A DNA stretch of 64,000 nucleotides from Acidimicrobiia bacterium (GTDB lineage Bacteria; Actinomycetota; Acidimicrobiia; Acidimicrobiales; MedAcidi-G1): the NCBI GenBank assembly GCA_012959995.1, contig DUCC01000026.1, positions 1 to 64,000 of the forward strand. The letters run 5' to 3'. The position numbers were made by a program, and so were the translations under genes. A model generated the notes under the pieces. It was not told where the DNA came from and did no database searches. It worked only from the letters and a program-made list of their open reading frames with translations. Below are positions 1-64,000 of the stretch, in pieces. Numbering within the stretch: the stretch's first letter is position 1; the number at the start of each line of letters is the position of its first letter.

Positions 1-87
1 TTCAAGCATAAAAACGACCGTCCGGTTGAAGTGACGATCCTCTAAAGCCGCCCCCGCCACCAGAAGTTTCCCCTTGGTATAAGTCAT
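1..87 (-). CDS. yqgE: YqgE/AlgH family protein (UPF0301), N-terminal fragment cut by the window edge
   Basis: Reading the minus strand from 87 gives 29 codons that begin MTYTKGKLLVAGAAL and continue EDRHFNRTVVFMLE. This is the typical opening of the YqgE/AlgH family: a short strand, then L-x-D-x-x-F-x-R-T-V-V-x-x-x-E. The function of the family is not settled; AlgH was first linked to transcriptional regulation in Pseudomonas. The start codon overlaps the stop of the upstream recombinase gene in an ATGA, so the two are probably translationally coupled. The rest of the gene lies outside the window. Confidence 0.8.
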   Translation of the reverse strand, partial: MTYTKGKLLVAGAALEDRHFNRTVVFMLE

Positions 88-1136
88 TGGTCGATTTCTT
101 TTACTATTTGCGCAACTAGGTTGTTTGCTTCTGATTTTTTGATGCTTTTAAGCAAGTCAACGGACGCCATATCTGTGTACACACCAGTTGTTTTTATGCT
201 GGCGTGACCAAGGAGACTTTGAATTTCCGCCATTCGTACGCCCTTTGATGCCCACTGCACACCGGCAGTATGACGAAGAGAATGGAGCGACCGATTCTTG
301 AGGCCCGCCAATTTATTTAGCCTGAGAACCCAGTAGCGGAGCCTGGGATAATTCAGTCGCTTTGCACCATTTCTAGTCACGAATAGAGGGTCATCCGGAT
401 TTGGCTCACCGAATCGCTCTGACCTGGCTCGCTTCCACACCTCAAGGATGTCGATCAGTTCCTCTGAAAGCGGCAGCCTTCTCATTTTATTCCCCTTCCC
501 CTCCACTCTGATAACAGCTCGCTTCGAACTTTCTAGCCCGTCAAATATCACCCAAGAACAATCCGCGTCTATTACTTCTGAAACCCTGAGCCCAAGTCCA
601 GCAAACAGCGAAAGCATCGCACAGTCTCGCTCAGGCCAGCGAACGTTGTCCCCGGTTTTTTTAGCGTCAACATCCATGAGCGCCGCATCAAAGAGACGCT
701 TGAGTTCACCGATGGTGTAGTACTCAGGCTCTGGTTGTTCAACGGCCAGTTTTGAAACTTTACGAATAAGAGACACATTTGGCACTTCTTTTACTAAACC
801 GTCTGTAATGCAAAAGTCTAAGAATGATTTCATTGCGGCCATGCTTTGGCTTAGCGTCGCTGGTTTAAACTCGCGAATAGTCTTTCCTGGGTTTTTGGGA
901 TCAGGTTTCTCTGAAACCTTCATTGTTCGCGCAATATCTGTCAACTCTCTTTGCGAAAATGAATCTGCAGAAAAATCATCAGGCTTAATTTCAGCAAAAC
1001 ACACAACGCGTCTAACTCCTTGGTTGTATGCCCGAACCGTGGTGGCTGGTTTGTCTTCCAGCGACGACAGCCAGAACAGCCATTCATGGAAGACGGCGGG
1101 CATTTCCTCTGGGTTAGGTAGTTTTCGGTGAGCCAT
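84..1136 (-). CDS. Tyrosine recombinase / phage-type integrase, XerC/D-like
   Basis: This 350-residue protein has the usual two parts: an N-terminal core-binding (SAM-like) domain at about 10-120 and a C-terminal catalytic domain at about 138-335. All catalytic positions of the family are visible: Arg184 (GLGLRVSE), a Lys in GKGNK (214-217), His285 and Arg288 (HSLRH), His311 (LLGH) and the nucleophile Tyr320 (TGVYTDM). It should therefore be an active site-specific DNA recombinase. It is somewhat longer than XerC/XerD (about 300 residues). It looks A+T-richer than its neighbours, which fits acquisition by transfer, but no other phage or element genes are nearby. Its stop overlaps the yqgE start by 4 nt, and a dif-like palindrome lies 28 bp upstream of its start codon. 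Confidence 0.9.
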   Translation of the reverse strand: MAHRKLPNPEEMPAVFHEWLFWLSSLEDKPATTVRAYNQGVRRVVCFAEIKPDDFSADSFSQRELTDIARTMKVSEKPDPKNPGKTIREFKPATLSQSMAAMKSFLDFCITDGLVKEVPNVSLIRKVSKLAVEQPEPEYYTIGELKRLFDAALMDVDAKKTGDNVRWPERDCAMLSLFAGLGLRVSEVIDADCSWVIFDGLESSKRAVIRVEGKGNKMRRLPLSEELIDILEVWKRARSERFGEPNPDDPLFVTRNGAKRLNYPRLRYWVLRLNKLAGLKNRSLHSLRHTAGVQWASKGVRMAEIQSLLGHASIKTTGVYTDMASVDLLKSIKKSEANNLVAQIVKEIDQ

Positions 1137-1163
1137 TGATTTTCTCGGGTGTTTTACGTACGA

Positions 1164-1191
1164 ATAGATGATAACATCCGTTATCTACAAA
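1164..1191. other. dif-like palindrome, candidate recombinase site or operator
   Basis: Two imperfectly inverted 11-bp arms, ATAGATGATAA (1164-1174) and TTATCTACAAA (1181-1191), flank a 6-bp centre CATCCG. The inner part reads GATAAC-ATCC-GTTATC without mismatch. The arms end in ..TAA and begin TTA.., and the 11-6-11 spacing is that of Xer dif sites. It sits between the divergent recombinase gene and the gene starting at 1278. It could instead be an autoregulatory operator of the recombinase. The family geometry is established knowledge; the assignment is inference. Confidence 0.45.
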
Positions 1192-1263
1192 AGCAAGCCA
1201 TTAACGCTGTGGTTTCTTTTGCCACTTCTGGCGGTTCGTGGTCGCTTCCCTACTTCATTCGGC

Positions 1264-1269
1264 TAGCGT
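1264..1269 (+). promoter_or_regulatory. Candidate -10 (TAGCGT) of the gene at 1278
   Basis: TAGCGT lies 8 nt before the ATG at 1278. This fits an almost leaderless transcript, as at several other genes in this window. No convincing -35 is visible. Confidence 0.3.
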
Positions 1270-1277
1270 TGCTCACT

Positions 1278-2504
1278 ATGCCACGGATAGAAATTGAACT
1301 CACCAGCACGCGCGACGACGGTACCTGGACATGGCGGGCCGCCGGAGCAAAATTACCCAAAGGTTCGCTCGACGGAGCCCTGCTTAACGGCGGTGAATCT
1401 GTAGGAGATGTCCTCAAAGTTGAGACCGAACAGTTTGTCGACGGCATCACCGTCACCTCAGTTTTGACCACCCGTGCACCGCGATCCGCACCGGAACTCT
1501 TAGAGATGCTTGGCAGCGGCAAAGAAACGCCATTGGTCACCAGCACCCTGGCCTCCAAAAAAGGACGCCGCGGCGACAATGACCGACGTGACGACAACCG
1601 CCGAAACAAAAAAGACGGCGATCGCCGTGGTCCCCGCAACCGCACCGATCGCAAACCGCGACGCGAAAACAAAGACGGCGACCGCAAAGACAGCCGCAAG
1701 CCTCGCCAAGATCGCCCACAGCGGACTGCTCCCCCACGAGCCAAACGTCTGCGCCCTCGTCACACCCATCGTGACGCCGCGGTGGCTGCCCTTCCTGAAG
1801 AACTTCAACTCTTGGGCCGCCAACTTTCTCGCAACGGCGTCCCCGGGCTGCGCACCGAAATCGCTAAACAAAACGCCGCAGCTGAAGCAGCCGGCGAACC
1901 AGCCGTCCCCGAAGCCCTCTTGTTGAAACTGGCCGAACGCATTCAACCATCCTTGCGCACCGCCGACTGGCAGGACCGGGCCGAAGCAGCCCTCAAAGGC
2001 GTTGCCGACCTCGACCTTCGTGACCTGCGCTCGGTGGTAGTGGCCGCCGAGACAGCCGCCAAAACCGATGACACCCGAGAACTCGCCGAGCAACTCCGTA
2101 CAGAACTAACCGGTCGTGTTGACCGTGAGCACGCCAAATGGCAAGCCGAAGTAGCGAGCACTCTGGCCGATGGCCGCATGGTGCGAGCCCTTCGCCTGAG
2201 CTCCCGCCCCCCTAAGGCCGGCGCACCTCTCCCTGGTGACCTGTTAGAAAAACTCGCCCAAGGCGCCGCCGAAGGGCTCAGCAGCGACACCGGCCAAGAC
2301 CGTTGGGGTACCGTGCTTGACGCCGTAGCCCTCTCCCCTGTTCGCGGACGAGTAGTCCCCGCCGGCATCCCGGCCGAACCCAACAAAGAACTTCTGGAGT
2401 TAGTGACCCGCCTGTCTATGCAGGTTCCGGCCATTGCCGCACTCTTCGGCATCGCCCCCACCGCTCCGCCACGAAACAAACGCCGCCGCGGCCCCCGCTC
2501 GTAA
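1278..2504 (+). CDS. Conserved-looking protein with a basic disordered linker, function unknown
   Basis: I do not recognise this 408-residue protein. The N-terminal ~75 residues (MPRIEIELTSTRDDGTWTWR) look like a small beta-rich domain. They are followed by a very basic, R/K/D/N-rich low-complexity stretch at about 95-165 with repeated DRR, DNRR and RRENKDGDRK elements. A helical, Ala/Leu/Glu-rich C-terminal region then ends in a basic tail (NKRRRGPRS). The charge pattern suggests nucleic-acid or ribosome binding, which is inference only. An upstream in-frame ATG at 1149 would run through the dif-like palindrome and add a non-conserved-looking extension, so I chose 1278. The stop is 3 nt from the convergent GNAT gene. 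Confidence 0.6.
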   Translation: MPRIEIELTSTRDDGTWTWRAAGAKLPKGSLDGALLNGGESVGDVLKVETEQFVDGITVTSVLTTRAPRSAPELLEMLGSGKETPLVTSTLASKKGRRGDNDRRDDNRRNKKDGDRRGPRNRTDRKPRRENKDGDRKDSRKPRQDRPQRTAPPRAKRLRPRHTHRDAAVAALPEELQLLGRQLSRNGVPGLRTEIAKQNAAAEAAGEPAVPEALLLKLAERIQPSLRTADWQDRAEAALKGVADLDLRDLRSVVVAAETAAKTDDTRELAEQLRTELTGRVDREHAKWQAEVASTLADGRMVRALRLSSRPPKAGAPLPGDLLEKLAQGAAEGLSSDTGQDRWGTVLDAVALSPVRGRVVPAGIPAEPNKELLELVTRLSMQVPAIAALFGIAPTAPPRNKRRRGPRS

Positions 2505-2507
2505 GCG

Positions 2508-2975
2508 TTAAATCAGCGAGCGCTGCACCACGATTGCTCGAGCCACCATTTTTTGGCTCTCAAAAAAGTTTTTGGTCATTCGGTCCCCCGGGAGAGCCAG
2601 CGCATCAATGGCCACCGCTCCCCTACTTTTGGACCACGCAATAAGTTCATTTACTACCGCTTCGCCAACCCCCACCGACCGCGCTTCTGGCTCCACAAAA
2701 ATCGCTTCAATGGTGGCCTGCAGTTGTTGATCGGCCGCGGTATAAACCCGAACCAACCCGTAGGCCACCGGCGTGTCTTCGTAGCAACCCAACACCACCA
2801 AGCGTTGAGCATCAGCGAGCGCTTGACGCATCTCCCCCGCCACATCAAGGCGAAACGGGTCTAACCGGTCAAGGGTGTCTCCGCCTCGTTTTTCCACCAT
2901 TTCCTGGCGAGCTCGTTGACCGAGGTCAACTAACGCCGCAAGGTCGTCCGCCGTTGCTTTTCGGGCGGATTCCAT
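2508..2975 (-). CDS. GNAT-family N-acetyltransferase
   Basis: This protein of about 155 residues has a GNAT fold signature: the beta4 strand IEAIFVEPEA is followed by the acetyl-CoA pyrophosphate loop RSVGVGEAVVNELI and a C-terminal ALPGDRMTKNFFESQKM segment. The last segment is typical of the region that closes over the CoA. The substrate cannot be told from sequence. An upstream ATG at 3011 would add 12 residues and overlap the preceding gene, so MESARKATADD at 2975 is preferred. It follows the acidic zinc-ribbon gene by 5 nt and is probably cotranscribed with it. Confidence 0.75.
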   Translation of the reverse strand: MESARKATADDLAALVDLGQRARQEMVEKRGGDTLDRLDPFRLDVAGEMRQALADAQRLVVLGCYEDTPVAYGLVRVYTAADQQLQATIEAIFVEPEARSVGVGEAVVNELIAWSKSRGAVAIDALALPGDRMTKNFFESQKMVARAIVVQRSLI

Positions 2976-2980
2976 GGCGC

Positions 2981-3382
2981 CTATGAAATAGGGCCACCAC
3001 AGTGGCCGCATTCACCGGTCTCAGCAACAGTTTTTGCCTCCACCAGTAAAAAGCAATGAGGGCAATGCATTTCGGTCTTTTGGCGTTCTTGCACATCGTC
3101 AGTTGGCTTAGCCACCACCGCGACTACGCCGTCTTCGCCGTCTTCGTCGTCTTCGTCGGCGGCGATACGGTCACGCAAAATGGCTTCAAGGTCGGCTTCA
3201 ACCTCGTCGTCGTCAAGGTCCTCGTCGTCAGCATCATCTGACGTCTCTTGCCCTTTTTCATCGTCATCGTCATCGTCATCTGCGTTGACGTCTTCGCCTT
3301 CACCGTCGACTTCTTCGTCGGTGTCGCCGTCGAATTCCTCGTCGGCTCCTTCTTCAAGTTCTTCTTCTGTTTCTTCGCTCAT
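2981..3382 (-). CDS. Acidic protein with C-terminal zinc ribbon, DUF4193-like
   Basis: Of 133 residues, the first ~90 are almost entirely Glu and Asp with a few Gly. A short helix follows (VEADLEAILRDRIAADED), then a C-terminal metal-binding module with Cys107, Cys110, Cys125 and Cys128 (CPHCFLL and CGHCGG). The layout of an acidic leader, a DRIA-type helix and a CxxCFL knuckle resembles small actinobacterial proteins of the DUF4193 type; this comparison is from memory. The function is unknown. A Shine-Dalgarno-like GAGGA and an A/T-rich TATTAT (3393-3398) lie just upstream on the minus strand. Confidence 0.65.
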   Translation of the reverse strand: MSEETEEELEEGADEEFDGDTDEEVDGEGEDVNADDDDDDDEKGQETSDDADDEDLDDDEVEADLEAILRDRIAADEDDEDGEDGVVAVVAKPTDDVQERQKTEMHCPHCFLLVEAKTVAETGECGHCGGPIS

Positions 3383-3454
3383 TTGATCCTCAATAATATT
3401 AAATCGTTCGCCGCCGGATCATAGACACACCAGCGGCCATCACCACGTCTTTTC

Positions 3455-4441
3455 TTACAAAGGTGACTTCATGGGTAATTTAAGTAAGGGGTTTTCCAGT
3501 ATGCCTACCACAGCGGGGTCCGTTTGTCGGAGATCATCAGGGGTACAGGGGCGCCATTCGTGAGAAATCTCTTGACACCGTTCCGGCCCCACTGCGACCT
3601 GTAACCCAAGTAACGTGGTGTGTGCCCAATAAAAGTATTCAGTAACCATGCACCCGTAGTCACAGGTTCGGTCGTCATAGCTGTACCAGGCGGCAGATGG
3701 GTAAGGGTTTGGTACCGAAGTGAAGTGCCCGCCCCGAGCAATATCCATGGCCTCCGACAGCGCAGAGCCTTCTCGAGCAAAATACTCGGGGTAAACCACC
3801 GCCCAACCTCGGTCATAAATCAAGTGGTGCACTTCTTCTAAAGCAAAATCAAAAGAACCCGGTTGCGCTGTTTCGTTGGCATACAACTCTTGAAAGGGAG
3901 AAAAACCTGCCTCTTCGAGTTCTCCGAAGGCTTCCCAAATTTCGTCTCGATCTATGTCCTGGTTTGATGCCCCCATCATCACTCCCGAACGGGCGTCCAA
4001 GAGAGCAGAAAGAACCGCTGGGTCATCTACATTGCCGTCTTGATCGTTATCTAAATAGCCACGCAGTACTTGTGCAGCATGCAGAATCTTCGCCGGGTCA
4101 GTGGCGGGGGTCGCCACGATGGGCACGCCGAAGACGCTTACATGCTGGGCAAAGAGCCCATCTAGCGCTCCAAAATTACTAGGCAAAACAGTCACCACCA
4201 TAGGTTCAAGCGGTGGATGGGTGACCGGCACGGCATTCGGCTCTTCGCTAGGTGCCCCGGTCAGCGAAGTGGTTATGCCATCAGGCAAGGCCGTTGGAGT
4301 CACCGTTTCCTCAGAAGAAACAGTGACATCAGGGCCTTGCCCCAAAACTACCGTCGTTGTCGAGGGTCGGGCTTCGCTGCCAGAGCAAGCCCCCAAGAGC
4401 AGGACGCCAGCCAAACAAAAACCGACCGATGCTGCCCTCAC
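3455..4441 (-). CDS. Lipoprotein with EF-hand-like loop, function unknown
   Basis: The 328-residue product starts with a signal peptide and the lipobox LGAC (Cys19), then a Ser/Thr/Pro/Glu-rich linker to about residue 85. It should be a surface-anchored lipoprotein. The globular part has an EF-hand or dockerin-like Asp loop, DNDQDGNVDD (131-140), and a possible metal site in LEEVHH (201-206). C-terminal motifs rich in aromatic residues and Cys (AWYSYDDRTCDYGC, TEYFYWAH) follow. I recall similar uncharacterised proteins in marine bacteria but can name no family. The start is a GTG whose G is shared with the last base of the TAG stop of the upstream ThyX-like gene, so the two are coupled. Confidence 0.7.
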   Translation of the reverse strand: MRAASVGFCLAGVLLLGACSGSEARPSTTTVVLGQGPDVTVSSEETVTPTALPDGITTSLTGAPSEEPNAVPVTHPPLEPMVVTVLPSNFGALDGLFAQHVSVFGVPIVATPATDPAKILHAAQVLRGYLDNDQDGNVDDPAVLSALLDARSGVMMGASNQDIDRDEIWEAFGELEEAGFSPFQELYANETAQPGSFDFALEEVHHLIYDRGWAVVYPEYFAREGSALSEAMDIARGGHFTSVPNPYPSAAWYSYDDRTCDYGCMVTEYFYWAHTTLLGLQVAVGPERCQEISHEWRPCTPDDLRQTDPAVVGILENPLLKLPMKSPL

Positions 4442-6060
4442 TAGCGTGCCTGGTCCCGTTGGGTCCGTTTCTGTTCGGCACGACGCTCAGACTCCAAGCG
4501 TTCTAAATCAAGTTCTGAAGAATGATCCACGAAGGTCATCATTTCGGCAATAGCTCGGTGGCCGGCCACGTCAGAAATCAAGTGATGCATTTGCTGGCCG
4601 ACTTCTCGGTAAGCCGGATGCCCCTGCGGGCTAGTGCGCAACTCTAAAAGGTGCATGGCCTCTCGAGCATTCATGTGCATGAGGTAACGCACCCGGTAAG
4701 CCAACGACACGGCGTACGAGGCCTGGTCAGGAAACGGGCCCTCAAGAGCCTGATGCAGGTTCGCCGAACGTTCCATAACCGCATCAAACTGGTCGCTTAG
4801 CCCCGCCTCATCAATATCTGGAGGCCGTACAAAACCGTGAGCCGCCGAGAGGCGCTGCCACTCAATGGTCAACATGCGGTGACGTTGCAGATCTCGAAAA
4901 GCGCCGTAGTCCGACAAAACATCAAAGCGGTAAGATGGCCTTTCCAGCGCACGGCCCGGTCGGTGGCGCCGGTTGCCCCGCTCCCCCACCATGGCCCGTA
5001 AAACACTCACCCGCTCATCCACCGTCATCATATGTACCCGTTGTTCAACCACTCGGTCGCTGTGCTGGGTATGTGGGTACAGCGCCGAGGCCACCAATTT
5101 TATTTCTGCATCTGGGTCGAAGTCAGTTAAATCAACCAACGGAGCAGCAGCAATGGTTTGCGTCTCGGGGAAAAATCCTTCGGCGAGTTCTTCTAAACGT
5201 TGACGGTTTTCGTCTTGATACTCGCCTATCGCTTCACCACGGTCGGGCAGGTCAACCCGCGTTAAAAACGAGGGCACGACTTTACGTAATTCTTTAAGAA
5301 TCAACTCGGCGTAGGAACGAGCCTCTGGCAATGGATGCGACCGCATACGAATAAGCAGCGCTTCGTAGGCCTGACCGGTCCCATAAATACCCACGTTAGA
5401 AAGTGATGCCGCCGGCAGCACGCCCCGCACCGCATCAAACGATTTAGCCGAAAGGGCCTGTCGATAAATGAAGTCAGAGTCATCCGGTCCTTGCGGCACA
5501 TTGCGTCGATAAAACTCACGCATACTGCCCACCATGGACGAGTAGGCCTCAAACTGCCGATCCAAATCGGCGATGTAACGCGCCCCCAAAGCAGACGACA
5601 ACACCTCGGGGTCTCGGTAATAACGGAAACGCCCACCAGGCCGATCGTCGTAAGCGATGTACCGGGTTGACTGTTCAAGGTAAGCCATCAAACGGCCCCA
5701 CTCAAGAATTTTTGTCAACACATTTGACGACTGTTCGCAGGCCAGATGCACCCCGCCCAGTTGAGCCACGCTGTCATCGCCGAATTCAAAAAACACTTTG
5801 TCATAAAGTTCTTCGGCCCGACGCAACCCCATGGTGGCGTCAATCGTTTCATCACCGCTGACATCTAACTCGCCCACAAACTCATCAAGAAAAAGCCGAC
5901 GCAAACTAAGTGATGTGCGCGAGTAACGAGCAAACAACGCTCCTTTGACCACCTCGGGCAAGTTGACCAAGGCAAAGACTGGTTCATCCAAGTTCGTGAA
6001 ATAGCGTCGAAGAACATCAGACTCTTCGGTGGTAAATTCTTCCGCGGTATAGGGGGTCAC
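4441..6060 (-). CDS. Double-length ThyX-like protein (tandem flavin-dependent thymidylate synthase fold)
   Basis: The 539 residues contain two ThyX-like halves. Canonical ThyX carries RHRxxSxNExSxRY. The N-terminal half has WGRLMAYLEQSTRY (121-134), which keeps the third Arg and the E-x-S-x-R-Y end but not R-H. The C-terminal half has RHRMLTIEWQRLS (393-405), which keeps RHR but loses the second part. Each half is followed by the second ThyX signature region: LPAASLSNVGIYGTGQAYEAL (215-235) in the first half, and NAREAMHLLELRTSPQGHPAY (464-484) in the second, written here as positions rather than a full alignment. Whether it makes dTMP is unclear; a composite active site or a non-catalytic role are both possible. 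It starts with GTG, has TAGCCT 8 nt upstream, and is coupled to the lipoprotein gene downstream. Confidence 0.75.
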   Translation of the reverse strand: MTPYTAEEFTTEESDVLRRYFTNLDEPVFALVNLPEVVKGALFARYSRTSLSLRRLFLDEFVGELDVSGDETIDATMGLRRAEELYDKVFFEFGDDSVAQLGGVHLACEQSSNVLTKILEWGRLMAYLEQSTRYIAYDDRPGGRFRYYRDPEVLSSALGARYIADLDRQFEAYSSMVGSMREFYRRNVPQGPDDSDFIYRQALSAKSFDAVRGVLPAASLSNVGIYGTGQAYEALLIRMRSHPLPEARSYAELILKELRKVVPSFLTRVDLPDRGEAIGEYQDENRQRLEELAEGFFPETQTIAAAPLVDLTDFDPDAEIKLVASALYPHTQHSDRVVEQRVHMMTVDERVSVLRAMVGERGNRRHRPGRALERPSYRFDVLSDYGAFRDLQRHRMLTIEWQRLSAAHGFVRPPDIDEAGLSDQFDAVMERSANLHQALEGPFPDQASYAVSLAYRVRYLMHMNAREAMHLLELRTSPQGHPAYREVGQQMHHLISDVAGHRAIAEMMTFVDHSSELDLERLESERRAEQKRTQRDQAR

Positions 6061-6071
6061 AAAAGGTGAGG

Positions 6072-7283
6072 CTAGGTGGTCGCAAAGCCTGAAGCGCGGA
6101 CACCGCCCGCAGCAAGAAACGCTGTTTCAGCGTCCGCTAAAATCTCTGGCTTCGTCCAACAATCAATAACCGTCATGGCCATGGCTTTCGCCCCGTCAAT
6201 GACCCCCTGGTCGCCTTGAGGCCCGCCAGCGCATTGCTCAAAATCCACAGTGTGGATAGCGGTTTCTTCGGGAGCCACTTTGATCATGGGGTGTATTGAG
6301 GGCACGGCATAACTCACGTTGCCCATATCGGTACTCCCCACAATGGCGGTTTCGCTCTCGGGGCGTGGGTCTCGACCGAGAGACTGCGCATTGGCGATGT
6401 AAGCCTCCAGCAACGGGCGGCTATCAATGACATCGTCGTAAGGACGCTCGACCCAGGTGTGTTCCATGGTGCAACCCGCAGCCAAAGCGCCCGCTTCTAA
6501 ACAGCGCACCACCCGATCTTTCAAAGCCGCTAACCCGACTCGGGTAGGCGAACGCATATACCAGTTCGCTCCAGCATGATGAGGAACAATGTTTGCTTTG
6601 GCCGGGCCATCAGTAAAGATTCCGTGGATGCGTTCGTCGGGGGCAATGTGTTGACGTAACGCAGCAATGTTGTTGTAGCCCAACACCGCGCCGTCGAGTG
6701 CATTAATACCTTTTTCGGGGGCCGCGGCGGCGTGCGAAGCTTTACCGGTGTAACGCACCTCGAGTTGTTCGATGGCCAAACTGGTGATGCGCTCCACCTC
6801 AGACCCAGCCGGGTGCACCATCATGGCGGCGTCGACATCAACAAAAGCCCCACGCTGCAACATCAACACTTTGCCGCCACCGCCTTCTTCGGCCGGCGTG
6901 CCTAAAACCCGTAGTTGCCCACCTAATTGTTCAGCCAACGGAGCCAAAGCTAAACCAGCACCCAATCCAGCAGTAGCGATGACGTTGTGGCCACAAGCAT
7001 GGCCAATGTCTGGCAGGGCGTCGTATTCGCAGAGCACAGCAATCACCGGGCCCTGAGAGCCCGCCCGGGCTTCAAAGGCCGTGTCAAGCCCGTAGGCCGC
7101 TCGTTGAGTTTCTAGCCCATTGCTTTCCAGTACCGAGGTCAAGAGGTCATGGGCATGGTGTTCTTTAAAATTTAACTCTGGGTTGGCGTGAATTTCGTGT
7201 GAAGCATTGATCAATACTTCGGCTAAAGCATCAATAGAAGCGCAAGCTTGTTTTTTGGCGGCCGAAGCATCAAAGTTGGTCAT
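6072..7283 (-). CDS. M20-family metal-dependent amidohydrolase / aminoacylase-like peptidase
   Basis: This 403-residue protein belongs to the M20D (AbgB/PepT-like) amidohydrolases, which cleave N-acyl amino acids or dipeptide-like amides. Metal-site motifs are visible: DALPDIGHACGHN (88-100) with the cluster His and Cys, and PAEEGGGGK (130-138) with the catalytic Glu pair. MMVHPAG (154-160) and the late GSTDMGNVS, which contributes the second-subunit His/Asp loop, follow. No signal peptide is present, so it should be cytoplasmic. It probably has its own leaderless promoter, because TAAAGT (7291-7296) lies 7 nt before the ATG. The natural substrate cannot be deduced. Confidence 0.88.
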   Translation of the reverse strand: MTNFDASAAKKQACASIDALAEVLINASHEIHANPELNFKEHHAHDLLTSVLESNGLETQRAAYGLDTAFEARAGSQGPVIAVLCEYDALPDIGHACGHNVIATAGLGAGLALAPLAEQLGGQLRVLGTPAEEGGGGKVLMLQRGAFVDVDAAMMVHPAGSEVERITSLAIEQLEVRYTGKASHAAAAPEKGINALDGAVLGYNNIAALRQHIAPDERIHGIFTDGPAKANIVPHHAGANWYMRSPTRVGLAALKDRVVRCLEAGALAAGCTMEHTWVERPYDDVIDSRPLLEAYIANAQSLGRDPRPESETAIVGSTDMGNVSYAVPSIHPMIKVAPEETAIHTVDFEQCAGGPQGDQGVIDGAKAMAMTVIDCWTKPEILADAETAFLAAGGVRASGFATT

Positions 7284-7290
7284 GGGAAGG

Positions 7291-7296
7291 ACTTTA
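7291..7296 (-). promoter_or_regulatory. Candidate leaderless -10 (TAAAGT) for the M20 gene
   Basis: TAAAGT on the minus strand ends 7 nt before the ATG at 7283. Transcription would begin at or next to the start codon. Confidence 0.45.
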
Positions 7297-7300
7297 GTTC

Positions 7301-7912
7301 TTAGATCACCACATGGAGGGCTTCGGGCTCAAGACGAACCGAAAGGTCTCGGGCCTCCCCCACCGGTTGGCCATCTAACCAAAGACCAGTGCCGGGCGCC
7401 AAAGTGATTTGCATCGCCGCAACGCGACGCACCGTAAGTCCGGAATGAGGTAAATGGGTGCCGGAAGCTAAACGCGATCGGGCCTTTATCCGCTGCCCCA
7501 AAGGGAGGTTTCCTGAGATGACGTCCAGCAGTCCATCACCCGGGTGGGCTCGCGGCGCCAGATTCCAGTTGCCATGGTGTGCAGCATTTGCGGCCAGCCA
7601 AACCTGTCCCCGCCACCAGCTTTTTCGAGCGACCGCATGGGCCACAAACCAATGGATTTTTCCGTCCACCAACACCGACCCCACATCAATTTTTAGGTGT
7701 TGCGCTTCTGCTGTTTGCAATCGTGACTGCTGCTTGGTGCCGCCCAGGGTTCGCCAAAGGTCGCCACCCGCTAAGCCCACCGTGGGCAATTCTTGGTTAC
7801 CGCGTCGGCAATCTTCGACCAACTTCTGCAGTTCGGCATTGTTGTGAACTACCACCCCATCAGCAGGCAGGGGGCCGTTTTGCCCCCAATCTTGGCCTCG
7901 CTTAATGCTCAT
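7301..7912 (-). CDS. Short lipid-kinase-like protein (diacylglycerol kinase/YegS-type C-terminal domain)
   Basis: The protein of about 203 residues matches the second half of diacylglycerol-kinase-family lipid kinases. It has a PlGTGNDLAR-like segment in divergent form (GLAGGDLWRTLGG), then NWNLAPRAHPGDGLLDVI, GTHLPHSGLTVRR and LWLDGQPVGEARDL. The N-terminal nucleotide-binding part with GGDGT is absent, and the GTGND loop is degenerate, so kinase activity is doubtful. Starting at MSIKRGQDW (7912) it overlaps the helY stop by 11 nt; a start at 7969 would overlap much more. A lipid-kinase-like gene beside tatC/helY is, as I recall, common in Actinobacteria, so this is probably an established short relative rather than a recent deletion. 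Confidence 0.65.
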   Translation of the reverse strand: MSIKRGQDWGQNGPLPADGVVVHNNAELQKLVEDCRRGNQELPTVGLAGGDLWRTLGGTKQQSRLQTAEAQHLKIDVGSVLVDGKIHWFVAHAVARKSWWRGQVWLAANAAHHGNWNLAPRAHPGDGLLDVISGNLPLGQRIKARSRLASGTHLPHSGLTVRRVAAMQITLAPGTGLWLDGQPVGEARDLSVRLEPEALHVVI

Positions 7913-10385
7913 CTGCTTCCTCAGGCGGTTCTTCTTCGCCCTCGTCTGGTGTCTCTTCTTCGCCTTCATCAGTGCCCAAAGCGGCCGAAATGCTTACCAC
8001 GCCGCGCTCCAATGCTTCGATCGCTTCGGCAGCCGTGCGTTGCAAGGCCGGTGGCCCCACTTTGCGTAGTTGCCCAATGAGGTCAACGACCAGCCGTACG
8101 TTACGCACAAATTCGCCGCCATTTATTTCTTGGTCAAGAACTTGGTCAAGGTCGCCCCCGGCCGCCCAGCCATGAATCACCTCAGCAAAACCGTGGTCCG
8201 GTTCAGAAACCGAGGGCAACCCATAGCGCTCTTCGACCTCCGCTATCTCTTCCCAAAGCGCCGCAATGCTGTGCAGTCGCTCTGCCATGGGGCCGCTCAG
8301 TCTTAACGGTCCAGACTCCCCTGGGCCACGATGCCCGTAAGTAAGGGTTGACACTACGCCCGCCAACTCTGCCGGGTTCAAACCATCAAAAAGCCCGTTG
8401 TTTAAAGCCTCGACAACCACCAGGTCGGCTTCGTTATAGATGCGGGTCAAGGGGAGCCCTGCGTCCGTCAATGCCCAGCCATCGGCCAAACCTCGTTCCT
8501 CTAACACCCCGGTGGTGGCCGCCATACGGGCCACCAGACTTTCCCCTTCTGCCTGTTTTTGCATGCGTTTAATATCTCGTTTCAAACGAAAGATGCGCCG
8601 CTGGCGTTTACCGTCGTCGCTGGCATCGCCTCGCACATACGGCGACAACAGCGCAGCCACTTCTCGCCGGTGCAAACGAATAGAAGGGTCCGGCACTTTG
8701 GGGATAAATATGGTGTCCAACAAGCGGGGTTCCAAATTTAGGTCTTGCGCTTCTCGTGTCTCCAACTTGTTTTTCTCATTGATGGTGCGCAATTTGACGC
8801 GCCCACCTTTGCGGTTAGCCACCGAGATCACGCCGTGTACTAACCCATTGTCGAGGACCACCACATCGCCGGGCCGCAAGGAAGCCATCGGGCAAGCTTT
8901 GCCCCGTTTCTCAGGATTACGAGGGGTTATCGCCTGGAGTTCTTCAAGCTCTCTTTGTGCTACTTCTTGACGCCCCGATGAAAGAGCCGATTGCCGATCT
9001 ACCTGGAACTGGCCAAAGGAGCGCCCCAAGAGAAGCTCTGCTTCGCTCTGCGAACGGCTATGCATCAAGTTGGCCACCATGTTGTAGGTGGGGCGAAAAG
9101 CGGAACGCAAAACAAAGTCGCTGCTCATAGTCAACCCCGCAACCTGAGGAAAGCGCACAAAGGGCGACCACAGCACCAAAGCATGACCGATGGTGTCGAG
9201 GCCGCGCCGCCCCGCCCGCCCGGTTAACTGGGTGAACTGGCCCGGGGTCAGCATTTCGTGACCATCGCCGGTGAATTTGGTGAGTTTGTCTATAACCACT
9301 GATCGGGCGGGCAAGTTAACCCCCAAGGCCAGAGTTTCGGTGGCGTAAACCATTTTCAGTAGGCCGGCGATAAAGAGTTCTTCAGTTATTTCTTTAAAGA
9401 GCGGGACCAAACCTGCATGGTGCGAGGCCACCCCACGGCAGAGACCCGCCGCCCATTGGTCCACCTCAAGGGCCAAGAGGTCATCGGCATCCACCTGAGC
9501 CAAACGCTCTTGCAAAAGTGCTTCGACGGCGGCCGTTTCTTCGGGCGTGTTTAGCGAAATACCCGACTGCAAAACCCGATCACGCGCCTCGTCGCACCCG
9601 GCCCGACTAAAAATAAAATGAATGCTGGGCAGCAACTCTTGCTTTTGTAGTTCCTCGAGTACCTCGTCGCGGCGGGGCGTGGCGTAATCGGATCGCTGGC
9701 CATGATGTCCGCCTCGTTGCCCCTCAGAGTCGAAACGGCGCCCTTGTGGGTTGGCTTGGTTCTCTACCAGCACCGGTAGGCGGTGCAAACGCCGGTATTT
9801 GCGTCGCTCGGTGACCATGTAATGCACCTTTAGCGGGACCGGTCGTTTGCGTTCTACGACCACTTCAATTTCACCGCGAACGGCTCTCAGCCAGTCGCCC
9901 AGCTCATCGGCATTCGAAACAGTGGCCGAAAGCGCCACCACCCCCACCGAGCGATCCAACCCTAAAATTACCTCTTCCCAAACCGGGCCACGGTAGGGGT
10001 CTTCTAAAAAATGCACTTCATCAAGCACTACCCAGCCCAAGTCGTTCACCGCGGAAGAGCCGGCATACAACATGTTGCGCAGCACCTCGGTGGTCATCAC
10101 CACTACCGGAGCATCGCCGTTAATGTTGTTGTCTCCGGTAAGCAGCCCTACTTTGTCCCAGCCCAACCTTTGCCCCAGGTCACGGAACTTTTGGTTAGAG
10201 AGAGCTTTGATGGGCGTGGTGTAAAAAGTACGTTTTCCCGCTTTCAGAGCACAATCAATAGCGTGTTCGGCCACCAAAGTTTTACCGCTTGAGGTAGGGG
10301 CAGAAACCAAAACGGAACGACCAGCATCAATAGCTTCCATTGCTTCGAGTTGAAAACGGTCAAGATCAAACGGGTGGTCGGTCAT
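7902..10385 (-). CDS. helY: HelY/Ski2-like DEVH-box helicase
   Basis: The 827-residue superfamily 2 helicase has Walker A APTSSGKT (29-36), TTPIKALSNQK (motif Ia), DEVH (122-125), SAT (motif III) and QLTGRAGRRG (motif VI). A Ski2/Mtr4-type C-terminal region with KRQRRIFRLKRDIKRMQ follows, and the tail is Glu-rich (EEETPDEGEEEPPEEADEH). HelY proteins are the actinobacterial relatives of the RNA helicases Mtr4/Ski2; a role in RNA processing is assumed but not proven. The gene follows tatC by 6 nt in the common actinobacterial order tatA-tatC-helY, and the short lipid-kinase-like gene overlaps its end. Confidence 0.9.
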   Translation of the reverse strand: MTDHPFDLDRFQLEAMEAIDAGRSVLVSAPTSSGKTLVAEHAIDCALKAGKRTFYTTPIKALSNQKFRDLGQRLGWDKVGLLTGDNNINGDAPVVVMTTEVLRNMLYAGSSAVNDLGWVVLDEVHFLEDPYRGPVWEEVILGLDRSVGVVALSATVSNADELGDWLRAVRGEIEVVVERKRPVPLKVHYMVTERRKYRRLHRLPVLVENQANPQGRRFDSEGQRGGHHGQRSDYATPRRDEVLEELQKQELLPSIHFIFSRAGCDEARDRVLQSGISLNTPEETAAVEALLQERLAQVDADDLLALEVDQWAAGLCRGVASHHAGLVPLFKEITEELFIAGLLKMVYATETLALGVNLPARSVVIDKLTKFTGDGHEMLTPGQFTQLTGRAGRRGLDTIGHALVLWSPFVRFPQVAGLTMSSDFVLRSAFRPTYNMVANLMHSRSQSEAELLLGRSFGQFQVDRQSALSSGRQEVAQRELEELQAITPRNPEKRGKACPMASLRPGDVVVLDNGLVHGVISVANRKGGRVKLRTINEKNKLETREAQDLNLEPRLLDTIFIPKVPDPSIRLHRREVAALLSPYVRGDASDDGKRQRRIFRLKRDIKRMQKQAEGESLVARMAATTGVLEERGLADGWALTDAGLPLTRIYNEADLVVVEALNNGLFDGLNPAELAGVVSTLTYGHRGPGESGPLRLSGPMAERLHSIAALWEEIAEVEERYGLPSVSEPDHGFAEVIHGWAAGGDLDQVLDQEINGGEFVRNVRLVVDLIGQLRKVGPPALQRTAAEAIEALERGVVSISAALGTDEGEEETPDEGEEEPPEEADEH

Positions 10386-10391
10386 TGCGGT

Positions 10392-11153
10392 CTACTCGTC
10401 TACTCGTCGTTGACGGCGGTCTCTAAGACGCCCAAACAAAATGGCTGCTTCGTAAAAAATTATCATGGGCACCGACAAAACCAACAAAGTAAACGGGTCC
10501 CCGCTGGGGGTCAGTACCGCCACCAACGCCACAATTCCCACAATGGCGAAGCGGCGATTTTTTCTCAAAACCTTATTGCTTAAAATGCCAACCATTTGCA
10601 ACATGATGAGCACCAAAGGAAACTCAAAGCCGATGCCAAAAGCAATGGTCATCTTGACCACGAACCCTAAATATTTGGCCGGGGAAAACACGCTCACTAG
10701 GTCGGGGCCACCAATACTGACCAGAAAATCCAACGCACGCGGGATACTCCAATAAGCCAAAGCCATTCCCGAAACAAAAAGCACCATCCCAGAAAGAACA
10801 AAAGGCACCGCCCAGCGCCGCTCTTTGGGGTACAAACCCGGGGCGACAAAACGCCAAAGTTGCCACAAAATAACCGGCATAGCCAGAGCTACCCCTCCGT
10901 AGCCAGCCACAGTCATTCTTACCCCAAACGGCTCCAAGGGGTCGGTGACCAAGAGTTCACAACTTTGACCAAAAACAGAACTACTGGGCATAGTCAGACG
11001 AACCTGACAGTACGGGCGAAGAAGAAAATCAAGAATCTGGGGGTAAAAAATCCAACAAACGATTGCCCCGAGCACCACCGCTCCCGCCACCACCAATAAG
11101 CGGCGGCGTAGTTCCTCCAGGTGAGAAACAAGAGTCATTTGGCTACTTTTCAT
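10392..11153 (-). CDS. tatC: Sec-independent protein translocase TatC
   Basis: TatC recognises twin-arginine signal peptides and, with TatA/TatB, moves folded proteins across the membrane. The 253-residue protein opens with the diagnostic HLEELRRRL (11-19) and has about six hydrophobic segments. A periplasmic loop (FGVRMTVAGYGGVALAMPV) and the late FEFPLVLIMLQMVGILS are also typical. The basic C-terminus RLRDRRQRRVDE is cytoplasmic. The start lies 2 nt after the tatA stop, so the pair is cotranscribed. Confidence 0.95.
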   Translation of the reverse strand: MKSSQMTLVSHLEELRRRLLVVAGAVVLGAIVCWIFYPQILDFLLRPYCQVRLTMPSSSVFGQSCELLVTDPLEPFGVRMTVAGYGGVALAMPVILWQLWRFVAPGLYPKERRWAVPFVLSGMVLFVSGMALAYWSIPRALDFLVSIGGPDLVSVFSPAKYLGFVVKMTIAFGIGFEFPLVLIMLQMVGILSNKVLRKNRRFAIVGIVALVAVLTPSGDPFTLLVLSVPMIIFYEAAILFGRLRDRRQRRVDE

Positions 11154-11155
11154 GG

Positions 11156-11476
11156 CTACAGGTTCACGGAGTCCAAATCGTCTGGATGCTCTTGTTCAGA
11201 TAGCTCTTCTGGGGCCTCGGACCGCGGCGAAATATTCTCTTCTGTTTGCGCTTTTTCTTCGGCTACTAACTCATCTCCACGAGCTCGTGCTTGCAGTTCA
11301 GCTACCGGGTCGTCAATTGCTGCCTGCAGTTCGGCTTGAAATCCTCGAGTAACCTGACGCACCTGCTGGAGCGCTTTACCAATTTGGCGGGTCACTTCGG
11401 GAAGACGGGTCGGGCCTAGAACCATCAATGCCAGAAGCAAAATAACCATTACTTCACCGCCACCAAGATTTCCCAT
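11156..11476 (-). CDS. tatA: Tat translocase subunit TatA/TatB
   Basis: This 106-residue protein has one N-terminal membrane helix (about 7-22, EVMVILLLALMVLG), then GPTRLPEVTRQIGKAL, which is the hinge and amphipathic helix of TatA/TatB. The rest is charged. Sequence alone does not separate TatA from TatB clearly; the length and the P-E in the hinge fit either. It precedes tatC by 2 nt. TAGAGT ends 6 nt before its ATG, suggesting a leaderless transcript for the tat-helY operon. Confidence 0.88.
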   Translation of the reverse strand: MGNLGGGEVMVILLLALMVLGPTRLPEVTRQIGKALQQVRQVTRGFQAELQAAIDDPVAELQARARGDELVAEEKAQTEENISPRSEAPEELSEQEHPDDLDSVNL

Positions 11477-11482
11477 GAGGCG

Positions 11483-11488
11483 ACTCTA
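11483..11488 (-). promoter_or_regulatory. Candidate leaderless -10 (TAGAGT) for tatA-tatC-helY
   Basis: GGTAGAGT on the minus strand is followed by 6 nt and the tatA ATG. The same GGTANNNT plus 6-7 nt arrangement recurs at other genes in this window. Confidence 0.5.
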
Positions 11489-11537
11489 CCAGCGCCATAA
11501 TGCCCCCTACCCAGATATATCGGCCATGATGGTAGGT

Positions 11538-12257
11538 ATGCCGTCTTATTTGCCACCGCCCTCCCAGCGGCCCATTCTGTTTGCCCATCGCGGCGGCAAG
11601 GCCCATGGCCCAGAAAACACTTTGCCTACCTTCCAAACGGCCCTCTCCATGGGAGCCACCGGGCTAGAGAGCGATGCCTGGCTGACCTCCGACGGACAGG
11701 TGGTTCTTGACCACCGGGGGCACCTCGGCCCCTTCTTTCGCAAACGCCGACTCTCTCAAATGAATCTGACCGACCTCCCCGATCACCTCCCTACGTTGAA
11801 TGCCCTCTATGAGTCGGTGGGTAGCAATTTTGATCTTTCCCTTGACGTCAAGGACCCGGCGGCCTTCACCGCCATTTCAAAAATCGCCGCTTCGTTTCAA
11901 GCCACCTCTCGTCTCTGGCTTTGTTTTCCCCATTGGGAAACCGCCGCCACATGGAGAGAACACAACCAAGAGTTTCACCTAGTCGATTCCCCCACTCAAG
12001 ATTTGCTCACCGGTCAACACGAACGACGAGCGGTACAACTTTCTTCCGCCGGCTTTGATGCCATAAACATGCCCGAGCCCTCCTGGACGGCCGGTCACGT
12101 CGCTTTATTTCACCGCTTCGGCTTGCGGTGTTTGGCTTGGGACGCCCAGCAACCGCGGCAAATCAATCGATTGCTCAAAATTGGCGTAGACGGCATTTAT
12201 GGCGACCATGTAGAACGTCTGGTAACTGCCGAACAACGATTCTTTAAGGCCCGCTAA
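11538..12257 (+). CDS. Glycerophosphodiester phosphodiesterase (GDPD family)
   Basis: The protein, about 239 residues from MPSYLPPP, is a GDPD TIM barrel that hydrolyses glycerophosphodiesters to glycerol-3-phosphate and an alcohol. The catalytic signature is FAHRGGKAHGPENT near the N-terminus (HRG at 17-19, EN at 26-27), followed by LESDAWLTSDGQVVLDH. The C-terminal WDAQQPRQINRLLKIGVDGIYGDH matches the end of the family fold. There is no signal peptide, so it is probably cytoplasmic. The start is uncertain: ATG codons at 11526, 11529 and 11538 are all in frame. It converges with the AI-2E/LepB fusion gene, and the two stops overlap by 4 nt. Confidence 0.85.
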   Translation: MPSYLPPPSQRPILFAHRGGKAHGPENTLPTFQTALSMGATGLESDAWLTSDGQVVLDHRGHLGPFFRKRRLSQMNLTDLPDHLPTLNALYESVGSNFDLSLDVKDPAAFTAISKIAASFQATSRLWLCFPHWETAATWREHNQEFHLVDSPTQDLLTGQHERRAVQLSSAGFDAINMPEPSWTAGHVALFHRFGLRCLAWDAQQPRQINRLLKIGVDGIYGDHVERLVTAEQRFFKAR

Positions 12258-13939
12258 AGGCGTCCGAAACGCCCCAACGGCCAGACCCGTAAAAAGGCTC
12301 GGCCTTCTATGGAATCCACGGGTATCGGGCCAAAAACTCGACTGTCATTAGAATTAGGGCGGTTGTCGCCCATGACAAAGACGTAGCCGTCGGCCACCGT
12401 GCACTGGTCCGGTGCATCGTTGATGCCCACACACCCCGGAGGTTTACGAAACGAGCCGGTAATATCTTGAGCGGCCAAGTAGGGCTCGAGCAGCAAAATT
12501 TTATCAATGTAGACCCGCCCCCCTTGCACCTGAACGGTTTCTCCTGGTAACCCCACCACGCGCTTGATGAGATCTTCAACACCCCTCGAAGCGCCCTCAG
12601 GGTTTTTGAAGACAATGACGTCTCCCCGGTTTACATCGTGCAGTTGGTAGCTAAGTTTATTTACGATTATCCGGTCGCTAATTTCCAACGTGGCTTCCAT
12701 GGAAGGCGACGGAATGTAATAGGCCTGGAATAAGAATGTTTTTACCACCAGGGCAAACACGAACGCTCCGGCAATCACTCCAACCCACTCCAGTACTCCG
12801 CGCACCGTGGTAGCAAAAGCCCCTCGCCGGGGACGCTCTTTGCGGCCGCGCCGGGCCCGGCTTTCTTTTAACGTCTCTTCGTCTACCTCATAACGCTCAG
12901 CGGTGGCCGAAATAACGGCTTGCAGGGTGGCCGCAAAAGGCAGCGCCAACAAGGCCCCAACTACCCCCAACAACGCATTGCCGGCAATAACCGACCCGAA
13001 AGCCACCGCCGGATGGATTTCCATAGTGTGAGCGGTGATACGGGGAGCAAAGAAGTAGTTTTCGAGTTGCTGGTAAACAACAATGATGACCAAGGCCCAT
13101 AAACCAGTCGAGGGTTCGTCAAGCAAACCAACCACTACCGGCAACACCCCAGCGATATAGGTGCCGATAACCGGAATGAACTGCGACACCACGCCCACCC
13201 AAAGGGCTAACGCCAACGCGGAGGGAAGGTTAATGAATTCGAAGGCCACCCAATGGACCACCCCAGCGATAATGGCCAAAGCAGCACGGGACAAAATGTA
13301 ACCACCGGTTTTAGCAATGGCTAAATCCCACACCACTAACACTCGGCGAGCTTTTTGCGCAGAAAGCAGCGAACAAACCGAACGCCGAAGCTTTGGACCC
13401 TCGGCCACCAGGTAAAAAGTAAAAAGGCCGATGGTGAAAAGCTGGAATAACACGTTGACCACCGTGGAACCAAAGCGCGCAAGGTCGTCAGCAAAAGAAC
13501 CGAGGTAACTGGCTATGGCCCCATCTTCATAGTTGGTTCTCAGGTCAGCAGTAGCCTCTTCGACCCCGAACTGGTCTTCAAGAAAAGTATCAATATCGGC
13601 TAAATAGGTAGGAATATTGTCGGAAAATTCGGTGAGCTGTTCGGCTAACAACGCTCCCACCGCTACCCCGAATCCTCCTATGGCCCCCAGAATAAGAAGA
13701 AACATTATTCCCGTCGCCACACCGCGCCGCACTCTGAGGTTCTCCATGCGGTTGACGGCCGGTTCGATGGCAAACGACAAGAAAAGAGAAACCAACAAAA
13801 TAATGAATAACGAGCGCAGCGAGGAGATCATGCTCAGCACGTAACCGAGCAAGCCGTACCCGATGAGGGCAACCAGTATTGACTGTATGACCCAACGAGG
13901 AGGGCGAGAAAGCGCAGGGGAGGCGGAAGAATCATTCAC
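12254..13939 (-). CDS. Fusion of an AI-2E-family (PerM/UPF0118) transporter domain with signal peptidase I
   Basis: A single 561-residue frame joins two families. The N-terminal ~350 residues are an AI-2E/PerM-type membrane protein with about eight hydrophobic segments, including FIPVIGTYIAGVLPVVVGLL and NALLGVVGALLALPFAA. A basic linker (RARRGRKERPRRG) leads to a complete signal peptidase I: a membrane anchor, IPSPSMEATL with the nucleophile Ser413, DLIKRVVGLPGE with the general base Lys459, and the box MGDNRPNSNDSR. The catalytic dyad is intact, so the protein should cleave Sec or Tat preproteins. Start choice: GTG 13939 has TACCGT 9 nt upstream, whereas ATG 14101 would extend a non-homologous tail across the rplC promoter. 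No frameshift is apparent. Confidence 0.85.
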   Translation of the reverse strand: MNDSSASPALSRPPRWVIQSILVALIGYGLLGYVLSMISSLRSLFIILLVSLFLSFAIEPAVNRMENLRVRRGVATGIMFLLILGAIGGFGVAVGALLAEQLTEFSDNIPTYLADIDTFLEDQFGVEEATADLRTNYEDGAIASYLGSFADDLARFGSTVVNVLFQLFTIGLFTFYLVAEGPKLRRSVCSLLSAQKARRVLVVWDLAIAKTGGYILSRAALAIIAGVVHWVAFEFINLPSALALALWVGVVSQFIPVIGTYIAGVLPVVVGLLDEPSTGLWALVIIVVYQQLENYFFAPRITAHTMEIHPAVAFGSVIAGNALLGVVGALLALPFAATLQAVISATAERYEVDEETLKESRARRGRKERPRRGAFATTVRGVLEWVGVIAGAFVFALVVKTFLFQAYYIPSPSMEATLEISDRIIVNKLSYQLHDVNRGDVIVFKNPEGASRGVEDLIKRVVGLPGETVQVQGGRVYIDKILLLEPYLAAQDITGSFRKPPGCVGINDAPDQCTVADGYVFVMGDNRPNSNDSRVFGPIPVDSIEGRAFLRVWPLGRFGRL

Positions 13940-13997
13940 TATTCGGCGACGGTAGTGGCGCGACGATGGCTCTTGAGGGATACCTCTGCCTCTCGCG

Positions 13998-14025
13998 TTG
14001 TGGTGGAGCGCGTTTACCTTATAGT
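13998..14025 (+). promoter_or_regulatory. Candidate sigma-70-type promoter of the ribosomal superoperon
   Basis: TTGTGG (13998-14003), a 16-nt spacer and TATAGT (14020-14025) form a plausible promoter. It implies a 5' leader of about 190 nt before rplC. The -10 matches consensus at five of six positions, and the -35 is weaker. Confidence 0.5.
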
Positions 14026-14137
14026 ATTGTCCTTCTGCGTCTATTGGGAGGGTCCCAAGGCGTGTCAATTGACGTTCGGATAGGCCTGAAACGTTTCGCA
14101 AGAAGCGCTAAGGAACCAGACGACACAACCGAATCTC

Positions 14138-14169
14138 CGCTCCGTCGGGCACCATGCCTGCACGGAGCG
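14138..14169 (+). promoter_or_regulatory. Leader hairpin upstream of rplC
   Basis: An 8-bp perfect stem, CGCTCCGT (14138-14145) with ACGGAGCG (14162-14169), encloses a second 5-bp stem, GGGCA (14147-14151) with TGCCT (14155-14159) including one G-U pair, and a CCA loop. It lies in the untranslated leader between the promoter and rplC and has no U-run after it. It could be an autoregulatory ribosomal-protein element; that role is inference. Confidence 0.5.
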
Positions 14170-14224
14170 TCCGCTTGAGTGCCCAACAGGGGTGCTCATG
14201 ATGACAAAACTCGCAGGAGCCATC

Positions 14225-14869
14225 ATGGCCAACAAAGCAATCGTCGGCGAAAAGGTCGGCATGACACAGGTGTGGGACGAAGACAATCGCGTCGTCCCCG
14301 TTACTGTGCTTCGTGTTCGCACCAACCGCGTCGTCCAAGTAAAAACCCAAGAACGAGATGGGTACAGCGCTCTCCAAGTGACCTACGGTCAACGAGACGC
14401 CGCCAAACTCACCCAGCCAGAAGCCGGACACTTTGCCGGCGCCGGCGTAGAAGCTGGCCTCGAACTGGTAGAACTCCGCATCGACGATGTGAGTGGCTAC
14501 GAAGTCGGCCAAGAAATCACCGTCGACATGTTGGCCGAATCTGGTCTGGTTGACGTCACTGCGGTAAGCCGCGGTAAAGGCTTTGCTGGCGCTATGAAAC
14601 GCCACGGCTTCGCCGGTTTGTCTGCTTCCCACGGCGTGCACAAAGCGCACCGTAAACCTGGAGCAATTGGCCAATGCGCCACGCCTTCTCGCGTTTTCAA
14701 AGGAAAGCGCATGCCAGGTCGCATGGGTAACCAAAAAACCACCACCTTGAACTTACAAGTCGTAGAAGCTGACGCTGAGCGCGAAATTCTTTTGGTACGA
14801 GGTTCTGTACCGGGGCCACGAGGCGCAACGGTTCTCATACGCAACGCCGTTAAGGGAGGCCAGTCATGA
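14225..14869 (+). CDS. rplC: 50S ribosomal protein L3
   Basis: The product starts MANKAIVGEKVGMTQVWDED, the typical bacterial L3 opening, and contains the conserved SHGVHKAHRKPGAIGQ and PGRMGNQKTT loops that reach toward the peptidyl-transferase centre. The start at 14225 has AGGAG 7 nt upstream; an in-frame ATG at 14192 would add 11 non-conserved residues. It is the first gene of the operon. rpsJ (S10), which usually precedes it, is not here. Its stop overlaps rplD by 4 nt. Confidence 0.96.
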   Translation: MANKAIVGEKVGMTQVWDEDNRVVPVTVLRVRTNRVVQVKTQERDGYSALQVTYGQRDAAKLTQPEAGHFAGAGVEAGLELVELRIDDVSGYEVGQEITVDMLAESGLVDVTAVSRGKGFAGAMKRHGFAGLSASHGVHKAHRKPGAIGQCATPSRVFKGKRMPGRMGNQKTTTLNLQVVEADAEREILLVRGSVPGPRGATVLIRNAVKGGQS

Positions 14870-15492
14870 CTAGCGTGACCTTGCACGATTGTCACGGCGC
14901 CTCAACCGGCTCCGTTGATCTTGATGAAACCACTTTTGGCATTGAACCCAACATGGCGGTAATGCACCAAGTAGTAACCGCCCAGTTGGCTGCACGCCGA
15001 CGCGGCACTCAAAGCACCAAAACCCGAGCCGAGGTTCGCGGTGGTGGTGCTAAGCCTTGGGCCCAAAAAGGTACTGGTCGAGCCCGTCAAGGCTCCATCC
15101 GGTCGCCACAATGGCGCGGTGGTGGTGTAGCCCTTGGCCCTAAGCCTCGTAGCTATGCCCAAAAAACCCCCAAGAAAATGATCGGCTTAGCTCTGCGCTC
15201 TGCATTGTCCGACCGAGCAAGCGATAACAAGGTTCTCGTACTCGACACTTGGGGCTTTGATGCACCAAGCACCAAGGCCGCCATTGCGGCACTGTCCAAT
15301 TTGGGTGTTGAAGGACGTTCGCTGGTTGTTTTGGACCGCGACGACAAGAACGCATGGAAAAGCTTCTCCAACCTTCCCCAGGTGCATGTAATTAGCTCTG
15401 GAGAACTGAACGCCTACGACGTGTTGGTAAGCGATTGGGTGATCTTCACTCAAGCCACCTTGCCCACCACGGCGCAGAAAGAAGACGCATAA
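14866..15492 (+). CDS. rplD: 50S ribosomal protein L4
   Basis: The 208-residue L4 has the exit-tunnel loop with [27 protein letters not shown] and the downstream [19 protein letters not shown]. In enterobacteria L4 also represses its own operon; a comparable role here is unproven, but a leader hairpin exists at 14138-14169. It starts in an ATGA overlap with rplC and shares one base with the rplW start. Confidence 0.96.
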
Positions 15493-15782
15493 TGAAAGAC
15501 CCACGCGACGTCATTATCAAGCCGGTGGTCTCAGAAAAGTCCTACGGCCTTTTAGAAGACAACGTGTACGCCTTTGTGGTTCACAAGTCAGCTTCTAAAC
15601 CTGAAATTCGTGACGCTATTGAAACAGTGTTCGACGTAAAAGTACTCAAGGTCAACACCTTGAACCGAAAAGGCAAGCGCAAACGTAACCGCCGCACCGG
15701 CACCTTCGGCAAACGAGCCGACGTTAAGCGAGCCTATGTCACCCTGGTAGAGGGCGACTCCATCGAATTGTTTGAGGTCTAA
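15492..15782 (+). CDS. rplW: 50S ribosomal protein L23
   Basis: The 96-residue L23 begins [18 protein letters not shown], a classical L23 start, and has the [19 protein letters not shown] and [21 protein letters not shown] segments. L23 lies at the tunnel exit and docks trigger factor and SRP. The ATG overlaps the rplD stop by one base (TAATG); the upstream in-frame ATG lies inside rplD and was rejected. Confidence 0.96.
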
Positions 15783-15784
15783 CC

Positions 15785-16621
15785 ATGGCGCAGCGTAAAC
15801 GTAAGCCCACCAGTCCTGGTCGCCGATTCCAGACCGTCTCCGATTTCTCTGAAATCACCAAGACCCGTCCCGAACGCTCATTGACCGAATCCCAGATCTC
15901 CACCGGTGGCCGCAACAACTACGGTCGTAAAACAGCTCGTCACCGTGGTGGCGGCCACAAACAGCAGTACCGCATTATCGATTTCCGTCGCAACAAGGAC
16001 GGCATTCCCGCAAAAGTGGCGGCCGTTGAATACGACCCCAACCGCAGTTGCCGCATTTTGCTCTTGCACTACCATGACGGCGAAAAGCGTTACATCTTGG
16101 CCCCTAAAGGTGTCAAAGTCGGCGAAACCTTGTTCTCCGGCCAAGGTTCAGAAATAAAACCAGGCAACGCACTTCCTTTGCGTTACATCCCCGTCGGTAC
16201 CACGGTGCACAACATCGAGATGTACCCCATGGGTGGCGGCAAAATGGCTCGTAGCGCTGGCGCCAGCGTGCAGTTAGTAGCTAAGGAAGGCGATTACGCC
16301 ACCTTGCGTCTGCCCAGCACCGAAATGCGCCGTGTCCCCATTGATTGCCGAGCCACCGTTGGCGAAGTCGGTAACCAAGAACACGAACTCACCAAGATCG
16401 GTAAAGCCGGCCGTAACCGCTGGAAGGGCGTTCGCCCACAAACCCGTGGTGTAGCCATGAACCCGGTCGACCACCCTCACGGTGGTGGTGAAGGAAAGAC
16501 CTCCGGTGGTCGTCACCCGGTCTCTCCTTGGGGTAAGCCAGAAGGCCGTACCCGTTCACGCAAGAAGCCATCAGACAAGTTGATCGTGCGTCGTCGTCGA
16601 CGTCGTGGATCGCGAAGGTAG
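15785..16621 (+). CDS. rplB: 50S ribosomal protein L2
   Basis: The 278-residue L2 shows all expected blocks: the [17 protein letters not shown] start, [21 protein letters not shown], and [31 protein letters not shown]. The last holds the conserved His needed near the peptidyl-transferase centre. The tail is basic (RRRRRGSRR). It follows rplW by 2 nt. Confidence 0.97.
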
Positions 16622-16626
16622 GAACC

Positions 16627-16905
16627 ATGCCACGCAGCCTAAAAAAAGGTCCCTTTGTGGACGACCATCTCCTCAAAAAGGTAGATGTGTTAAATGAATC
16701 TGGCGACAAAAAAGTCATCAAGACTTGGTCCCGTCGCTCCACCATTATCCCCGACATGATCGGCCACACCGTGGCCGTACATGACGGCCGTAAGCATGTT
16801 CCGGTATTCATTACCGAAGCCATGATCGGTCACAAACTCGGTGAGTTTGCCCCTACCCGTACCTTCCGGCACCACGCTGGACAAGAAAAGAGCGTGGAAC
16901 GCTAA
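16627..16905 (+). CDS. rpsS: 30S ribosomal protein S19
   Basis: The 92-residue protein starts [19 protein letters not shown] and contains [22 protein letters not shown] and [20 protein letters not shown], typical of S19 in the 30S head. A GGA-rich ribosome-binding site lies 4-9 nt upstream. The stop shares one base with rplV. Confidence 0.97.
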
Positions 16906-17621
16906 TGGTCGCTACCAAAACCAACGAACGCCCCGGGACCCGGGCAGTTGTCCGTCACGTGCGGGTTTCTGCTTCAAAAGCCCGTGCAGTACTTGACTTG
17001 ATTCGTGGCCAGTCCTACGGAGCGGCTGCCGAAATTTTGGCTTTCTCCGAACGCAGCGTGGCGGAAATAATCGCCAAAGGCTTGGACTCCGCAGTGGCTA
17101 ACGCCGAGCACAACGACGGCATCCCCGCAGAAGAACTCTTTGTTTCTTCTTGCTACGCCGACGTTGGGCCCACCTTAAAGCGGTGGCGCCCTCGAGCACG
17201 CGGCCGGGCTACCCCGATTCGCAAGCGCACCTGCCACATCACCATCATCGTGGGCCGCTACACCCCTGAACAAATAGCCGAACAGCAAGAACGTAACGAA
17301 GCACGCGGTCGTTCTGGCGCCAGCAACCAGGCCGCCGAAGCTCGCCGCCAGCGGGTAGAACGCAGCCGAGCCTCCGCAGAAGCAGAAGCAGAAGCCGCTG
17401 CTGCGGCAGAAGCTGAAGCAGAAGCCGCCGAGGCCGAAGGCACAGAGACCGAAGAAAACGAAGAAGTTGTTTCTCAAGAAGTGGTTGAAGAAGTAGCAGC
17501 CGAAGAAGAGGCCGCTGAAACCACTGAAGAAGCAGACGACTCGGCAGAAGCCGAAGCGGAAGAAATCGAAGACACCGAAGCCAGCGAAGAGGCATCGGAT
17601 ACCGAGGAAGAGGCCAAATAA
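16905..17621 (+). CDS. rplV: 50S ribosomal protein L22 with a long acidic C-terminal tail
   Basis: Residues 12-118 are an ordinary L22: [20 protein letters not shown], the tunnel hairpin with [24 protein letters not shown], then the end of the fold. L22 usually stops near 115-130 residues. Here about 120 further residues follow: a basic helical part (130-155), then a tail made almost only of Ala, Glu, Asp, Ser and Thr. The tail is encoded in frame with no break and ends EEEAK. The opposite charge to the core is striking. It overlaps rpsS and rpsC by one base each. Confidence 0.93.
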
Positions 17622-18553
17622 TGGGCCAGAAGGTAAACCCCTACGGCTTTCGCTTGGGCATCACCACGGACTGGAAGTCTCGTTGGTTCGCAACCCGCCA
17701 AGAGTACGCCGACAACGTCATTGAAGACTGGAAAATTCGTGAATACTTGCTTGAGGAATTGCCCCATGCGGCAATTAGTCGAGTAGAAGTTGAACGAACC
17801 CGCGACAAGATTCGGGTGGACGTACATACCGCACGCCCCGGCATCGTGATCGGCCGTAAAGGTGCCGAAGCGGACCGTTTGCGCGGCGGTTTGGGCAAAA
17901 TAACCGGCAACAACCGGGTAGCCCTCAACATTCAAGAAATCAAAGAACCAGAGATGGACGCCACCTTGATCGCCCAAGGCGTGGCCGACCAACTGGTAGG
18001 ACGTATCGCCTTTCGCCGGGCTATGAAACGAGCAGTACAAAACGCACAAAAAGCTGGCGCCTTGGGTATCCGTATCCAATGCTCTGGTCGATTGGGCGGC
18101 GCAGAAATGGCTCGTACCGAGTGGTACCGCGAAGGCCGAGTGCCGTTGCACACCTTACGAGCCGACATCGACTACGGCTTCCGCGAAGCCCGCACCACCT
18201 ACGGGCGCATCGGAGTAAAAGTATGGATTTACAAGGGAGACATTCTGCCTTACAAAGCAGTGGCCGACGATAAAGCCACCCGCGAAGCAGCAATGGCTGT
18301 GGGCGACGCCGCAACCCCCAATACTCCACGCACCGTTGTTTCATCGGCCGCCGCTGCTCGCCGCCGCCCTGACGCAACAAGCGAAGCAGAAACCACCGAG
18401 GCCGAAGAAACCGCCAAGATTATTGAAGCGACCCCACTGGTCAAAGAAGGCGACGCTGCTTTTGAAAAGCTCCTGGCTGAAGAAGAGGCCATTGAGCTTT
18501 CGACTCAAGAACAAAACGAAACGCCGAACTTTCGTCCCGGAGATAGTGACTGA
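17621..18553 (+). CDS. rpsC: 30S ribosomal protein S3 with an extended acidic C-terminus
   Basis: The first ~212 residues are standard S3: [21 protein letters not shown], a KH domain with [18 protein letters not shown]-type sequence (here [18 protein letters not shown]), and [31 protein letters not shown]. Bacterial S3 normally ends soon after KGDILP. This one continues for about 95 residues, rich in Ala, Glu and Thr, ending FRPGDSD. The extension resembles in character the acidic tail of the preceding L22. It is translated from an ATG overlapping the rplV stop. Confidence 0.94.
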
Positions 18554-18555
18554 TC

Positions 18556-18972
18556 ATGTTGATGCCTAAGAAAGTTGCCCACCGCAAACACCACCGAGGT
18601 CGTACTCGTGGGTTGAGCAAGGGAATGACCGAAATCACTTTCGGCGAATACGGAATCCAAGCTTTGGAACCAGGGTGGATTACCGCTCGACAAATCGAAG
18701 CGGCCCGTATCGCCATGACCCGTCACATCAAGCGTGGCGGCAAGGTCTGGATCAACGTATTCCCCGACAAGCCAGTAACGCAAAAACCTGCGGAAACCCG
18801 GATGGGTTCCGGCAAGGGCAACGTTGAAGGCTGGGTAGCTGTTGTTAAGCCGGGTCGCATACTTTTTGAGCTGTCCTACAGCGACGAAACGGTAGCCCGT
18901 GAGGCTATGGACCGGGCCATTCAAAAATTGCCCATTAAAGCACGCTTCCTTAAGCGTGAGGAGGGCTTTTAA
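18556..18972 (+). CDS. rplP: 50S ribosomal protein L16
   Basis: The 138-residue L16 starts [16 protein letters not shown], the usual form, and carries [25 protein letters not shown] and [25 protein letters not shown]16 lies near the A site and helps tRNA accommodation. It starts 2 nt after rpsC. Confidence 0.97.
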
Positions 18973-18974
18973 TC

Positions 18975-19208
18975 ATGGCTCGCAAAAAATCTTTAGCCGA
19001 TCTTGGCGAAACCGACCTTATCGAACAGCTTGGTGAAGCAAAAGAAGAACTCTTTAACCTGCGCTTTCAGTTGGTCACCGGCCAATTAGAAAACTACGCC
19101 CGCTTGGGCGAGGTTAAAAAAAGTGTTGCTCGAGTCATGACTGAACTCCGAGCCCGAGAAATTGTAGCAGCCGAAGAAATGGCTGCTGACCAGGAGGTAG
19201 CCAACTAA
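18975..19208 (+). CDS. rpmC: 50S ribosomal protein L29
   Basis: This 77-residue two-helix protein carries the diagnostic [16 protein letters not shown] and a late [16 protein letters not shown]29 sits at the tunnel exit beside L23. It has a short acidic C-terminal extension ([13 protein letters not shown]). The stop shares one base with rpsQ. Confidence 0.95.
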
Positions 19209-19486
19209 TGGCTGAGAACGAGACAACAGAAGCACGGTTTAATGCTCGCAAAATTCGCGAGGGAGTGGTCGTTTCTGACGGCTCTGACAAAACCGCAGTA
19301 GTAAAGATCACCGACCGAGTACGGCACCGCCGCTACTCCAAAACGGTACAACGGTCGAAGAAACTGCATGTCCATGATGAAGCCAACGAACTAAAGACTG
19401 GTGACCGAGTGCGGGTACAAGAAACCCGCCCGCTCTCCAAGTTGAAGCGTTGGCGCCTGCTTGAAATTTTGGAGAGGGCTAAGTAA
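19208..19486 (+). CDS. rpsQ: 30S ribosomal protein S17
   Basis: The 92-residue OB-fold protein has [42 protein letters not shown] and [16 protein letters not shown], all typical of S17, which binds 16S rRNA in the body of the small subunit. The ATG overlaps the rpmC stop (TAATG). rplN follows directly. Confidence 0.96.
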
Positions 19487-19855
19487 ATGATCCAGCAAGA
19501 ATCCCGCCTTCGGGTGGCTGACAACTCCGGCGCTCGCGAAGTGCTGTGCATCAAGGTGTTAGGTGGCTCACGCCGCCGTTACGCCGGCATTGGTGACGTT
19601 TTCGTAGCGACCGTAAAAGACGCCAACCCAGGCGCCGCCGTAAAAAAGGGTGAAGTAGTGAAGTGCGTTGTTGTTCGTACCAAAAAAGAACGCCGTCGTG
19701 CTGACGGTTCTTACATTCGGTTCGACGAAAACGCCGCCGTACTTATCAACGATCAAATGCAGCCCCGTGGCACCCGAATCTTCGGCCCCGTGGGTCGTGA
19801 ACTTCGCGACAAGAAGTTCATGCGCATCGTTTCTTTGGCCCCGGAGGTGCTCTAA
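19487..19855 (+). CDS. rplN: 50S ribosomal protein L14
   Basis: The 122-residue protein starts [21 protein letters not shown] and has the conserved [20 protein letters not shown] and [24 protein letters not shown]14 forms intersubunit bridge contacts. It begins immediately after the rpsQ stop. Confidence 0.97.
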
Positions 19856-20170
19856 ATGAGAATCCGTAAAGGCGACAAAGTGCGTGTTTTGTCGGGTAAA
19901 GATCGTGGCCGTGAAGGCTCGGTTACGCAAGCTTTCCCTACTGAAGACAAAGTACTCATCGAAGGGGTAAACATGGCCAAGCGTCATCAAAAACCCACTT
20001 CGGCCACCATGCAAGGCGGCATCATTGACAAGGCCATGCCGATCCACGTGTCAAACGTGGCGGTACTAAGCCCCAGCGACGGCCAGCCCACCCGCATCGG
20101 CTACCGCTTCACCGACACCGGTGACAAAGTACGAGTATGCCGACGAACAGGAGTTGATCTCGATGGTTGA
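19856..20170 (+). CDS. rplX: 50S ribosomal protein L24
   Basis: The 104-residue KOW-domain protein starts [21 protein letters not shown] and contains [10 protein letters not shown] and [20 protein letters not shown], typical of L24, an assembly initiator of the 50S subunit. It begins directly after rplN, and its 3' end overlaps the rplE start by 8 nt. Confidence 0.96.
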
Positions 20171-20732
20171 GGCACTTACAACCGCAGAACGTTTGAGCGA
20201 CCGTTTTCAAAAGGAACTTCGCCCACAACTACAAACCGATCTTGGCCTAGTCAACATCATGCAGGTACCCAAGTTGACAAAAATTGTCATCAACATGGGC
20301 GTCGGCGAAGCAACCCAGCAATCCAAGTTGATTGACGGTGCTGTTTCGGACCTCACAACCATCTCAGGCCAAAAGCCTTTGATTACCAAAGCCAAAGTAT
20401 CGATCTCTAACTTCCGCTTACGCGAAGGTCAGGCCATCGGTACCAAAGTCACCTTACGAGGCGAACGAATGTACGAATTCTTCGACCGTTTGATGACCCT
20501 GGCCATCCCCCGCATCCGCGACTTCCGAGGCCTAAACCCTCGGTCATTCGACGGCCACGGAAACTACACGTTCGGGGTAACCGAACAATTGATCTTCCCC
20601 GAAATCGACTACGACAAAGTAGACCGAACCCGAGGAATGGACATCACCATCGTGACGACCGCCAACACAGATGAAGAAGGACGGGCGCTGCTTGATGCGT
20701 TCAAGTTCCCCTTCCGACAAGAGGTGAAGTAA
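20163..20732 (+). CDS. rplE: 50S ribosomal protein L5
   Basis: The 189-residue L5 has [40 protein letters not shown] and the P-site tRNA-contacting [21 protein letters not shown]5 binds 5S rRNA together with L18 and L25. I chose [11 protein letters not shown] at 20163, which overlaps the rplX stop by 8 nt; a frame-matched ATG at 20121 would add 14 residues inside rplX. Confidence 0.95.
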
Positions 20733-20917
20733 TGGCCAAAAAAGCACTGGTCAACAAACAACAAAAGACCCCCAAGTTTAAAGTTCGGGCTTACACGCGG
20801 TGTCGCCGCTGTGGCCGCCCCCGCTCGGTTTACCGTGCCTTTAACTTGTGTCGCATTTGCTTGCGGGAAATGGCCCATAAGGGCGAAATCCCCGGGCTTA
20901 CTAAGTCGAGCTGGTAG
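20732..20917 (+). CDS. rpsN: 30S ribosomal protein S14, zinc-binding type
   Basis: The short 61-residue S14 is of the zinc type, with Cys24, Cys27, Cys40 and Cys43 ([20 protein letters not shown]). It ends in the invariant [11 protein letters not shown]. Many Actinobacteria carry this C+ form in the spc cluster and a zinc-free paralogue elsewhere. It overlaps the rplE stop by one base. Confidence 0.97.
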
Positions 20918-20931
20918 AGGAGGCAACTGAT

Positions 20932-21336
20932 ATGACTATGACCGATCCAGTAGCCGACATGCTCACCCGCATTCGTAACGCCAATACGGCGATGCACGCC
21001 GGGGTGTCCATGCCGTCATCTAAACAAAAAGTGGCCCTGGCCACCATGCTCAAAGAAGAGGGATATATCGTCGGCTTCGACGTCGCCGATAGCTCCGAAG
21101 GCCCCGGCCAGAAACTCTCCATCACCATGAAATACTCCGCAGACCGCGAACGGGTCATTAGCGGAGTAAAACGAGTATCAACTCCCGGTCTACGGGTGTA
21201 CTCAAAGTCCACTGAAATTCCCCGTGTTTTGGGTGGTCTCGGCGTTGCCGTGATCAGCACCAGCAAGGGCCTGATGAGCGACCGAGAGGCCCGCCGCCGC
21301 CGAATGGGTGGCGAGGTCCTCTGCTTCGTCTGGTAG
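20932..21336 (+). CDS. rpsH: 30S ribosomal protein S8
   Basis: The 134-residue S8 starts [18 protein letters not shown] and has [43 protein letters not shown] near its end, the conserved rRNA-binding region. S8 is a primary binder of helix 21. GAGGAGG lies 8 nt before the chosen ATG, which favours 20932 over 20938. Confidence 0.97.
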
Positions 21337-21345
21337 GAGAACCAC

Positions 21346-21885
21346 ATGTCACGTATTGGTAAAGCCCCCATTGTTATCCCTTCAGGGGTTGACGTTGGTG
21401 TTGATGGTCGCAAAATCGAAGTCAAAGGCCCTAAAGGCGCCTTAGACATCGAAGTACCCGGCGCCATTACCGTCCGCAAAGAAGGCGAAGAGGTTCTTGT
21501 TGAACGCCCCGACGACGAACGCACCAACCGTGCGCTTCACGGGTTAACCCGCTCTTTGATCAACAACATGGTCATCGGGGTAACCGAGGGTTATTCAAAA
21601 GAACTACAGATTATTGGCGTTGGTTACCGTGCGCTTCCCAAAGGCGATAGTGCCCTTGAGTTGCAACTCGGTTTTAGCCATCCCATCGCGGTGAAGGCCC
21701 CTGACGGCATCACCTTTGATATTCCTGAACCGACACGGATCATTATCTCGGGCATCGACAAGCAATTGGTCGGTCAAGTAGCCGCAGATATTCGTTCGTA
21801 TCGCAAGCCTGAGCCTTACAAAGGCAAAGGGGTGCGGTACCTCGGTGAGCATGTAGTCCGCAAGGCCGGAAAGGCAGCCAAGTGA
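21346..21885 (+). CDS. rplF: 50S ribosomal protein L6
   Basis: The 179-residue L6 starts [17 protein letters not shown] and shows the duplicated fold, with [26 protein letters not shown] and a late [24 protein letters not shown]6 lies at the factor-binding site. Its TGA overlaps the GTG start of rplR. Confidence 0.97.
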
Positions 21886-22244
21886 GCGCACAAACTATTG
21901 ACCGGCGGGCGGCGCGTTTGCGTCGCCATCGTCGAATTCGTAAATCCGTTTCGGGCACCTCGCAGCGCCCACGTTTGGCGGTATTTCGGTCGGCTTCAAA
22001 TATTTCAGCTCAGGTCATCGACGACCAGGCTGGACATACCTTGGTAGCGGCCTCCAGCCAACAAGTAGGGGTTGCCGATGGCATCACCGGGGTTGCTGCA
22101 GCCCAAGAAGTAGGACGCATCATTGCCGAACGAGCCAAAGAAGCAGGAATAGACACTGTGGTATTTGATCGTGGCGGTTACATCTATCATGGTCGGGTCG
22201 CCGCATTGGCCGACGCCGCTCGTCAAGCTGGACTGGAGTTCTAG
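21882..22244 (+). CDS. rplR: 50S ribosomal protein L18
   Basis: The 120-residue L18 binds 5S rRNA. Visible blocks are [33 protein letters not shown]-like [19 protein letters not shown], and [22 protein letters not shown]. The start is a GTG in a GTGA overlap with rplF, and the stop shares one base with the GTG start of rpsE. Confidence 0.96.
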
Positions 22245-22834
22245 TGGCTACACAATCCCCTAAAATCGATGATTCCGGACTCCGTGAATCACGAGTCATT
22301 CACATCAACCGAGTAGCCAAAGTAGTAAAGGGCGGTCGACGCTTTTCTTTTACTGCTTTGGTAGTTATCGGTGATGGTGCGGGCCAAGTAGGTTTGGGCT
22401 ACGGCAAAGCAAAAGAAGTGCCGTTGGCTATTCAAAAAGGTACCGAAGAAGCGAAACGCAACTTGGCTACCGTCGCTATGGCCGGCTCAACCATCGTGCA
22501 TAAAGTGTTGGGTATTTCTGGCGGCGGACGGGTGCTTTTGCAACCCGCCGCTCCAGGTACCGGCGTAATCGCTGGTGGTGCTGCACGGGCCATTTTGGAA
22601 GAAGCAGGCATCCACGATGTTTTGTGTAAATCATTGGGTTCCCCTAACCACATCAACGTGGCTCGAGCCACCATTGCTGGTTTAGCTGCGCTACGCCGCC
22701 CTGACGAAATCGCTCGTTTGCGAGGCCTAGACCCAGAAACTTTCGTACCAGGTGCTTTGTTGGAGGCTTACCGCCGCACCGAAGCCGGTATCGACGCCCC
22801 CCAATCGTCTGATGACGAAGACGAGGAAGCCTAG
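22244..22834 (+). CDS. rpsE: 30S ribosomal protein S5
   Basis: The 196-residue S5 has the double-stranded RNA-binding N-domain ([38 protein letters not shown]) and the C-domain with [19 protein letters not shown]5 supports decoding accuracy at the mRNA entry. The start is GTG with one-base overlap (TAGTG). The tail is acidic (SSDDEDEEA). Confidence 0.96.
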
Positions 22835-22836
22835 TC

Positions 22837-23025
22837 ATGGCAGAAAAAGAAATCCGGGTGACCCAAGTGCGGTCAGCCATCGGTTCTAAACCCAAACAGC
22901 GGGGTACCCTGCGCGCTTTGGGCATCGGAAAAATCGGTCAAAGTAACACCCTTCCTGATCGAGGCGAAATTCGCGGCATGATTGCTCGCGTTCCACACCT
23001 CATCAAGGTTGAGGAGGTCAACTAA
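22837..23025 (+). CDS. rpmD: 50S ribosomal protein L30
   Basis: This 62-residue protein with [32 protein letters not shown] is a typical bacterial L30 and ends near HLIKVEEV. It starts 2 nt after rpsE and shares one base with rplO. Confidence 0.96.
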
Positions 23026-23510
23026 TGAAGGTTCATGATCTCACCCCAGCACCTGGTTCGCGCAAACGCCGCAAACGGGTCGCACGCGGTATTGGCGGCA
23101 AGGGCGGTAAAACTGCCGGCCGTGGCTCCAAGGGCCAACGGGCTCGCAGCAAGGTACGCGTTGGTTTCGAAGGCGGTCAACAACCGTTGCACCAGCGCAT
23201 TCCGAAGTTGCGTGGTTTCAAAAACCCCTTCCGTGTTGAATACCAAGCAGTAAACCTTGACACCATTGAAGAGTCAGGGCTTACCGAAGCCACCCCCGAA
23301 GCCTTGTTGGCCCAAGGGTTGGTAAGCAAAGGCGCACTCATCAAGGTCTTAGGCCGTGGTGAAATCACCCGTGCGGTGACCGTGCATGCCCACGCTTGGT
23401 CTGCTTCTGCTGAAGCAGCCATTACCGCCGCTGGCGGTTCGCTTGAAAAACTTCCTCTGCCGTTCTCCGTGCGTCCGCCTTCCAGCGGCAATGCGCACAT
23501 GAACCGCTAA
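23025..23510 (+). CDS. rplO: 50S ribosomal protein L15
   Basis: The 161-residue L15 starts [22 protein letters not shown] and has the Gly-rich extension [19 protein letters not shown] followed by [19 protein letters not shown]. The C-terminal domain ends near [16 protein letters not shown]. It precedes secY by 28 nt. Confidence 0.96.
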
Positions 23511-23538
23511 CCCAACCACTTAAGACAAGGAGACCAAC

Positions 23539-24870
23539 GTGCTGGCCAGCATGCTGAACATGTTCCGGGTTGCCGATCTGCGTAAGCGGATTTTGTTTAC
23601 CTTGCTCATGATTGTGCTGTACCGGGTGGGTGCGTTCATTCCCGCCCCCGGCATTGACGTCGAACAGGTCCAGTTGCTCCGTGACCGGGCCAACCAGGGC
23701 GGCGTTTTGGCCTTCTTGCAGTTGTTTTCTGGTGGTTCTCTTACCACCTTTGCCGTTTTTGCTTTAGGGGTAACCCCGTACATCACCGCCTCCATCATCA
23801 TGCAGGTGCTGGGAGTGGTGGTTCCTAAAATTGAGCAATGGCAGCAACAAGGAGCAGTCGGTCAACGCAAAATCACGCAATGGACTCGTTACTTAACCGT
23901 TTCCATTGCCGTTATTCAGGCCACCAGCTTTGCTTTCTTGTTCAACGATGGCGGAAACTCCATCAGCGGCCAATCGGGCGCCAACCTGTTGCCGAACTTC
24001 CATATCGGTACGGTCTCTATGGTGGTGCTTACCTTGGCCGCCGGAACCGCATTGCTTATGTGGATGGGGGAGTTGATCACCCAAAAGGGCATCGGTAACG
24101 GTATGTCGCTGCTCATTATGATTTCGGTAATTAGCGGGTTCCCGGCGCAGGGATCGCTGATTCATGCCGAAAATGGCGTGTGGGCGCTGCTTATCGTTTT
24201 GGCCGTGTTAATGGCGCTAATCGCCGCTATTACCTTCGTCGAACAAGGCCAACGCCGCATCCCCGTACAGTTCGCTAAGCGTGTAGTGGGGCGCCGCATG
24301 TACGGCGGGCAAAACACTTACATCCCGTTGAAGGTAAACCAAGCAGGGGTAATCCCCATTATCTTCGCCACCTCGGTGCTGTACCTGCCGGTACTTATCG
24401 CTGCTGCGTTGCCGTGGGAAGGTTTCCGCTCATGGATAAACAACAACTTGGCCCAACCCGATAATGTTTTCTACTTCACCATTACCGGGGTCATGGTGGT
24501 GGGTTTTGCTTACTTCTATACGGCCATCACCTTTGACCCGGCGAAACAAGCCGACACCATTCGCAAGCAAGGCGGGTTCGTGCCCGGTATTCGTCCTGGG
24601 TACCAGACCGAACGCTACTTAGCTAAAATCTTGGCCCGCATCACCCTGCCGGGGGCTTTGTTCTTGGCCGCCGTAGCGCTTATCCCCTCCATCTTGATTA
24701 ACGTCTTCTTGGACACCAGCCAAGGGGTCGGTAGTTCTGGGGGCTCCGGTGCCGCCGGCTTTGGTTTCATCGGGATCTCTATTTTGATTGCCGCTGGCGT
24801 GGCTTTAGAAACCATGAAGCAGATCGATTCGCAACTCACCATGCGTAATTACGAAGGGTTCCTCAAGTAG
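23539..24870 (+). CDS. secY: Protein translocase subunit SecY
   Basis: SecY is the channel subunit of the Sec translocon. The 443-residue protein has about ten membrane segments, with LFTLLMIVLYRVGAFIPAPG at the first and FALGVTPYITASIIMQ in the plug region. EQGQRRIPVQFAKRVVGRRMYGGQNTYIPLKVNQAGVIPIIFA is the cytoplasmic C4/C5 loop that contacts ribosomes and SecA (about residues 235-277). The start is a GTG with AAGGAG at ideal spacing. It is the last strongly membrane-embedded gene in the superoperon and precedes adk. Confidence 0.97.
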   Translation: MLASMLNMFRVADLRKRILFTLLMIVLYRVGAFIPAPGIDVEQVQLLRDRANQGGVLAFLQLFSGGSLTTFAVFALGVTPYITASIIMQVLGVVVPKIEQWQQQGAVGQRKITQWTRYLTVSIAVIQATSFAFLFNDGGNSISGQSGANLLPNFHIGTVSMVVLTLAAGTALLMWMGELITQKGIGNGMSLLIMISVISGFPAQGSLIHAENGVWALLIVLAVLMALIAAITFVEQGQRRIPVQFAKRVVGRRMYGGQNTYIPLKVNQAGVIPIIFATSVLYLPVLIAAALPWEGFRSWINNNLAQPDNVFYFTITGVMVVGFAYFYTAITFDPAKQADTIRKQGGFVPGIRPGYQTERYLAKILARITLPGALFLAAVALIPSILINVFLDTSQGVGSSGGSGAAGFGFIGISILIAAGVALETMKQIDSQLTMRNYEGFLK

Positions 24871-24896
24871 CCCTGGGCTACGGCTGAGGCCTCTTA

Positions 24897-25478
24897 ATGA
24901 GTCCAGTGCGTTTGGTCATTTTTGGCCGCCAAGGCTCTGGCAAAGGGACGCAGTGCGCCCGTTTGGTTGAAGCATTTGGCCCCGTTCATATCTCGACCGG
25001 TGACTTGCTGCGGGCTGCAGTGGCCGAAGGAACTGAATTTGGTCGCCGGGCACAAGAAGTAATGGATGCCGGCGATTTGGTTTCTGATGAAATCATCAAC
25101 GGTATTGTGGCCGAAAGATTGGCTCTTCCTGATGTTGTCCAAAACGGATTTTTACTTGATGGTTTTCCTCGTACCCCGGCCCAAGCAACGGCCTTGGATG
25201 CCCTGCTAGAAGAAGCCGAGACCAGCCTCGATTTGGCCATCAACTTGGATGCACCGATTGAAGTGGTGACCGAGCGCATGGTTGCTCGGGGACGTGCGGA
25301 CGATTCCCCTGAAGGGATTGCCCAACGTTTGTCACTTTATGAACAAGAAACGGCCCCTCTTTTTTCTTTGTTTGCCGACCAAGGTATTTTGAAAATAGTG
25401 GACGGTGACGGCACCGAAGACGAGGTAGCTGCCCGATTAGCCCATGTAGTAACAGAATCTCAAGGAAATAAGCAATGA
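24897..25478 (+). CDS. adk: Adenylate kinase, short-lid type
   Basis: The 193-residue kinase interconverts ATP+AMP and 2 ADP. It has the P-loop GRQGSGKGT (10-18), the AMP-site STGDLLRAA and GFPRTPAQA. A short lid (ARGRADDSPEGIAQRL) lacks the zinc-binding Cys of long forms, as usual in Actinobacteria. In many Actinobacteria map follows adk; here it does not. The TGA stop overlaps the ATG of a 49-codon frame. Confidence 0.95.
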   Translation: MSPVRLVIFGRQGSGKGTQCARLVEAFGPVHISTGDLLRAAVAEGTEFGRRAQEVMDAGDLVSDEIINGIVAERLALPDVVQNGFLLDGFPRTPAQATALDALLEEAETSLDLAINLDAPIEVVTERMVARGRADDSPEGIAQRLSLYEQETAPLFSLFADQGILKIVDGDGTEDEVAARLAHVVTESQGNKQ

Positions 25479-25624
25479 AAAGCCTAAAAACACGTACCAA
25501 GGTGCGGTTCGCGGGTTGGGCATGTCCAAGGGCGGCGGTAGCGTTGTCTCTCGGCTCTGCCGCGCGGACTTTCTGTGCGTGTAGAACCCATTTTGACCTG
25601 GAGGTCAGTCCTGACGAAATCTAA
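25475..25624 (+). CDS. Possible 49-residue leader ORF between adk and infA
   Basis: An ATG in an ATGA overlap with the adk stop opens a 49-codon frame that begins [20 protein letters not shown]. It ends at TAA 25622-25624, 14 nt inside the likely infA start. I recognise no homology. It occupies the place where map is usually found but shows no convincing map similarity. Translation through it could couple adk to infA. It may also be untranslated spacer; coding status is open. Confidence 0.3.
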
Positions 25625-25835
25625 AGAAGAAGCCATTGTTATGGAGGGAACGGTTCTTGAACCGTTGCCCGGTTCTGAATTTAAAGTGGAACTAGAGAAT
25701 GGCCATCACGTTCTAGCTAAAATTTCTGGAAAAATGCGGATGCACTATATCCGCATTCTCCCCGGGGATCGAGTACAAGTAGAGCTCTCTCCCTACGACC
25801 TCCAACGAGGTCGAATCACCTACCGCTACAAGTAA
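25611..25835 (+). CDS. infA: Translation initiation factor IF-1, probable CTG start
   Basis: IF-1 binds the ribosomal A site during initiation. The frame reads [20 protein letters not shown], followed by [30 protein letters not shown] and ends RGRITYRYK, an exact family match. A CTG at 25611 lies 6 nt behind GGAGG (25600-25604) and gives 74 residues, the usual length. The nearest in-frame ATG (25641) would remove the first beta-strand residues and has no good Shine-Dalgarno sequence. An in-frame GTG at 25575 and TTG at 25593 are also possible but lack such spacing. rpmJ follows by 16 nt. Confidence 0.9.
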
Positions 25836-25851
25836 AGCCAGAGAACACACT

Positions 25852-25965
25852 ATGAAGGTTCGCACCAGCGTAAAAACAATTTGTGAAAAATGCCGGGTAA
25901 TACGCCGGCACGGACGCGTGCAGGTTATCTGCAGCAACCCCCGCCATAAGCAGCGGCAGGGCTAG
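25852..25965 (+). CDS. rpmJ: 50S ribosomal protein L36, zinc type
   Basis: The 37-residue L36 reads [19 protein letters not shown] and onward to [11 protein letters not shown]. Zinc ligands are Cys11, Cys14, Cys27 and His32. It lies between infA and rpsM as in most bacteria. GAACACAC gives only a weak ribosome-binding site, so coupling to infA is likely. Confidence 0.96.
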
Positions 25966-25973
25966 GAGTAAAA

Positions 25974-26351
25974 ATGGCACGTATATCGGGCGTAGACGTC
26001 CCCCGCGATAAGCAAGTACAGATCTCCCTTACTTATGTTTTTGGGGTAGGTCGTACGAAGGCTGTTGAGATTTGTGAAGCTACCGGTATAGACCCGGTGG
26101 CTCGTGTGCGTGATTTGACTGACGAAGAGGTCACTAAAATCCGTGCGTTCATCGACGAGAACTACAAGGTCGAAGGCGACCTACGTCGTGAAATTTCGCA
26201 AAACATCAAACGTAAAATGGATATCGGTTGCTACCAGGGCATACGGCATCGCCGTGGTTTGCCTGTACATGGTCAGCGCACCCACACCAACGCTCGGACC
26301 CGTAAGGGGAAGCGCAAGACGGTGGCTAACAAGAAAAAGGTTCTTAAGTAA
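25974..26351 (+). CDS. rpsM: 30S ribosomal protein S13
   Basis: The 125-residue S13 starts [21 protein letters not shown] and has [16 protein letters not shown] and the conserved [34 protein letters not shown]13 contacts the P-site tRNA and L5. AGGAG lies at good distance upstream. The stop shares a base with rpsK. Confidence 0.97.
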
Positions 26352-26749
26352 TGGCTAATGCATCTGCTGGGGGCCGACGCCCTCGTAAAAAGGAACGCAA
26401 GAATGTGCCCCACGGCGTGGCGCACATTAAGAGTTCTTTCAACAACACCATCGTGACCATCACCGACCAGGGTGGCAACACCTTGGCTTGGGCTTCGGCG
26501 GGCAACGTGGGCTTCAAAGGCTCACGCAAATCCACTCCTTTCGCTGCTCAAATGGCTGCCGAAAAGTGTGCACGTCAAGCAATGGAACACGGTGTACGCA
26601 AAGTCGATGTTGTGGTTCGTGGCCCTGGCTCGGGTCGTGAAACCGCTATCCGCACTATTCAAACTACCGGTATCGAAGTAACCGGCATTAAAGACGTGAC
26701 ACCTGTTCCTCATAATGGATGTCGTTTATCGAAGCGAAAGAGGGCCTAA
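26351..26749 (+). CDS. rpsK: 30S ribosomal protein S11
   Basis: The 132-residue S11 shows [31 protein letters not shown] and the C-terminal [27 protein letters not shown]11 forms part of the platform near the E-site mRNA. It overlaps rpsM and rpsD by one base each. Confidence 0.97.
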
Positions 26750-27366
26750 TGTCCCGCTACACCGGTCCTAAGGCGCGGGTCTCTCGACGCTTAGGCACAA
26801 ACATCTTTGGCACCAAAGGCGAAACTGTCGCTCTTGATAAGCGCCCTTACCCACCAGGGGAACACGGCCGTACCCGTCGTCGAGGCAACCCATCTGAATA
26901 CTTGTTCCAAATGCAAGAAAAGCAGAAGGCTCGCTTCACCTACGGTTTGACCGAAAAACAGTTCCGCAAAATCTTCCAAGAAGCCAACCGTAAAGACGGG
27001 GTTACCGGCGAAATTATGCTCCAATACTTGGAGTTGCGTCTGGATAACATTGTTTACCGTGCGGGAATGGCGGCTACTCGCCCTCAGGCCCGTCAGTTGG
27101 TTAACCACGGGCACATTGACGTAAACGGTCGTCGGGTAGACATCCCCAGCTTCCGAGCCCGCAAAGGCGACGTCATCACCTTGCGCACCAAAGCTCGCAA
27201 CATGGTGATTGTGCAATGGAACATTGATGTGCTCGATCGCCAATCGCCGGGCTGGCTAACCGTGGCCGATGGCGGACACGAAGCCACCGTAAAAGAAGTA
27301 CCCGTGCGTGAACAAATTGATATTCCCGTGCGTGAACAGCTCATCGTTGAGCTGTACAGCAAGTAA
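26749..27366 (+). CDS. rpsD: 30S ribosomal protein S4
   Basis: The 205-residue S4 begins [21 protein letters not shown] and has RRRGNPSEYLFQMQEKQKARF and the S4 RNA-binding domain RLDNIVYRAGMAATRPQARQLVNHGHIDVNGR. S4 starts small-subunit assembly. The upstream in-frame ATG at 26719 lies inside rpsK and is not used. A small hairpin, AGAGC-ttttt-GCTCT (27378-27392), lies in the 51-nt gap before rpoA. Confidence 0.97.
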   Translation: MSRYTGPKARVSRRLGTNIFGTKGETVALDKRPYPPGEHGRTRRRGNPSEYLFQMQEKQKARFTYGLTEKQFRKIFQEANRKDGVTGEIMLQYLELRLDNIVYRAGMAATRPQARQLVNHGHIDVNGRRVDIPSFRARKGDVITLRTKARNMVIVQWNIDVLDRQSPGWLTVADGGHEATVKEVPVREQIDIPVREQLIVELYSK

Positions 27367-27417
27367 CCGTAACCCTTAGAGCTTTTTGCTCTCCCCCGAA
27401 GTAACAGAGGTAACCCC

Positions 27418-28356
27418 ATGTTGGTAATTCAGCGACCAAGTGTTGAAGCAATAAGCGAAGCCGAAAGCAATCGGCAAGAGTTCGCCGTAGGACCGCTCGA
27501 GCCAGGCTTCGGCCACACGCTCGGCAACTCGCTGCGCCGTACCCTTTTGTCATCGATTCCCGGTGCCGCTATCACCCAAGTACGTTTTGATGACGCTGAA
27601 CACGAGTTCAGCACCATCGGTGGCGTGATTGAAGATGTCTCAGACATCATTTTGAACCTTAAAGACGTTGTGGTGGCCTGCCACAGCGACGACCCAGTAA
27701 CCGTGCGCCTTGATGCTCGGGGCCCCGGCGAAGTAACCGCGGTCGCCTTAGAGGGTCACACCGACCTAGAAATTTTGAACCCTGACTTCGTGTTGGCGAC
27801 CTTGAACGACAGCGGCCGGTTGGCGGCTGAAGTCACCTTCGAACGGGGACGTGGTTTCTTAACCTCTAAGCGCCCCGCCGAAAGCGGCATCATTGGCGTT
27901 ATCCCCATCGATGCTTTGTTCTCTCCGGTACGCCGAGTGAGCTTCGTTGTTGACCCAATGCAGGTTGCTCAATCAACTGACCATGACCGTTTGGTAATGG
28001 AAATTGAAACCGATGGTTCCATTTCTCCTCGTGAAGCATTGGCTTCTGCAGGCGGCACCTTGCGTGCTTTGGTCCAACTGGTCGAAGAAATGAGTGATGA
28101 ACCTCAAGGCCTTGAATTGGCCGAGGCTGCTCCTATCGGCGGCACTTCGCCCGATATGGACCTTCCCATCGAAGACCTTGACCTCTCCGAACGCCCGCGC
28201 AACTGCTTGAAGCGTGGCCAGGTTGACACCATCGGGCAACTCTTGGGAAAGACCTACGATGACCTTTTGGCCATCACCAACTTCGGTCAGAAATCTTTGG
28301 ACGAAGTTATTGAAAAACTTGACGAGCGGGGACTTTCGCTCGCCACCCGGGACTAA
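27418..28356 (+). CDS. rpoA: RNA polymerase subunit alpha
   Basis: The 312-residue alpha subunit has the N-terminal dimerisation domain (FAVGPLEPGFGHTLGNSLRRTLLSSIPG, GVIEDVSDIILNLKDV) and, after an acidic linker, the C-terminal domain with LDLSERPRNCLKRGQVDTIGQLLGK. It also has FGQKSLDEVIEKLDERGL. The C-domain binds UP elements and activators. Length and motifs are normal. Confidence 0.97.
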   Translation: MLVIQRPSVEAISEAESNRQEFAVGPLEPGFGHTLGNSLRRTLLSSIPGAAITQVRFDDAEHEFSTIGGVIEDVSDIILNLKDVVVACHSDDPVTVRLDARGPGEVTAVALEGHTDLEILNPDFVLATLNDSGRLAAEVTFERGRGFLTSKRPAESGIIGVIPIDALFSPVRRVSFVVDPMQVAQSTDHDRLVMEIETDGSISPREALASAGGTLRALVQLVEEMSDEPQGLELAEAAPIGGTSPDMDLPIEDLDLSERPRNCLKRGQVDTIGQLLGKTYDDLLAITNFGQKSLDEVIEKLDERGLSLATRD

Positions 28357-28368
28357 AAGGACCACATT

Positions 28369-28722
28369 ATGCCCGCAACCCCGAAAAAAGGCCGTCGCTT
28401 TGGCGGTAGTGCTGCACATCAGAAATCAATGATGGCCAATTTGGTGGCTTCGCTGATCGCCGCTGAGGCCATCGTAACCACCGAAGCAAAAGCTAAAGCT
28501 TTGCGCCCTATTGCTGAAAAAATGATCACCAAAGCGAAAAAGGGTGGTTTGCATAACCACCGCCAAGTTGTTTCGTTTATGCGTGACAAAGAAATGACGG
28601 CCAAACTGTTTGATGAAATCGGCCCTCGTTACGCCGATCGTTCAGGTGGTTACACCCGTATCTTGAAAATCGGCCCTCGCCACGGTGATAAAGCACCGAT
28701 GGCTCGGATCGAACTGGTCTGA
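28369..28722 (+). CDS. rplQ: 50S ribosomal protein L17
   Basis: The 117-residue L17 starts [30 protein letters not shown] and has [21 protein letters not shown] and the end [23 protein letters not shown]. It follows rpoA by 12 nt and precedes truA by 11 nt. Confidence 0.97.
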
Positions 28723-28733
28723 CCCCACCCGGC

Positions 28734-29534
28734 ATGCGGGTAAGAGGAACCGTTGCTTATGACGGGTCTTCTTTTCACGGTTTTGCTATAAATCAAGACG
28801 TTCGCACGGTAGCGGGTGACCTCACAGCGAATCTTTCTCAAATTCTGGGCCAAGAAATCACCTTGACCTGTGCCGGTCGCACCGACCGGGGGGTACATGC
28901 GGTAGGTCAGGTCATTAGTTTTGACGCCCCTGACGATGCGAACTTAAAAAAACTCCGCCATTCGTTGAACCGACTTTGCCAGCCCTCCATCGCCCTCACC
29001 GAACTAGTCGAAGCCCCCAAAGATTTTGATGCACGTTTTTCGGCCAACGGCCGGTGTTATCGCTACCGCATATTGAACCGACCCGACCCGGATCCTTTTT
29101 TAGCCAACACGGCGTGGCATGTTTCGACGCCTTTGCGTATTGACTTGATGGAAAAAGCAGCAGCCCATCTCGTGGGTTTACATAATTTTTCTTCATTTTG
29201 TAAACGCACACCACCAAAGCCTGGGTACCAAGAGCGCAGTTTGATTCGCCACGTAGAAGAAGTCTCTTGGCGATCTTTAGAAAATAATGTGGTGGAGTTT
29301 GAGATAGCGGCGTCATCTTTTTGCCACCAAATGGTGCGTGCGGTGGTGGGTACTTTGGTAGATGTAGGGCGAGGCAGAACCGCCGAACGTCGCATTCCGG
29401 AAATTTTAGCGGCCCAAGACCGACAATTTGCTGGGCCACTGGCCCCTCCGCATGGCCTGACCCTCTGGTCGGTGCGTTATCCAAGTTTTGAGGTTGATGA
29501 GGCGCGGGTTGCCGAGGGTGAACCACCGGCGTAG
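28734..29534 (+). CDS. truA: tRNA pseudouridine(38-40) synthase TruA
   Basis: TruA converts uridines 38-40 in the anticodon arm to pseudouridine. The 266-residue protein starts MRVRGTVAYDGSSFHGFAIN and carries the catalytic Asp51 in CAGRTDRGVHA. Other conserved blocks are LRHSLNRLC, RYRILNRPDPDPF and the late ASSFCHQMVRAVVGTLVDVGRGR. The order rplQ-truA-rplM-rpsI is widespread in Actinobacteria. Confidence 0.95.
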   Translation: MRVRGTVAYDGSSFHGFAINQDVRTVAGDLTANLSQILGQEITLTCAGRTDRGVHAVGQVISFDAPDDANLKKLRHSLNRLCQPSIALTELVEAPKDFDARFSANGRCYRYRILNRPDPDPFLANTAWHVSTPLRIDLMEKAAAHLVGLHNFSSFCKRTPPKPGYQERSLIRHVEEVSWRSLENNVVEFEIAASSFCHQMVRAVVGTLVDVGRGRTAERRIPEILAAQDRQFAGPLAPPHGLTLWSVRYPSFEVDEARVAEGEPPA

Positions 29535-29641
29535 CCTTACCTGCTGGCCCTCAGACGCGGATAGACACGTTTCTCCACGTTGAAAGAGTCACAAAAGTCT
29601 AGTTATTTCATCGCTTACGAATCAAAGAAAAAGGTAATTCC

Positions 29642-30094
29642 GTGTCTACGTACACTCCAAAAGCCAGCGAAATTGAACGTGCCTGGCACGTTGTTGACGC
29701 TGAGGGTCTCATCTTGGGTCGCTTGGCCACCGAGGTAGCTTCGGTGCTGCGCGGCAAGCACAAGCCAATCTTCACCCCGCACCTCGATACCGGCGATCAT
29801 GTGATCATCATCAACGCCGACAAAGTAGTGCTTACCGGTGCTAAAGCCGAAGACAAAAAAGTTTATGACCACTCCGGTTTCCCCGGTGGTTTGCGTACCC
29901 GCAGCTACGGTGACTTCTTAGCCGACAAGCCAGAAGAAGCCGTTCGTCGGACGATAAGCGGCATGATCCCCAAGAACCGTTTAGGCCGTCAAATGTTGAC
30001 CAAACTTAAGGTCTACCGAGGCAGCGAACACCCCCACGAGGCGCAAGCACCTCAAACCATGACCATCGAACACGCCCGTGCGCGTAAAGCCTGA
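29642..30094 (+). CDS. rplM: 50S ribosomal protein L13
   Basis: The 150-residue L13 begins MSTYTPKASEIERAWHVVDAE from a GTG start and has LGRLATEVASVLRGKHKPIFTPHLDTGD. It also has the late SGMIPKNRLGRQMLTKLKVYRGSEHPHEAQ. The 107-nt gap before it contains TTGAAA (29580-29585), but I see no convincing -10, so a separate promoter is only possible. Confidence 0.96.
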   Translation: MSTYTPKASEIERAWHVVDAEGLILGRLATEVASVLRGKHKPIFTPHLDTGDHVIIINADKVVLTGAKAEDKKVYDHSGFPGGLRTRSYGDFLADKPEEAVRRTISGMIPKNRLGRQMLTKLKVYRGSEHPHEAQAPQTMTIEHARARKA

Positions 30095-30108
30095 GCGAGG
30101 AACCTTTT

Positions 30109-30507
30109 ATGTCAAAACCTCTTACCCAAAACACCGGACGTCGCAAGCAAGCGGTAGCCCGAGTGCGCCTTCGCCCCGTTGACGGCGAATCCACGGTGAC
30201 CGTAAACGGTCGCACCATGGAAGATTACTTCCCAACCGAAAGCCATCGCTTGCAGTTCCTGGAGCCTTTGCGGGTTACCGGTACCGAAGGTCAATACGAC
30301 ATTGACGCCACCCTGCACGGTGGCGGCATGGCCGGCCAAGCCGGTGCGCTTTGCTTAGGCATTGCTCGTGCTTTGGAAACCCTCGAGCCAGAACGTCGCC
30401 CTGCTTTGAAACAAGCCGGCCTGCTGACTCGTGATGACCGGAAGAAAGAATCCAAAAAGTACGGTCTCAAAAAAGCTCGCAAGGCACCGCAGTACTCCAA
30501 GCGGTAA
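30109..30507 (+). CDS. rpsI: 30S ribosomal protein S9
   Basis: The 132-residue S9 has NTGRRKQAVARVRLRPVDGE, GGGMAGQAGALCLGIARAL and LTRDDRKKESKKYGLKKARKAPQYSKR. The C-terminal Arg tail reaches the P-site tRNA. It is the last ribosomal protein gene of the cluster and is followed by a terminator-like hairpin. Confidence 0.97.
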   Translation: MSKPLTQNTGRRKQAVARVRLRPVDGESTVTVNGRTMEDYFPTESHRLQFLEPLRVTGTEGQYDIDATLHGGGMAGQAGALCLGIARALETLEPERRPALKQAGLLTRDDRKKESKKYGLKKARKAPQYSKR

Positions 30508-30515
30508 CCGGCACC

Positions 30516-30546
30516 GATGCGGAACAAATCACCGCATCTTGTTGTC
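30516..30546 (+). terminator. Terminator-like hairpin after rpsI, before glmM
   Basis: GATGCGG (30516-30522) and CCGCATC (30532-30538) form a 7-bp perfect stem with a 9-nt loop, followed by the T-rich TTGTTGTC. It lies 5 nt before the glmM start and could end the ribosomal transcript or attenuate read-through into glmM. Confidence 0.5.
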
Positions 30547-30551
30547 ATCTT

Positions 30552-31886
30552 ATGACGAATCAGGCTCTGCATTTCGGTACCGATGGGGTACGTGGACGAG
30601 CAGACACCGAACTCACTGTCCCAGTGGTGCGCGCTCTCGGACAGGCCGCCGCCCAGCATCTTGACGCCCCCCAAGTAATCATTGGGAGCGATACGCGTGT
30701 CTCTAGCCCAGCTTTGGCGCAAGCATTGGCCGAAGGTTTTGCCGCCGGCGGCGTGACTCCACTTTTGCTGGGAGTTGCCCCTACCCCCGCGGTGGCGTAC
30801 CTCGCAGCCCAAGAGGGAATGGCCGGCGCCGTGGTTTCCGCTTCCCATAACCCCTGGCATGACAACGGCATAAAGCTTTTTGCCGCCGGAGGGCACAAAC
30901 TCGACGACGCCACCCAACGCGCCATAGAAGAAAGTTGGCACAGCACGCCTCAACAAGAAAGCCTCGACCCCGGGCAGTGGGCTGACCGCCCCGATGCCCG
31001 CTATTTTGAGGCCATGGTGGCTTCGGTTGAGCCTCAAGCACTGGCCGGCCTGCACCTTGTTTTAGATTGCGCCCATGGGGCCATGAGTGCGGTAGCCCCT
31101 GAAGTTTTTATGCAACTGGGCGCTCAAGTAACGGTGCTACATGCTCAACCCGATGGGCGCAACATCAACGAAAGGTGTGGCTCCAACCACCCAGAGGCAT
31201 TACAAAAAGCAGTAGTAGAGCATCAAGCCGACGCCGGGCTGGCCTTTGACGGAGATGGCGACCGGGTAGTGGCCGTAGCGGCCGACGGTTCGCTACTCGA
31301 CGGGGACTTCTTGCTGGCCCTCAGTGCGATCGACCTTTTGGAACAAGACCGCCTCGCTGGAGACACCCTGGTGGTCACGGTTATGGCCAACTTGGGCCTC
31401 CGCCAAGCCATGAACCAAGCCGGTATCAGTATTTACGAAACCCCGGTGGGAGACCGCCACGTCTTGGCCGCCCTAAACAAAAACGGGTGGACCTTGGGTG
31501 GGGAACAATCAGGTCACATTATTTTTGCTGATCGCGCCACCACCGGCGACGGATTACTCACCGGTATCCAAGTGATGGATGCGGTGCGCCGGCACAAAAA
31601 AAACTTAGGCACCTGGGCCCAAGAAATCATGCAAAAGGCCCCGCAGGTTTTGCTTAACATCGCGGTACAGAACCCCGGCGAAGTTTTGGTAGCCGAGTTA
31701 GGCGAATCAATCGAAGCCGCTCAAAAGAAGCTTGGTCAAGCGGGCCGGGTAGTGGTGCGTCCTTCCGGAACCGAACCTTTGGTACGGGTCATGGTGGAAG
31801 CTCTGGACCAAGGAGCAGCGCTCACCGTGGCGAAAAGTTTAGCGACTGAGGTAAAGCGCCGAGACGCTGACCGTTCAAGCCTCTAG
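30552..31886 (+). CDS. glmM: Phosphoglucosamine mutase
   Basis: GlmM converts glucosamine-6-phosphate to glucosamine-1-phosphate for UDP-GlcNAc and peptidoglycan synthesis. The 444-residue protein has FGTDGVRGRA at its start and the phosphoserine loop SASHNPWHDNGIKLF with Ser98. The metal loop GLAFDGDGDRVVAV, the sugar-binding GGEQSGHIIF and the phosphate-binding VRPSGTEPLVRVM follow. These are diagnostic of GlmM among alpha-phosphohexomutases. The next gene encodes a GlmS-like protein, giving a local UDP-GlcNAc module. Confidence 0.95.
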   Translation: MTNQALHFGTDGVRGRADTELTVPVVRALGQAAAQHLDAPQVIIGSDTRVSSPALAQALAEGFAAGGVTPLLLGVAPTPAVAYLAAQEGMAGAVVSASHNPWHDNGIKLFAAGGHKLDDATQRAIEESWHSTPQQESLDPGQWADRPDARYFEAMVASVEPQALAGLHLVLDCAHGAMSAVAPEVFMQLGAQVTVLHAQPDGRNINERCGSNHPEALQKAVVEHQADAGLAFDGDGDRVVAVAADGSLLDGDFLLALSAIDLLEQDRLAGDTLVVTVMANLGLRQAMNQAGISIYETPVGDRHVLAALNKNGWTLGGEQSGHIIFADRATTGDGLLTGIQVMDAVRRHKKNLGTWAQEIMQKAPQVLLNIAVQNPGEVLVAELGESIEAAQKKLGQAGRVVVRPSGTEPLVRVMVEALDQGAALTVAKSLATEVKRRDADRSSL

Positions 31887-31925
31887 AATCATATTTATTG
31901 ACCCGTCTCTGGAGAGGAGTAAAAC

Positions 31926-34900
31926 ATGTGTGGAATAATCGCCGTGTTGCGTCGCCCTTCAACGCGGGCCATCCCTGAGGCTTCAGAAATACTGACCTTG
32001 GTGGGCCAAGCCCAAGAACTGCTTAAAAAAGGTGACCTGCCGTCGCTGGCCGAAGCCACCGGGTTGCTCAAAGAGGCTGATCACCTTTTGCGAGGTGGCC
32101 CCGGTTTGCTGGCTTTTTTCTCGGCCCCCGAGTTAGCCGACCACCTTTACGACCGACTGATGCTGTTGACGGGGGACCTGTCGCCGATAGAAGAATCACT
32201 AGTCGCCGCAGAAAAAGACCCCGAAGCGGTCAACCATGCAGTAACCGAAATGCGTGATGCCTTATGGGCGCTCGGTCGAGACCGCATCGGAACCTACCGC
32301 GGGGTGTGTTCGTTGGCCTCCGCAGACTTTCCGCCTAGCCCCGCCGGGTTAACGGTGCTGCTTTCCGTGGAACAAGCTTTACGGTCCTTAGATCGGCTTG
32401 AAGTTCGGGGCCGAGATTCGGCTGGCTTGCAAATCACCCTCTGGGGGCATCAAAGCGCCGATTTAACCAACGCTCCTGATGCCCTTTACCGTTCAGGAGC
32501 CACCCACGAAACTGCCCAAGGGGTACAGATCTGGGTGGTGAAAGAAGCAGCAGAGATCGGCGAACTGGGCGACAACACCGCCGTTTTACGAAAAGCATTA
32601 AAAGCCGACCAAGAACTGGCCCAAGCGCTTACTTCCTTGGAAGTACAAGGCACCATTTTGGGCCAGACTCGGTGGGCCAGCATGGGGGTAGTTTCCCAAG
32701 CCAACGCGCATCCCCTTGACTCTGGCCGGGCCGACGACCAGATCACCCCACTGGTGACGGCAGTACAAAACGGTGACGTTGACAACCATGCTGATCTGAG
32801 AGAACAAAACAACCTGTCTATTGCCGCCGGCATCACCACCGATGCCAAAGTGGTTCCCGCCTTGTGTGCCGCTCAACTGGCCCAAGGGGTAGCCCCGGCA
32901 GAAGCTTTTCGCCGTACCGTGCAATCGTTTGAAGGTTCGCTGGCCATCGCCGCTTCATTGGCCGACGACCCCGGGCGCTTGTATCTCTCGCTGCGAGGAA
33001 GCGGACAAGCGCTTTATCTTGGACTTGGCGAAGACGTCACCGTGGTGGCCAGCGAACCCTACGGGCTGGTAGAGGTCACGGCCGAATATCTTCGCATGGA
33101 AGGCGACCTTCCTGCCGACCCCGACCACCCAGTGGTCAGTCGGGGCCAAGTTATAGAGATCGATACGGCAACCGCCGGCACACTTGAAGGGATAGCGCGT
33201 CGTTCGTTTGACGAGCGGTCGCTGCCGGTAACGCCCGAAGAACTGGTGACCGCCGAGATCACCACCCGAGATATTGACCGGGGAGACCACCCGCATTACT
33301 TACTCAAAGAAGTCGGCGAAGCCCCGACCTCTATTCGCACAACCCTGCGCGGGCATTTAATAAACGACCCACAAGAAGGGTGGGCGGTTCGTTTATCCTC
33401 CAGCACCCTCAACGATTCGTTACGAGCGGACCTGGCCAGCGGAAGCATTAAACGCATAACGGTTATTGGGCAAGGCACGGCCGCCATCGCCGCCCAGTCA
33501 ATAGCAGAATCAATAAAAACTGAAGTGGCCGGTACCGGAGTAATGGTCGAAGCACAGTTGGCCAGTGAGTTATCGGGCTTCGGTTTGCGCCCCGACATGG
33601 CCGACACCTTCGTGGTGGCCATCAGCCAATCGGGGACCACCACCGATACCAACCGCACCGTGGACCTCGCTCGGTCCCGAGGGGCTCGCGTGGTGGCTAT
33701 CGTCAACCGTCGCAACAGCGACCTCACCGACCGAGCCGACGGGGTGCTTTACACCTCCAACGGACGAGACGTAGAGATGAGCGTGGCCTCCACCAAAGCG
33801 TTCTATGCCCAGATCGCCGCGGGGTTTTTGCTCGCGGTGGGTTTGGCTGACGCTCTCGGCGCCCCCGGGGCCGCTGACCGGTCAGCAGTTTTGTCGAGCC
33901 TCAATGAGCTCCCTGAAGCCATGGAACAAGTATTAGCCGGGCGCCAGCACATCGCTGAGGTAGCGCAACGCCACGCCCCGCCGCGCCGCCACTGGGCCAT
34001 CGTAGGAAGCGGCAGCAACCTGATTGCGGCGCGAGAAATTCGCATCAAACTTTCTGAACTGTGTTACAAATCAATCGCTAGCGACTCCACCGAAGACAAA
34101 AAACACATTGACCTTTCTTCGGAACCCATGATCTTGGTATGCGCTGCGGGTTTGGTGGGCTCCAACGCAGACGACGTTGCCAAAGAAGTAGCGATCTACC
34201 AAGCTCACCGGGCCGCCCCCATCGTGATCTGCGATACCCAAGCCCGCCAATACGGAGACGGCCCGGACCTTATTCGTGTGCCCTCGGTGCATCCCCGTTT
34301 AGCATTTGTGCTTTCCACCATGGTGGGGCACCTCTTTGGTTACGAAGCGGCCCGCGCCATTGATGCTCAAGCCGACCCATTGCGTCAGGCCCATGCCGCC
34401 ATAGAAAAAGTAGCGGTCCAACTCAACGACCAAGACCCCACCGAAGAACTGCTGGCCGACCTCAGCCAAGTGTTAGCGACCTCCGAAGCAAGTTTTTCCT
34501 CTGAATTGCGTTCGGGTCGCCTCAACGGACACCTCGAAGCTTCAACTGCCGTACGGTTAGCGGGGCTCTTTCGCTACGCCTTAGGGGACGTACCGCTCGA
34601 GGCCTACCAAAGCCAATACGGTCAAGTCGGCACCCCCGGTTTAGTACTAGATGATCTCGCCGGTGCATTGACGACCGCCATAGAAGAACTGACGCGACCC
34701 ATTGATGCCATCAAACATCAAGCCAAAACGGTAACGGTAGGTATTTCTCGCACCGACGAAACGCTTCTCGAAGCCCGCTTGGCCCAAGCAGTTATGGCCG
34801 CCGGCACTCCCCGAGACTCGCTGAGTTACCGCACCCTGCGTTTATTGGGATCCCTAGACCCTGCGGTAGTTGAAGTAGTTGGGTTTACCCGTTACCACTT

Positions 34901-35327
34901 GCAGGGCTTAGCCACCGAAACCCCTACTTTGTCCATCGTGGACCGTGGTGGGGTCTCAACATCTATAGCCTCACGAACCGACACTGACCCCGTGCTGCGA
35001 GGTACCAAACACCGGGTAGCGGTTGAACGAGAGGTCTTAGTAACCCGAGGCGCCCGAGATGACCGCACCCTAGTTTTGGTGCCCGAAGTAAAAGATGCGG
35101 AAACCGTCGGGCTGACCTTGCTTCACGTTGAAATGATCGATCATCTGGATCAAGAATCCTTACGAGGGGTGCTGCGGGGTTACCACGATCGCTACGACGC
35201 CATCGAAGATGCGGTGTGTGAAACCGAATCAGAGTTGCCTCAAGGTTTGCTGGCCGCCTTACCGGTAACGGATCTCCTCATTGACCCCATAGGTTCACTT
35301 GCTGAACGGTTGCGCTCTTCGTTGTGA
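31926..35327 (+). CDS. Oversized GlmS-like protein (glutaminase plus two SIS domains, with large insertions)
   Basis: Ordinary GlmS (glutamine-fructose-6-phosphate transaminase) has about 610 residues; this has 1133. Cys2 of MCGI is the glutaminase nucleophile, and GQTRWASMG (246-254), QNG (281-283) and TTDAK (304-308) match the Arg, Asn-Gly and Asp of the glutamine site. About 130 extra residues lie between strand 1 (to about 12) and the DRLEVRGRDSAGL block (156-168). SIS1 has ISQSGTTTDT and MSVASTKAF; SIS2 has DSTEDKKHIDL. Beyond SIS2 the usual C-terminal PRNLAKSVTVE, with the Schiff-base Lys, is not recognisable; about 300 residues of unknown type follow. GGAGAGGAG precedes the start. The glmM neighbour supports a role in amino-sugar synthesis. 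Confidence 0.8.
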   Translation: MCGIIAVLRRPSTRAIPEASEILTLVGQAQELLKKGDLPSLAEATGLLKEADHLLRGGPGLLAFFSAPELADHLYDRLMLLTGDLSPIEESLVAAEKDPEAVNHAVTEMRDALWALGRDRIGTYRGVCSLASADFPPSPAGLTVLLSVEQALRSLDRLEVRGRDSAGLQITLWGHQSADLTNAPDALYRSGATHETAQGVQIWVVKEAAEIGELGDNTAVLRKALKADQELAQALTSLEVQGTILGQTRWASMGVVSQANAHPLDSGRADDQITPLVTAVQNGDVDNHADLREQNNLSIAAGITTDAKVVPALCAAQLAQGVAPAEAFRRTVQSFEGSLAIAASLADDPGRLYLSLRGSGQALYLGLGEDVTVVASEPYGLVEVTAEYLRMEGDLPADPDHPVVSRGQVIEIDTATAGTLEGIARRSFDERSLPVTPEELVTAEITTRDIDRGDHPHYLLKEVGEAPTSIRTTLRGHLINDPQEGWAVRLSSSTLNDSLRADLASGSIKRITVIGQGTAAIAAQSIAESIKTEVAGTGVMVEAQLASELSGFGLRPDMADTFVVAISQSGTTTDTNRTVDLARSRGARVVAIVNRRNSDLTDRADGVLYTSNGRDVEMSVASTKAFYAQIAAGFLLAVGLADALGAPGAADRSAVLSSLNELPEAMEQVLAGRQHIAEVAQRHAPPRRHWAIVGSGSNLIAAREIRIKLSELCYKSIASDSTEDKKHIDLSSEPMILVCAAGLVGSNADDVAKEVAIYQAHRAAPIVICDTQARQYGDGPDLIRVPSVHPRLAFVLSTMVGHLFGYEAARAIDAQADPLRQAHAAIEKVAVQLNDQDPTEELLADLSQVLATSEASFSSELRSGRLNGHLEASTAVRLAGLFRYALGDVPLEAYQSQYGQVGTPGLVLDDLAGALTTAIEELTRPIDAIKHQAKTVTVGISRTDETLLEARLAQAVMAAGTPRDSLSYRTLRLLGSLDPAVVEVVGFTRYHLQGLATETPTLSIVDRGGVSTSIASRTDTDPVLRGTKHRVAVEREVLVTRGARDDRTLVLVPEVKDAETVGLTLLHVEMIDHLDQESLRGVLRGYHDRYDAIEDAVCETESELPQGLLAALPVTDLLIDPIGSLAERLRSSL

Positions 35328-35689
35328 TTGGCATCGGTACTGACCTCGTAGAAATTGACCGATTTCGCCGATCGTTGGCTCGTACCCCGGGGCTCCGTAC
35401 TCGCCTTTTTCGGCCCGGCGAACAAGAATACGCCGACCGGCGAAACGACCCTACGGAACGCTACGCGGCGCGCTTTGCCGCCAAAGAGGCGGTGCTAAAA
35501 GCTCTTGGTTTGGGTCTCGGGGCCATTGCCCTCTACGACATTGAGGTGATAAAAGCCGAATTCGGAGCCCCCGAGTTGTTGCTCCACGGTACGGCTCAAC
35601 AAGCGGCTCACCAGGCCGGGGTGCAACGTTGGTTATTGACCCTCAGCCATACCGAACACACCGCTATGGCTATCGCAGTGGCTCTTTGA
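35324..35689 (+). CDS. acpS: Holo-[acyl-carrier-protein] synthase
   Basis: AcpS attaches 4'-phosphopantetheine from CoA to acyl carrier protein. The 121-residue protein starts MIGIGTDLVEIDRFRR with the metal-binding Asp7. It has YAARFAAKEAVLKALGLG with the second metal ligand Glu, and ends in VQRWLLTLSHTEHTAMAIAVAL. It begins with GTG in a GTGA overlap with the GlmS-like gene. Confidence 0.95.
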   Translation: MIGIGTDLVEIDRFRRSLARTPGLRTRLFRPGEQEYADRRNDPTERYAARFAAKEAVLKALGLGLGAIALYDIEVIKAEFGAPELLLHGTAQQAAHQAGVQRWLLTLSHTEHTAMAIAVAL

Positions 35690-35696
35690 GGCTGTT

Positions 35697-37034
35697 TTGA
35701 TCACGGTTGTTACTCCGCAAGAAATGGTGGCCATTGATGCGGCCGCCCAAGAGACTCAAGAAGAACTTATTGAACGAGCCGGTGCCGCAGTAGCGCAACA
35801 AGCAAGAAAAATGCTGCCGGCCGGCCAGGCCCACCAGGTAATGGTCATGGTGGGGCCGGGGGCCAACGGTGCCGATGGGCGAGTAGCGGCCCGGCACCTC
35901 ACGGCCGATGGTCAAAACGTCACGGTGACCGAAGCGCACTTAGTACCTTCACAGGTTTCTGGTTTTGCATTGGTTATTGATGCTGCTTTTGGAACCGGTC
36001 TTCGCCGCCCGCACCAAGGGCCGACCACCGATGCACCGGTACTGGCCGTGGATTTGCCTTCAGGCCTCGACGGGCTGACCGGTGAAACCTTAGGGAAGCC
36101 GACCCCGGCGCAATGCACCATCACCTTTGCCGCCGCCAAACCAGGGCATTTTTTAGGGCAAGGCCCCGCCTTGTGCGGCGACCTTGTGGTGGCCGATATA
36201 GGGCTTGATGTGTCTTGGGCAAACTGTTGGTTTGCTCAGGTAGACGACGTGGCGGGGCTTATCCCGTCTCGCCCTTCAGACGCCCACAAGTGGCAAAGCG
36301 CCTGTTGGGTCATTGCTGGCCACCAGGGCATGGAAGGGGCGGCTTATCTGGCCGCCCGGGCTGCTCAAAGGTCAGGAGCCGGCTACGTACGGCTCAGCGT
36401 GCCGGGGGAAACAAACCCTCCGGCCCCGTTAGAGGTTGTGGTATCTCCGTTAAATCTTGCTGACCCGCTTGAAGACCATGAGCGTTTTGCTGCCTTAGTT
36501 TTGGGCCCCGGCTTGGGCCCGAGCGAAGAAACCAGCCACGCCGTACAGCGCTGGATAAAACAAGCCGACCAACCAATGGTGGTCGACGGGGATGGTTTGC
36601 GTGCTTTGGTTCTTGCTGACCGCCCGGTGTTGCGTAATGTTCCTTTGGTGATGACTCCCCACGACGGCGAATACCGCATGTTGACCGGCCAACCCCCGGT
36701 CTCCGATCGTTTAAAAGCGGCCCGTACCTTGGCCCAACAATACGAATCCGTGGTGTTGCTCAAAGGCCCCACCACGGTTATTGCCGATACCACCGGCGCA
36801 ACGTATTTGGTGCGGTCTGGCGATCAACGATTGGCTACGGCAGGAACCGGCGATGTGCTTTCGGGCATTATTGGCGGTTTTTTAGCCCGCGGAGCGCAGC
36901 CTTGGGCCGCCGCAGTTGGGGGAGTACTGGTCCACGGTGCTTTGCTTGATGCCTTGCCCAATACCGGGGTGGTGGCTGGGGACCTCGACGCACATTTGCC
37001 GGCAGTTCTCAGTCGCTTAGGGGTCGACGCATGA
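35697..37034 (+). CDS. nnr: Bifunctional NAD(P)HX epimerase / ADP-dependent NAD(P)HX dehydratase
   Basis: This 445-residue repair enzyme has an N-terminal YjeF_N epimerase domain (about 1-200; EELIERAGAAVAQQA, VGPGANGADGRVAARHL, DLPSGLDGLTGE). Its C-terminal YjeF_C dehydratase domain is ribokinase-like (about 205-440; HKWQSACWVIAGHQGMEGA, VLGPGLGPSEE, TPHDGEYRML, TAGTGDVLSGIIGGFLARG). It reverses hydration damage to NADH and NADPH. The start appears to be TTG at 35697, 7 nt after acpS. Its stop overlaps the alr start by 4 nt; the order acpS-nnr-alr is common in Actinobacteria. Confidence 0.93.
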   Translation: MITVVTPQEMVAIDAAAQETQEELIERAGAAVAQQARKMLPAGQAHQVMVMVGPGANGADGRVAARHLTADGQNVTVTEAHLVPSQVSGFALVIDAAFGTGLRRPHQGPTTDAPVLAVDLPSGLDGLTGETLGKPTPAQCTITFAAAKPGHFLGQGPALCGDLVVADIGLDVSWANCWFAQVDDVAGLIPSRPSDAHKWQSACWVIAGHQGMEGAAYLAARAAQRSGAGYVRLSVPGETNPPAPLEVVVSPLNLADPLEDHERFAALVLGPGLGPSEETSHAVQRWIKQADQPMVVDGDGLRALVLADRPVLRNVPLVMTPHDGEYRMLTGQPPVSDRLKAARTLAQQYESVVLLKGPTTVIADTTGATYLVRSGDQRLATAGTGDVLSGIIGGFLARGAQPWAAAVGGVLVHGALLDALPNTGVVAGDLDAHLPAVLSRLGVDA

Positions 37035-38140
37035 CCAAGCGGCCCACAAACTTTCAGGTTTCGTTAAGCGATCTCCGCCACAACGTTGAGGTGCTGCGGG
37101 GTTTAGCGCCGGGGTCTCTCTTTTGTGCGGTCCTCAAAGCGGACGCTTATGGGCACGGAGCGGTGACCATCGCTCAAACGGTGCTGGAGGCCGGCGCCGA
37201 CTGGTTAGCGGTGGCCCTCACTGACGAAGCGGTGGAACTCCGCGCCGCCGGCATCACCGCCCCACTGTTGATTCTTTCTGAACCCGCTCCGGACGAAATG
37301 GCTACCGTGGCTGGGCTGGCTGAGGTGCGCCCAACGGTGTACACCAAGGCAGGTATTGAGGCGTTCGCTGCCGTGGCCCCGGGAGCTCCGGTGCATTTGA
37401 AAATAGAAACCGGGCTTCATCGGGTAGGGGTCCCGGCCGATGAAGCGGTAGCCGCCGCGGAACATTTGCAATCTTGCGGGCTTTTCTTAGAGGGGGCGTT
37501 TACTCATTTTGCTATGGCCGCTGAGCCAGAAAGCCCACTCACCCAAAGACAACACCAACGGTTCGACACGGCACTTGAAGATTTAACAACAGCCGGGCAC
37601 CGCCCACAATTGGTTCATGCCGCGAACTCGGCGGCCACCATGGCTTTTCCGCAAACCCATTATTCTCTGGTTCGTTGCGGTATTGCTCTTTACGGAGCCG
37701 ACCCCTCACCAGAACTACGCCCCCGCATGGACGAACTGGGCTTGCGGCCGATTGGGTCACTGGTCAGCGTGGTGGCTCACCGGCACCGCATTGAGCCCGG
37801 CGAAACGGTGTCGTACGGGCAGCGCTGGCAGGCTACAGAAACTACCGAATTGGCCACCTTGCCTTTGGGGTACGCCGATGGGTTGATGCGCTCTTGGGGA
37901 GACGCCGGACAGGTACTTATCAACGGTCGGCGATACCCGATTCGAGGCGCCATCACCATGGACCAAACAATGGTCGAGGTCGACCAGACGGTCAAGGTCG
38001 GTGATCAGGTGGTGCTGTTAGGCAGGCAAGGAAACGAAACGATTACCGCCGGCGACATGGGCGATGTGCTGGGCACCATCAGTTACGAGTTGCTGGCAAA
38101 ACTCGGGCGGCGCTTGCCGATTAAATATCTTGACGAGTAA
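37031..38140 (+). CDS. alr: Alanine racemase
   Basis: Alr makes D-alanine for peptidoglycan. The 369-residue PLP enzyme has VLKADAYGHGA with the Schiff-base Lys36 and HLKIETGLHRVGV. The second catalytic block GETVSYGQRW has the Tyr base contributed across the dimer, and RGAITMDQTMVEV also matches the family. It overlaps nnr by 4 nt. Its 3' end overlaps the convergent methyltransferase gene by 20 nt. Confidence 0.94.
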   Translation: MTKRPTNFQVSLSDLRHNVEVLRGLAPGSLFCAVLKADAYGHGAVTIAQTVLEAGADWLAVALTDEAVELRAAGITAPLLILSEPAPDEMATVAGLAEVRPTVYTKAGIEAFAAVAPGAPVHLKIETGLHRVGVPADEAVAAAEHLQSCGLFLEGAFTHFAMAAEPESPLTQRQHQRFDTALEDLTTAGHRPQLVHAANSAATMAFPQTHYSLVRCGIALYGADPSPELRPRMDELGLRPIGSLVSVVAHRHRIEPGETVSYGQRWQATETTELATLPLGYADGLMRSWGDAGQVLINGRRYPIRGAITMDQTMVEVDQTVKVGDQVVLLGRQGNETITAGDMGDVLGTISYELLAKLGRRLPIKYLDE

Positions 38141-38864
38141 AGCGAACGAGGCAATTCCAAGTGAACACTTCACGTACTAAAGGAATGGCGGTAATGGGCC
38201 GAGCCCACGGCCAATAGCGCGGCTCCACCCGGTGCACGTTGATCTGTGGATGGTTGCGCATGAAACGCAAGGTCGGCCCGATGTGAACGGCAAAGAGTTC
38301 TTTGCCGAATCGGTTGTCGGGGGGCGGACCATGGCGCTTCTCATAAAGCCGAGGACCCCAACGGGGGCCTAAATATTGGTAGGGGTTCATGTGGTGTCCG
38401 CCGTGTGGCGAGTACCAATTGGTCCAGGAAAGGTAGCCCCAACCGCCCGGCCGAAGCACTCGGGCCATTTCGTCAATAACTGCTTCGGGGTCGCTGACGT
38501 GTTCAAGCATGTTTGAACAAAAAACCCCATCAAACGAAGCATCCGGAAAAGCCAAACAGGTAGCGTCGCCAATAGATAAACCAGTAATTGGTGGGTTGGC
38601 TCGGGTAAGCGCTTCAACGCTCCCATCGATACCGACCACGGTGGCTTGGTGTTGACGCAGTGCCTCGGCGTACCAACCCGGGCCGCAACCGATGTCCAAA
38701 ACGTTGGTTTGCGCCAACCCGTACCGCTGGTTGAGGTCAAGGGCAGACTCGGCGGCTAAGGCTCGATAGAAGGGTTCAGGGTTTTGGCGCTCGTCTCGAA
38801 AAAGCTTCCAAAGCAACCGCAAACGAGCGATACCAGCGCCGTTGGGAGTCTCCGTTGAAGTCAT
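38121..38864 (-). CDS. Class I SAM-dependent methyltransferase
   Basis: The 247-residue protein has the Rossmann-type SAM site VLDIGCGPG (55-63), VGIDGSVEAL as motif II, and FDGVFCSNMLEHVSDPEAVIDEMARVLRPGG, typical of Methyltransf_11 enzymes. The C-terminal half (YLGPRWGPRLYEKRHGPP) is not diagnostic. The neighbours are glycosyltransferases, so a sugar, lipid or polyketide-like substrate is possible, but nothing in the sequence fixes it. TACTCT ends 7 nt before its ATG. Confidence 0.85.
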   Translation of the reverse strand: MTSTETPNGAGIARLRLLWKLFRDERQNPEPFYRALAAESALDLNQRYGLAQTNVLDIGCGPGWYAEALRQHQATVVGIDGSVEALTRANPPITGLSIGDATCLAFPDASFDGVFCSNMLEHVSDPEAVIDEMARVLRPGGWGYLSWTNWYSPHGGHHMNPYQYLGPRWGPRLYEKRHGPPPDNRFGKELFAVHIGPTLRFMRNHPQINVHRVEPRYWPWARPITAIPLVREVFTWNCLVRFTRQDI

Positions 38865-38871
38865 GATGGCC

Positions 38872-38877
38872 AGAGTA
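38872..38877 (-). promoter_or_regulatory. Candidate leaderless -10 (TACTCT) of the methyltransferase gene
   Basis: GGTACTCT on the minus strand is followed by 7 nt and the ATG at 38864, the same arrangement as at tatA and several other genes here. Confidence 0.45.
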
Positions 38878-38913
38878 CCGGAAAGCCGTGCTGGGACTGC
38901 TAAACCAGAGTCA

Positions 38914-40104
38914 ATGAACTCGCCTAATTTGTTTGACCAAAAGACGCCATCGCTCGCTGCGGTGGTGGAAAGAGCGGGCCAGTTGGGCGTTCACCAGGTA
39001 GCGGTGGTGGCTTGGCGTGACCTTGACGCTCCGGACGCTGGTGGAGCCGAGGTGCATTTAGCCGAGGTGACCCGTCGGTGGGTAGAAGCGGGTCTTGGTG
39101 TGAGTTTGCGTACGGCGGCGGTACCTGAGGGCCCAGAAAAATTACGCCGTAACGGGGTTGAGGTGCAGCGTTCCGGGGGCCGGGTTTCGATTTTTCCGGG
39201 AGCAGCATTGGGGGTTTTGCGGGGGGAACTCGGGGCAGCCGACGGGGTGGTAGACGTTTTTCAGGGCATGCCTTTCCTCTCTCCTTTGTGGGCGCATCGC
39301 CCAAGGGTGGGCGTTATTCACCATTGCCATATGGGGACCTGGGGCGATCTTGCTCCGCCCGGTCTGGCTCAATTGGGGTACTTGATTGAACGCTTTGGGG
39401 TGCGGGTGCTGTATCGCAAGACCCCGCTGGTTACCTTGTCGCCTTCGTCGGCCGAAGAGATTTCAATCCGCATGGGAATTGATCGGTCCCGGTTGAGGGT
39501 CGGCCCGGTAGGGGTGGCGGAAGATTTTTGTTTAGACAAAACTGTGCAGAAATCGTTAGCCCCTTCCGTGGTGGCGGGGGGTCGGTTTATGCCGCCCAAA
39601 GCTTTCGACCGTTTGGTTGAGGTGCTGGTTGAGGTACGGCAACAGGTGCCTGACCTTACGGCCACTATTTTTGGGGATGGACCAGGCCGCCAATCGGTAG
39701 CGGCACAAGTAGCGGCTCATGGTGCTGCGGAATGGTTGCGGTTGCCGGGTTTTGTTTCGCAAGAAGAAAAGGTCCGGTTATATCAAGAAGCTTGGGTGCT
39801 GGCGGCTCCCTCTCGCCGGGAGGGATGGAATATGACGGTTACCGAGGCAGCGGCTTGTGGCACACCGGCAGTTGCTACCGATATCCCCGGTCACCGAGAT
39901 GCAGTGGCGGAACAAAAAACTGGGATTTTGGTTGAAGGACGTCCGGCCATGGCCGATGCGCTGGTGCATTTGCTGACCGACACCAACCAGCGCCAATCTT
40001 TTGCCGATGCGGCGGTAGAGCGCAGTAAACAATTTCGTTGGGAGCACACCGCGGCGGTCATCCTCAACGCATTGTGCGACGATGCGCAACGCAGGAAATC
40101 ATGA
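38914..40104 (+). CDS. GT4-family glycosyltransferase
   Basis: The GT-B fold protein has about 396 residues. The N-terminal half holds WRDLDAPDAGGAEVHLAEVTRRW, a donor-independent GT4 opening, and IHHCHMGTW. The C-terminal half has VVAGGRFMPPKAFDRLVEV, IFGDGPGR and the E-x7-E-like SRREGWNMTVTEAAACGTPAVAT that binds the nucleotide sugar. The retaining mechanism is family knowledge; donor and acceptor are unknown. The start is uncertain: 38914 gives a compact N-terminus, whereas 38863-38866 overlap the divergent methyltransferase start. Its stop forms an ATGA overlap with the aftD-like gene, which suggests a joint envelope-glycan role. Confidence 0.82.
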   Translation: MNSPNLFDQKTPSLAAVVERAGQLGVHQVAVVAWRDLDAPDAGGAEVHLAEVTRRWVEAGLGVSLRTAAVPEGPEKLRRNGVEVQRSGGRVSIFPGAALGVLRGELGAADGVVDVFQGMPFLSPLWAHRPRVGVIHHCHMGTWGDLAPPGLAQLGYLIERFGVRVLYRKTPLVTLSPSSAEEISIRMGIDRSRLRVGPVGVAEDFCLDKTVQKSLAPSVVAGGRFMPPKAFDRLVEVLVEVRQQVPDLTATIFGDGPGRQSVAAQVAAHGAAEWLRLPGFVSQEEKVRLYQEAWVLAAPSRREGWNMTVTEAAACGTPAVATDIPGHRDAVAEQKTGILVEGRPAMADALVHLLTDTNQRQSFADAAVERSKQFRWEHTAAVILNALCDDAQRRKS

Positions 40105-43100
40105 AGCTCTTGCGCTCCCGGTGGCGGGAACTGGTGTTGGTGGCGGTGGCCTATGGGCCGCTGATGCTGACTCGCCCTGGGGTGGTCAATGCGGATATCA
40201 AGCAGTACCTCCACCTTGACGCAGGGGCATTGTTGGCCAGCGCCTCGCAACTTTGGAACCCGGATTTCGGTTTAGGCACGGTGACCCATCAGAACATTGG
40301 TTACTTGTTTCCTGCCGGGCCTTTTTATTGGTTGGGGCAAACCCTGGGGTTGGCTGATTGGCTGATCCAGCGCTTGTGGTACGGGTCGATCTTGGTGATG
40401 GCGGGCCTTGGGGTGCTGGCGTTGTTGCGTCGGGTGGCACCTGATCACCCCACCCATTTGACCGGGGCCATGGTCTACATGTTGAGCCCATTTTTGCTGG
40501 GCCATCTGACCGGCCAGTCAGCGCTGCTCCTTCCGTTTTCTCTTTTTCCTTGGCTGGTGTTGGCTATGGCCGCCGCGGTAGCCACTGATCGTTGGCGTTG
40601 GCCAGCAATTTTTGCTTTGTTGGTCACGGTGGCCGGGTCAATAAATGGGAGTTCAATATTTTTTGTGGTGCTAGGGGCGGTCTTGTGGGCTCCGGTAGCG
40701 GCGTGGTCGGATCCGGCAATTTCGCAGATCCAGGCGGGGCGAGCGGTCTTGCGGGCCGGGATTTTGACTTTGGCTACCCAACTCTGGTGGATGGTGGCTT
40801 TGGCCATTGGAGGTTGGCACGGCCTACCAATTTTGTCGCTTACCGAAACTTTGACCTCTACCAACAACACCACCAGTTCTTTTGAAGTGTTGCGGGGCTT
40901 GGGTTACTGGTTTTTCTATGGCCGCGACCCGGGTGGCCTGTGGCTGGCCGGTTTAGCGGACCCCTACATGGAGCGCCTGTGGTTGTTGACGGTTTCTTTC
41001 GGCCTGGCCGGTCTTTGTCTTTTGGGCTTGGCGTTGGTGCGCTGGCAGCATCGGGCTTATTTCGCTTTGATTTCTGTGGTGGGTTTAGTGATTTCGGTGG
41101 GTTCGTTTCGCCATGGCGGCCGGTCACCTTATGGGTCGTTCTTTAATTGGGCTGCGGGTTCTTCGGACTTAGTGTTCAGTTTGCGTAACACGCAACGAGC
41201 AGCGCCCTTGCTGGTGTTGGGCATGGCGGTGTTTGCGGCTGCTGCTTTGCAAGCAGGGTGGGTTCGTTTTCCTCGTTTGGCTTGGGGAAGCAACATTTTG
41301 GTTTTGGTTTTGGTGGTGGTCAACCTGCCGGGGCTATGGAACGGCTCGCTTATCGCCGAGCGGTTCCATCGAGAAGAGATCCCAGATTATTGGCAGGACG
41401 CAGCAGCAGACCTCAACACCGGCGACCGGCAAAGCAGGGTTATGGAAATACCCGGGGTGGATTTTGCTTCTTACCGGTGGGGCCACACCTTGGACCCCAT
41501 TACGCCGGGGCTTATCGAACGCCCTTATGTGGCTCGTGAGTTATTGCCTCACGGTGACCAGTCGGGGGCCAACCTATTGGTGGCTTTTGATCGGAGCCTG
41601 CAAGAAGGCTGGTTTGAACCAGCGGCGCTGCCAGAGATCGCTCAATTGTTGGGGGTAGGCGAGGTGGTGCTCCGAAGCGATTTGGAATACGAGCGCTACC
41701 GCACAGCGCGACCTCGGCCCCTTTGGGCGATGTTGGTTGATCCACCGGAGGGGTTGGCGGTGCCGCGGGCTTTTGGTGAGCCGGTTCCTAACGTGGCCGG
41801 TGATGAGCACCCCATGTTTGATGAACTTGAGTTGGGGATACCCCTCAATGCGGTTGACCCGCCTCCGGTAGCTATTTTTGCGGTGGAAGATTCTTTAGGG
41901 ATGGTGCGGGCCCGGCCGGTGGATTCTTCTTTGGTGGTCTCGGGAGATGGTGAGGGTTTGGTGGCCTTAGCGTCCGCCGGATTGTTGGAACCTGCCCAGG
42001 GCTTGGTGCGTTACGCCGCTTCGGTTGAGTCGCTAAGCCCCACCGATCGTTTAGCGGTGACCGACACCAACCGGGAGCGGGCGGAACGCTGGTACGCCAT
42101 GAATGCCAACGTGGGCTACACCGAACCGCTGGGAACTACTTCGTTGTTTCCTGATGTGAGTGATGTGCGTATACGCCCCGTGGATGGCGCACCAACCACC
42201 CATGCCGAGTATCGGGTAGCGAGCGCGGCGGGTCAAGATTTAGGTTTTGCTTCGGTGGAGGCCACCGGTTACGGCAACCGAGTTTTTTTGAATCCGGAGT
42301 TTCGTCCGGTTAATGCTTTTGATGGCGACCCGTTGACCTCGTGGCGTATTGAGGAATACGGCGAAGCGGTGACGCCAGAGTTGGTGTTGTCGTTGTCGGC
42401 TCCGGTAACCCTTAGCGAGATCACCTTTACCCAACCTTTGGTGGGGCCACAAGATCGTCGGGTGCGCACCTTGTCGGTGGTTCTTGACGGCGAACCAGAG
42501 TTTTTGGTTGAACTTGATGCCCGCTCATATGTTTTGGGCGGCCAAACGGTGATCATTGGGGAGCGTTCGATGCAAACGGCTTCGTTTGCTTTTGTTGATG
42601 GACTTGGGCCGCCGGGGCCCGCCGGCTTTGCCGAAATTGATTTAGGACTGGTGGTTGATGAGGTGCTGCGGGTGCCTACCGAGGTGCTGTCGGCTGCCAA
42701 CGACGTGGACCATGATGTAGTTGTGGTGTTGTCCCGGCACCGCACCAACCCGGCCGAACCGGTGCGCCCCGACCCGGAACGCATTATTGACCGGGTGTTG
42801 GACCTTCCATCGGAGCGGTCTTGGTGGGGGGAGGCCACGGTGCGGTTGGCTGACTGGGCGCCCGACCAGATGCTTGACGAAATATTGGGGGTACCGAGCG
42901 CTGACCAAGGCGGGGTAACGGCCCGCTCTAGCGATCGCCTTTCTGGCGATTTACGGGCCCGTGCTTTAGCGGCTATTGACGGCGACCCGGCGACTCATTG
43001 GAGTCCAGAGTTTCTTGAACAAACCGGTCAATGGGTGTCTTACACGGTGGCTGAAGAAATCACCGTTGAGGGCCTCGAACTGTTAGTGGTGGCTGATCCG

Positions 43101-44357
43101 CACCACAGTATTCCTACCCGCCTCACCGTGGCCGTTGATGGTCAAGAAGTTTCCCTTGACCTTCCTTTCATTGCTCCCGGTGAAACGTTGGGCCATGTGG
43201 TAGCGGTGCCGCTTGTTTTGCCGCAACCCTTAACCGGCCGTACCGTTACGGTCACCATCGCGGCGGTGAGCGAAAAAGAAACCGACAACTGGTACACCGG
43301 GAGCGAGGTGGTTATGCCGGTGGCTTTAGCCGAAATAGGAATCTCCTCGTTGGTGGCGCCGCCGGTCCCCGATGTTTTTGATTCTGGTTGCCGTACCGAC
43401 CTGATGGCCATAAACGGTCAACCGGTGGGCTTGCGGGTAACCGGTGACCGAACAACCGCCTTAGCCGGGCAAGGTTTGCTGGCCGTGTTTTGCGACCAGT
43501 CGCTGGTGCTTCCGGCGGGCGACACTCGAGTGCAAACGGTTGATGGGCGCTTTACCGGGTTCAATATTGATCGGGTGGTTTTGCGTTCCGGGGTGGGTGG
43601 CGCTGCCGCTGGGCAGTGGAGTAACCCGGCCGGCGAGTTGTCTGCTCAAGTAACGGTTACCCACCAAGGGCGCTCTAAGTTGTCGGCCCAAATAAGCCAA
43701 ACCGGCGAGTCTTTTTGGTTGGTTTTGGGGCAAAGTTTTAACGAAGGTTGGGCAGCCAGCGTAAACGGTGAAGATTTAGGAACCCCGCAGTTGGTAGATG
43801 GGTTCGCTAACGGTTGGCTGGTCAACTCGAGTGAACCTGGTGAACTTTTGGTGGAGTTTCGCTGGGCGCCTCAACGGTCGGTCAACTTTGGTTTAGGGGT
43901 TTCTGCGGCAGCGGTGTTGTTGTGTCTTGTTTTGGCTTGGCGAGGGCGTCGCTTTTCGGTGGCTAGCGTCAAGGCAGCGGTACCGGAATTTTTAGACCTT
44001 CGATCCCGGAAGATGCTGAGCCAAGCCACGTCAGGGCAGGTGGCGTTAAGTATGGGGTTGGTGGCTTTGCTGGTTTCTCGCCCTTGGGTTGGGTTGGTGG
44101 TGGCTTTGGTTAGTTGGTTGAGCGCCCGTTACCCGAAGTGGCGTTTTGTTCCGCTGGCTCTGGCGACCGTGGCTTATGGCGGTGGGGTGGCTTATATTAT
44201 TTTCTTGCAAATCCGTTGGGGGTATGAGCCGTCGTTTGCTTGGCCATCTTGGGGTCGATCGGCGCACCATTTTGGTCTGTTGGCTGTTTTGTTGCTGATG
44301 GCCGATGTGGTGGTGCGCTCTTTGGTTGAGCGAGTAACGGCTAAGGACTGTTTATGA
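40101..44357 (+). CDS. AftD-like alpha-(1->3)-arabinofuranosyltransferase family membrane protein (DUF3367 type)
   Basis: At about 1418 residues this is a very large GT-C type membrane enzyme. An N-terminal block of about eleven hydrophobic segments (to about 430) begins LVAVAYGPLMLTRPGVVNADIKQYL, with the Asp-containing loop typical of GT-C enzymes, and MVYMLSPFLLGHLTGQSALLL. A long extracytoplasmic region with two discoidin/F5-8-like beta modules follows (NAFDGDPLTSWR and AIDGDPATHWS mark them). The C-terminus has three or more membrane segments. In mycobacteria AftD adds arabinofuranose to arabinogalactan and lipoarabinomannan. The precise glycan here is unknown. It sits in a four-gene operon of ATGA overlaps. 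Confidence 0.85.
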   Translation: MKLLRSRWRELVLVAVAYGPLMLTRPGVVNADIKQYLHLDAGALLASASQLWNPDFGLGTVTHQNIGYLFPAGPFYWLGQTLGLADWLIQRLWYGSILVMAGLGVLALLRRVAPDHPTHLTGAMVYMLSPFLLGHLTGQSALLLPFSLFPWLVLAMAAAVATDRWRWPAIFALLVTVAGSINGSSIFFVVLGAVLWAPVAAWSDPAISQIQAGRAVLRAGILTLATQLWWMVALAIGGWHGLPILSLTETLTSTNNTTSSFEVLRGLGYWFFYGRDPGGLWLAGLADPYMERLWLLTVSFGLAGLCLLGLALVRWQHRAYFALISVVGLVISVGSFRHGGRSPYGSFFNWAAGSSDLVFSLRNTQRAAPLLVLGMAVFAAAALQAGWVRFPRLAWGSNILVLVLVVVNLPGLWNGSLIAERFHREEIPDYWQDAAADLNTGDRQSRVMEIPGVDFASYRWGHTLDPITPGLIERPYVARELLPHGDQSGANLLVAFDRSLQEGWFEPAALPEIAQLLGVGEVVLRSDLEYERYRTARPRPLWAMLVDPPEGLAVPRAFGEPVPNVAGDEHPMFDELELGIPLNAVDPPPVAIFAVEDSLGMVRARPVDSSLVVSGDGEGLVALASAGLLEPAQGLVRYAASVESLSPTDRLAVTDTNRERAERWYAMNANVGYTEPLGTTSLFPDVSDVRIRPVDGAPTTHAEYRVASAAGQDLGFASVEATGYGNRVFLNPEFRPVNAFDGDPLTSWRIEEYGEAVTPELVLSLSAPVTLSEITFTQPLVGPQDRRVRTLSVVLDGEPEFLVELDARSYVLGGQTVIIGERSMQTASFAFVDGLGPPGPAGFAEIDLGLVVDEVLRVPTEVLSAANDVDHDVVVVLSRHRTNPAEPVRPDPERIIDRVLDLPSERSWWGEATVRLADWAPDQMLDEILGVPSADQGGVTARSSDRLSGDLRARALAAIDGDPATHWSPEFLEQTGQWVSYTVAEEITVEGLELLVVADPHHSIPTRLTVAVDGQEVSLDLPFIAPGETLGHVVAVPLVLPQPLTGRTVTVTIAAVSEKETDNWYTGSEVVMPVALAEIGISSLVAPPVPDVFDSGCRTDLMAINGQPVGLRVTGDRTTALAGQGLLAVFCDQSLVLPAGDTRVQTVDGRFTGFNIDRVVLRSGVGGAAAGQWSNPAGELSAQVTVTHQGRSKLSAQISQTGESFWLVLGQSFNEGWAASVNGEDLGTPQLVDGFANGWLVNSSEPGELLVEFRWAPQRSVNFGLGVSAAAVLLCLVLAWRGRRFSVASVKAAVPEFLDLRSRKMLSQATSGQVALSMGLVALLVSRPWVGLVVALVSWLSARYPKWRFVPLALATVAYGGGVAYIIFLQIRWGYEPSFAWPSWGRSAHHFGLLAVLLLMADVVVRSLVERVTAKDCL

Positions 44358-45466
44358 GTCGGGTATTTTTAGTGGAGCCTTTTTGCGGGGGATCTCATGC
44401 GGCTTGGGCACAAGGTTTCGCTCAGCATTCTCAGCATGAGGTGGTCGTTATTAGTCACCCGGGGAGTTTTTGGCGTTGGCGTTTTCGTGGCGGATCGGTC
44501 ACGCTGGCTGAAGCAACCCAGAAGGCGGTTGAGCAGTTTGGCCAACCTGATCTGGTGTTGGTTTCTTCCATGGTGGATCTCTCGGCCTGGCTGGGTTTAA
44601 CCCGCCGGTTTTTGGGCGACCCTCCGGTGGTTTTGTATATGCACGAAAACCAGTTGGGTTACCCCTTGAGTCCGCAACAGAAAGCGAACGACGAGTTCCC
44701 GTTGGCTAATTGGCGTTCGGTGGTGGCCGCTGACCAAGTGTGGTTTAACTCAGCGTTTCATCAACAGTCTTGGTGGGCGGCTTTGCCGGCCTTGCTCGAC
44801 CGGGCTCCCGACCAGCCGCACCACGCTTTGCTGGCTGCAGCAAAAGCAAAGAGCCGGGTCATGCCGGTGGGGGTGGAGTTGGGGGATGTTCCTGTAGCAG
44901 ACCAACCCAACGACCCGCCGTTGGTGTTATGGAACCAGCGTTGGGACTACGACAAGAACCCCCACGAGGTGATGGATGCCTTGGTGGCCTTGGCTGAAGA
45001 AGGCGCAAGTTTCTCGGTGGCTTTGGTGGGAGAAAACGTGCGAGAAAACCCTCGAGAGATTGAGGAGGCGAAAGAGAAATTGGCCGACCGGGTGGCGGCC
45101 TACGGGTTTTTACCTCGAGAAGAGTATGTGCATTTGTTGGGGCAAGCCGCTGTGGTGATCAGTGCGGCGCATCACGAATTTTTTGGCATTGCCGTAGTGG
45201 AAGCATTAGCGGCGGGGGCAGTGCCGGTGCTGCCGGCTCATCAGAGTTACCCCGAGTTGATTCCCAAGGAGTGGCATGAGGCCGCGCTTTACCCTCCCGG
45301 CCAGTTGGTTGACCGGCTGCGTTTGGTGTTGAGCGATTTTTCAAGTTGGCACCAAAAATCTGAGGGCTTGGCTTTTGAAATGCGCCGGTTCTCGTGGGTT
45401 TCGGTAGCTGCCGACTACGACAGCCAAATAGATGACCTGTTGACCCGCTACGGTCAAGGCTCATGA
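44354..45466 (+). CDS. DUF3524 glycosyltransferase, tRNA-queuosine alpha-mannosyltransferase-like
   Basis: The 370-residue GT-B protein opens with EPFCGGSHAAW (8-18) and has MHENQLGYP (96-104) and WFNSAFHQQSWW. These are hallmarks of the DUF3524 domain of human QTMAN (GTDC1), which mannosylates queuosine in tRNA-Asp. The C-terminal half is an ordinary GT1/GT4 domain (LWNQRWDYDKNPHEV, AHHEFFGIAVVEALAAGAVPVLP). The family assignment is strong, but whether bacterial members act on tRNA or on another acceptor is open. The neighbours (AftD-like, GT4) point equally to envelope glycans. It overlaps both neighbours by 4 nt. Confidence 0.82.
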   Translation: MSRVFLVEPFCGGSHAAWAQGFAQHSQHEVVVISHPGSFWRWRFRGGSVTLAEATQKAVEQFGQPDLVLVSSMVDLSAWLGLTRRFLGDPPVVLYMHENQLGYPLSPQQKANDEFPLANWRSVVAADQVWFNSAFHQQSWWAALPALLDRAPDQPHHALLAAAKAKSRVMPVGVELGDVPVADQPNDPPLVLWNQRWDYDKNPHEVMDALVALAEEGASFSVALVGENVRENPREIEEAKEKLADRVAAYGFLPREEYVHLLGQAAVVISAAHHEFFGIAVVEALAAGAVPVLPAHQSYPELIPKEWHEAALYPPGQLVDRLRLVLSDFSSWHQKSEGLAFEMRRFSWVSVAADYDSQIDDLLTRYGQGS

Positions 45467-46323
45467 GGTTCCCCATTGATGGAGTAAAAGTCGGGCACTG
45501 GGATGATCAGGTGGCGCGCACCGGTTGCACGGTGGTTTTGTTGCCCGAAGGCACGGTGGCTTCGGGCGAGGTACGGGGCGGTGCTCCGGCCACTCGAGAT
45601 TTTTCTTTGTTGGCCCCGGAGCGACAGGTAACGCAAGTAAATGCCGTATTGATGACCGGGGGGTCGGTTTTTGGTTTAGCGGCCGCCGATGGGGTGGTGG
45701 GTTTTTTAGAAGAACAAGGCGTGGGGTTCCCTACCGGAGCAGGACCTATACCCATCGTGGTGGGTATGGGGTTGTTTGACTTGCTGGCCGGGGAACCTGG
45801 GGTACGCCCGGGGCCAGAGCAGGGCCGGGCGGCTGTTGAGTCAGCCAGCGAAGAATTTTTAACCGGCGTGGTGGGGGCAGGTACCGGAGCCACGGTGGGT
45901 AAATGGGCGGGCCGTGACAAAGCGCTACCCGGTGGCCTGGGTCTTGGGGTAACTCAAAAAGGCGAGGTGATGGTGGCAGCTTTGGCGGCGGTCAACGCTT
46001 TGGGCCAGCCTGATGACGGCACCCAGTCTGCTGCGGTGTCTAACGGCACTTTTACCGCGTGGCCAACGAGGCGTGACCATTTTCAAGAAAACACCACGTT
46101 GATTACCGTGGTCACCAATGCGGTGCTCAGCAAAATGGATTGTTTTTTGTTGGCTCAATCTGGCCACGACGGGTTGGCTCGAGCGATCTTTCCGCCGCAC
46201 TTGGGTTCAGACGGCGATGCGGTGGTGGCAGCCGCAACCGGCAAAGTTGAGGCCGACTCTGTAGACGTGGTACGGGCTTTGGTAGTGGCTGCTGTTGAAC
46301 AAGCGGTGCATCAGGCTTGCTAA
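45463..46323 (+). CDS. P1/S58-family peptidase (DmpA/NylC-like, self-cleaving)
   Basis: The 286-residue protein belongs to the DmpA/NylC aminopeptidase-hydrolase family, whose precursors cleave themselves to expose an N-terminal nucleophile. Visible are VKVGHWDD at the start, VRGGAPATRDF, LTGGSVFGLAAADGV (here MTGGSVFGLAAADGV), GAGTGATVGKW and the processing site QEN-TTL. By analogy to NylC, cleavage would fall between Asn210 and Thr211, with Thr211 as nucleophile. The substrate is unknown. It starts in an ATGA overlap with the DUF3524 gene and ends the glycosyltransferase operon. Confidence 0.88.
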   Translation: MRFPIDGVKVGHWDDQVARTGCTVVLLPEGTVASGEVRGGAPATRDFSLLAPERQVTQVNAVLMTGGSVFGLAAADGVVGFLEEQGVGFPTGAGPIPIVVGMGLFDLLAGEPGVRPGPEQGRAAVESASEEFLTGVVGAGTGATVGKWAGRDKALPGGLGLGVTQKGEVMVAALAAVNALGQPDDGTQSAAVSNGTFTAWPTRRDHFQENTTLITVVTNAVLSKMDCFLLAQSGHDGLARAIFPPHLGSDGDAVVAAATGKVEADSVDVVRALVVAAVEQAVHQAC

Positions 46324-46335
46324 GAGCCGGGCCGG

Positions 46336-46341
46336 TATCCT
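46336..46341 (+). promoter_or_regulatory. Candidate leaderless -10 (TATCCT) for the uracil-DNA glycosylase operon
   Basis: GGTATCCT is followed by 6 nt and a GTG start codon at 46348. It would drive udg-tsaE-tsaB-rimI-tsaD. Confidence 0.5.
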
Positions 46342-46347
46342 GCGTGG

Positions 46348-46911
46348 GTGCCGACTTCGTTAAAAACTCTTGCCGCACAAGCGGCTGCATGCAAAAAGTG
46401 CGACCTGGCGCGAACGCGGACCCAGGTGGTTTTCGGGGACGGCAATCCGAAGGCCGCTGTCTTTTTTGTTGGCGAAGGGCCGGGAGCCACCGAAGACCTC
46501 GAAGGGGTTCCTTTTATTGGTCGCTCAGGAAAGCTTTTGCAGCGCTTGATTGAAGAAGAACTCGGTTTGTCTCGCCAAGACTGTTACATCGCCAACGTAG
46601 TCAAGTGCCGTCCACCAGAAAACCGTGACCCTAAGTCAGAAGAAATCGAAGCTTGCCAGCCTTATTTGTTGGCCCAAATTGAAGCCATTAACCCCACGGT
46701 GATCGTGCCTTTAGGAAACTTCGCTTCACGTTTGTTGCTGGAAACCCGTACCGGAATCACCAAACTGCGGGGCCAAAACTACCAGTACCTCGGCCGCCAT
46801 TTGGTGCCGACCTTTCATCCGGCAGCAGCCCTGCGTGGTGGGGTTAAAGTGTTAGATCACATGCGCGAAGATTTTGTCCGAATAAAAGAGTTGGTGGAGG
46901 CACCATGTTGA
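46348..46911 (+). CDS. Family 4 uracil-DNA glycosylase (4Fe-4S)
   Basis: This enzyme removes uracil from DNA at the start of base-excision repair. The 187-residue protein has the four iron-sulfur Cys of family 4: Cys15, Cys18, Cys87 and Cys103 (CKKCDL, VVKCRPPENRDP, EACQPYL). It also has VGEGPGATEDLEGVPFIGRSG as active-site motif 1 and VPTFHPAAALR as motif 2. The start is GTG, with a candidate leaderless promoter. The stop overlaps tsaE by 7 nt. Confidence 0.93.
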   Translation: MPTSLKTLAAQAAACKKCDLARTRTQVVFGDGNPKAAVFFVGEGPGATEDLEGVPFIGRSGKLLQRLIEEELGLSRQDCYIANVVKCRPPENRDPKSEEIEACQPYLLAQIEAINPTVIVPLGNFASRLLLETRTGITKLRGQNYQYLGRHLVPTFHPAAALRGGVKVLDHMREDFVRIKELVEAPC

Positions 46912-47390
46912 GGGTGAACACCAGCAGAGTGGAAGAAACCCAAGCGTTGGCCGCCGGTTTGGCAGGGTTGGCTCAAGCCGGCGACATGATCGTACTGTGC
47001 GGCGACCTAGGGGCCGGCAAAACAGCGTTTACGCAAGGTTTCGGCCGAGCCATGGGGGTTACTCAACCTATTACCTCACCTACTTTTACTTTGGCCAACC
47101 AGTACGCCGGAGACCTCATCATTAATCATCTTGATGTTTACCGTTTGGCCCATATTGACGAGGTGCGTGACCTCGCTTTGCCGGAGATAGTTGATGACCA
47201 ATCGGTGACCCTCATCGAGTGGGGAGATGCCATCGCTGGAGCTTTACCGGGCGGGTATTTAGAAGTGCATTTAAGCCTGGGGCAAGGCCTTGACGACCGG
47301 CAGGTAACGTTTCGCCTTGTGGGCAACGAATGGCAAGAGCGGGCAGAAGCGTTGGCGAATTTATGCACCGGAGAGGGCGCCTCATGTTGA
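46905..47390 (+). CDS. tsaE: tRNA threonylcarbamoyladenosine biosynthesis ATPase TsaE
   Basis: TsaE is the ATPase that drives the TsaB-TsaD complex in t6A formation at tRNA position 37. The 161-residue protein has Walker A GDLGAGKT (33-40), SPTFTLANQY, HLDVYRL and LIEWGD, all diagnostic of the YjeE family. It overlaps the preceding and following genes by 7 nt each. Confidence 0.94.
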   Translation: MLRVNTSRVEETQALAAGLAGLAQAGDMIVLCGDLGAGKTAFTQGFGRAMGVTQPITSPTFTLANQYAGDLIINHLDVYRLAHIDEVRDLALPEIVDDQSVTLIEWGDAIAGALPGGYLEVHLSLGQGLDDRQVTFRLVGNEWQERAEALANLCTGEGASC

Positions 47391-48085
47391 TCTTGGGTAT
47401 TGAAAGTGCGGGTTCGCAAGTTGGGTGTGCCATTGGCGGCCACGAGGGAGTGTTGGCGTCTGCCCACACGGGCCGAGGCCGACGCCATGCCGAATCGTTA
47501 ACGCCGCAAATGGATTTTGTACGCAAACAAGCCGGCATTGAGTTTTCTGACCTGGGAGCCATTGCTGTTGATGTTGGACCGGGTCTTTACACCGGGTTGC
47601 GGGTAGGGATTACCGCCGGGGTGTCTTTGGCGCATGCTTTGGGGGTGCCCATGATTGGGGTGTGCAGCCTGGACCTTTTGGCTTTTCCGGCTCGTTGGAC
47701 CAACCGGCTTATTGTCACGGCCCTAGATGCGCGCCGCGGCGAACTGTTTACCGCTCTGTTCCGTAAGGTCCCGGGGGGTGTCCAACGGGTTCGTGAAGCC
47801 CAAGTGTGCACGCCAGAGGAACTGGCCACCGAACTCATGGACCTCGACGAGCCTTCATTGCTGGTGGGCGACGGCGCTTTACGTTACGCCGACACCTTTG
47901 CTTCGGTGAAAAAAATAGAAATGGCCGAACAAGGTTTGGCTAGCCCGAGTGCTCGTTCGTTGGTGCAGTTGGCTCATGCCCGAGCCATGCGAGAAGAGTT
48001 CGTTCAATCATGGGAACTCAAACCGGTGTACTTGCGGCAACCGGATGCCGAAATTAATTGGGTGACCCGAGGTGATCAGTCGTGA
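47384..48085 (+). CDS. tsaB: tRNA threonylcarbamoyladenosine biosynthesis protein TsaB
   Basis: TsaB is the non-catalytic partner of TsaD, with the same ASKHA fold. The 233-residue protein starts MLILGIESAGSQVGCAIGG and has DVGPGLYTGLRVGITAGVSLAHAL and DARRGELFTALF. The start at 47384 overlaps the tsaE stop; an upstream in-frame ATG lies deep in tsaE. The stop overlaps rimI by 4 nt. Confidence 0.93.
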   Translation: MLILGIESAGSQVGCAIGGHEGVLASAHTGRGRRHAESLTPQMDFVRKQAGIEFSDLGAIAVDVGPGLYTGLRVGITAGVSLAHALGVPMIGVCSLDLLAFPARWTNRLIVTALDARRGELFTALFRKVPGGVQRVREAQVCTPEELATELMDLDEPSLLVGDGALRYADTFASVKKIEMAEQGLASPSARSLVQLAHARAMREEFVQSWELKPVYLRQPDAEINWVTRGDQS

Positions 48086-48600
48086 TGACCGCTACTGCTT
48101 GCTGCCTCCGCCCTATGGTCGAAGCTGACATTGGCCCGGCGTTGGCTGTTGACGAACTGGTTTACCCTTCGGCGTGGTCGCCGAGCTTTTTGCGCCAACA
48201 ACTTTCTTTGGCCGGTTCGCGAGTCAATTTGGTGGCGGAACGAGACGGGCAACTGGTGGGCCATGGGGCCCTGATGGTGGTGGCCGATGAAGGCCACGTG
48301 ACCTCGGTTGCCGTGCATCCTGATCAGCAGCGCCGAGGTATTGGGGCACAGATTTTGGCTGCCCTGTGCCGAGCGTCGGTGGAGCGAGGATTAAAATCAA
48401 TGACCCTTGAGGTGCGTTGCAGCAATGAAGCGGCCATTGGCTTGTACCAACGGTTTGGTTTTGCTCCGGCCGGGGTGCGGGTGGGTTATTACGTCGACAC
48501 CGGCGAAGACGCGCTCATCATGTGGGTCCACGACATTGAACAGCCAGAGTTTTTGGGACGGGTAGCGGTTGCAGAAAAAAGGAAAGAGCACCATGGGTGA
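48082..48600 (+). CDS. rimI: Ribosomal-protein-alanine N-acetyltransferase RimI-like
   Basis: The 172-residue GNAT has VTSVAVHPDQQRRGIGAQILAALC (acetyl-CoA loop) and LEVRCSNEAAIGLYQRFGFAPAGVRVGYY, the usual RimI signature. RimI acetylates the N-terminus of S18 in enterobacteria; in Actinobacteria the gene lies between tsaB and tsaD, as here. The start is GTG at 48082 or ATG three bases later. It overlaps tsaD by 8 nt. Confidence 0.9.
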   Translation: MMTATACCLRPMVEADIGPALAVDELVYPSAWSPSFLRQQLSLAGSRVNLVAERDGQLVGHGALMVVADEGHVTSVAVHPDQQRRGIGAQILAALCRASVERGLKSMTLEVRCSNEAAIGLYQRFGFAPAGVRVGYYVDTGEDALIMWVHDIEQPEFLGRVAVAEKRKEHHG

Positions 48601-49624
48601 CTTAATTTTAGGAATCGAAACTTCTTGCGATGAGACAGCGGCCGCCGTGGTGGAGCGTGCCGCCACCGTGCGTTCATCGGTGGTCAACAGCCAAGTCGAG
48701 CAACATGCCCGTTTTGGAGGGGTGGTGCCCGAAGTGGCCAGCCGAGCTCATGTGGATTTGATGGTGCCGGTGGTGGCTGAGGCCCTGTTGGCTGCTGGTT
48801 TAGAGGGGCCAGAGGTTGATGCGGTGGCCGCTACGACCGGCCCGGGCCTGGTGGGCTCGTTGCTGGTGGGGGTAACGGCCGCCAAGTCGTTGGCTTTGGT
48901 GTGGGACGTCCCCTTTGTTTCGGTGAACCATCTTGAAGCGCACCTGTACGCCGCTTTTTTAGAAGAGCCTGATTTGGAGCTTCCTTTGGTGGTGTTGTTG
49001 GTTTCTGGCGGCCACACCATGTTGGTCTTGATGGAAGGGCACGGACAATATCGCTTGTTGGGGTCCACCTTGGATGACGCCGCCGGCGAAGCCTTCGACA
49101 AGGTGGCCCGTTACTTGGGTTTGGATTACCCCGGTGGCCCGGCTATTGATGCTTTGGCTATGGAAGGGGATGCTTCGGCTTTTAAGTACCCCCGAGCGTT
49201 GGTGCAAGAAAACCCCGCCACTTTGCCCGACGAACGGCGTTTTGCTTTTTCGTTTTCCGGGTTGAAAACGGCGGTAGTTAACCATGTGCGTAACGAACCT
49301 GATGTGGCGGCTGCCGATGTGGCGGCTTCGTTTCAAGAAGCAGTGGTTGATGCTTTGGTGACCAAGGCTCGTTGGGCCGTGGAAGCCACCGGGGCTAAGG
49401 GTCTGTGTTTGGGTGGTGGGGTGGCCGCCAACTCGCGTCTCCGGGAGCGTTTTTTAGATGTTTGTATGGAAACTGGGGTGCGCGCTTTCTTGCCTAGCCG
49501 AGCTATGTGTACCGATAATGCGGCCATGGTGGCCGCTGCTGGTTGGTGGCGTTTGCAAAGCGATGGGCCCAGTCCGTTGGATACGGGAGCGAACCCCAAC
49601 TGGGCGCTTCCTTTATTACCGTAA
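48593..49624 (+). CDS. tsaD: tRNA N6-adenosine threonylcarbamoyltransferase TsaD
   Basis: TsaD transfers the threonylcarbamoyl group to A37 of tRNAs reading ANN codons. The 343-residue protein has GIETSCDETAAAVVE (7-21), TTGPGLVGSLLVG (81-93) and the metal-binding HLEAH (113-117). It also has VSGGHTML, FSFSGLKTAVVNHV and a late CTDNAAMVAAAG with the third metal ligand. It starts 8 nt before the rimI stop. The groES promoter region follows. Confidence 0.95.
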   Translation: MGDLILGIETSCDETAAAVVERAATVRSSVVNSQVEQHARFGGVVPEVASRAHVDLMVPVVAEALLAAGLEGPEVDAVAATTGPGLVGSLLVGVTAAKSLALVWDVPFVSVNHLEAHLYAAFLEEPDLELPLVVLLVSGGHTMLVLMEGHGQYRLLGSTLDDAAGEAFDKVARYLGLDYPGGPAIDALAMEGDASAFKYPRALVQENPATLPDERRFAFSFSGLKTAVVNHVRNEPDVAAADVAASFQEAVVDALVTKARWAVEATGAKGLCLGGGVAANSRLRERFLDVCMETGVRAFLPSRAMCTDNAAMVAAAGWWRLQSDGPSPLDTGANPNWALPLLP

Positions 49625-49651
49625 TTTTTGCTTAAATCGGGGCCGGTGACG

Positions 49652-49681
49652 TTGTAACCGGAGGGGGCAAGTCCGTACCAT
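49652..49681 (+). promoter_or_regulatory. Candidate groES-groEL promoter
   Basis: TTGTAA (49652-49657), an 18-nt spacer and TACCAT (49676-49681) form a plausible housekeeping promoter. The last base of the -10 is the first base of the CIRCE element, so repressor binding there would block initiation. Confidence 0.45.
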
Positions 49682-49707
49682 TAGCACTCGTCCATTGAGA
49701 CTGCCAA
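49681..49707 (+). promoter_or_regulatory. CIRCE element (HrcA operator)
   Basis: TTAGCACTC (49681-49689), a 9-nt spacer and GACTGCCAA (49699-49707) match the CIRCE consensus TTAGCACTC-N9-GAGTGCTAA; the left arm is perfect and the right arm matches at 7 of 9 positions. It lies 51 nt upstream of groES. HrcA binding here would make the operon heat-inducible. Confidence 0.85.
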
Positions 49708-49758
49708 TCGTTCTTTAACCAACCGGGTTAAGGAACATGTTTGAAAAGGAACCCTTAA

Positions 49759-51701
<1,943 letters not shown>

Positions 51702-51724
51702 CCATTCCTTAGGGAATGTGCGAT

Positions 51725-51748
51725 GAGCCGGGCCTTCGGGCCCGGCTC
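51725..51748 (+). terminator. Strong hairpin terminator after groEL
   Basis: GAGCCGGGCC (51725-51734) and GGCCCGGCTC (51739-51748) form a perfect 10-bp stem closed by a TTCG tetraloop. There is no long T-run, only TCGTCGTTTC, as is common for actinobacterial terminators. It lies 23 nt beyond the groEL stop. Confidence 0.8.
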
Positions 51749-51768
51749 TCGTCGTTTCATGGGGGCGG

Positions 51769-51774
51769 TACCCT
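51769..51774 (+). promoter_or_regulatory. Candidate leaderless -10 (TACCCT) for the gene at 51781
   Basis: GGTACCCT is followed by 6 nt and the ATG at 51781, directly after the groEL terminator. Confidence 0.5.
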
Positions 51775-51780
51775 GCAACT

Positions 51781-52053
51781 ATGGATTTCACCGATCACCC
51801 CGCCCCTGACCCACAAAGACTCCTCGGCCAATTTGATGAATGGTCTCGCGGCGAAACGCTGCCCGGCCGCATGTTGGCCAATTTGAAAACCGGCCGCCTG
51901 CCGGAGGTGCTTGATGCTTTGGGTGAATCAGCTCAAGGGCTCGCTGACTGGTGGGACAAGTGGGAAAAAGGCACGGCGCTGCCGGATGAAGTAACTGCTG
52001 CTTTGGCCGAGGGCGGTCTACGCAAACAACTTGAGGCCCTTGTCGCTTCGTGA
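51781..52053 (+). CDS. Small acidic protein of unknown function, coupled to a Nudix gene
   Basis: I do not recognise this 90-residue protein. It is predicted to be mainly helical, with the Trp-rich ADWWDKWEKG at 55-64 and no signal peptide or membrane segment. It has a candidate leaderless promoter, and its stop forms a GTGA overlap with the following Nudix gene. The coupling supports that it is a real gene and suggests a related role. Confidence 0.6.
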   Translation: MDFTDHPAPDPQRLLGQFDEWSRGETLPGRMLANLKTGRLPEVLDALGESAQGLADWWDKWEKGTALPDEVTAALAEGGLRKQLEALVAS

Positions 52054-52739
52054 GCTTTCGCCCTGCACAACCGCGAGGCGGCCCGCAAATAATCCCCCGC
52101 CCTGCACAGTGGCGTTTGGGTGGCCCGGCCCCTTGGGCGCATTTAGTTGACCGGTCGCTGTCTTTAAGCCAAGTGGTGGATGCCCTAGCGGGCCAAGAGG
52201 ACTTTGTGGTGCCCGACCTTCCCGTGGTTGATCACCGCCCGGCCGGGGTGTTGGTGGCCTTATACGAAGAGCAAGGCGAGGCCCATGTGGTGTTAACCCG
52301 TCGGTCACCCGATATGGCATCGCACCCGCATCAGGTGAGCTTTCCCGGGGGTCGCCAAGATGTCGAAGATGCTGACCTGTGGGTCACTGCTTGCCGAGAG
52401 GCCCATGAGGAGGTGGCTTTAGACCCGATTTTGCCTCGCTTGGTGGGGGAACTGCCACCAATGACCACCATCGGCCGACCCAGTTTGATCCACCCCTTTG
52501 TGGCCGTCTTGCCAGAACGCCCGACCCTAGTGGCCAACCCGGCGGAGGTGGAAACCATTCGCCACGTGGCTTTAGCCGAGTTGCTTAGCGATGAGGTGTG
52601 GCGTGAAGAACACTGGCAACGAGATGGTCAAGAAATAGCTATCACTTTTTTCGAACTCCCCGGCGACACCATTTGGGGCGTCACCGGCACCCTCTTGCGG
52701 CAACTTCTTACTCTCGGGCTCGGCCTTAGTTTGCACTGA
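52050..52739 (+). CDS. Nudix hydrolase, CoA pyrophosphatase-like
   Basis: The 229-residue protein has a Nudix domain with SFPGGRQDVEDADL and ACREAHEEVALD, that is the GX5EX7REUXEEXGU box with a slightly long spacing. The following PRLVGELPPMTTIGRPSLIHPFVAVLP resembles CoA/acyl-CoA pyrophosphatases of the YeaB/NudL type. The N-terminal ~65 residues are family-typical in length. The start is GTG in a GTGA overlap. Confidence 0.82.
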   Translation: MSFRPAQPRGGPQIIPRPAQWRLGGPAPWAHLVDRSLSLSQVVDALAGQEDFVVPDLPVVDHRPAGVLVALYEEQGEAHVVLTRRSPDMASHPHQVSFPGGRQDVEDADLWVTACREAHEEVALDPILPRLVGELPPMTTIGRPSLIHPFVAVLPERPTLVANPAEVETIRHVALAELLSDEVWREEHWQRDGQEIAITFFELPGDTIWGVTGTLLRQLLTLGLGLSLH

Positions 52740-52893
52740 TCAAATTAGTCCAGCAACCGTATGGAGGAGTGCAGAATTGTTTGGCAACGCTTTTGATGGT
52801 CGCGGACAAAGGCAAGATATGAGACTAAAGATGACTGGCAAGGTGGGTTCGATGCGAGCAGGGAAAAAATTGTGGCCTTTTGCGGTATGGGCT

Positions 52894-52899
52894 TAGGAT
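52894..52899 (+). promoter_or_regulatory. Candidate leaderless promoter of the PLP decarboxylase gene
   Basis: TAGGAT ends 6 nt before the ATG at 52906, and TTGTGG (52870-52875) lies 18 nt upstream of it as a possible -35. I see no gene in the 166 nt from 52740 to 52905. Confidence 0.5.
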
Positions 52900-52905
52900 T
52901 GGCCC

Positions 52906-54327
52906 ATGACCGAATCGCTGGAAACGCCGCCGCACATGACCCCCGAAGAGTTTCGGCAAGCGGGCTATGCGGCCATCGACTGGTTGGTTGACCACATGGA
53001 AGGAGTGGACCAGCGCCCGGTAACCCCGCCCACGCAACCCGGTGACGTGCGGGCCGCCTTGCCGGCCACTGCTCCGCAAACCGGCGAGCCTTTCGCCGAC
53101 CTGCTGGCCGACATGGATCGCATCATCACCCCTCACCTGACCCAGTGGCAGCACCCCGGGTTCTACGGCTACTTCCCCGCTAACTCCTCGCCCCCGGCCG
53201 TTCTCGGCGAACTGCTTTCGGCCGGTCTCGGCGTGCAAGGCATGCTGTGGTCCACCGGCCCGGCCATCACCGAACTCGAAACCCACCTACTGGACTGGAT
53301 GGTTGACCTGTGCGGGCTACCCGAAAGTTTTTTAAGCACCGGCCTCGGCGGAGGGGTTATTCAAGACTCCGCCTCCTCGGCCACCCTGTGCGCCATTTTG
53401 GCGGCCCGCCATCGAGCCGGCGGCGCGGCGGCACTCCCAAACTTAAGGGCCTATACCTCGGCCCAAGCACACTCTTCGGCCGAAAAAGGCTGCCTAGTGG
53501 CTGGCTTAGCCGCCGACCAACTGCGGCTCATCGACACCGACGAAAACTTTGCCATGAACCCCCAAGCCTTGTCGGCCGCCATAGCTCAAGATCAATCCGA
53601 CGGACTGGTGCCATTTTTTGTCATGGCCACCGTGGGCACCACCTCGTCGGGAGCGGTTGACCCCTTGCCAAAAATAGCCCCCCTAGCCAAGGCCGCCGGG
53701 GCCTGGCTGCACGTAGACGCCGCCTGGGCCGGATCGGCCGGCGTATGCCCCGAATACCGTGAGATCTTCACCGGCCTTGACCAAGCCGACAGTTATGTCT
53801 TTAACCCGCACAAATGGTTGCTCACCAACTTTGACTGCTCGCTGTTTTGGGTCGCCGACGCTGGGCCGCTCACCGAAGCGCTATCTATCGTGCCCGAATA
53901 CCTGCGCAACCCAGCCAGCGAGGCCGGTGCCGTCATTGACTACCGAGACTGGCAAGTGCCACTTGGCCGTCGCTTCCGGTCGCTAAAACTATGGTTTGTG
54001 CTGCGCAGTTACGGGGTAGAAGGCCTGCAAGCGCACATTCGTCGCCACGTAGACGCTGCCCAAGACTTAGCCCGACAAGTGGCCCAACACCCGAAGCTGG
54101 AATTAGTTGCCCCACCTACCTTGGCCCTAGTGTGTTTTCGCCATCTTGATGGAGACCAAGCCTCAGAAGATCTTCTCCAAGCCCTCAACGCCACCGGAGA
54201 GGTGCTGCTGACCCACACCAAACTCAATGACCATTACACCCTGCGGGTCGCCGTGGGAGCCACCCAGACCACCCAAAGCCACGTTCAGCACCTAATGGAC
54301 CTCATCGCAGAGCAACTTTCTTCTTAA
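52906..54327 (+). CDS. PLP-dependent group II decarboxylase (aromatic-L-amino-acid decarboxylase-like)
   Basis: The 473-residue protein resembles aromatic amino acid decarboxylases. HPGFYGYFPANSSPPAVLGELLSAGLGVQG lies in the substrate channel, and LGGGVIQDSASSATLCAILAAR is near PLP. VATVGTTSSGAVDPL, LHVDAAWAGSAGVCPEYR and FNPHKWLLTNFDCS, with the PLP Lys in HK, follow. The product would be an amine such as tryptamine, tyramine or phenethylamine; the true substrate is not deducible. No dedicated transporter or pathway gene is adjacent. Confidence 0.88.
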   Translation: MTESLETPPHMTPEEFRQAGYAAIDWLVDHMEGVDQRPVTPPTQPGDVRAALPATAPQTGEPFADLLADMDRIITPHLTQWQHPGFYGYFPANSSPPAVLGELLSAGLGVQGMLWSTGPAITELETHLLDWMVDLCGLPESFLSTGLGGGVIQDSASSATLCAILAARHRAGGAAALPNLRAYTSAQAHSSAEKGCLVAGLAADQLRLIDTDENFAMNPQALSAAIAQDQSDGLVPFFVMATVGTTSSGAVDPLPKIAPLAKAAGAWLHVDAAWAGSAGVCPEYREIFTGLDQADSYVFNPHKWLLTNFDCSLFWVADAGPLTEALSIVPEYLRNPASEAGAVIDYRDWQVPLGRRFRSLKLWFVLRSYGVEGLQAHIRRHVDAAQDLARQVAQHPKLELVAPPTLALVCFRHLDGDQASEDLLQALNATGEVLLTHTKLNDHYTLRVAVGATQTTQSHVQHLMDLIAEQLSS

Positions 54328-54404
54328 GTCTTTAGTGTCCCCCTAAGAAGAGAAATAGCACGGTAAACTCAGCGCTTCTACTCACTAAAAAGGGGTTTGT
54401 ACCC

Positions 54405-55568
54405 ATGGCAGAGATCGAAATCGGCATGGGCAAGAGTGGTCGCCGAGCCTACGGGTTTGACGACATCGCCATCGTGCCCAGCCGACGCACCCGCGACCCA
54501 GAAGATGTAGACATTTCTTGGAAGATAGACGCCTACCAATTTGACCTGCCCCTCATGGCCTCGGCCATGGACGGAGTAGTTAGCCCCGCAACGGCCATTG
54601 AAGTTGGTCGCTTGGGTGGCGTCGGAGTATTAAACCTCGAAGGGCTGTGGTGCCGTTACCAAGATGCCGACGCCGTGTTGGCCGAAATCGCCGAACTGCC
54701 GGTAGAAAAAGCCACCCGCCGCATGCAAGAGCTTTACCAAGAGCCGCTGAAGCTCGAGTTAGTGTCCCAACGCATTGCCGAAATAAAGGCCGCTGGGGTG
54801 GTTTCCTGCGCCTCGGTAACCCCTCAACGCACCGAAGCATTGCTGCCCGCCATTTTAGAAGGCGACCTAGACATGCTGGTTATTCAAGGCACCGTGGTTT
54901 CTGCCGAACACGTATCGAGCACCGTGGAACCTTTGAACCTCAAAACGTTTATTCGCAAACTCGATATGCCGGTCATCGTGGGAGGCTGCGCCACCTACCG
55001 TGCCGCTTTGCACCTCATGCGCACCGGCGCCGCCGGCATTTTGGTAGGGGTAGGCCCCGGCCATGCTTGTACCACCCGCGGCGTGTTGGGCTTAGGCGTG
55101 CCCCAAGCCACGGCCATTGCTGATGTGCGCGCCGCCCGGATGCGCCACCTCGACGAAACCGGCGTCTACTGCCAGGTCATCGCCGACGGCGGCATGGCTA
55201 CCGGCGGAGACATTTCTAAAGCCATCGTGTGTGGCGCCGATGCGGTAATGATCGGCTCACCATTAGCGGCCGCTGCGGAAGCCCCGGGACGCGGCCACCA
55301 CTGGGGTATGGCCACCTTTCATCCCACCTTGCCTCGTGGCGCCCGGGTTACTACGGCGGTACGCGGCACCTTAGAAGAAGTACTGCTGGGCCCAGCCAAC
55401 GAAAACGACGGGAAACTCAACCTCTTTGGTGGCCTACGCACCTCTATGGCTACCTGCGGTTACCTCGATATCAAAGAGTTTCAAAAAGCCGAAGTCATGG
55501 TGGCTCCCGCTTTGCAAACCGAAGGCAAGTCGCTGCAAAAAGCTCAAGGCGTAGGTATGGGTCACTAG
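54405..55568 (+). CDS. guaB3: GuaB3 family IMP dehydrogenase-related protein
   Basis: The 387-residue protein is a GuaB3-type IMPDH barrel without the CBS domain pair. It starts [30 protein letters not shown] and has [18 protein letters not shown] with the catalytic Cys-Thr, and [17 protein letters not shown] for IMP binding. GuaB3 proteins are found mainly in Actinobacteria and Cyanobacteria, beside or in addition to GuaB; IMP dehydrogenase activity has been reported for a cyanobacterial member. guaA follows by 12 nt, consistent with guanine nucleotide synthesis. TAAACT about 40 nt upstream may be its -10. Confidence 0.92.
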
Positions 55569-55580
55569 GCCCAAAACTCC

Positions 55581-57146
55581 ATGGCTGAAGAAACACCCGG
55601 AGGCGCTGCCGGATCCACCGACCGAGTGCTGGTGGTGGACTTCGGGGCGCAATACGCTCAACTCATTGCTCGCCGGGTACGTGAATGCCGGGTCTACAGC
55701 GAGATCGTGCCCCACAATCTTTCGGCTCAAGAGTTTGCTGACCGAAAACCTACGGCCATTATTTTTAGCGGCGGCCCGGCTTCGGTGCACGTAGACGGAG
55801 CACCAAAAATAGACCCCGGGGTGTACGACCTTGGGGTACCGATTTTGGGTATTTGTTATGGAGCGCAAATGGTGGCCCAACAATGTGGTGGCATGGTGGG
55901 CCGCAACGAACGGGGAGAATACGGCCGCACCGAGTTGACCATCACCGACCCCGGAACCTTGCTGGTCGATGTTGAGCCCGGCCCCCAAAGCGTGTGGATG
56001 AGCCACTTTGATGCCATCACCGAACCGCCCACCGGAGCCTTAACCACCGCTTCATCCCCTGATGCCCCGGTCGCAGCCTTTGAGGCGCCAGAGCGAGGCC
56101 TCTACGGCGTGCAATTCCACCCCGAGGTGCTCCACACCCCTTGCGGCCCTGACCTGCTGAAACGCTTTCTCATTGATGTCTGTGGCTGCGCTGGGGATTG
56201 GACCATGACCTCAGTAATCGAGTCATCGGTGGCAGCCATTCAGGCCCAAGTGGGTTCCGGCCGAGCCATTTGTGGCCTCTCGGGCGGGGTGGATTCCGCC
56301 GTAGCCGCCGCGCTGGTTCATAAAGCCATTGGCGACCAGTTGACCTGCGTGTTTGTGGACACTGGTTTGATGCGCTCCGGCGAAGGCGAACAGGTAGTAG
56401 AAACCTTCGACCGCCACCAAGGCATTGAGCTCATCCACGTAAAAGCCGCTGACCGTTTCTTCACCGCTCTGGCGGGCCTCACCGAACCGGAAGCCAAACG
56501 CAAAGCCATCGGCGAACTGTTCATTCGGGTGTTCGAAGACGCTGAGCGCGAAATCGAAGACGCCGCATTCTTGGTGCAAGGCACCTTGTACCCCGACGTC
56601 ATTGAGTCGGGCACCAAAGATGCCGCCAAAATAAAAAGCCACCACAACGTGGGTGGCCTGCCCGACGACATGGAGTTCGCCCTCGTCGAACCGCTACGCA
56701 ACTTGTTTAAAGACGAAGTGCGGGCCGTCGGTTCAGAACTGGGCCTCCCCGACGAAATCGTGTGGCGCCAACCCTTCCCCGGGCCCGGCCTTGGGGTGCG
56801 CATCATCGGCGAAGTAACTCCGGACAAGGTGGCCACCTTGCAAGCAGCCGACCTGATCGTGCGCCAAGAAATACACGATGCAGGCCTGGATCGAGAAATT
56901 TGGCAAGCCTTCGCCGTGCTGCCTGACATTCGCTCGGTGGGGGTCATGGGCGATGAACGCACCTACGGGTGGCCCATTATTATTCGTGCGGTAACTAGCG
57001 AAGATGCCATGACCGCCGACTGGGCCCGCCTGCCTTACGACCTTTTAGAAACCATGTCGAGTCGCATCATCAACGAAGTAGACGGCGTAAATCGGGTGGC
57101 CTACGACATAACGTCGAAGCCTCCGGGCACCATTGAGTGGGAATAA
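55581..57146 (+). CDS. guaA: GMP synthase (glutamine-hydrolysing)
   Basis: The 521-residue enzyme aminates XMP to GMP. The N-terminal glutaminase (about 13-205) has [12 protein letters not shown] with the nucleophilic Cys, and FHPEV with the His/Glu. The ATP pyrophosphatase domain has [14 protein letters not shown], and the C-terminal dimerisation domain has [14 protein letters not shown] and ends [13 protein letters not shown]. It pairs with guaB3 upstream. Confidence 0.96.
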
Positions 57147-57150
57147 CGGT

Positions 57151-57711
57151 ATGCCGACCCACGAAGATTACGTAACAGCCAGCACGCTTTTTGGCCGCCA
57201 ACTCATGGAACTCACTGACGAGCAGTGGTACGCCGCCACCCCGTGCGACGAATGGGACGTACAAGCGTTAGTGGCCCACCTGGTGCTCGGGGAAGCCATG
57301 ATGCTGGACTTGTTGTCTGGTAATCGGATAGAACCGGTGACCGAAATGGATGTCTCGATCCTAGGCCCCAACCCACTTGCTACTTGGCGAGGCACGGCCA
57401 TTGCCGCTATGGAAGCCGCCTCCGCTCAAGAGGTGGAAGAAAAAATCTATACCCACCCCATGGGCGAAGTACCGGGGTCCATAGTTTTGGGTTTCCGCAT
57501 AACCGAAAACCTTATTCACGCATGGGACTTAGCCCAAGCGCGTAACCAACCGCTGGAACTGCCCGACGACCTGGCTGAACGATGTCTGGAGTTCTGGCTA
57601 CCGTTGGCCGACTCACTGGTAGCCAGCGGCATGGTGGGGGCGCCGGTTCACCCACCAGAAGACGCAGCGGCTGGGGTACGCCTGCTGGCCCTCTTCGGCC
57701 GGACTGTTTAG
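57151..57711 (+). CDS. TIGR03086-family DinB/mycothiol-type metal-binding protein
   Basis: The 186-residue protein has TPCDEWDVQALVAHLVLGE, the opening of the TIGR03086 and mycothiol-dependent maleylpyruvate isomerase N-domain families. These are four-helix DinB-like folds with three metal-binding His. His in VAHL and in ENLIHAWDLAQA are two likely ligands. It ends AGVRLLALFGRTV. The function is unknown. The start at 57151 (MPTHEDY) leaves 4 nt after guaA; the stop is 2 nt from the convergent LLM gene. Confidence 0.8.
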   Translation: MPTHEDYVTASTLFGRQLMELTDEQWYAATPCDEWDVQALVAHLVLGEAMMLDLLSGNRIEPVTEMDVSILGPNPLATWRGTAIAAMEAASAQEVEEKIYTHPMGEVPGSIVLGFRITENLIHAWDLAQARNQPLELPDDLAERCLEFWLPLADSLVASGMVGAPVHPPEDAAAGVRLLALFGRTV

Positions 57712-57713
57712 CG

Positions 57714-58646
57714 CTAAACCCCGGCCAGCGCTTCGACTACCGGAGCAAAATCTACCAACGAGTCTTCGTTGATGCCGATGTAAGTAATGCCCCAACGTTC
57801 TCGCCAAGCCAACAACGTTTCGACACATTCGCCTACCGAACCGACCAGCACATGAGGCGAAGCCAAGGCCTCTTCGGCGCTTAGCCCCAAAGCGGGGGCC
57901 ATCAACTCAGCGATGCCCATGGGGTCGTTGGTGATGGCCGACATGTGCACCCTGGTTTGCAATTCCAAGCCGCTAAAACGGTCGCCCGCCGCCTCGCGAA
58001 TCCAAGAAAGTTTTAAATCGGTGGCGTCAGCGGTGGCCGACGCTCCGGCCCGCTGATCGATAATCCCGGCGGCCATGCTGGCGTTGACCCCCACGATGTC
58101 GCCCTGTTGGGCAGCCAAGGTCAACATTTTTTTGCCGCCTCCGCCCAAAATAAGCGGAGGATGAGGGTTTTGTAGGCAACTTGGTTGCCCATCAAGATCT
58201 TTAATGGTGTAGAACTCGCCGTCAAAGCTAAAAGGTCCTTCGGCAAAGCAGCCTTTAAGCACGGTGATGGCTTCCGCTAAGCGGGCAATGCGGATGCTCG
58301 GCGAGTCAAAAGAAATACCGGAGTGGTGGTAGTCGCTGGATTTCCAGCCCGCGCCGATGCCCAGTTCTAACCGGCCTTCAGAAAGTAAGTCGAGGGTGGC
58401 TGCCTCTTTGGCTAAAAATACTGGGTGGCGAAAATCGTTGCCTAATACCAAGGTAGCTAAGCGGAGTTCACGGGTTACTTCGGCAATAACGGTTAGGGCC
58501 ACAAAAGGTGCCATCTCTGCATCTAGGTGATCGGAAACACTCAACGTGGAATAACCCAGATCTTCGATACGGCGCCCTAATTCGCGCCACTCGGTGACCG
58601 GTCGAGGAGCGTTGGCGGTGATGCTGAAACGAAAAGGATTTTGCAT
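57714..58646 (-). CDS. LLM-class F420-dependent oxidoreductase
   Basis: The 310-residue luciferase-like barrel has LSVSDHLDAEMAPFVALTVIAEVT, TLDLLSEGRLELGIGAGW and HPPLILGGGGKKMLTLAAQQGDIV. These are typical of actinobacterial F420-dependent oxidoreductases (TIGR03621-like). The substrate is unknown. The DUF2342 protein at 61354, a family often linked to F420 genes, supports F420 use by this organism. It is convergent with the TIGR03086 gene. Confidence 0.85.
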   Translation of the reverse strand: MQNPFRFSITANAPRPVTEWRELGRRIEDLGYSTLSVSDHLDAEMAPFVALTVIAEVTRELRLATLVLGNDFRHPVFLAKEAATLDLLSEGRLELGIGAGWKSSDYHHSGISFDSPSIRIARLAEAITVLKGCFAEGPFSFDGEFYTIKDLDGQPSCLQNPHPPLILGGGGKKMLTLAAQQGDIVGVNASMAAGIIDQRAGASATADATDLKLSWIREAAGDRFSGLELQTRVHMSAITNDPMGIAELMAPALGLSAEEALASPHVLVGSVGECVETLLAWRERWGITYIGINEDSLVDFAPVVEALAGV

Positions 58647-58694
58647 AGGGGGCGAACAATAGCCCAGACCCCGAGGCCCGTCACACCTCAGCGG

Positions 58695-58700
58695 TAGGGT
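58695..58700 (+). promoter_or_regulatory. Candidate leaderless -10 (TAGGGT) for the helicase gene
   Basis: GGTAGGGT is followed by 7 nt and the ATG at 58708. It favours this start over the in-frame GTG at 58699. Confidence 0.45.
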
Positions 58701-58707
58701 GAACGCA

Positions 58708-61026
58708 ATGGCTTCCTCTCAAGAACATTCACTGTTTTCTCCCCCCGAAAATCAACTCGCCGACCTGGGCCTCAACCCGGCGCAAGAAGACGCCGTAATC
58801 CACCCTGTCGGCCCGCTTTTAGTAGTAGCCGGGGCTGGGTCGGGAAAAACCCGGGTACTGACTCGCCGCATCGCCCATTTAATTACCGAAGGCCAAGTCT
58901 CGCCTTTCGAAATATTGGCCATCACGTTCACTAACAAAGCGGCCGCCGAAATGAAACACCGGGTAGGTGAATTAGTGGGGCCGGTAGCCCAAAAAATGTG
59001 GGTCTCAACCTTCCACTCGGCCTGTGTACGCATCTTGCGTCGTGACGCTGAACGCTTAGGGTTCCCCTCGCAATTCAGTATCTACGATCAAAGCGATGCG
59101 GTGCGTCTCACCGGCTATGTCATCAAAGACCTCAACTTGGACATCAAACGCTTTCCCCCGCGGTCCATTCATGCCTCAATTTCGGCCGCCAAGAATGAAG
59201 GAAAATCAGCTGCTCAATATGAAGAAGAAGCCGTAGGGCCTTTTCAAAAACGTATCGCCACGGTTTTTCATGAATACCAAAACCGGTTATTCAAAGCCGG
59301 CGCCATGGACTTCGACGACCTCTTGGGCAACACGGTGACCTTGTTTAAAAAACACCCCGATGTGCTGGCCTCTTACCGTCAACGTTTTAAACATGTACTG
59401 GTTGACGAATATCAAGACACCAACCCGGTACAAAACGAGTTGGTTATGTTGCTCTCCCAAGAGCACCGCAACATTTGCGTGGTCGGTGACAGCGACCAAT
59501 CCATCTACCAATTTCGGGGCGCCGACGTGCGCAACATCTTGGGTTTCGAAAAAACGTTCCCCGACGCCACCGTGGTGGTGCTTGACCAAAACTACCGATC
59601 AACGCAAACTATTTTAGATGCGGCCAATGCGGTGATTTCTCGCAATAAGGGGCGCCGGCCCAAAGAACTCTGGACCGCCGAAGGCCCGGGCGACCCCATA
59701 ACCCGCTACCAAGCCGAAGACGAAATCGATGAGGCCCGCTGGGTAGTGGACCGTTTAGCCACCTTGCACGACGGTGGCCACCACCAATGGGCCGACATGG
59801 CAGTTTTTTACCGCACCAATGCGCAAAGCCGAGCGGTGGAAGAACAGCTGGTACGCCGCGGCGTGCCCTACCGGGTACTGGGAGGCACTCGGTTCTACGA
59901 TCGCCGTGAAGTACGTGATGCGCTGGCTTACCTACGTTTAGCTGCCAACCCCATCGATGAAGTAGCGGCCAAACGGGTGCTCAACGTGCCCAAACGAGGC
60001 ATCGGAGCTACCTCGATCAGCAAAATAGATGCTTGGGCCACCCACGCCGGTACAGGATTCATGGTGGCGCTATCACAAGCCGAAGAAGCCGGGGTGGGGG
60101 GCCGTGCTTTGCCCGGCATACGGGGTTTCCTTGACCTCCACGACACCTTGCGCGGCGACATAGACAACGGCCCCGGCCCGGTATTAGAAACCGCTCTTGA
60201 AGCTTCGGGCTATTTAGAAGAACTCCGGGCAGAACGCACCATCGAATCAGAGGGCCGTTTAGAAAACTTGGCCGAACTGATCGGGGTAGCGGACGAGTTC
60301 AACACCGTGGACGAATTTTTAGAACAAGTAGGCCTGGTGGCCGACACCGATGCGTTGCCCGACCCAGCGGCGGAAGAAGCCGGCATGGTCACCTTGATGA
60401 CCTTGCATGCCGCTAAAGGTTTGGAGTTCCCGGTGGTGTTCTTGCTGGGGCTCGAAGACGGGGTGTTTCCTCATGTGCGTTCTTTGGGCGATGAAACCCA
60501 GTTAGAAGAAGAACGCCGCTTGGCTTACGTGGGCATTACCCGAGCTCGAGAAAAACTTTTTGTTACCCACGCTTGGTGTCGCATGTTGCATGGCACCACC
60601 CAGTACAACCCGCCGAGCCGTTTCCTCGACGAAATACCGGAAGACCTGTTGAGCGAAGCGGAGGACAGTAGAAAGCATCGCCCTCGCCGTGACGCCGGAT
60701 GGGGCTCCAGTACCCGCAGCGAATCGTGGGCCAGTAAAAAACCAGCAGGGTCAGAAAGCGGCTGGTTCCCCTCTACTCCCTCCTCGGACCACGAACCGGC
60801 CGGCTCGGTAATCGGCACCGGAAAGAAAAAAGACTCCACCCCGCCGGGTCACGGTGCTCATCTACTCAACCTGCAACCCGGTGAAGAAGTAATGCATGCT
60901 GCATGGGGCCCGGGAACCGTGCTGGAAGTATCAGGAGAAGGCGACCGTGCCGAAGCGGTAGTGCGCTTCACCCAAAAAGGCGAAAAACGCTTGTTGCTGG
61001 CCTGGGCACCCATAGAACGCCCCTGA
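58708..61026 (+). CDS. pcrA: ATP-dependent DNA helicase PcrA/UvrD
   Basis: The 772-residue superfamily 1 helicase (from MASSQEHS) has LNPAQEDAV (Q motif), AGAGSGKTRVLTRR (41-54), FTNKAAAEM, VDEYQDTN and GDSDQSIYQFRGAD. QNYRST, TLMTLHAAKGLEFPVVFLLGLEDG and AYVGITRAREKL follow. The C-terminus (MHAAWGPGTVLEVSGEG) is the Tudor-like module that binds RNA polymerase in PcrA. It acts in repair and replication-transcription conflict. Confidence 0.95.
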   Translation: MASSQEHSLFSPPENQLADLGLNPAQEDAVIHPVGPLLVVAGAGSGKTRVLTRRIAHLITEGQVSPFEILAITFTNKAAAEMKHRVGELVGPVAQKMWVSTFHSACVRILRRDAERLGFPSQFSIYDQSDAVRLTGYVIKDLNLDIKRFPPRSIHASISAAKNEGKSAAQYEEEAVGPFQKRIATVFHEYQNRLFKAGAMDFDDLLGNTVTLFKKHPDVLASYRQRFKHVLVDEYQDTNPVQNELVMLLSQEHRNICVVGDSDQSIYQFRGADVRNILGFEKTFPDATVVVLDQNYRSTQTILDAANAVISRNKGRRPKELWTAEGPGDPITRYQAEDEIDEARWVVDRLATLHDGGHHQWADMAVFYRTNAQSRAVEEQLVRRGVPYRVLGGTRFYDRREVRDALAYLRLAANPIDEVAAKRVLNVPKRGIGATSISKIDAWATHAGTGFMVALSQAEEAGVGGRALPGIRGFLDLHDTLRGDIDNGPGPVLETALEASGYLEELRAERTIESEGRLENLAELIGVADEFNTVDEFLEQVGLVADTDALPDPAAEEAGMVTLMTLHAAKGLEFPVVFLLGLEDGVFPHVRSLGDETQLEEERRLAYVGITRAREKLFVTHAWCRMLHGTTQYNPPSRFLDEIPEDLLSEAEDSRKHRPRRDAGWGSSTRSESWASKKPAGSESGWFPSTPSSDHEPAGSVIGTGKKKDSTPPGHGAHLLNLQPGEEVMHAAWGPGTVLEVSGEGDRAEAVVRFTQKGEKRLLLAWAPIERP

Positions 61027-61081
61027 ACATGGCCAAAAAGGTTCGTGCCTTGAGAGTAGGCCGCTACGCTTGCCCCGCACC

Positions 61082-61154
61082 GCCCGTGTAGCTCAGTTGG
61101 AAGAGCAGCTCATTCGTAATGAGCAGGTCCGGGGTTCAATTCCCCGCGCGGGCT
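61082..61154 (+). tRNA. tRNA-Thr (anticodon CGU)
   Basis: A complete 73-nt cloverleaf can be drawn. The acceptor stem is GCCCGTG/CGCGGGC with one G-U pair, the D arm GCTC/GAGC, the anticodon stem GCTCA/TGAGC with loop TTCGTAA, and the T arm CGGGG/CCCCG with loop TTCAATT. The anticodon CGT (61115-61117) reads ACG, giving threonine; the discriminator is T. The 3' CCA is not encoded. Confidence 0.95.
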
Positions 61155-61196
61155 CATTATTTAAAGAAATAAAAGAAAACCACAACCTCAACCCTC

Positions 61197-61202
61197 TAGG
61201 AT
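61197..61202 (+). promoter_or_regulatory. Candidate leaderless -10 (TAGGAT) for the small membrane protein
   Basis: TAGGAT ends 7 nt before the ATG at 61210. It would also drive the DUF2342 protease and tilS. Confidence 0.45.
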
Positions 61203-61209
61203 CAACCCC

Positions 61210-61344
61210 ATGAACGTGCTTTCAGGAGTCATCTGGCATTACTGGCTTGCCGTACCTTTGGTAGGCGGCGGCGTGGCTCTTTGCGTGGCCACCATGGTGG
61301 GGTACTTTACAAAAGTATCCTCCACCCGTTACCCAAAGAAGTAA
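61210..61344 (+). CDS. 44-residue single-pass membrane protein
   Basis: A 45-codon frame with ATG start and TAA stop encodes MNVLSGVIWHYWLAVPLVGG, then GVALCVATMVGYFTKV and the basic end SSTRYPKK. This gives one membrane segment of about 24 residues (about 8-34) with a positively charged C-terminus. A leaderless promoter candidate precedes it, and the DUF2342 gene follows by 9 nt, so it is probably the first gene of that operon. The function is unknown. Confidence 0.6.
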   Translation: MNVLSGVIWHYWLAVPLVGGGVALCVATMVGYFTKVSSTRYPKK

Positions 61345-61353
61345 CGCAACCCC

Positions 61354-62403
61354 GTGGGGCCCACCGCAGTCGATTGGGCCTTGGCCGAACGAGTAGCAGT
61401 AAAGGTCGCCCAACGGGCCCCTTTTGCTGACGCTCACCTCCACGGCAACCTGATTGAAGAGTTCACAGAACACACGGCGCTGGCCGAAGGTTTGGTAGCC
61501 GCCACCACCGGTTTGGCCTCTGACCAAGGCTCCGCCCGGGCCCGAGTAGTAGACCGCTCCGACTGGATTCGCGCCAACCTGGCTTCGCTGCAACGCCTGC
61601 TGCGTCCGCTATTTGAGCGCATGGGCGATCAACCAGAAACCGCTTGGACCAAAGTAACGGCCCAAGTAACGGCGGTTGAGATGGGTGCCGTGTTGGGCTG
61701 GATGTCTACCCGAGTGCTGGGCCAATACGACCTCCTGGTTATTGAAGACGAACAAGCCGAAGACCAAGATTTGGTGTACTACGTCGGCCCCAACATCGTG
61801 GCCCTAGAACGCCGCTCAGCGTTTCCCCCCACTGACTTTCGTCTCTGGCTGGCCCTCCACGAAGTAACCCACCGGGCGCAGTTCACCGGAGTGCCATGGA
61901 TGCGCGGCCACTACCTGGGTTTAGTAGAAACCTTGTTAGATCAAGCCGAACCAGAACCCCAACAGTTGGCCGACCGCCTGCGGTCTTTCACCAAAGGCAA
62001 AAGCGACAACAACGATTCCATGCTCTCTGCCATAGCTACCCCCGAACAAAAACTCGCTCTTGATGGGATCGCCGGTTTAATGAGCCTGCTCGAAGGCCAC
62101 GGCGACGTCACCATGGACCGGGCCGGTATCGGCCTGGTAGAACACGCCGACCGCTACGCACGGGTTATGCGCCATCGCCGCCAGTCGGCCACCGGCCTTA
62201 CCCGGTTGATTCAAAAAGCCATTGGTCTCGAAGCCAAGTTGGCGCAGTACATCCAAGGCGAAGAATTTATTGCGGCCGTAGAAACCGCCGGAGGCGCCGA
62301 CCTCTTTAACCGTGTGTGGGAAAAACCAGCGCACTTACCAAGTTCAGCCGAGATTCAAGACCCTCAACTGTGGGTGACTCGCATGACCGAACCGGCGGCA
62401 TGA
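61354..62403 (+). CDS. DUF2342 zinc-dependent metalloprotease-like protein
   Basis: The 349-residue protein starts with GTG (MGPTAVDWALAERVAVKVAQ) and has the zinc-protease motif HEVTH at 169-173 in WLALHEVTHRAQFTGVPWM. EGHGDVTMDRAG near residue 246 may supply a further ligand. This actinobacterial family was annotated as F420-biosynthesis associated on genomic grounds; protease activity is inferred from the motif. Its TGA forms an ATGA overlap with tilS, as is usual in Actinobacteria. Confidence 0.88.
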   Translation: MGPTAVDWALAERVAVKVAQRAPFADAHLHGNLIEEFTEHTALAEGLVAATTGLASDQGSARARVVDRSDWIRANLASLQRLLRPLFERMGDQPETAWTKVTAQVTAVEMGAVLGWMSTRVLGQYDLLVIEDEQAEDQDLVYYVGPNIVALERRSAFPPTDFRLWLALHEVTHRAQFTGVPWMRGHYLGLVETLLDQAEPEPQQLADRLRSFTKGKSDNNDSMLSAIATPEQKLALDGIAGLMSLLEGHGDVTMDRAGIGLVEHADRYARVMRHRRQSATGLTRLIQKAIGLEAKLAQYIQGEEFIAAVETAGGADLFNRVWEKPAHLPSSAEIQDPQLWVTRMTEPAA

Positions 62404-63299
62404 TCGAAATCTCGCTTTCAGAACTCTTGGAGCGATGCAACTTCCCTTCGCCCGGAACCCCCATAGATTGCGCTGTTTCTGGAGGCGCCGACTCGTTAGC
62501 GTTGCTGGTACTGGCCATACAAGCAGGTTGCACGGTGACGGCTTGGCACGTGGACCACGGCTTGCGCCAAGGCTCCGACCAAGAAGGGGCAGCGGTGGCC
62601 CAAGTAGCGACCAGCCTCGGGGCCAGCGTCGAGTTGGTGACCGCCTCGGTAAACCCTGGCCCCAACCTTGAAGCCCGAGCACGTCAGGCCCGTCGCGAGC
62701 TATTGCCTGCTGGGGTGCTCACCGGCCACACCGCAGACGACCAAGCAGAAACAGTGCTACTTAATTTGCTTCGCGGCGCTGGTTTGCCCGGGGTGGCAGG
62801 CATTGGAAGCCCTCAACGGCGACCCATCTTGAACCTACGCCGCCACGAAACCCAATGGGTATGCCAAAACCAAGGCCTTGAGCCGCTGGATGATCCCATG
62901 AATGCTGACCCACGGTTCACTCGTAACCGGGTGCGGCACGAAGTACTGCCGCTACTCGCTGAAGTATTCCAACGCGACCCGGTGCCTCTATTAGCCCGCC
63001 ACGCCGAACACGCCGGACAAGGGGTGGCTTTGTTGCAAGAGTTGCTAGCTGACCTTGACCCCACCGATACCCGAACCCTGGCCCAACAAGATCCCGCCCT
63101 GATGCGGCTCAGCGTGCACCGTTGGCTCACCGAACAACGAAATGGGTTAGCCCCCGACGCCGCAGCGGTAGATCGGGTGTGTGCGGTGGTCGCTCACTCC
63201 AGCCAAGCGGCCGAAGTGGGCGGAGGCGACCGAGTAGAACGCACCGATGGACGCCTGCGTTTTTTGCCGGGTCGCCAACCAACCAAATCATCCCGCTAA
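62400..63299 (+). CDS. tilS: tRNA(Ile)-lysidine synthetase
   Basis: TilS converts C34 of tRNA-Ile(CAU) to lysidine so that it reads AUA. The 299-residue protein has the PP-loop SGGADSLALL, WHVDHGLRQGSDQEG, LTGHTADDQAETVLLNLLRGAGLPGV and FTRNRVRHEVLPLL. It is short, as are actinobacterial forms that lack much of the C-terminal domain. The start overlaps the DUF2342 stop by 4 nt; hpt follows by 9 nt. Confidence 0.94.
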   Translation: MIEISLSELLERCNFPSPGTPIDCAVSGGADSLALLVLAIQAGCTVTAWHVDHGLRQGSDQEGAAVAQVATSLGASVELVTASVNPGPNLEARARQARRELLPAGVLTGHTADDQAETVLLNLLRGAGLPGVAGIGSPQRRPILNLRRHETQWVCQNQGLEPLDDPMNADPRFTRNRVRHEVLPLLAEVFQRDPVPLLARHAEHAGQGVALLQELLADLDPTDTRTLAQQDPALMRLSVHRWLTEQRNGLAPDAAAVDRVCAVVAHSSQAAEVGGGDRVERTDGRLRFLPGRQPTKSSR

Positions 63300-63308
63300 G
63301 GTCAGGTC

Positions 63309-63872
63309 ATGAGCGCTTACCAGTCAAACAACCCAGACATCCCCGCCCCCGGAAGGGTTTTGGTTTCGGCTGAAGACCTCGCCAAACGAGTAACGGTTTT
63401 AGGTCGAGAGATCACCGCCGACTACGCCGGCCGTTCCCCGTTGCTGGTCGGCGTGCTCAAAGGGGCGTTCATGTTTATGAGCGATCTGGCACGAGCCATC
63501 GACCTACCGGTAGAACTCGACTTCATGGCGGTGTCTTCTTATGGGCATTCCACCCGGTCCTCTGGGGTGGTGCGCATCGTTAAAGACCTCGACCTTGACC
63601 TCGCCGGGCGCGACGTGATCATTGTTGAAGACATCGTAGATAGCGGCCTGACCTTGAGTTATCTGCGCAAAAACCTTTTGGCCCGCAACCCGGCCAGCCT
63701 CGAAGTTTGCGCCTTGTTAGTGCATAACGACCACCAACTTGATGAGTCAATCCTGCGCTACGAAGGCTTTCGTATCCCCCCAGAATTTGTGGTCGGCTAC
63801 GGCCTTGATGTAGCCCAGCACTACCGCAACCTCTCCGATATTCGGGTTATCGAAACCGAAACCGACGAGTAA
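63309..63872 (+). CDS. hpt: Hypoxanthine phosphoribosyltransferase
   Basis: Hpt salvages hypoxanthine or guanine with PRPP. The 187-residue protein has [32 protein letters not shown], the PRPP-binding [17 protein letters not shown] and [16 protein letters not shown] near the base-binding site. The order tilS-hpt is typical of bacteria. Its TAA shares a base with the folE start. Confidence 0.95.
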
Positions 63873-64000
63873 TGAGCGAACCAGTAGACCTTCCGCGTAT
63901 CGAAGCAGCGGTAAAAGAAATTTTGGCCGCGCTGGGCGAAGACCCACAGCGCGACGGGCTTATCGACACCCCGGCCCGCGTGGCTTGCATGTATGCCGAA
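63872..64000 (+). CDS. folE: GTP cyclohydrolase I, N-terminal fragment cut by the window edge
   Basis: Forty-three codons are visible, beginning [20 protein letters not shown] and continuing [23 protein letters not shown]. The segment GEDPxRxGLxxTPxRVAxMYxE is the N-terminal signature of FolE, the first enzyme of folate synthesis. The ATG overlaps the hpt stop by one base. The rest lies beyond 64000. Confidence 0.9.

Follow-up and report, generated by a model that had tools for sequence, protein, structure and literature searches.

Are a signal peptidase I and an AI-2E-type membrane transporter truly encoded by one gene at this locus, and if so, how did the gene arise and what could its product do? 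The question was raised by a reverse-strand open frame at 12254-13939 of the window, the 64,000-nucleotide stretch of an Acidimicrobiia genome (GCA_012959995.1, contig DUCC01000026.1) that was analyzed here. The frame ran uninterrupted over 561 codons from a GTG start to a TAG stop, and Pfam and NCBIfam profile searches of the 561 aa product agreed with the initial annotation, which had read from the letters a full AI-2E domain and a full signal peptidase I in a single frame. The AI-2E_transport domain (PF01594; 12902-13849, reverse strand) was found at residues 31-346 and covered positions 8-326 of the 327-position Pfam profile (E 3.7e-58), with a score of 197.7 bits against a cut-off of 34.3 that identifies it as a full domain. 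The Peptidase_S26 or signal peptidase I domain (PF10502; 12281-12793, reverse strand) occupied residues 383-553 and profile positions 2-168 of 168 (Pfam, E 5.8e-49). It was likewise a full S26 domain by its score of 166.7 bits against a cut-off of 22.9, and sigpep_I_bact (TIGR02227, NCBIfam) matched residues 385-555 with 149.3 bits against a cut-off of 47. The active-site elements proposed at the outset were all in place: the nucleophile Ser413 within SPSMEA (codon 12701-12703, reverse strand), the general base Lys459 within LIKR (codon 12563-12565, reverse strand) and the MGDNR box at residues 523-527. In an alignment of the fusion with 40 relatives Ser413 and Lys459 were invariant. The transmembrane anchor helix of the peptidase was placed at residues 386-404 (12728-12784, reverse strand).

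The breakpoint between the AI-2E and lepB sequences was located at 12824, close to the position of about 12,830 first suggested. On one side of it lay the native C-terminal tail of the AI-2E protein, truncated, at residues 347-372 (12824-12901, reverse strand) with the basic end RARRGRKERPRR. On the other side, a copied lepB segment that starts at residue 373 and runs 5 bases beyond the stop codon (12249-12824, reverse strand) was recognized by its identity to free lepB. The tails of the approximately 60 AI-2E proteins of relatives were short and ended near the same breakpoint, running just a few residues beyond it before the stop.

The same junction was present in a second genome of the genus, MAG ANT-33 (JAPKBH01, labeled Acidimicrobiales; here G002), in which AI-2E enters lepB at the identical base. 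Both genomes come from closely related marine actinobacteria that are uncultured. Contig C8 of this MAG was 98.4% identical to the window DNA over 1457 bp, extended approximately 130 bases past the junction and then ended. The tail of the signal peptidase was found at the end of contig C50, adjoining a GDPD fragment, the fused gene of G002 being split across these two contigs. A complete fused gene within one unambiguous contig was not seen, as the G002 copy is split and the contig of the window probably contains a misjoin below 12,626. An origin of the junction as a base-call or assembly artefact was rejected, because an independent MAG that differs by 1.6% crosses the identical junction base; this speaks against the base-call error that the initial annotation had named as a possible refutation.

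The window contig itself was probably misjoined within about 11,899-12,626. The tract at 11899-12626 appeared nearly identical between two loci of the window genome, as judged from the ends of two other contigs: C34, which carries the rpsJ-tatC'-GDPD' side, ended at the equivalent of 11899, and C11, which carries the paf-lepB side, ended at the equivalent of 12626. In the window rplC stood without rpsJ, and the fusion adjoined GDPD-tatA-tatC-helicase. A misjoin was favored because relatives place the GDPD-tatA-tatC-helicase genes with the free lepB and because C11 and C34 both end in the shared tract. Genes below about 11,900 are likely not neighbors of rplC in the real chromosome. In the actual chromosome the GDPD gene (11475-12257, forward strand) probably adjoins the free lepB, with a truncated copy beside rpsJ on C34, where a fragment of tatC was also found as part of the copied segment (tatA at 11156-11476 and tatC at 10392-11153, both reverse strand). 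If the contig were correct as given, the two lepB copies would have recombined, leaving the fusion beside GDPD-tatA-tatC-helicase and the S10 operon split from rpsJ. The contig does read so, and the contig ends fit a misjoin and a recombination alike, but relatives in the genus keep rpsJ by AI-2E/rplC and lepB by GDPD-tatA. It is also simpler to assume that the assembly left the near-identical tract along the wrong path, and we regard such a recombination as unlikely.

The probable misjoin nearby, where rplC lacks rpsJ and AI-2E is paired with genes that belong beside the free lepB, could, together with the two contigs ending at the shared tract, raise the suspicion that a chimeric join also produced the AI-2E-lepB junction. 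This is very improbable, given that 12824 lies outside the shared tract and beside AI-2E sequence absent from the free lepB, that a MAG differing by 1.6% has the junction at the identical base, and that C50 of G002 and C34 of the window genome show the other end of the insert beside rpsJ. Overall, the fused gene is likely to be real and the product of a recent duplication.

Two loci were involved in this duplication. Wherever the contig was long enough, the gene order in the genus was pafA-pafB-pafC-lepB-GDPD (reverse)-tatA-tatC-helicase. The AI-2E gene of the genus lay reversed between rpsJ, with fusA and tuf upstream, and rplC (14192-14869, forward strand), its divergent neighbor in all genus members examined. 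In the genus, the str-S10 ribosomal operon is split at the rpsJ-rplC boundary by the reversed AI-2E gene (window 12824-14192; L117, L119), and in G004 a further membrane-protein ORF, possibly BI-1-like, was seen between the same two genes (L119, 6614-7399). On C50 of G002 and C34 of the window genome, the tuf end of the operon, at which rpsJ was read on C34, was immediately followed by a fragment of tatC that runs into a GDPD lacking its 5' end. Both tatC'-GDPD' copies had the same internal deletion, with window position 11149 joined to 11775, and on C50 the truncated GDPD was followed by the tail of the signal peptidase. This succession of the operon end, tatC'-GDPD' and, on C50, the peptidase tail indicates that the block was copied next to AI-2E. 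Most probably, a segment that starts within lepB, a little before the part encoding its membrane helix, and extends via GDPD and tatA into tatC was copied out of the pafABC-lepB-GDPD-tatA-tatC locus and inserted where rpsJ and the AI-2E gene converge. At the breakpoint, as synteny demonstrates, the last few AI-2E codons and the stop were removed and AI-2E was joined in frame to lepB. The remainder of the copied segment has demonstrably decayed: its GDPD is truncated, with a premature stop (RQID*) in the G002 copy, tatA is lost and tatC is cut. The AI-2E::peptidase frame has meanwhile stayed open. The event looks like a recent gene-duplication accident rather than a conserved export machine.

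An ordinary free lepB, the second copy that the initial annotation had proposed to look for, was found in both genomes. In G002 it was complete on contig C55 and matched the fused copy at 95% identity across window 12249-12824; in the window genome it lay on C11 and was 96% identical to the fused copy over 199 bp, up to the contig end. Phe395 was common to both fused copies, with Val in both free copies, which makes a single lineage of the fused copies seem likely. Between the fused peptidase and the free copy there were 8 amino-acid changes in 189 codons, with a dN/dS of 0.126 that includes the constrained free copy. For the fused peptidase of G002, 43 and 44 codons were assembled, and a comparison of the two fused copies over 43 codons gave three differences. 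No premature stop interrupted the peptidase frame in any assembled part of either genome, and the fused tail of G002 was open to the stop. As the misjoin probably falls within 11,899-12,626, the 3' half of the window's peptidase may come from the free copy. The AI-2E parts of the two genomes had a dN/dS of 0.146, and the AI-2E half is therefore constrained.

The GDPD fragment was 96-99% identical to the GDPD of the window and approximately 60% identical in protein to that of G002 itself, and on this comparison the donor was probably a lineage resembling that of the window. For AI-2E the dS between the two genomes was 0.038, compared with 0.54 for pafA and 0.73 for pafC. The str operon through S10 was 93-99.9% identical between the two genomes, and the region upstream of lepB 83-91%. 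Strong codon constraint explains part of the low divergence of the ribosomal genes but does not account for that of AI-2E. These values fit, but do not prove, a recent recombination of the AI-2E/S10 locus between lineages. Separately, GDPD, tatA and tatC (window 10392-12257 compared with L114) were approximately 55-75% identical in DNA between G000 and G002, with approximately 87% for the adjoining helicase, which, from these identities, looks like an allele replacement of a gene block.

The distribution of the fusion was narrow. Searches of 60 relatives found it in two of the eight genomes of the genus (the window genome and G002), and no fusion was found in the genomes of the six other genus members or of 29 other family members, in which AI-2E and lepB lay at separate places wherever both were assembled. 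With a 203 aa query centered on the junction, the matches listed for 397 genomes of the order included no other that spanned the junction, and there was no match in about 395-396 genomes of the phylum at an E-value threshold of 1e-35, which may have concealed weaker matches. The exact junction sequence was not found in viral_contigs. A conserved fusion family was rejected, as the relatives, order and phylum searches gave no further fusion among the matches listed and two of eight genus members do not make a conserved two-domain family; the fusion is derived and lineage-restricted, and it is no conserved system. The initial annotation had suggested checking whether the fusion is conserved in related genomes, which outside these two it was not found to be, and had held that two separate genes in relatives would speak against it. 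Where both genes are assembled, all relatives but one indeed have separate genes, and this shows a derived state, not an error. The initial annotation had also known of no described system of this kind, and a fusion of AI-2E and signal peptidase in one chain was likewise not found in the literature searched.

An AlphaFold2 model from a 71-row alignment was of moderate confidence (pLDDT 74.6, pTM 0.45). Foldseek matched parts of the model to S. aureus SpsB, E. coli LepB and E. coli TqsA (7nb6), and the nearest solved structures to the fused peptidase were 4nv4 (B. anthracis) by sequence and 4wvg (SpsB) by fold. In the AI-2E part, the loops at residues 58-74 and 180-206 were basic, the loop at 98-154 carried a strong negative charge (net -13), and the linker of the fusion ended in the basic RARRGRKERPRR. 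This charge pattern fits an AI-2E unit with both termini inside and a catalytic domain facing outward. The protein would then insert as an eight-helix AI-2E unit with its basic tail in the cytoplasm; next would come the anchor helix of the peptidase, and the Ser/Lys catalytic domain would lie outside the cytoplasm. Against this, a PhoA assay on the UPF0118 protein of Halobacillus andaensis, another AI-2E member, placed the C terminus in the periplasm (PMC7221264). With such a C terminus the fused catalytic domain would lie in the cytoplasm and be inactive.

Judged from sequence, the most likely product is a second signal peptidase that AI-2E tethers to the membrane. It would be expressed from the AI-2E promoter and be redundant with the free LepB, and the fused peptidase may be active. 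It is quite possible, too, that the fusion is a neutral by-product, a gene that may be expressed but whose peptidase part is inactive, through a wrong topology or through misfolding on an oligomeric transporter, or is dispensable and will decay. The neighboring GDPD, tatA and tatC copies of the same event have decayed, the free lepB remains, and the periplasmic C terminus of one tested AI-2E member would agree with an inactive domain. Against this, the peptidase frame is uninterrupted wherever it is assembled in the two genomes, Ser413 and Lys459 are intact, amino-acid changes relative to the free copy are few and dN/dS is low, although the constrained free copy is included in that value, and the charge pattern favors a C-in AI-2E. 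Between an active, redundant tethered peptidase and an inactive passenger the balance is about even. The initial annotation had gone further and suggested that an export channel is coupled to protein maturation. In such a coupling the AI-2E unit would recruit or present substrates to the peptidase, and the fusion would be selected for export with maturation. The join is in frame and topologically possible, the frame is kept in two lineages, and the low dS of AI-2E relative to pafA and pafC perhaps reflects a recent locus exchange. Nevertheless, the fusion is confined as far as found to two of eight genus members, a duplication of several genes, the rest of which decayed, accounts for its origin, and a free lepB is retained, so that this coupling is highly improbable. 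Of the earlier interpretation, a single gene with tethering of a second peptidase is a fair reading, and the coupled function is unsupported. Rather improbable, as well, is a second peptidase, active and under selection, that AI-2E tethers and possibly oligomerizes; its gene would spread from lineage to lineage through recombination around the S10 operon, and gene conversion would hold it close to the free lepB.

Taken alone, each domain is an ordinary representative of a known family. The fusion shares with signal peptidase I (LepB/SipS/SpsB, MEROPS S26) the complete domain, the Ser/Lys dyad, the MGDNR box and the single anchor helix of the Gram-positive type. It differs in that the native cytoplasmic N-terminal tail, which in the free copy is approximately 107 aa long, acidic and proline-rich, is replaced by the AI-2E transporter. 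With the AI-2E family (TqsA/YdgG, PerM, YdiK; PF01594) it shares a full-length domain with approximately eight hydrophobic segments and a large acidic loop, and it is the single AI-2E gene found in the window genome, but its C-terminal tail is cut after KERPRR and continued by the signal peptidase. More than one signal peptidase I gene per genome is also known from B. subtilis (SipS/T/U/V/W); here, however, the additional copy arose recently by duplication and is joined to a membrane protein to which it is unrelated. The pattern of a copied fragment in frame with a resident gene, with the rest of the block decaying, is that of chimeric genes formed by segmental duplication and does not differ in principle. 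The fusion is best filed as a chimeric signal peptidase I variant of narrow distribution and as no new system. The birth of a young chimeric membrane-enzyme gene can be read here base by base, with the donor locus, the target site, the decaying passengers and the free copy. The locus also illustrates that near-identical duplicates can misjoin MAG contigs beside a real fusion, where neighborhood arguments may mislead. Should the fused peptidase prove functional, it would demonstrate that signal peptidase I can accommodate an entire transporter at its cytoplasmic end.

Two minor observations concern the surrounding sequences. In G005 the helicase gene was found at two places on one small contig (L122, 1-4100), with its C-terminal part at 3-356 and its N-terminal part at 2792-4036, and a ThyX-like match on L122 was cut off at residue 181; this locus appears to be rearranged or misassembled. 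Near the start of the window, a tyrosine-recombinase-like ORF of 350 aa was recognized by eye at 84-1136 (reverse strand).
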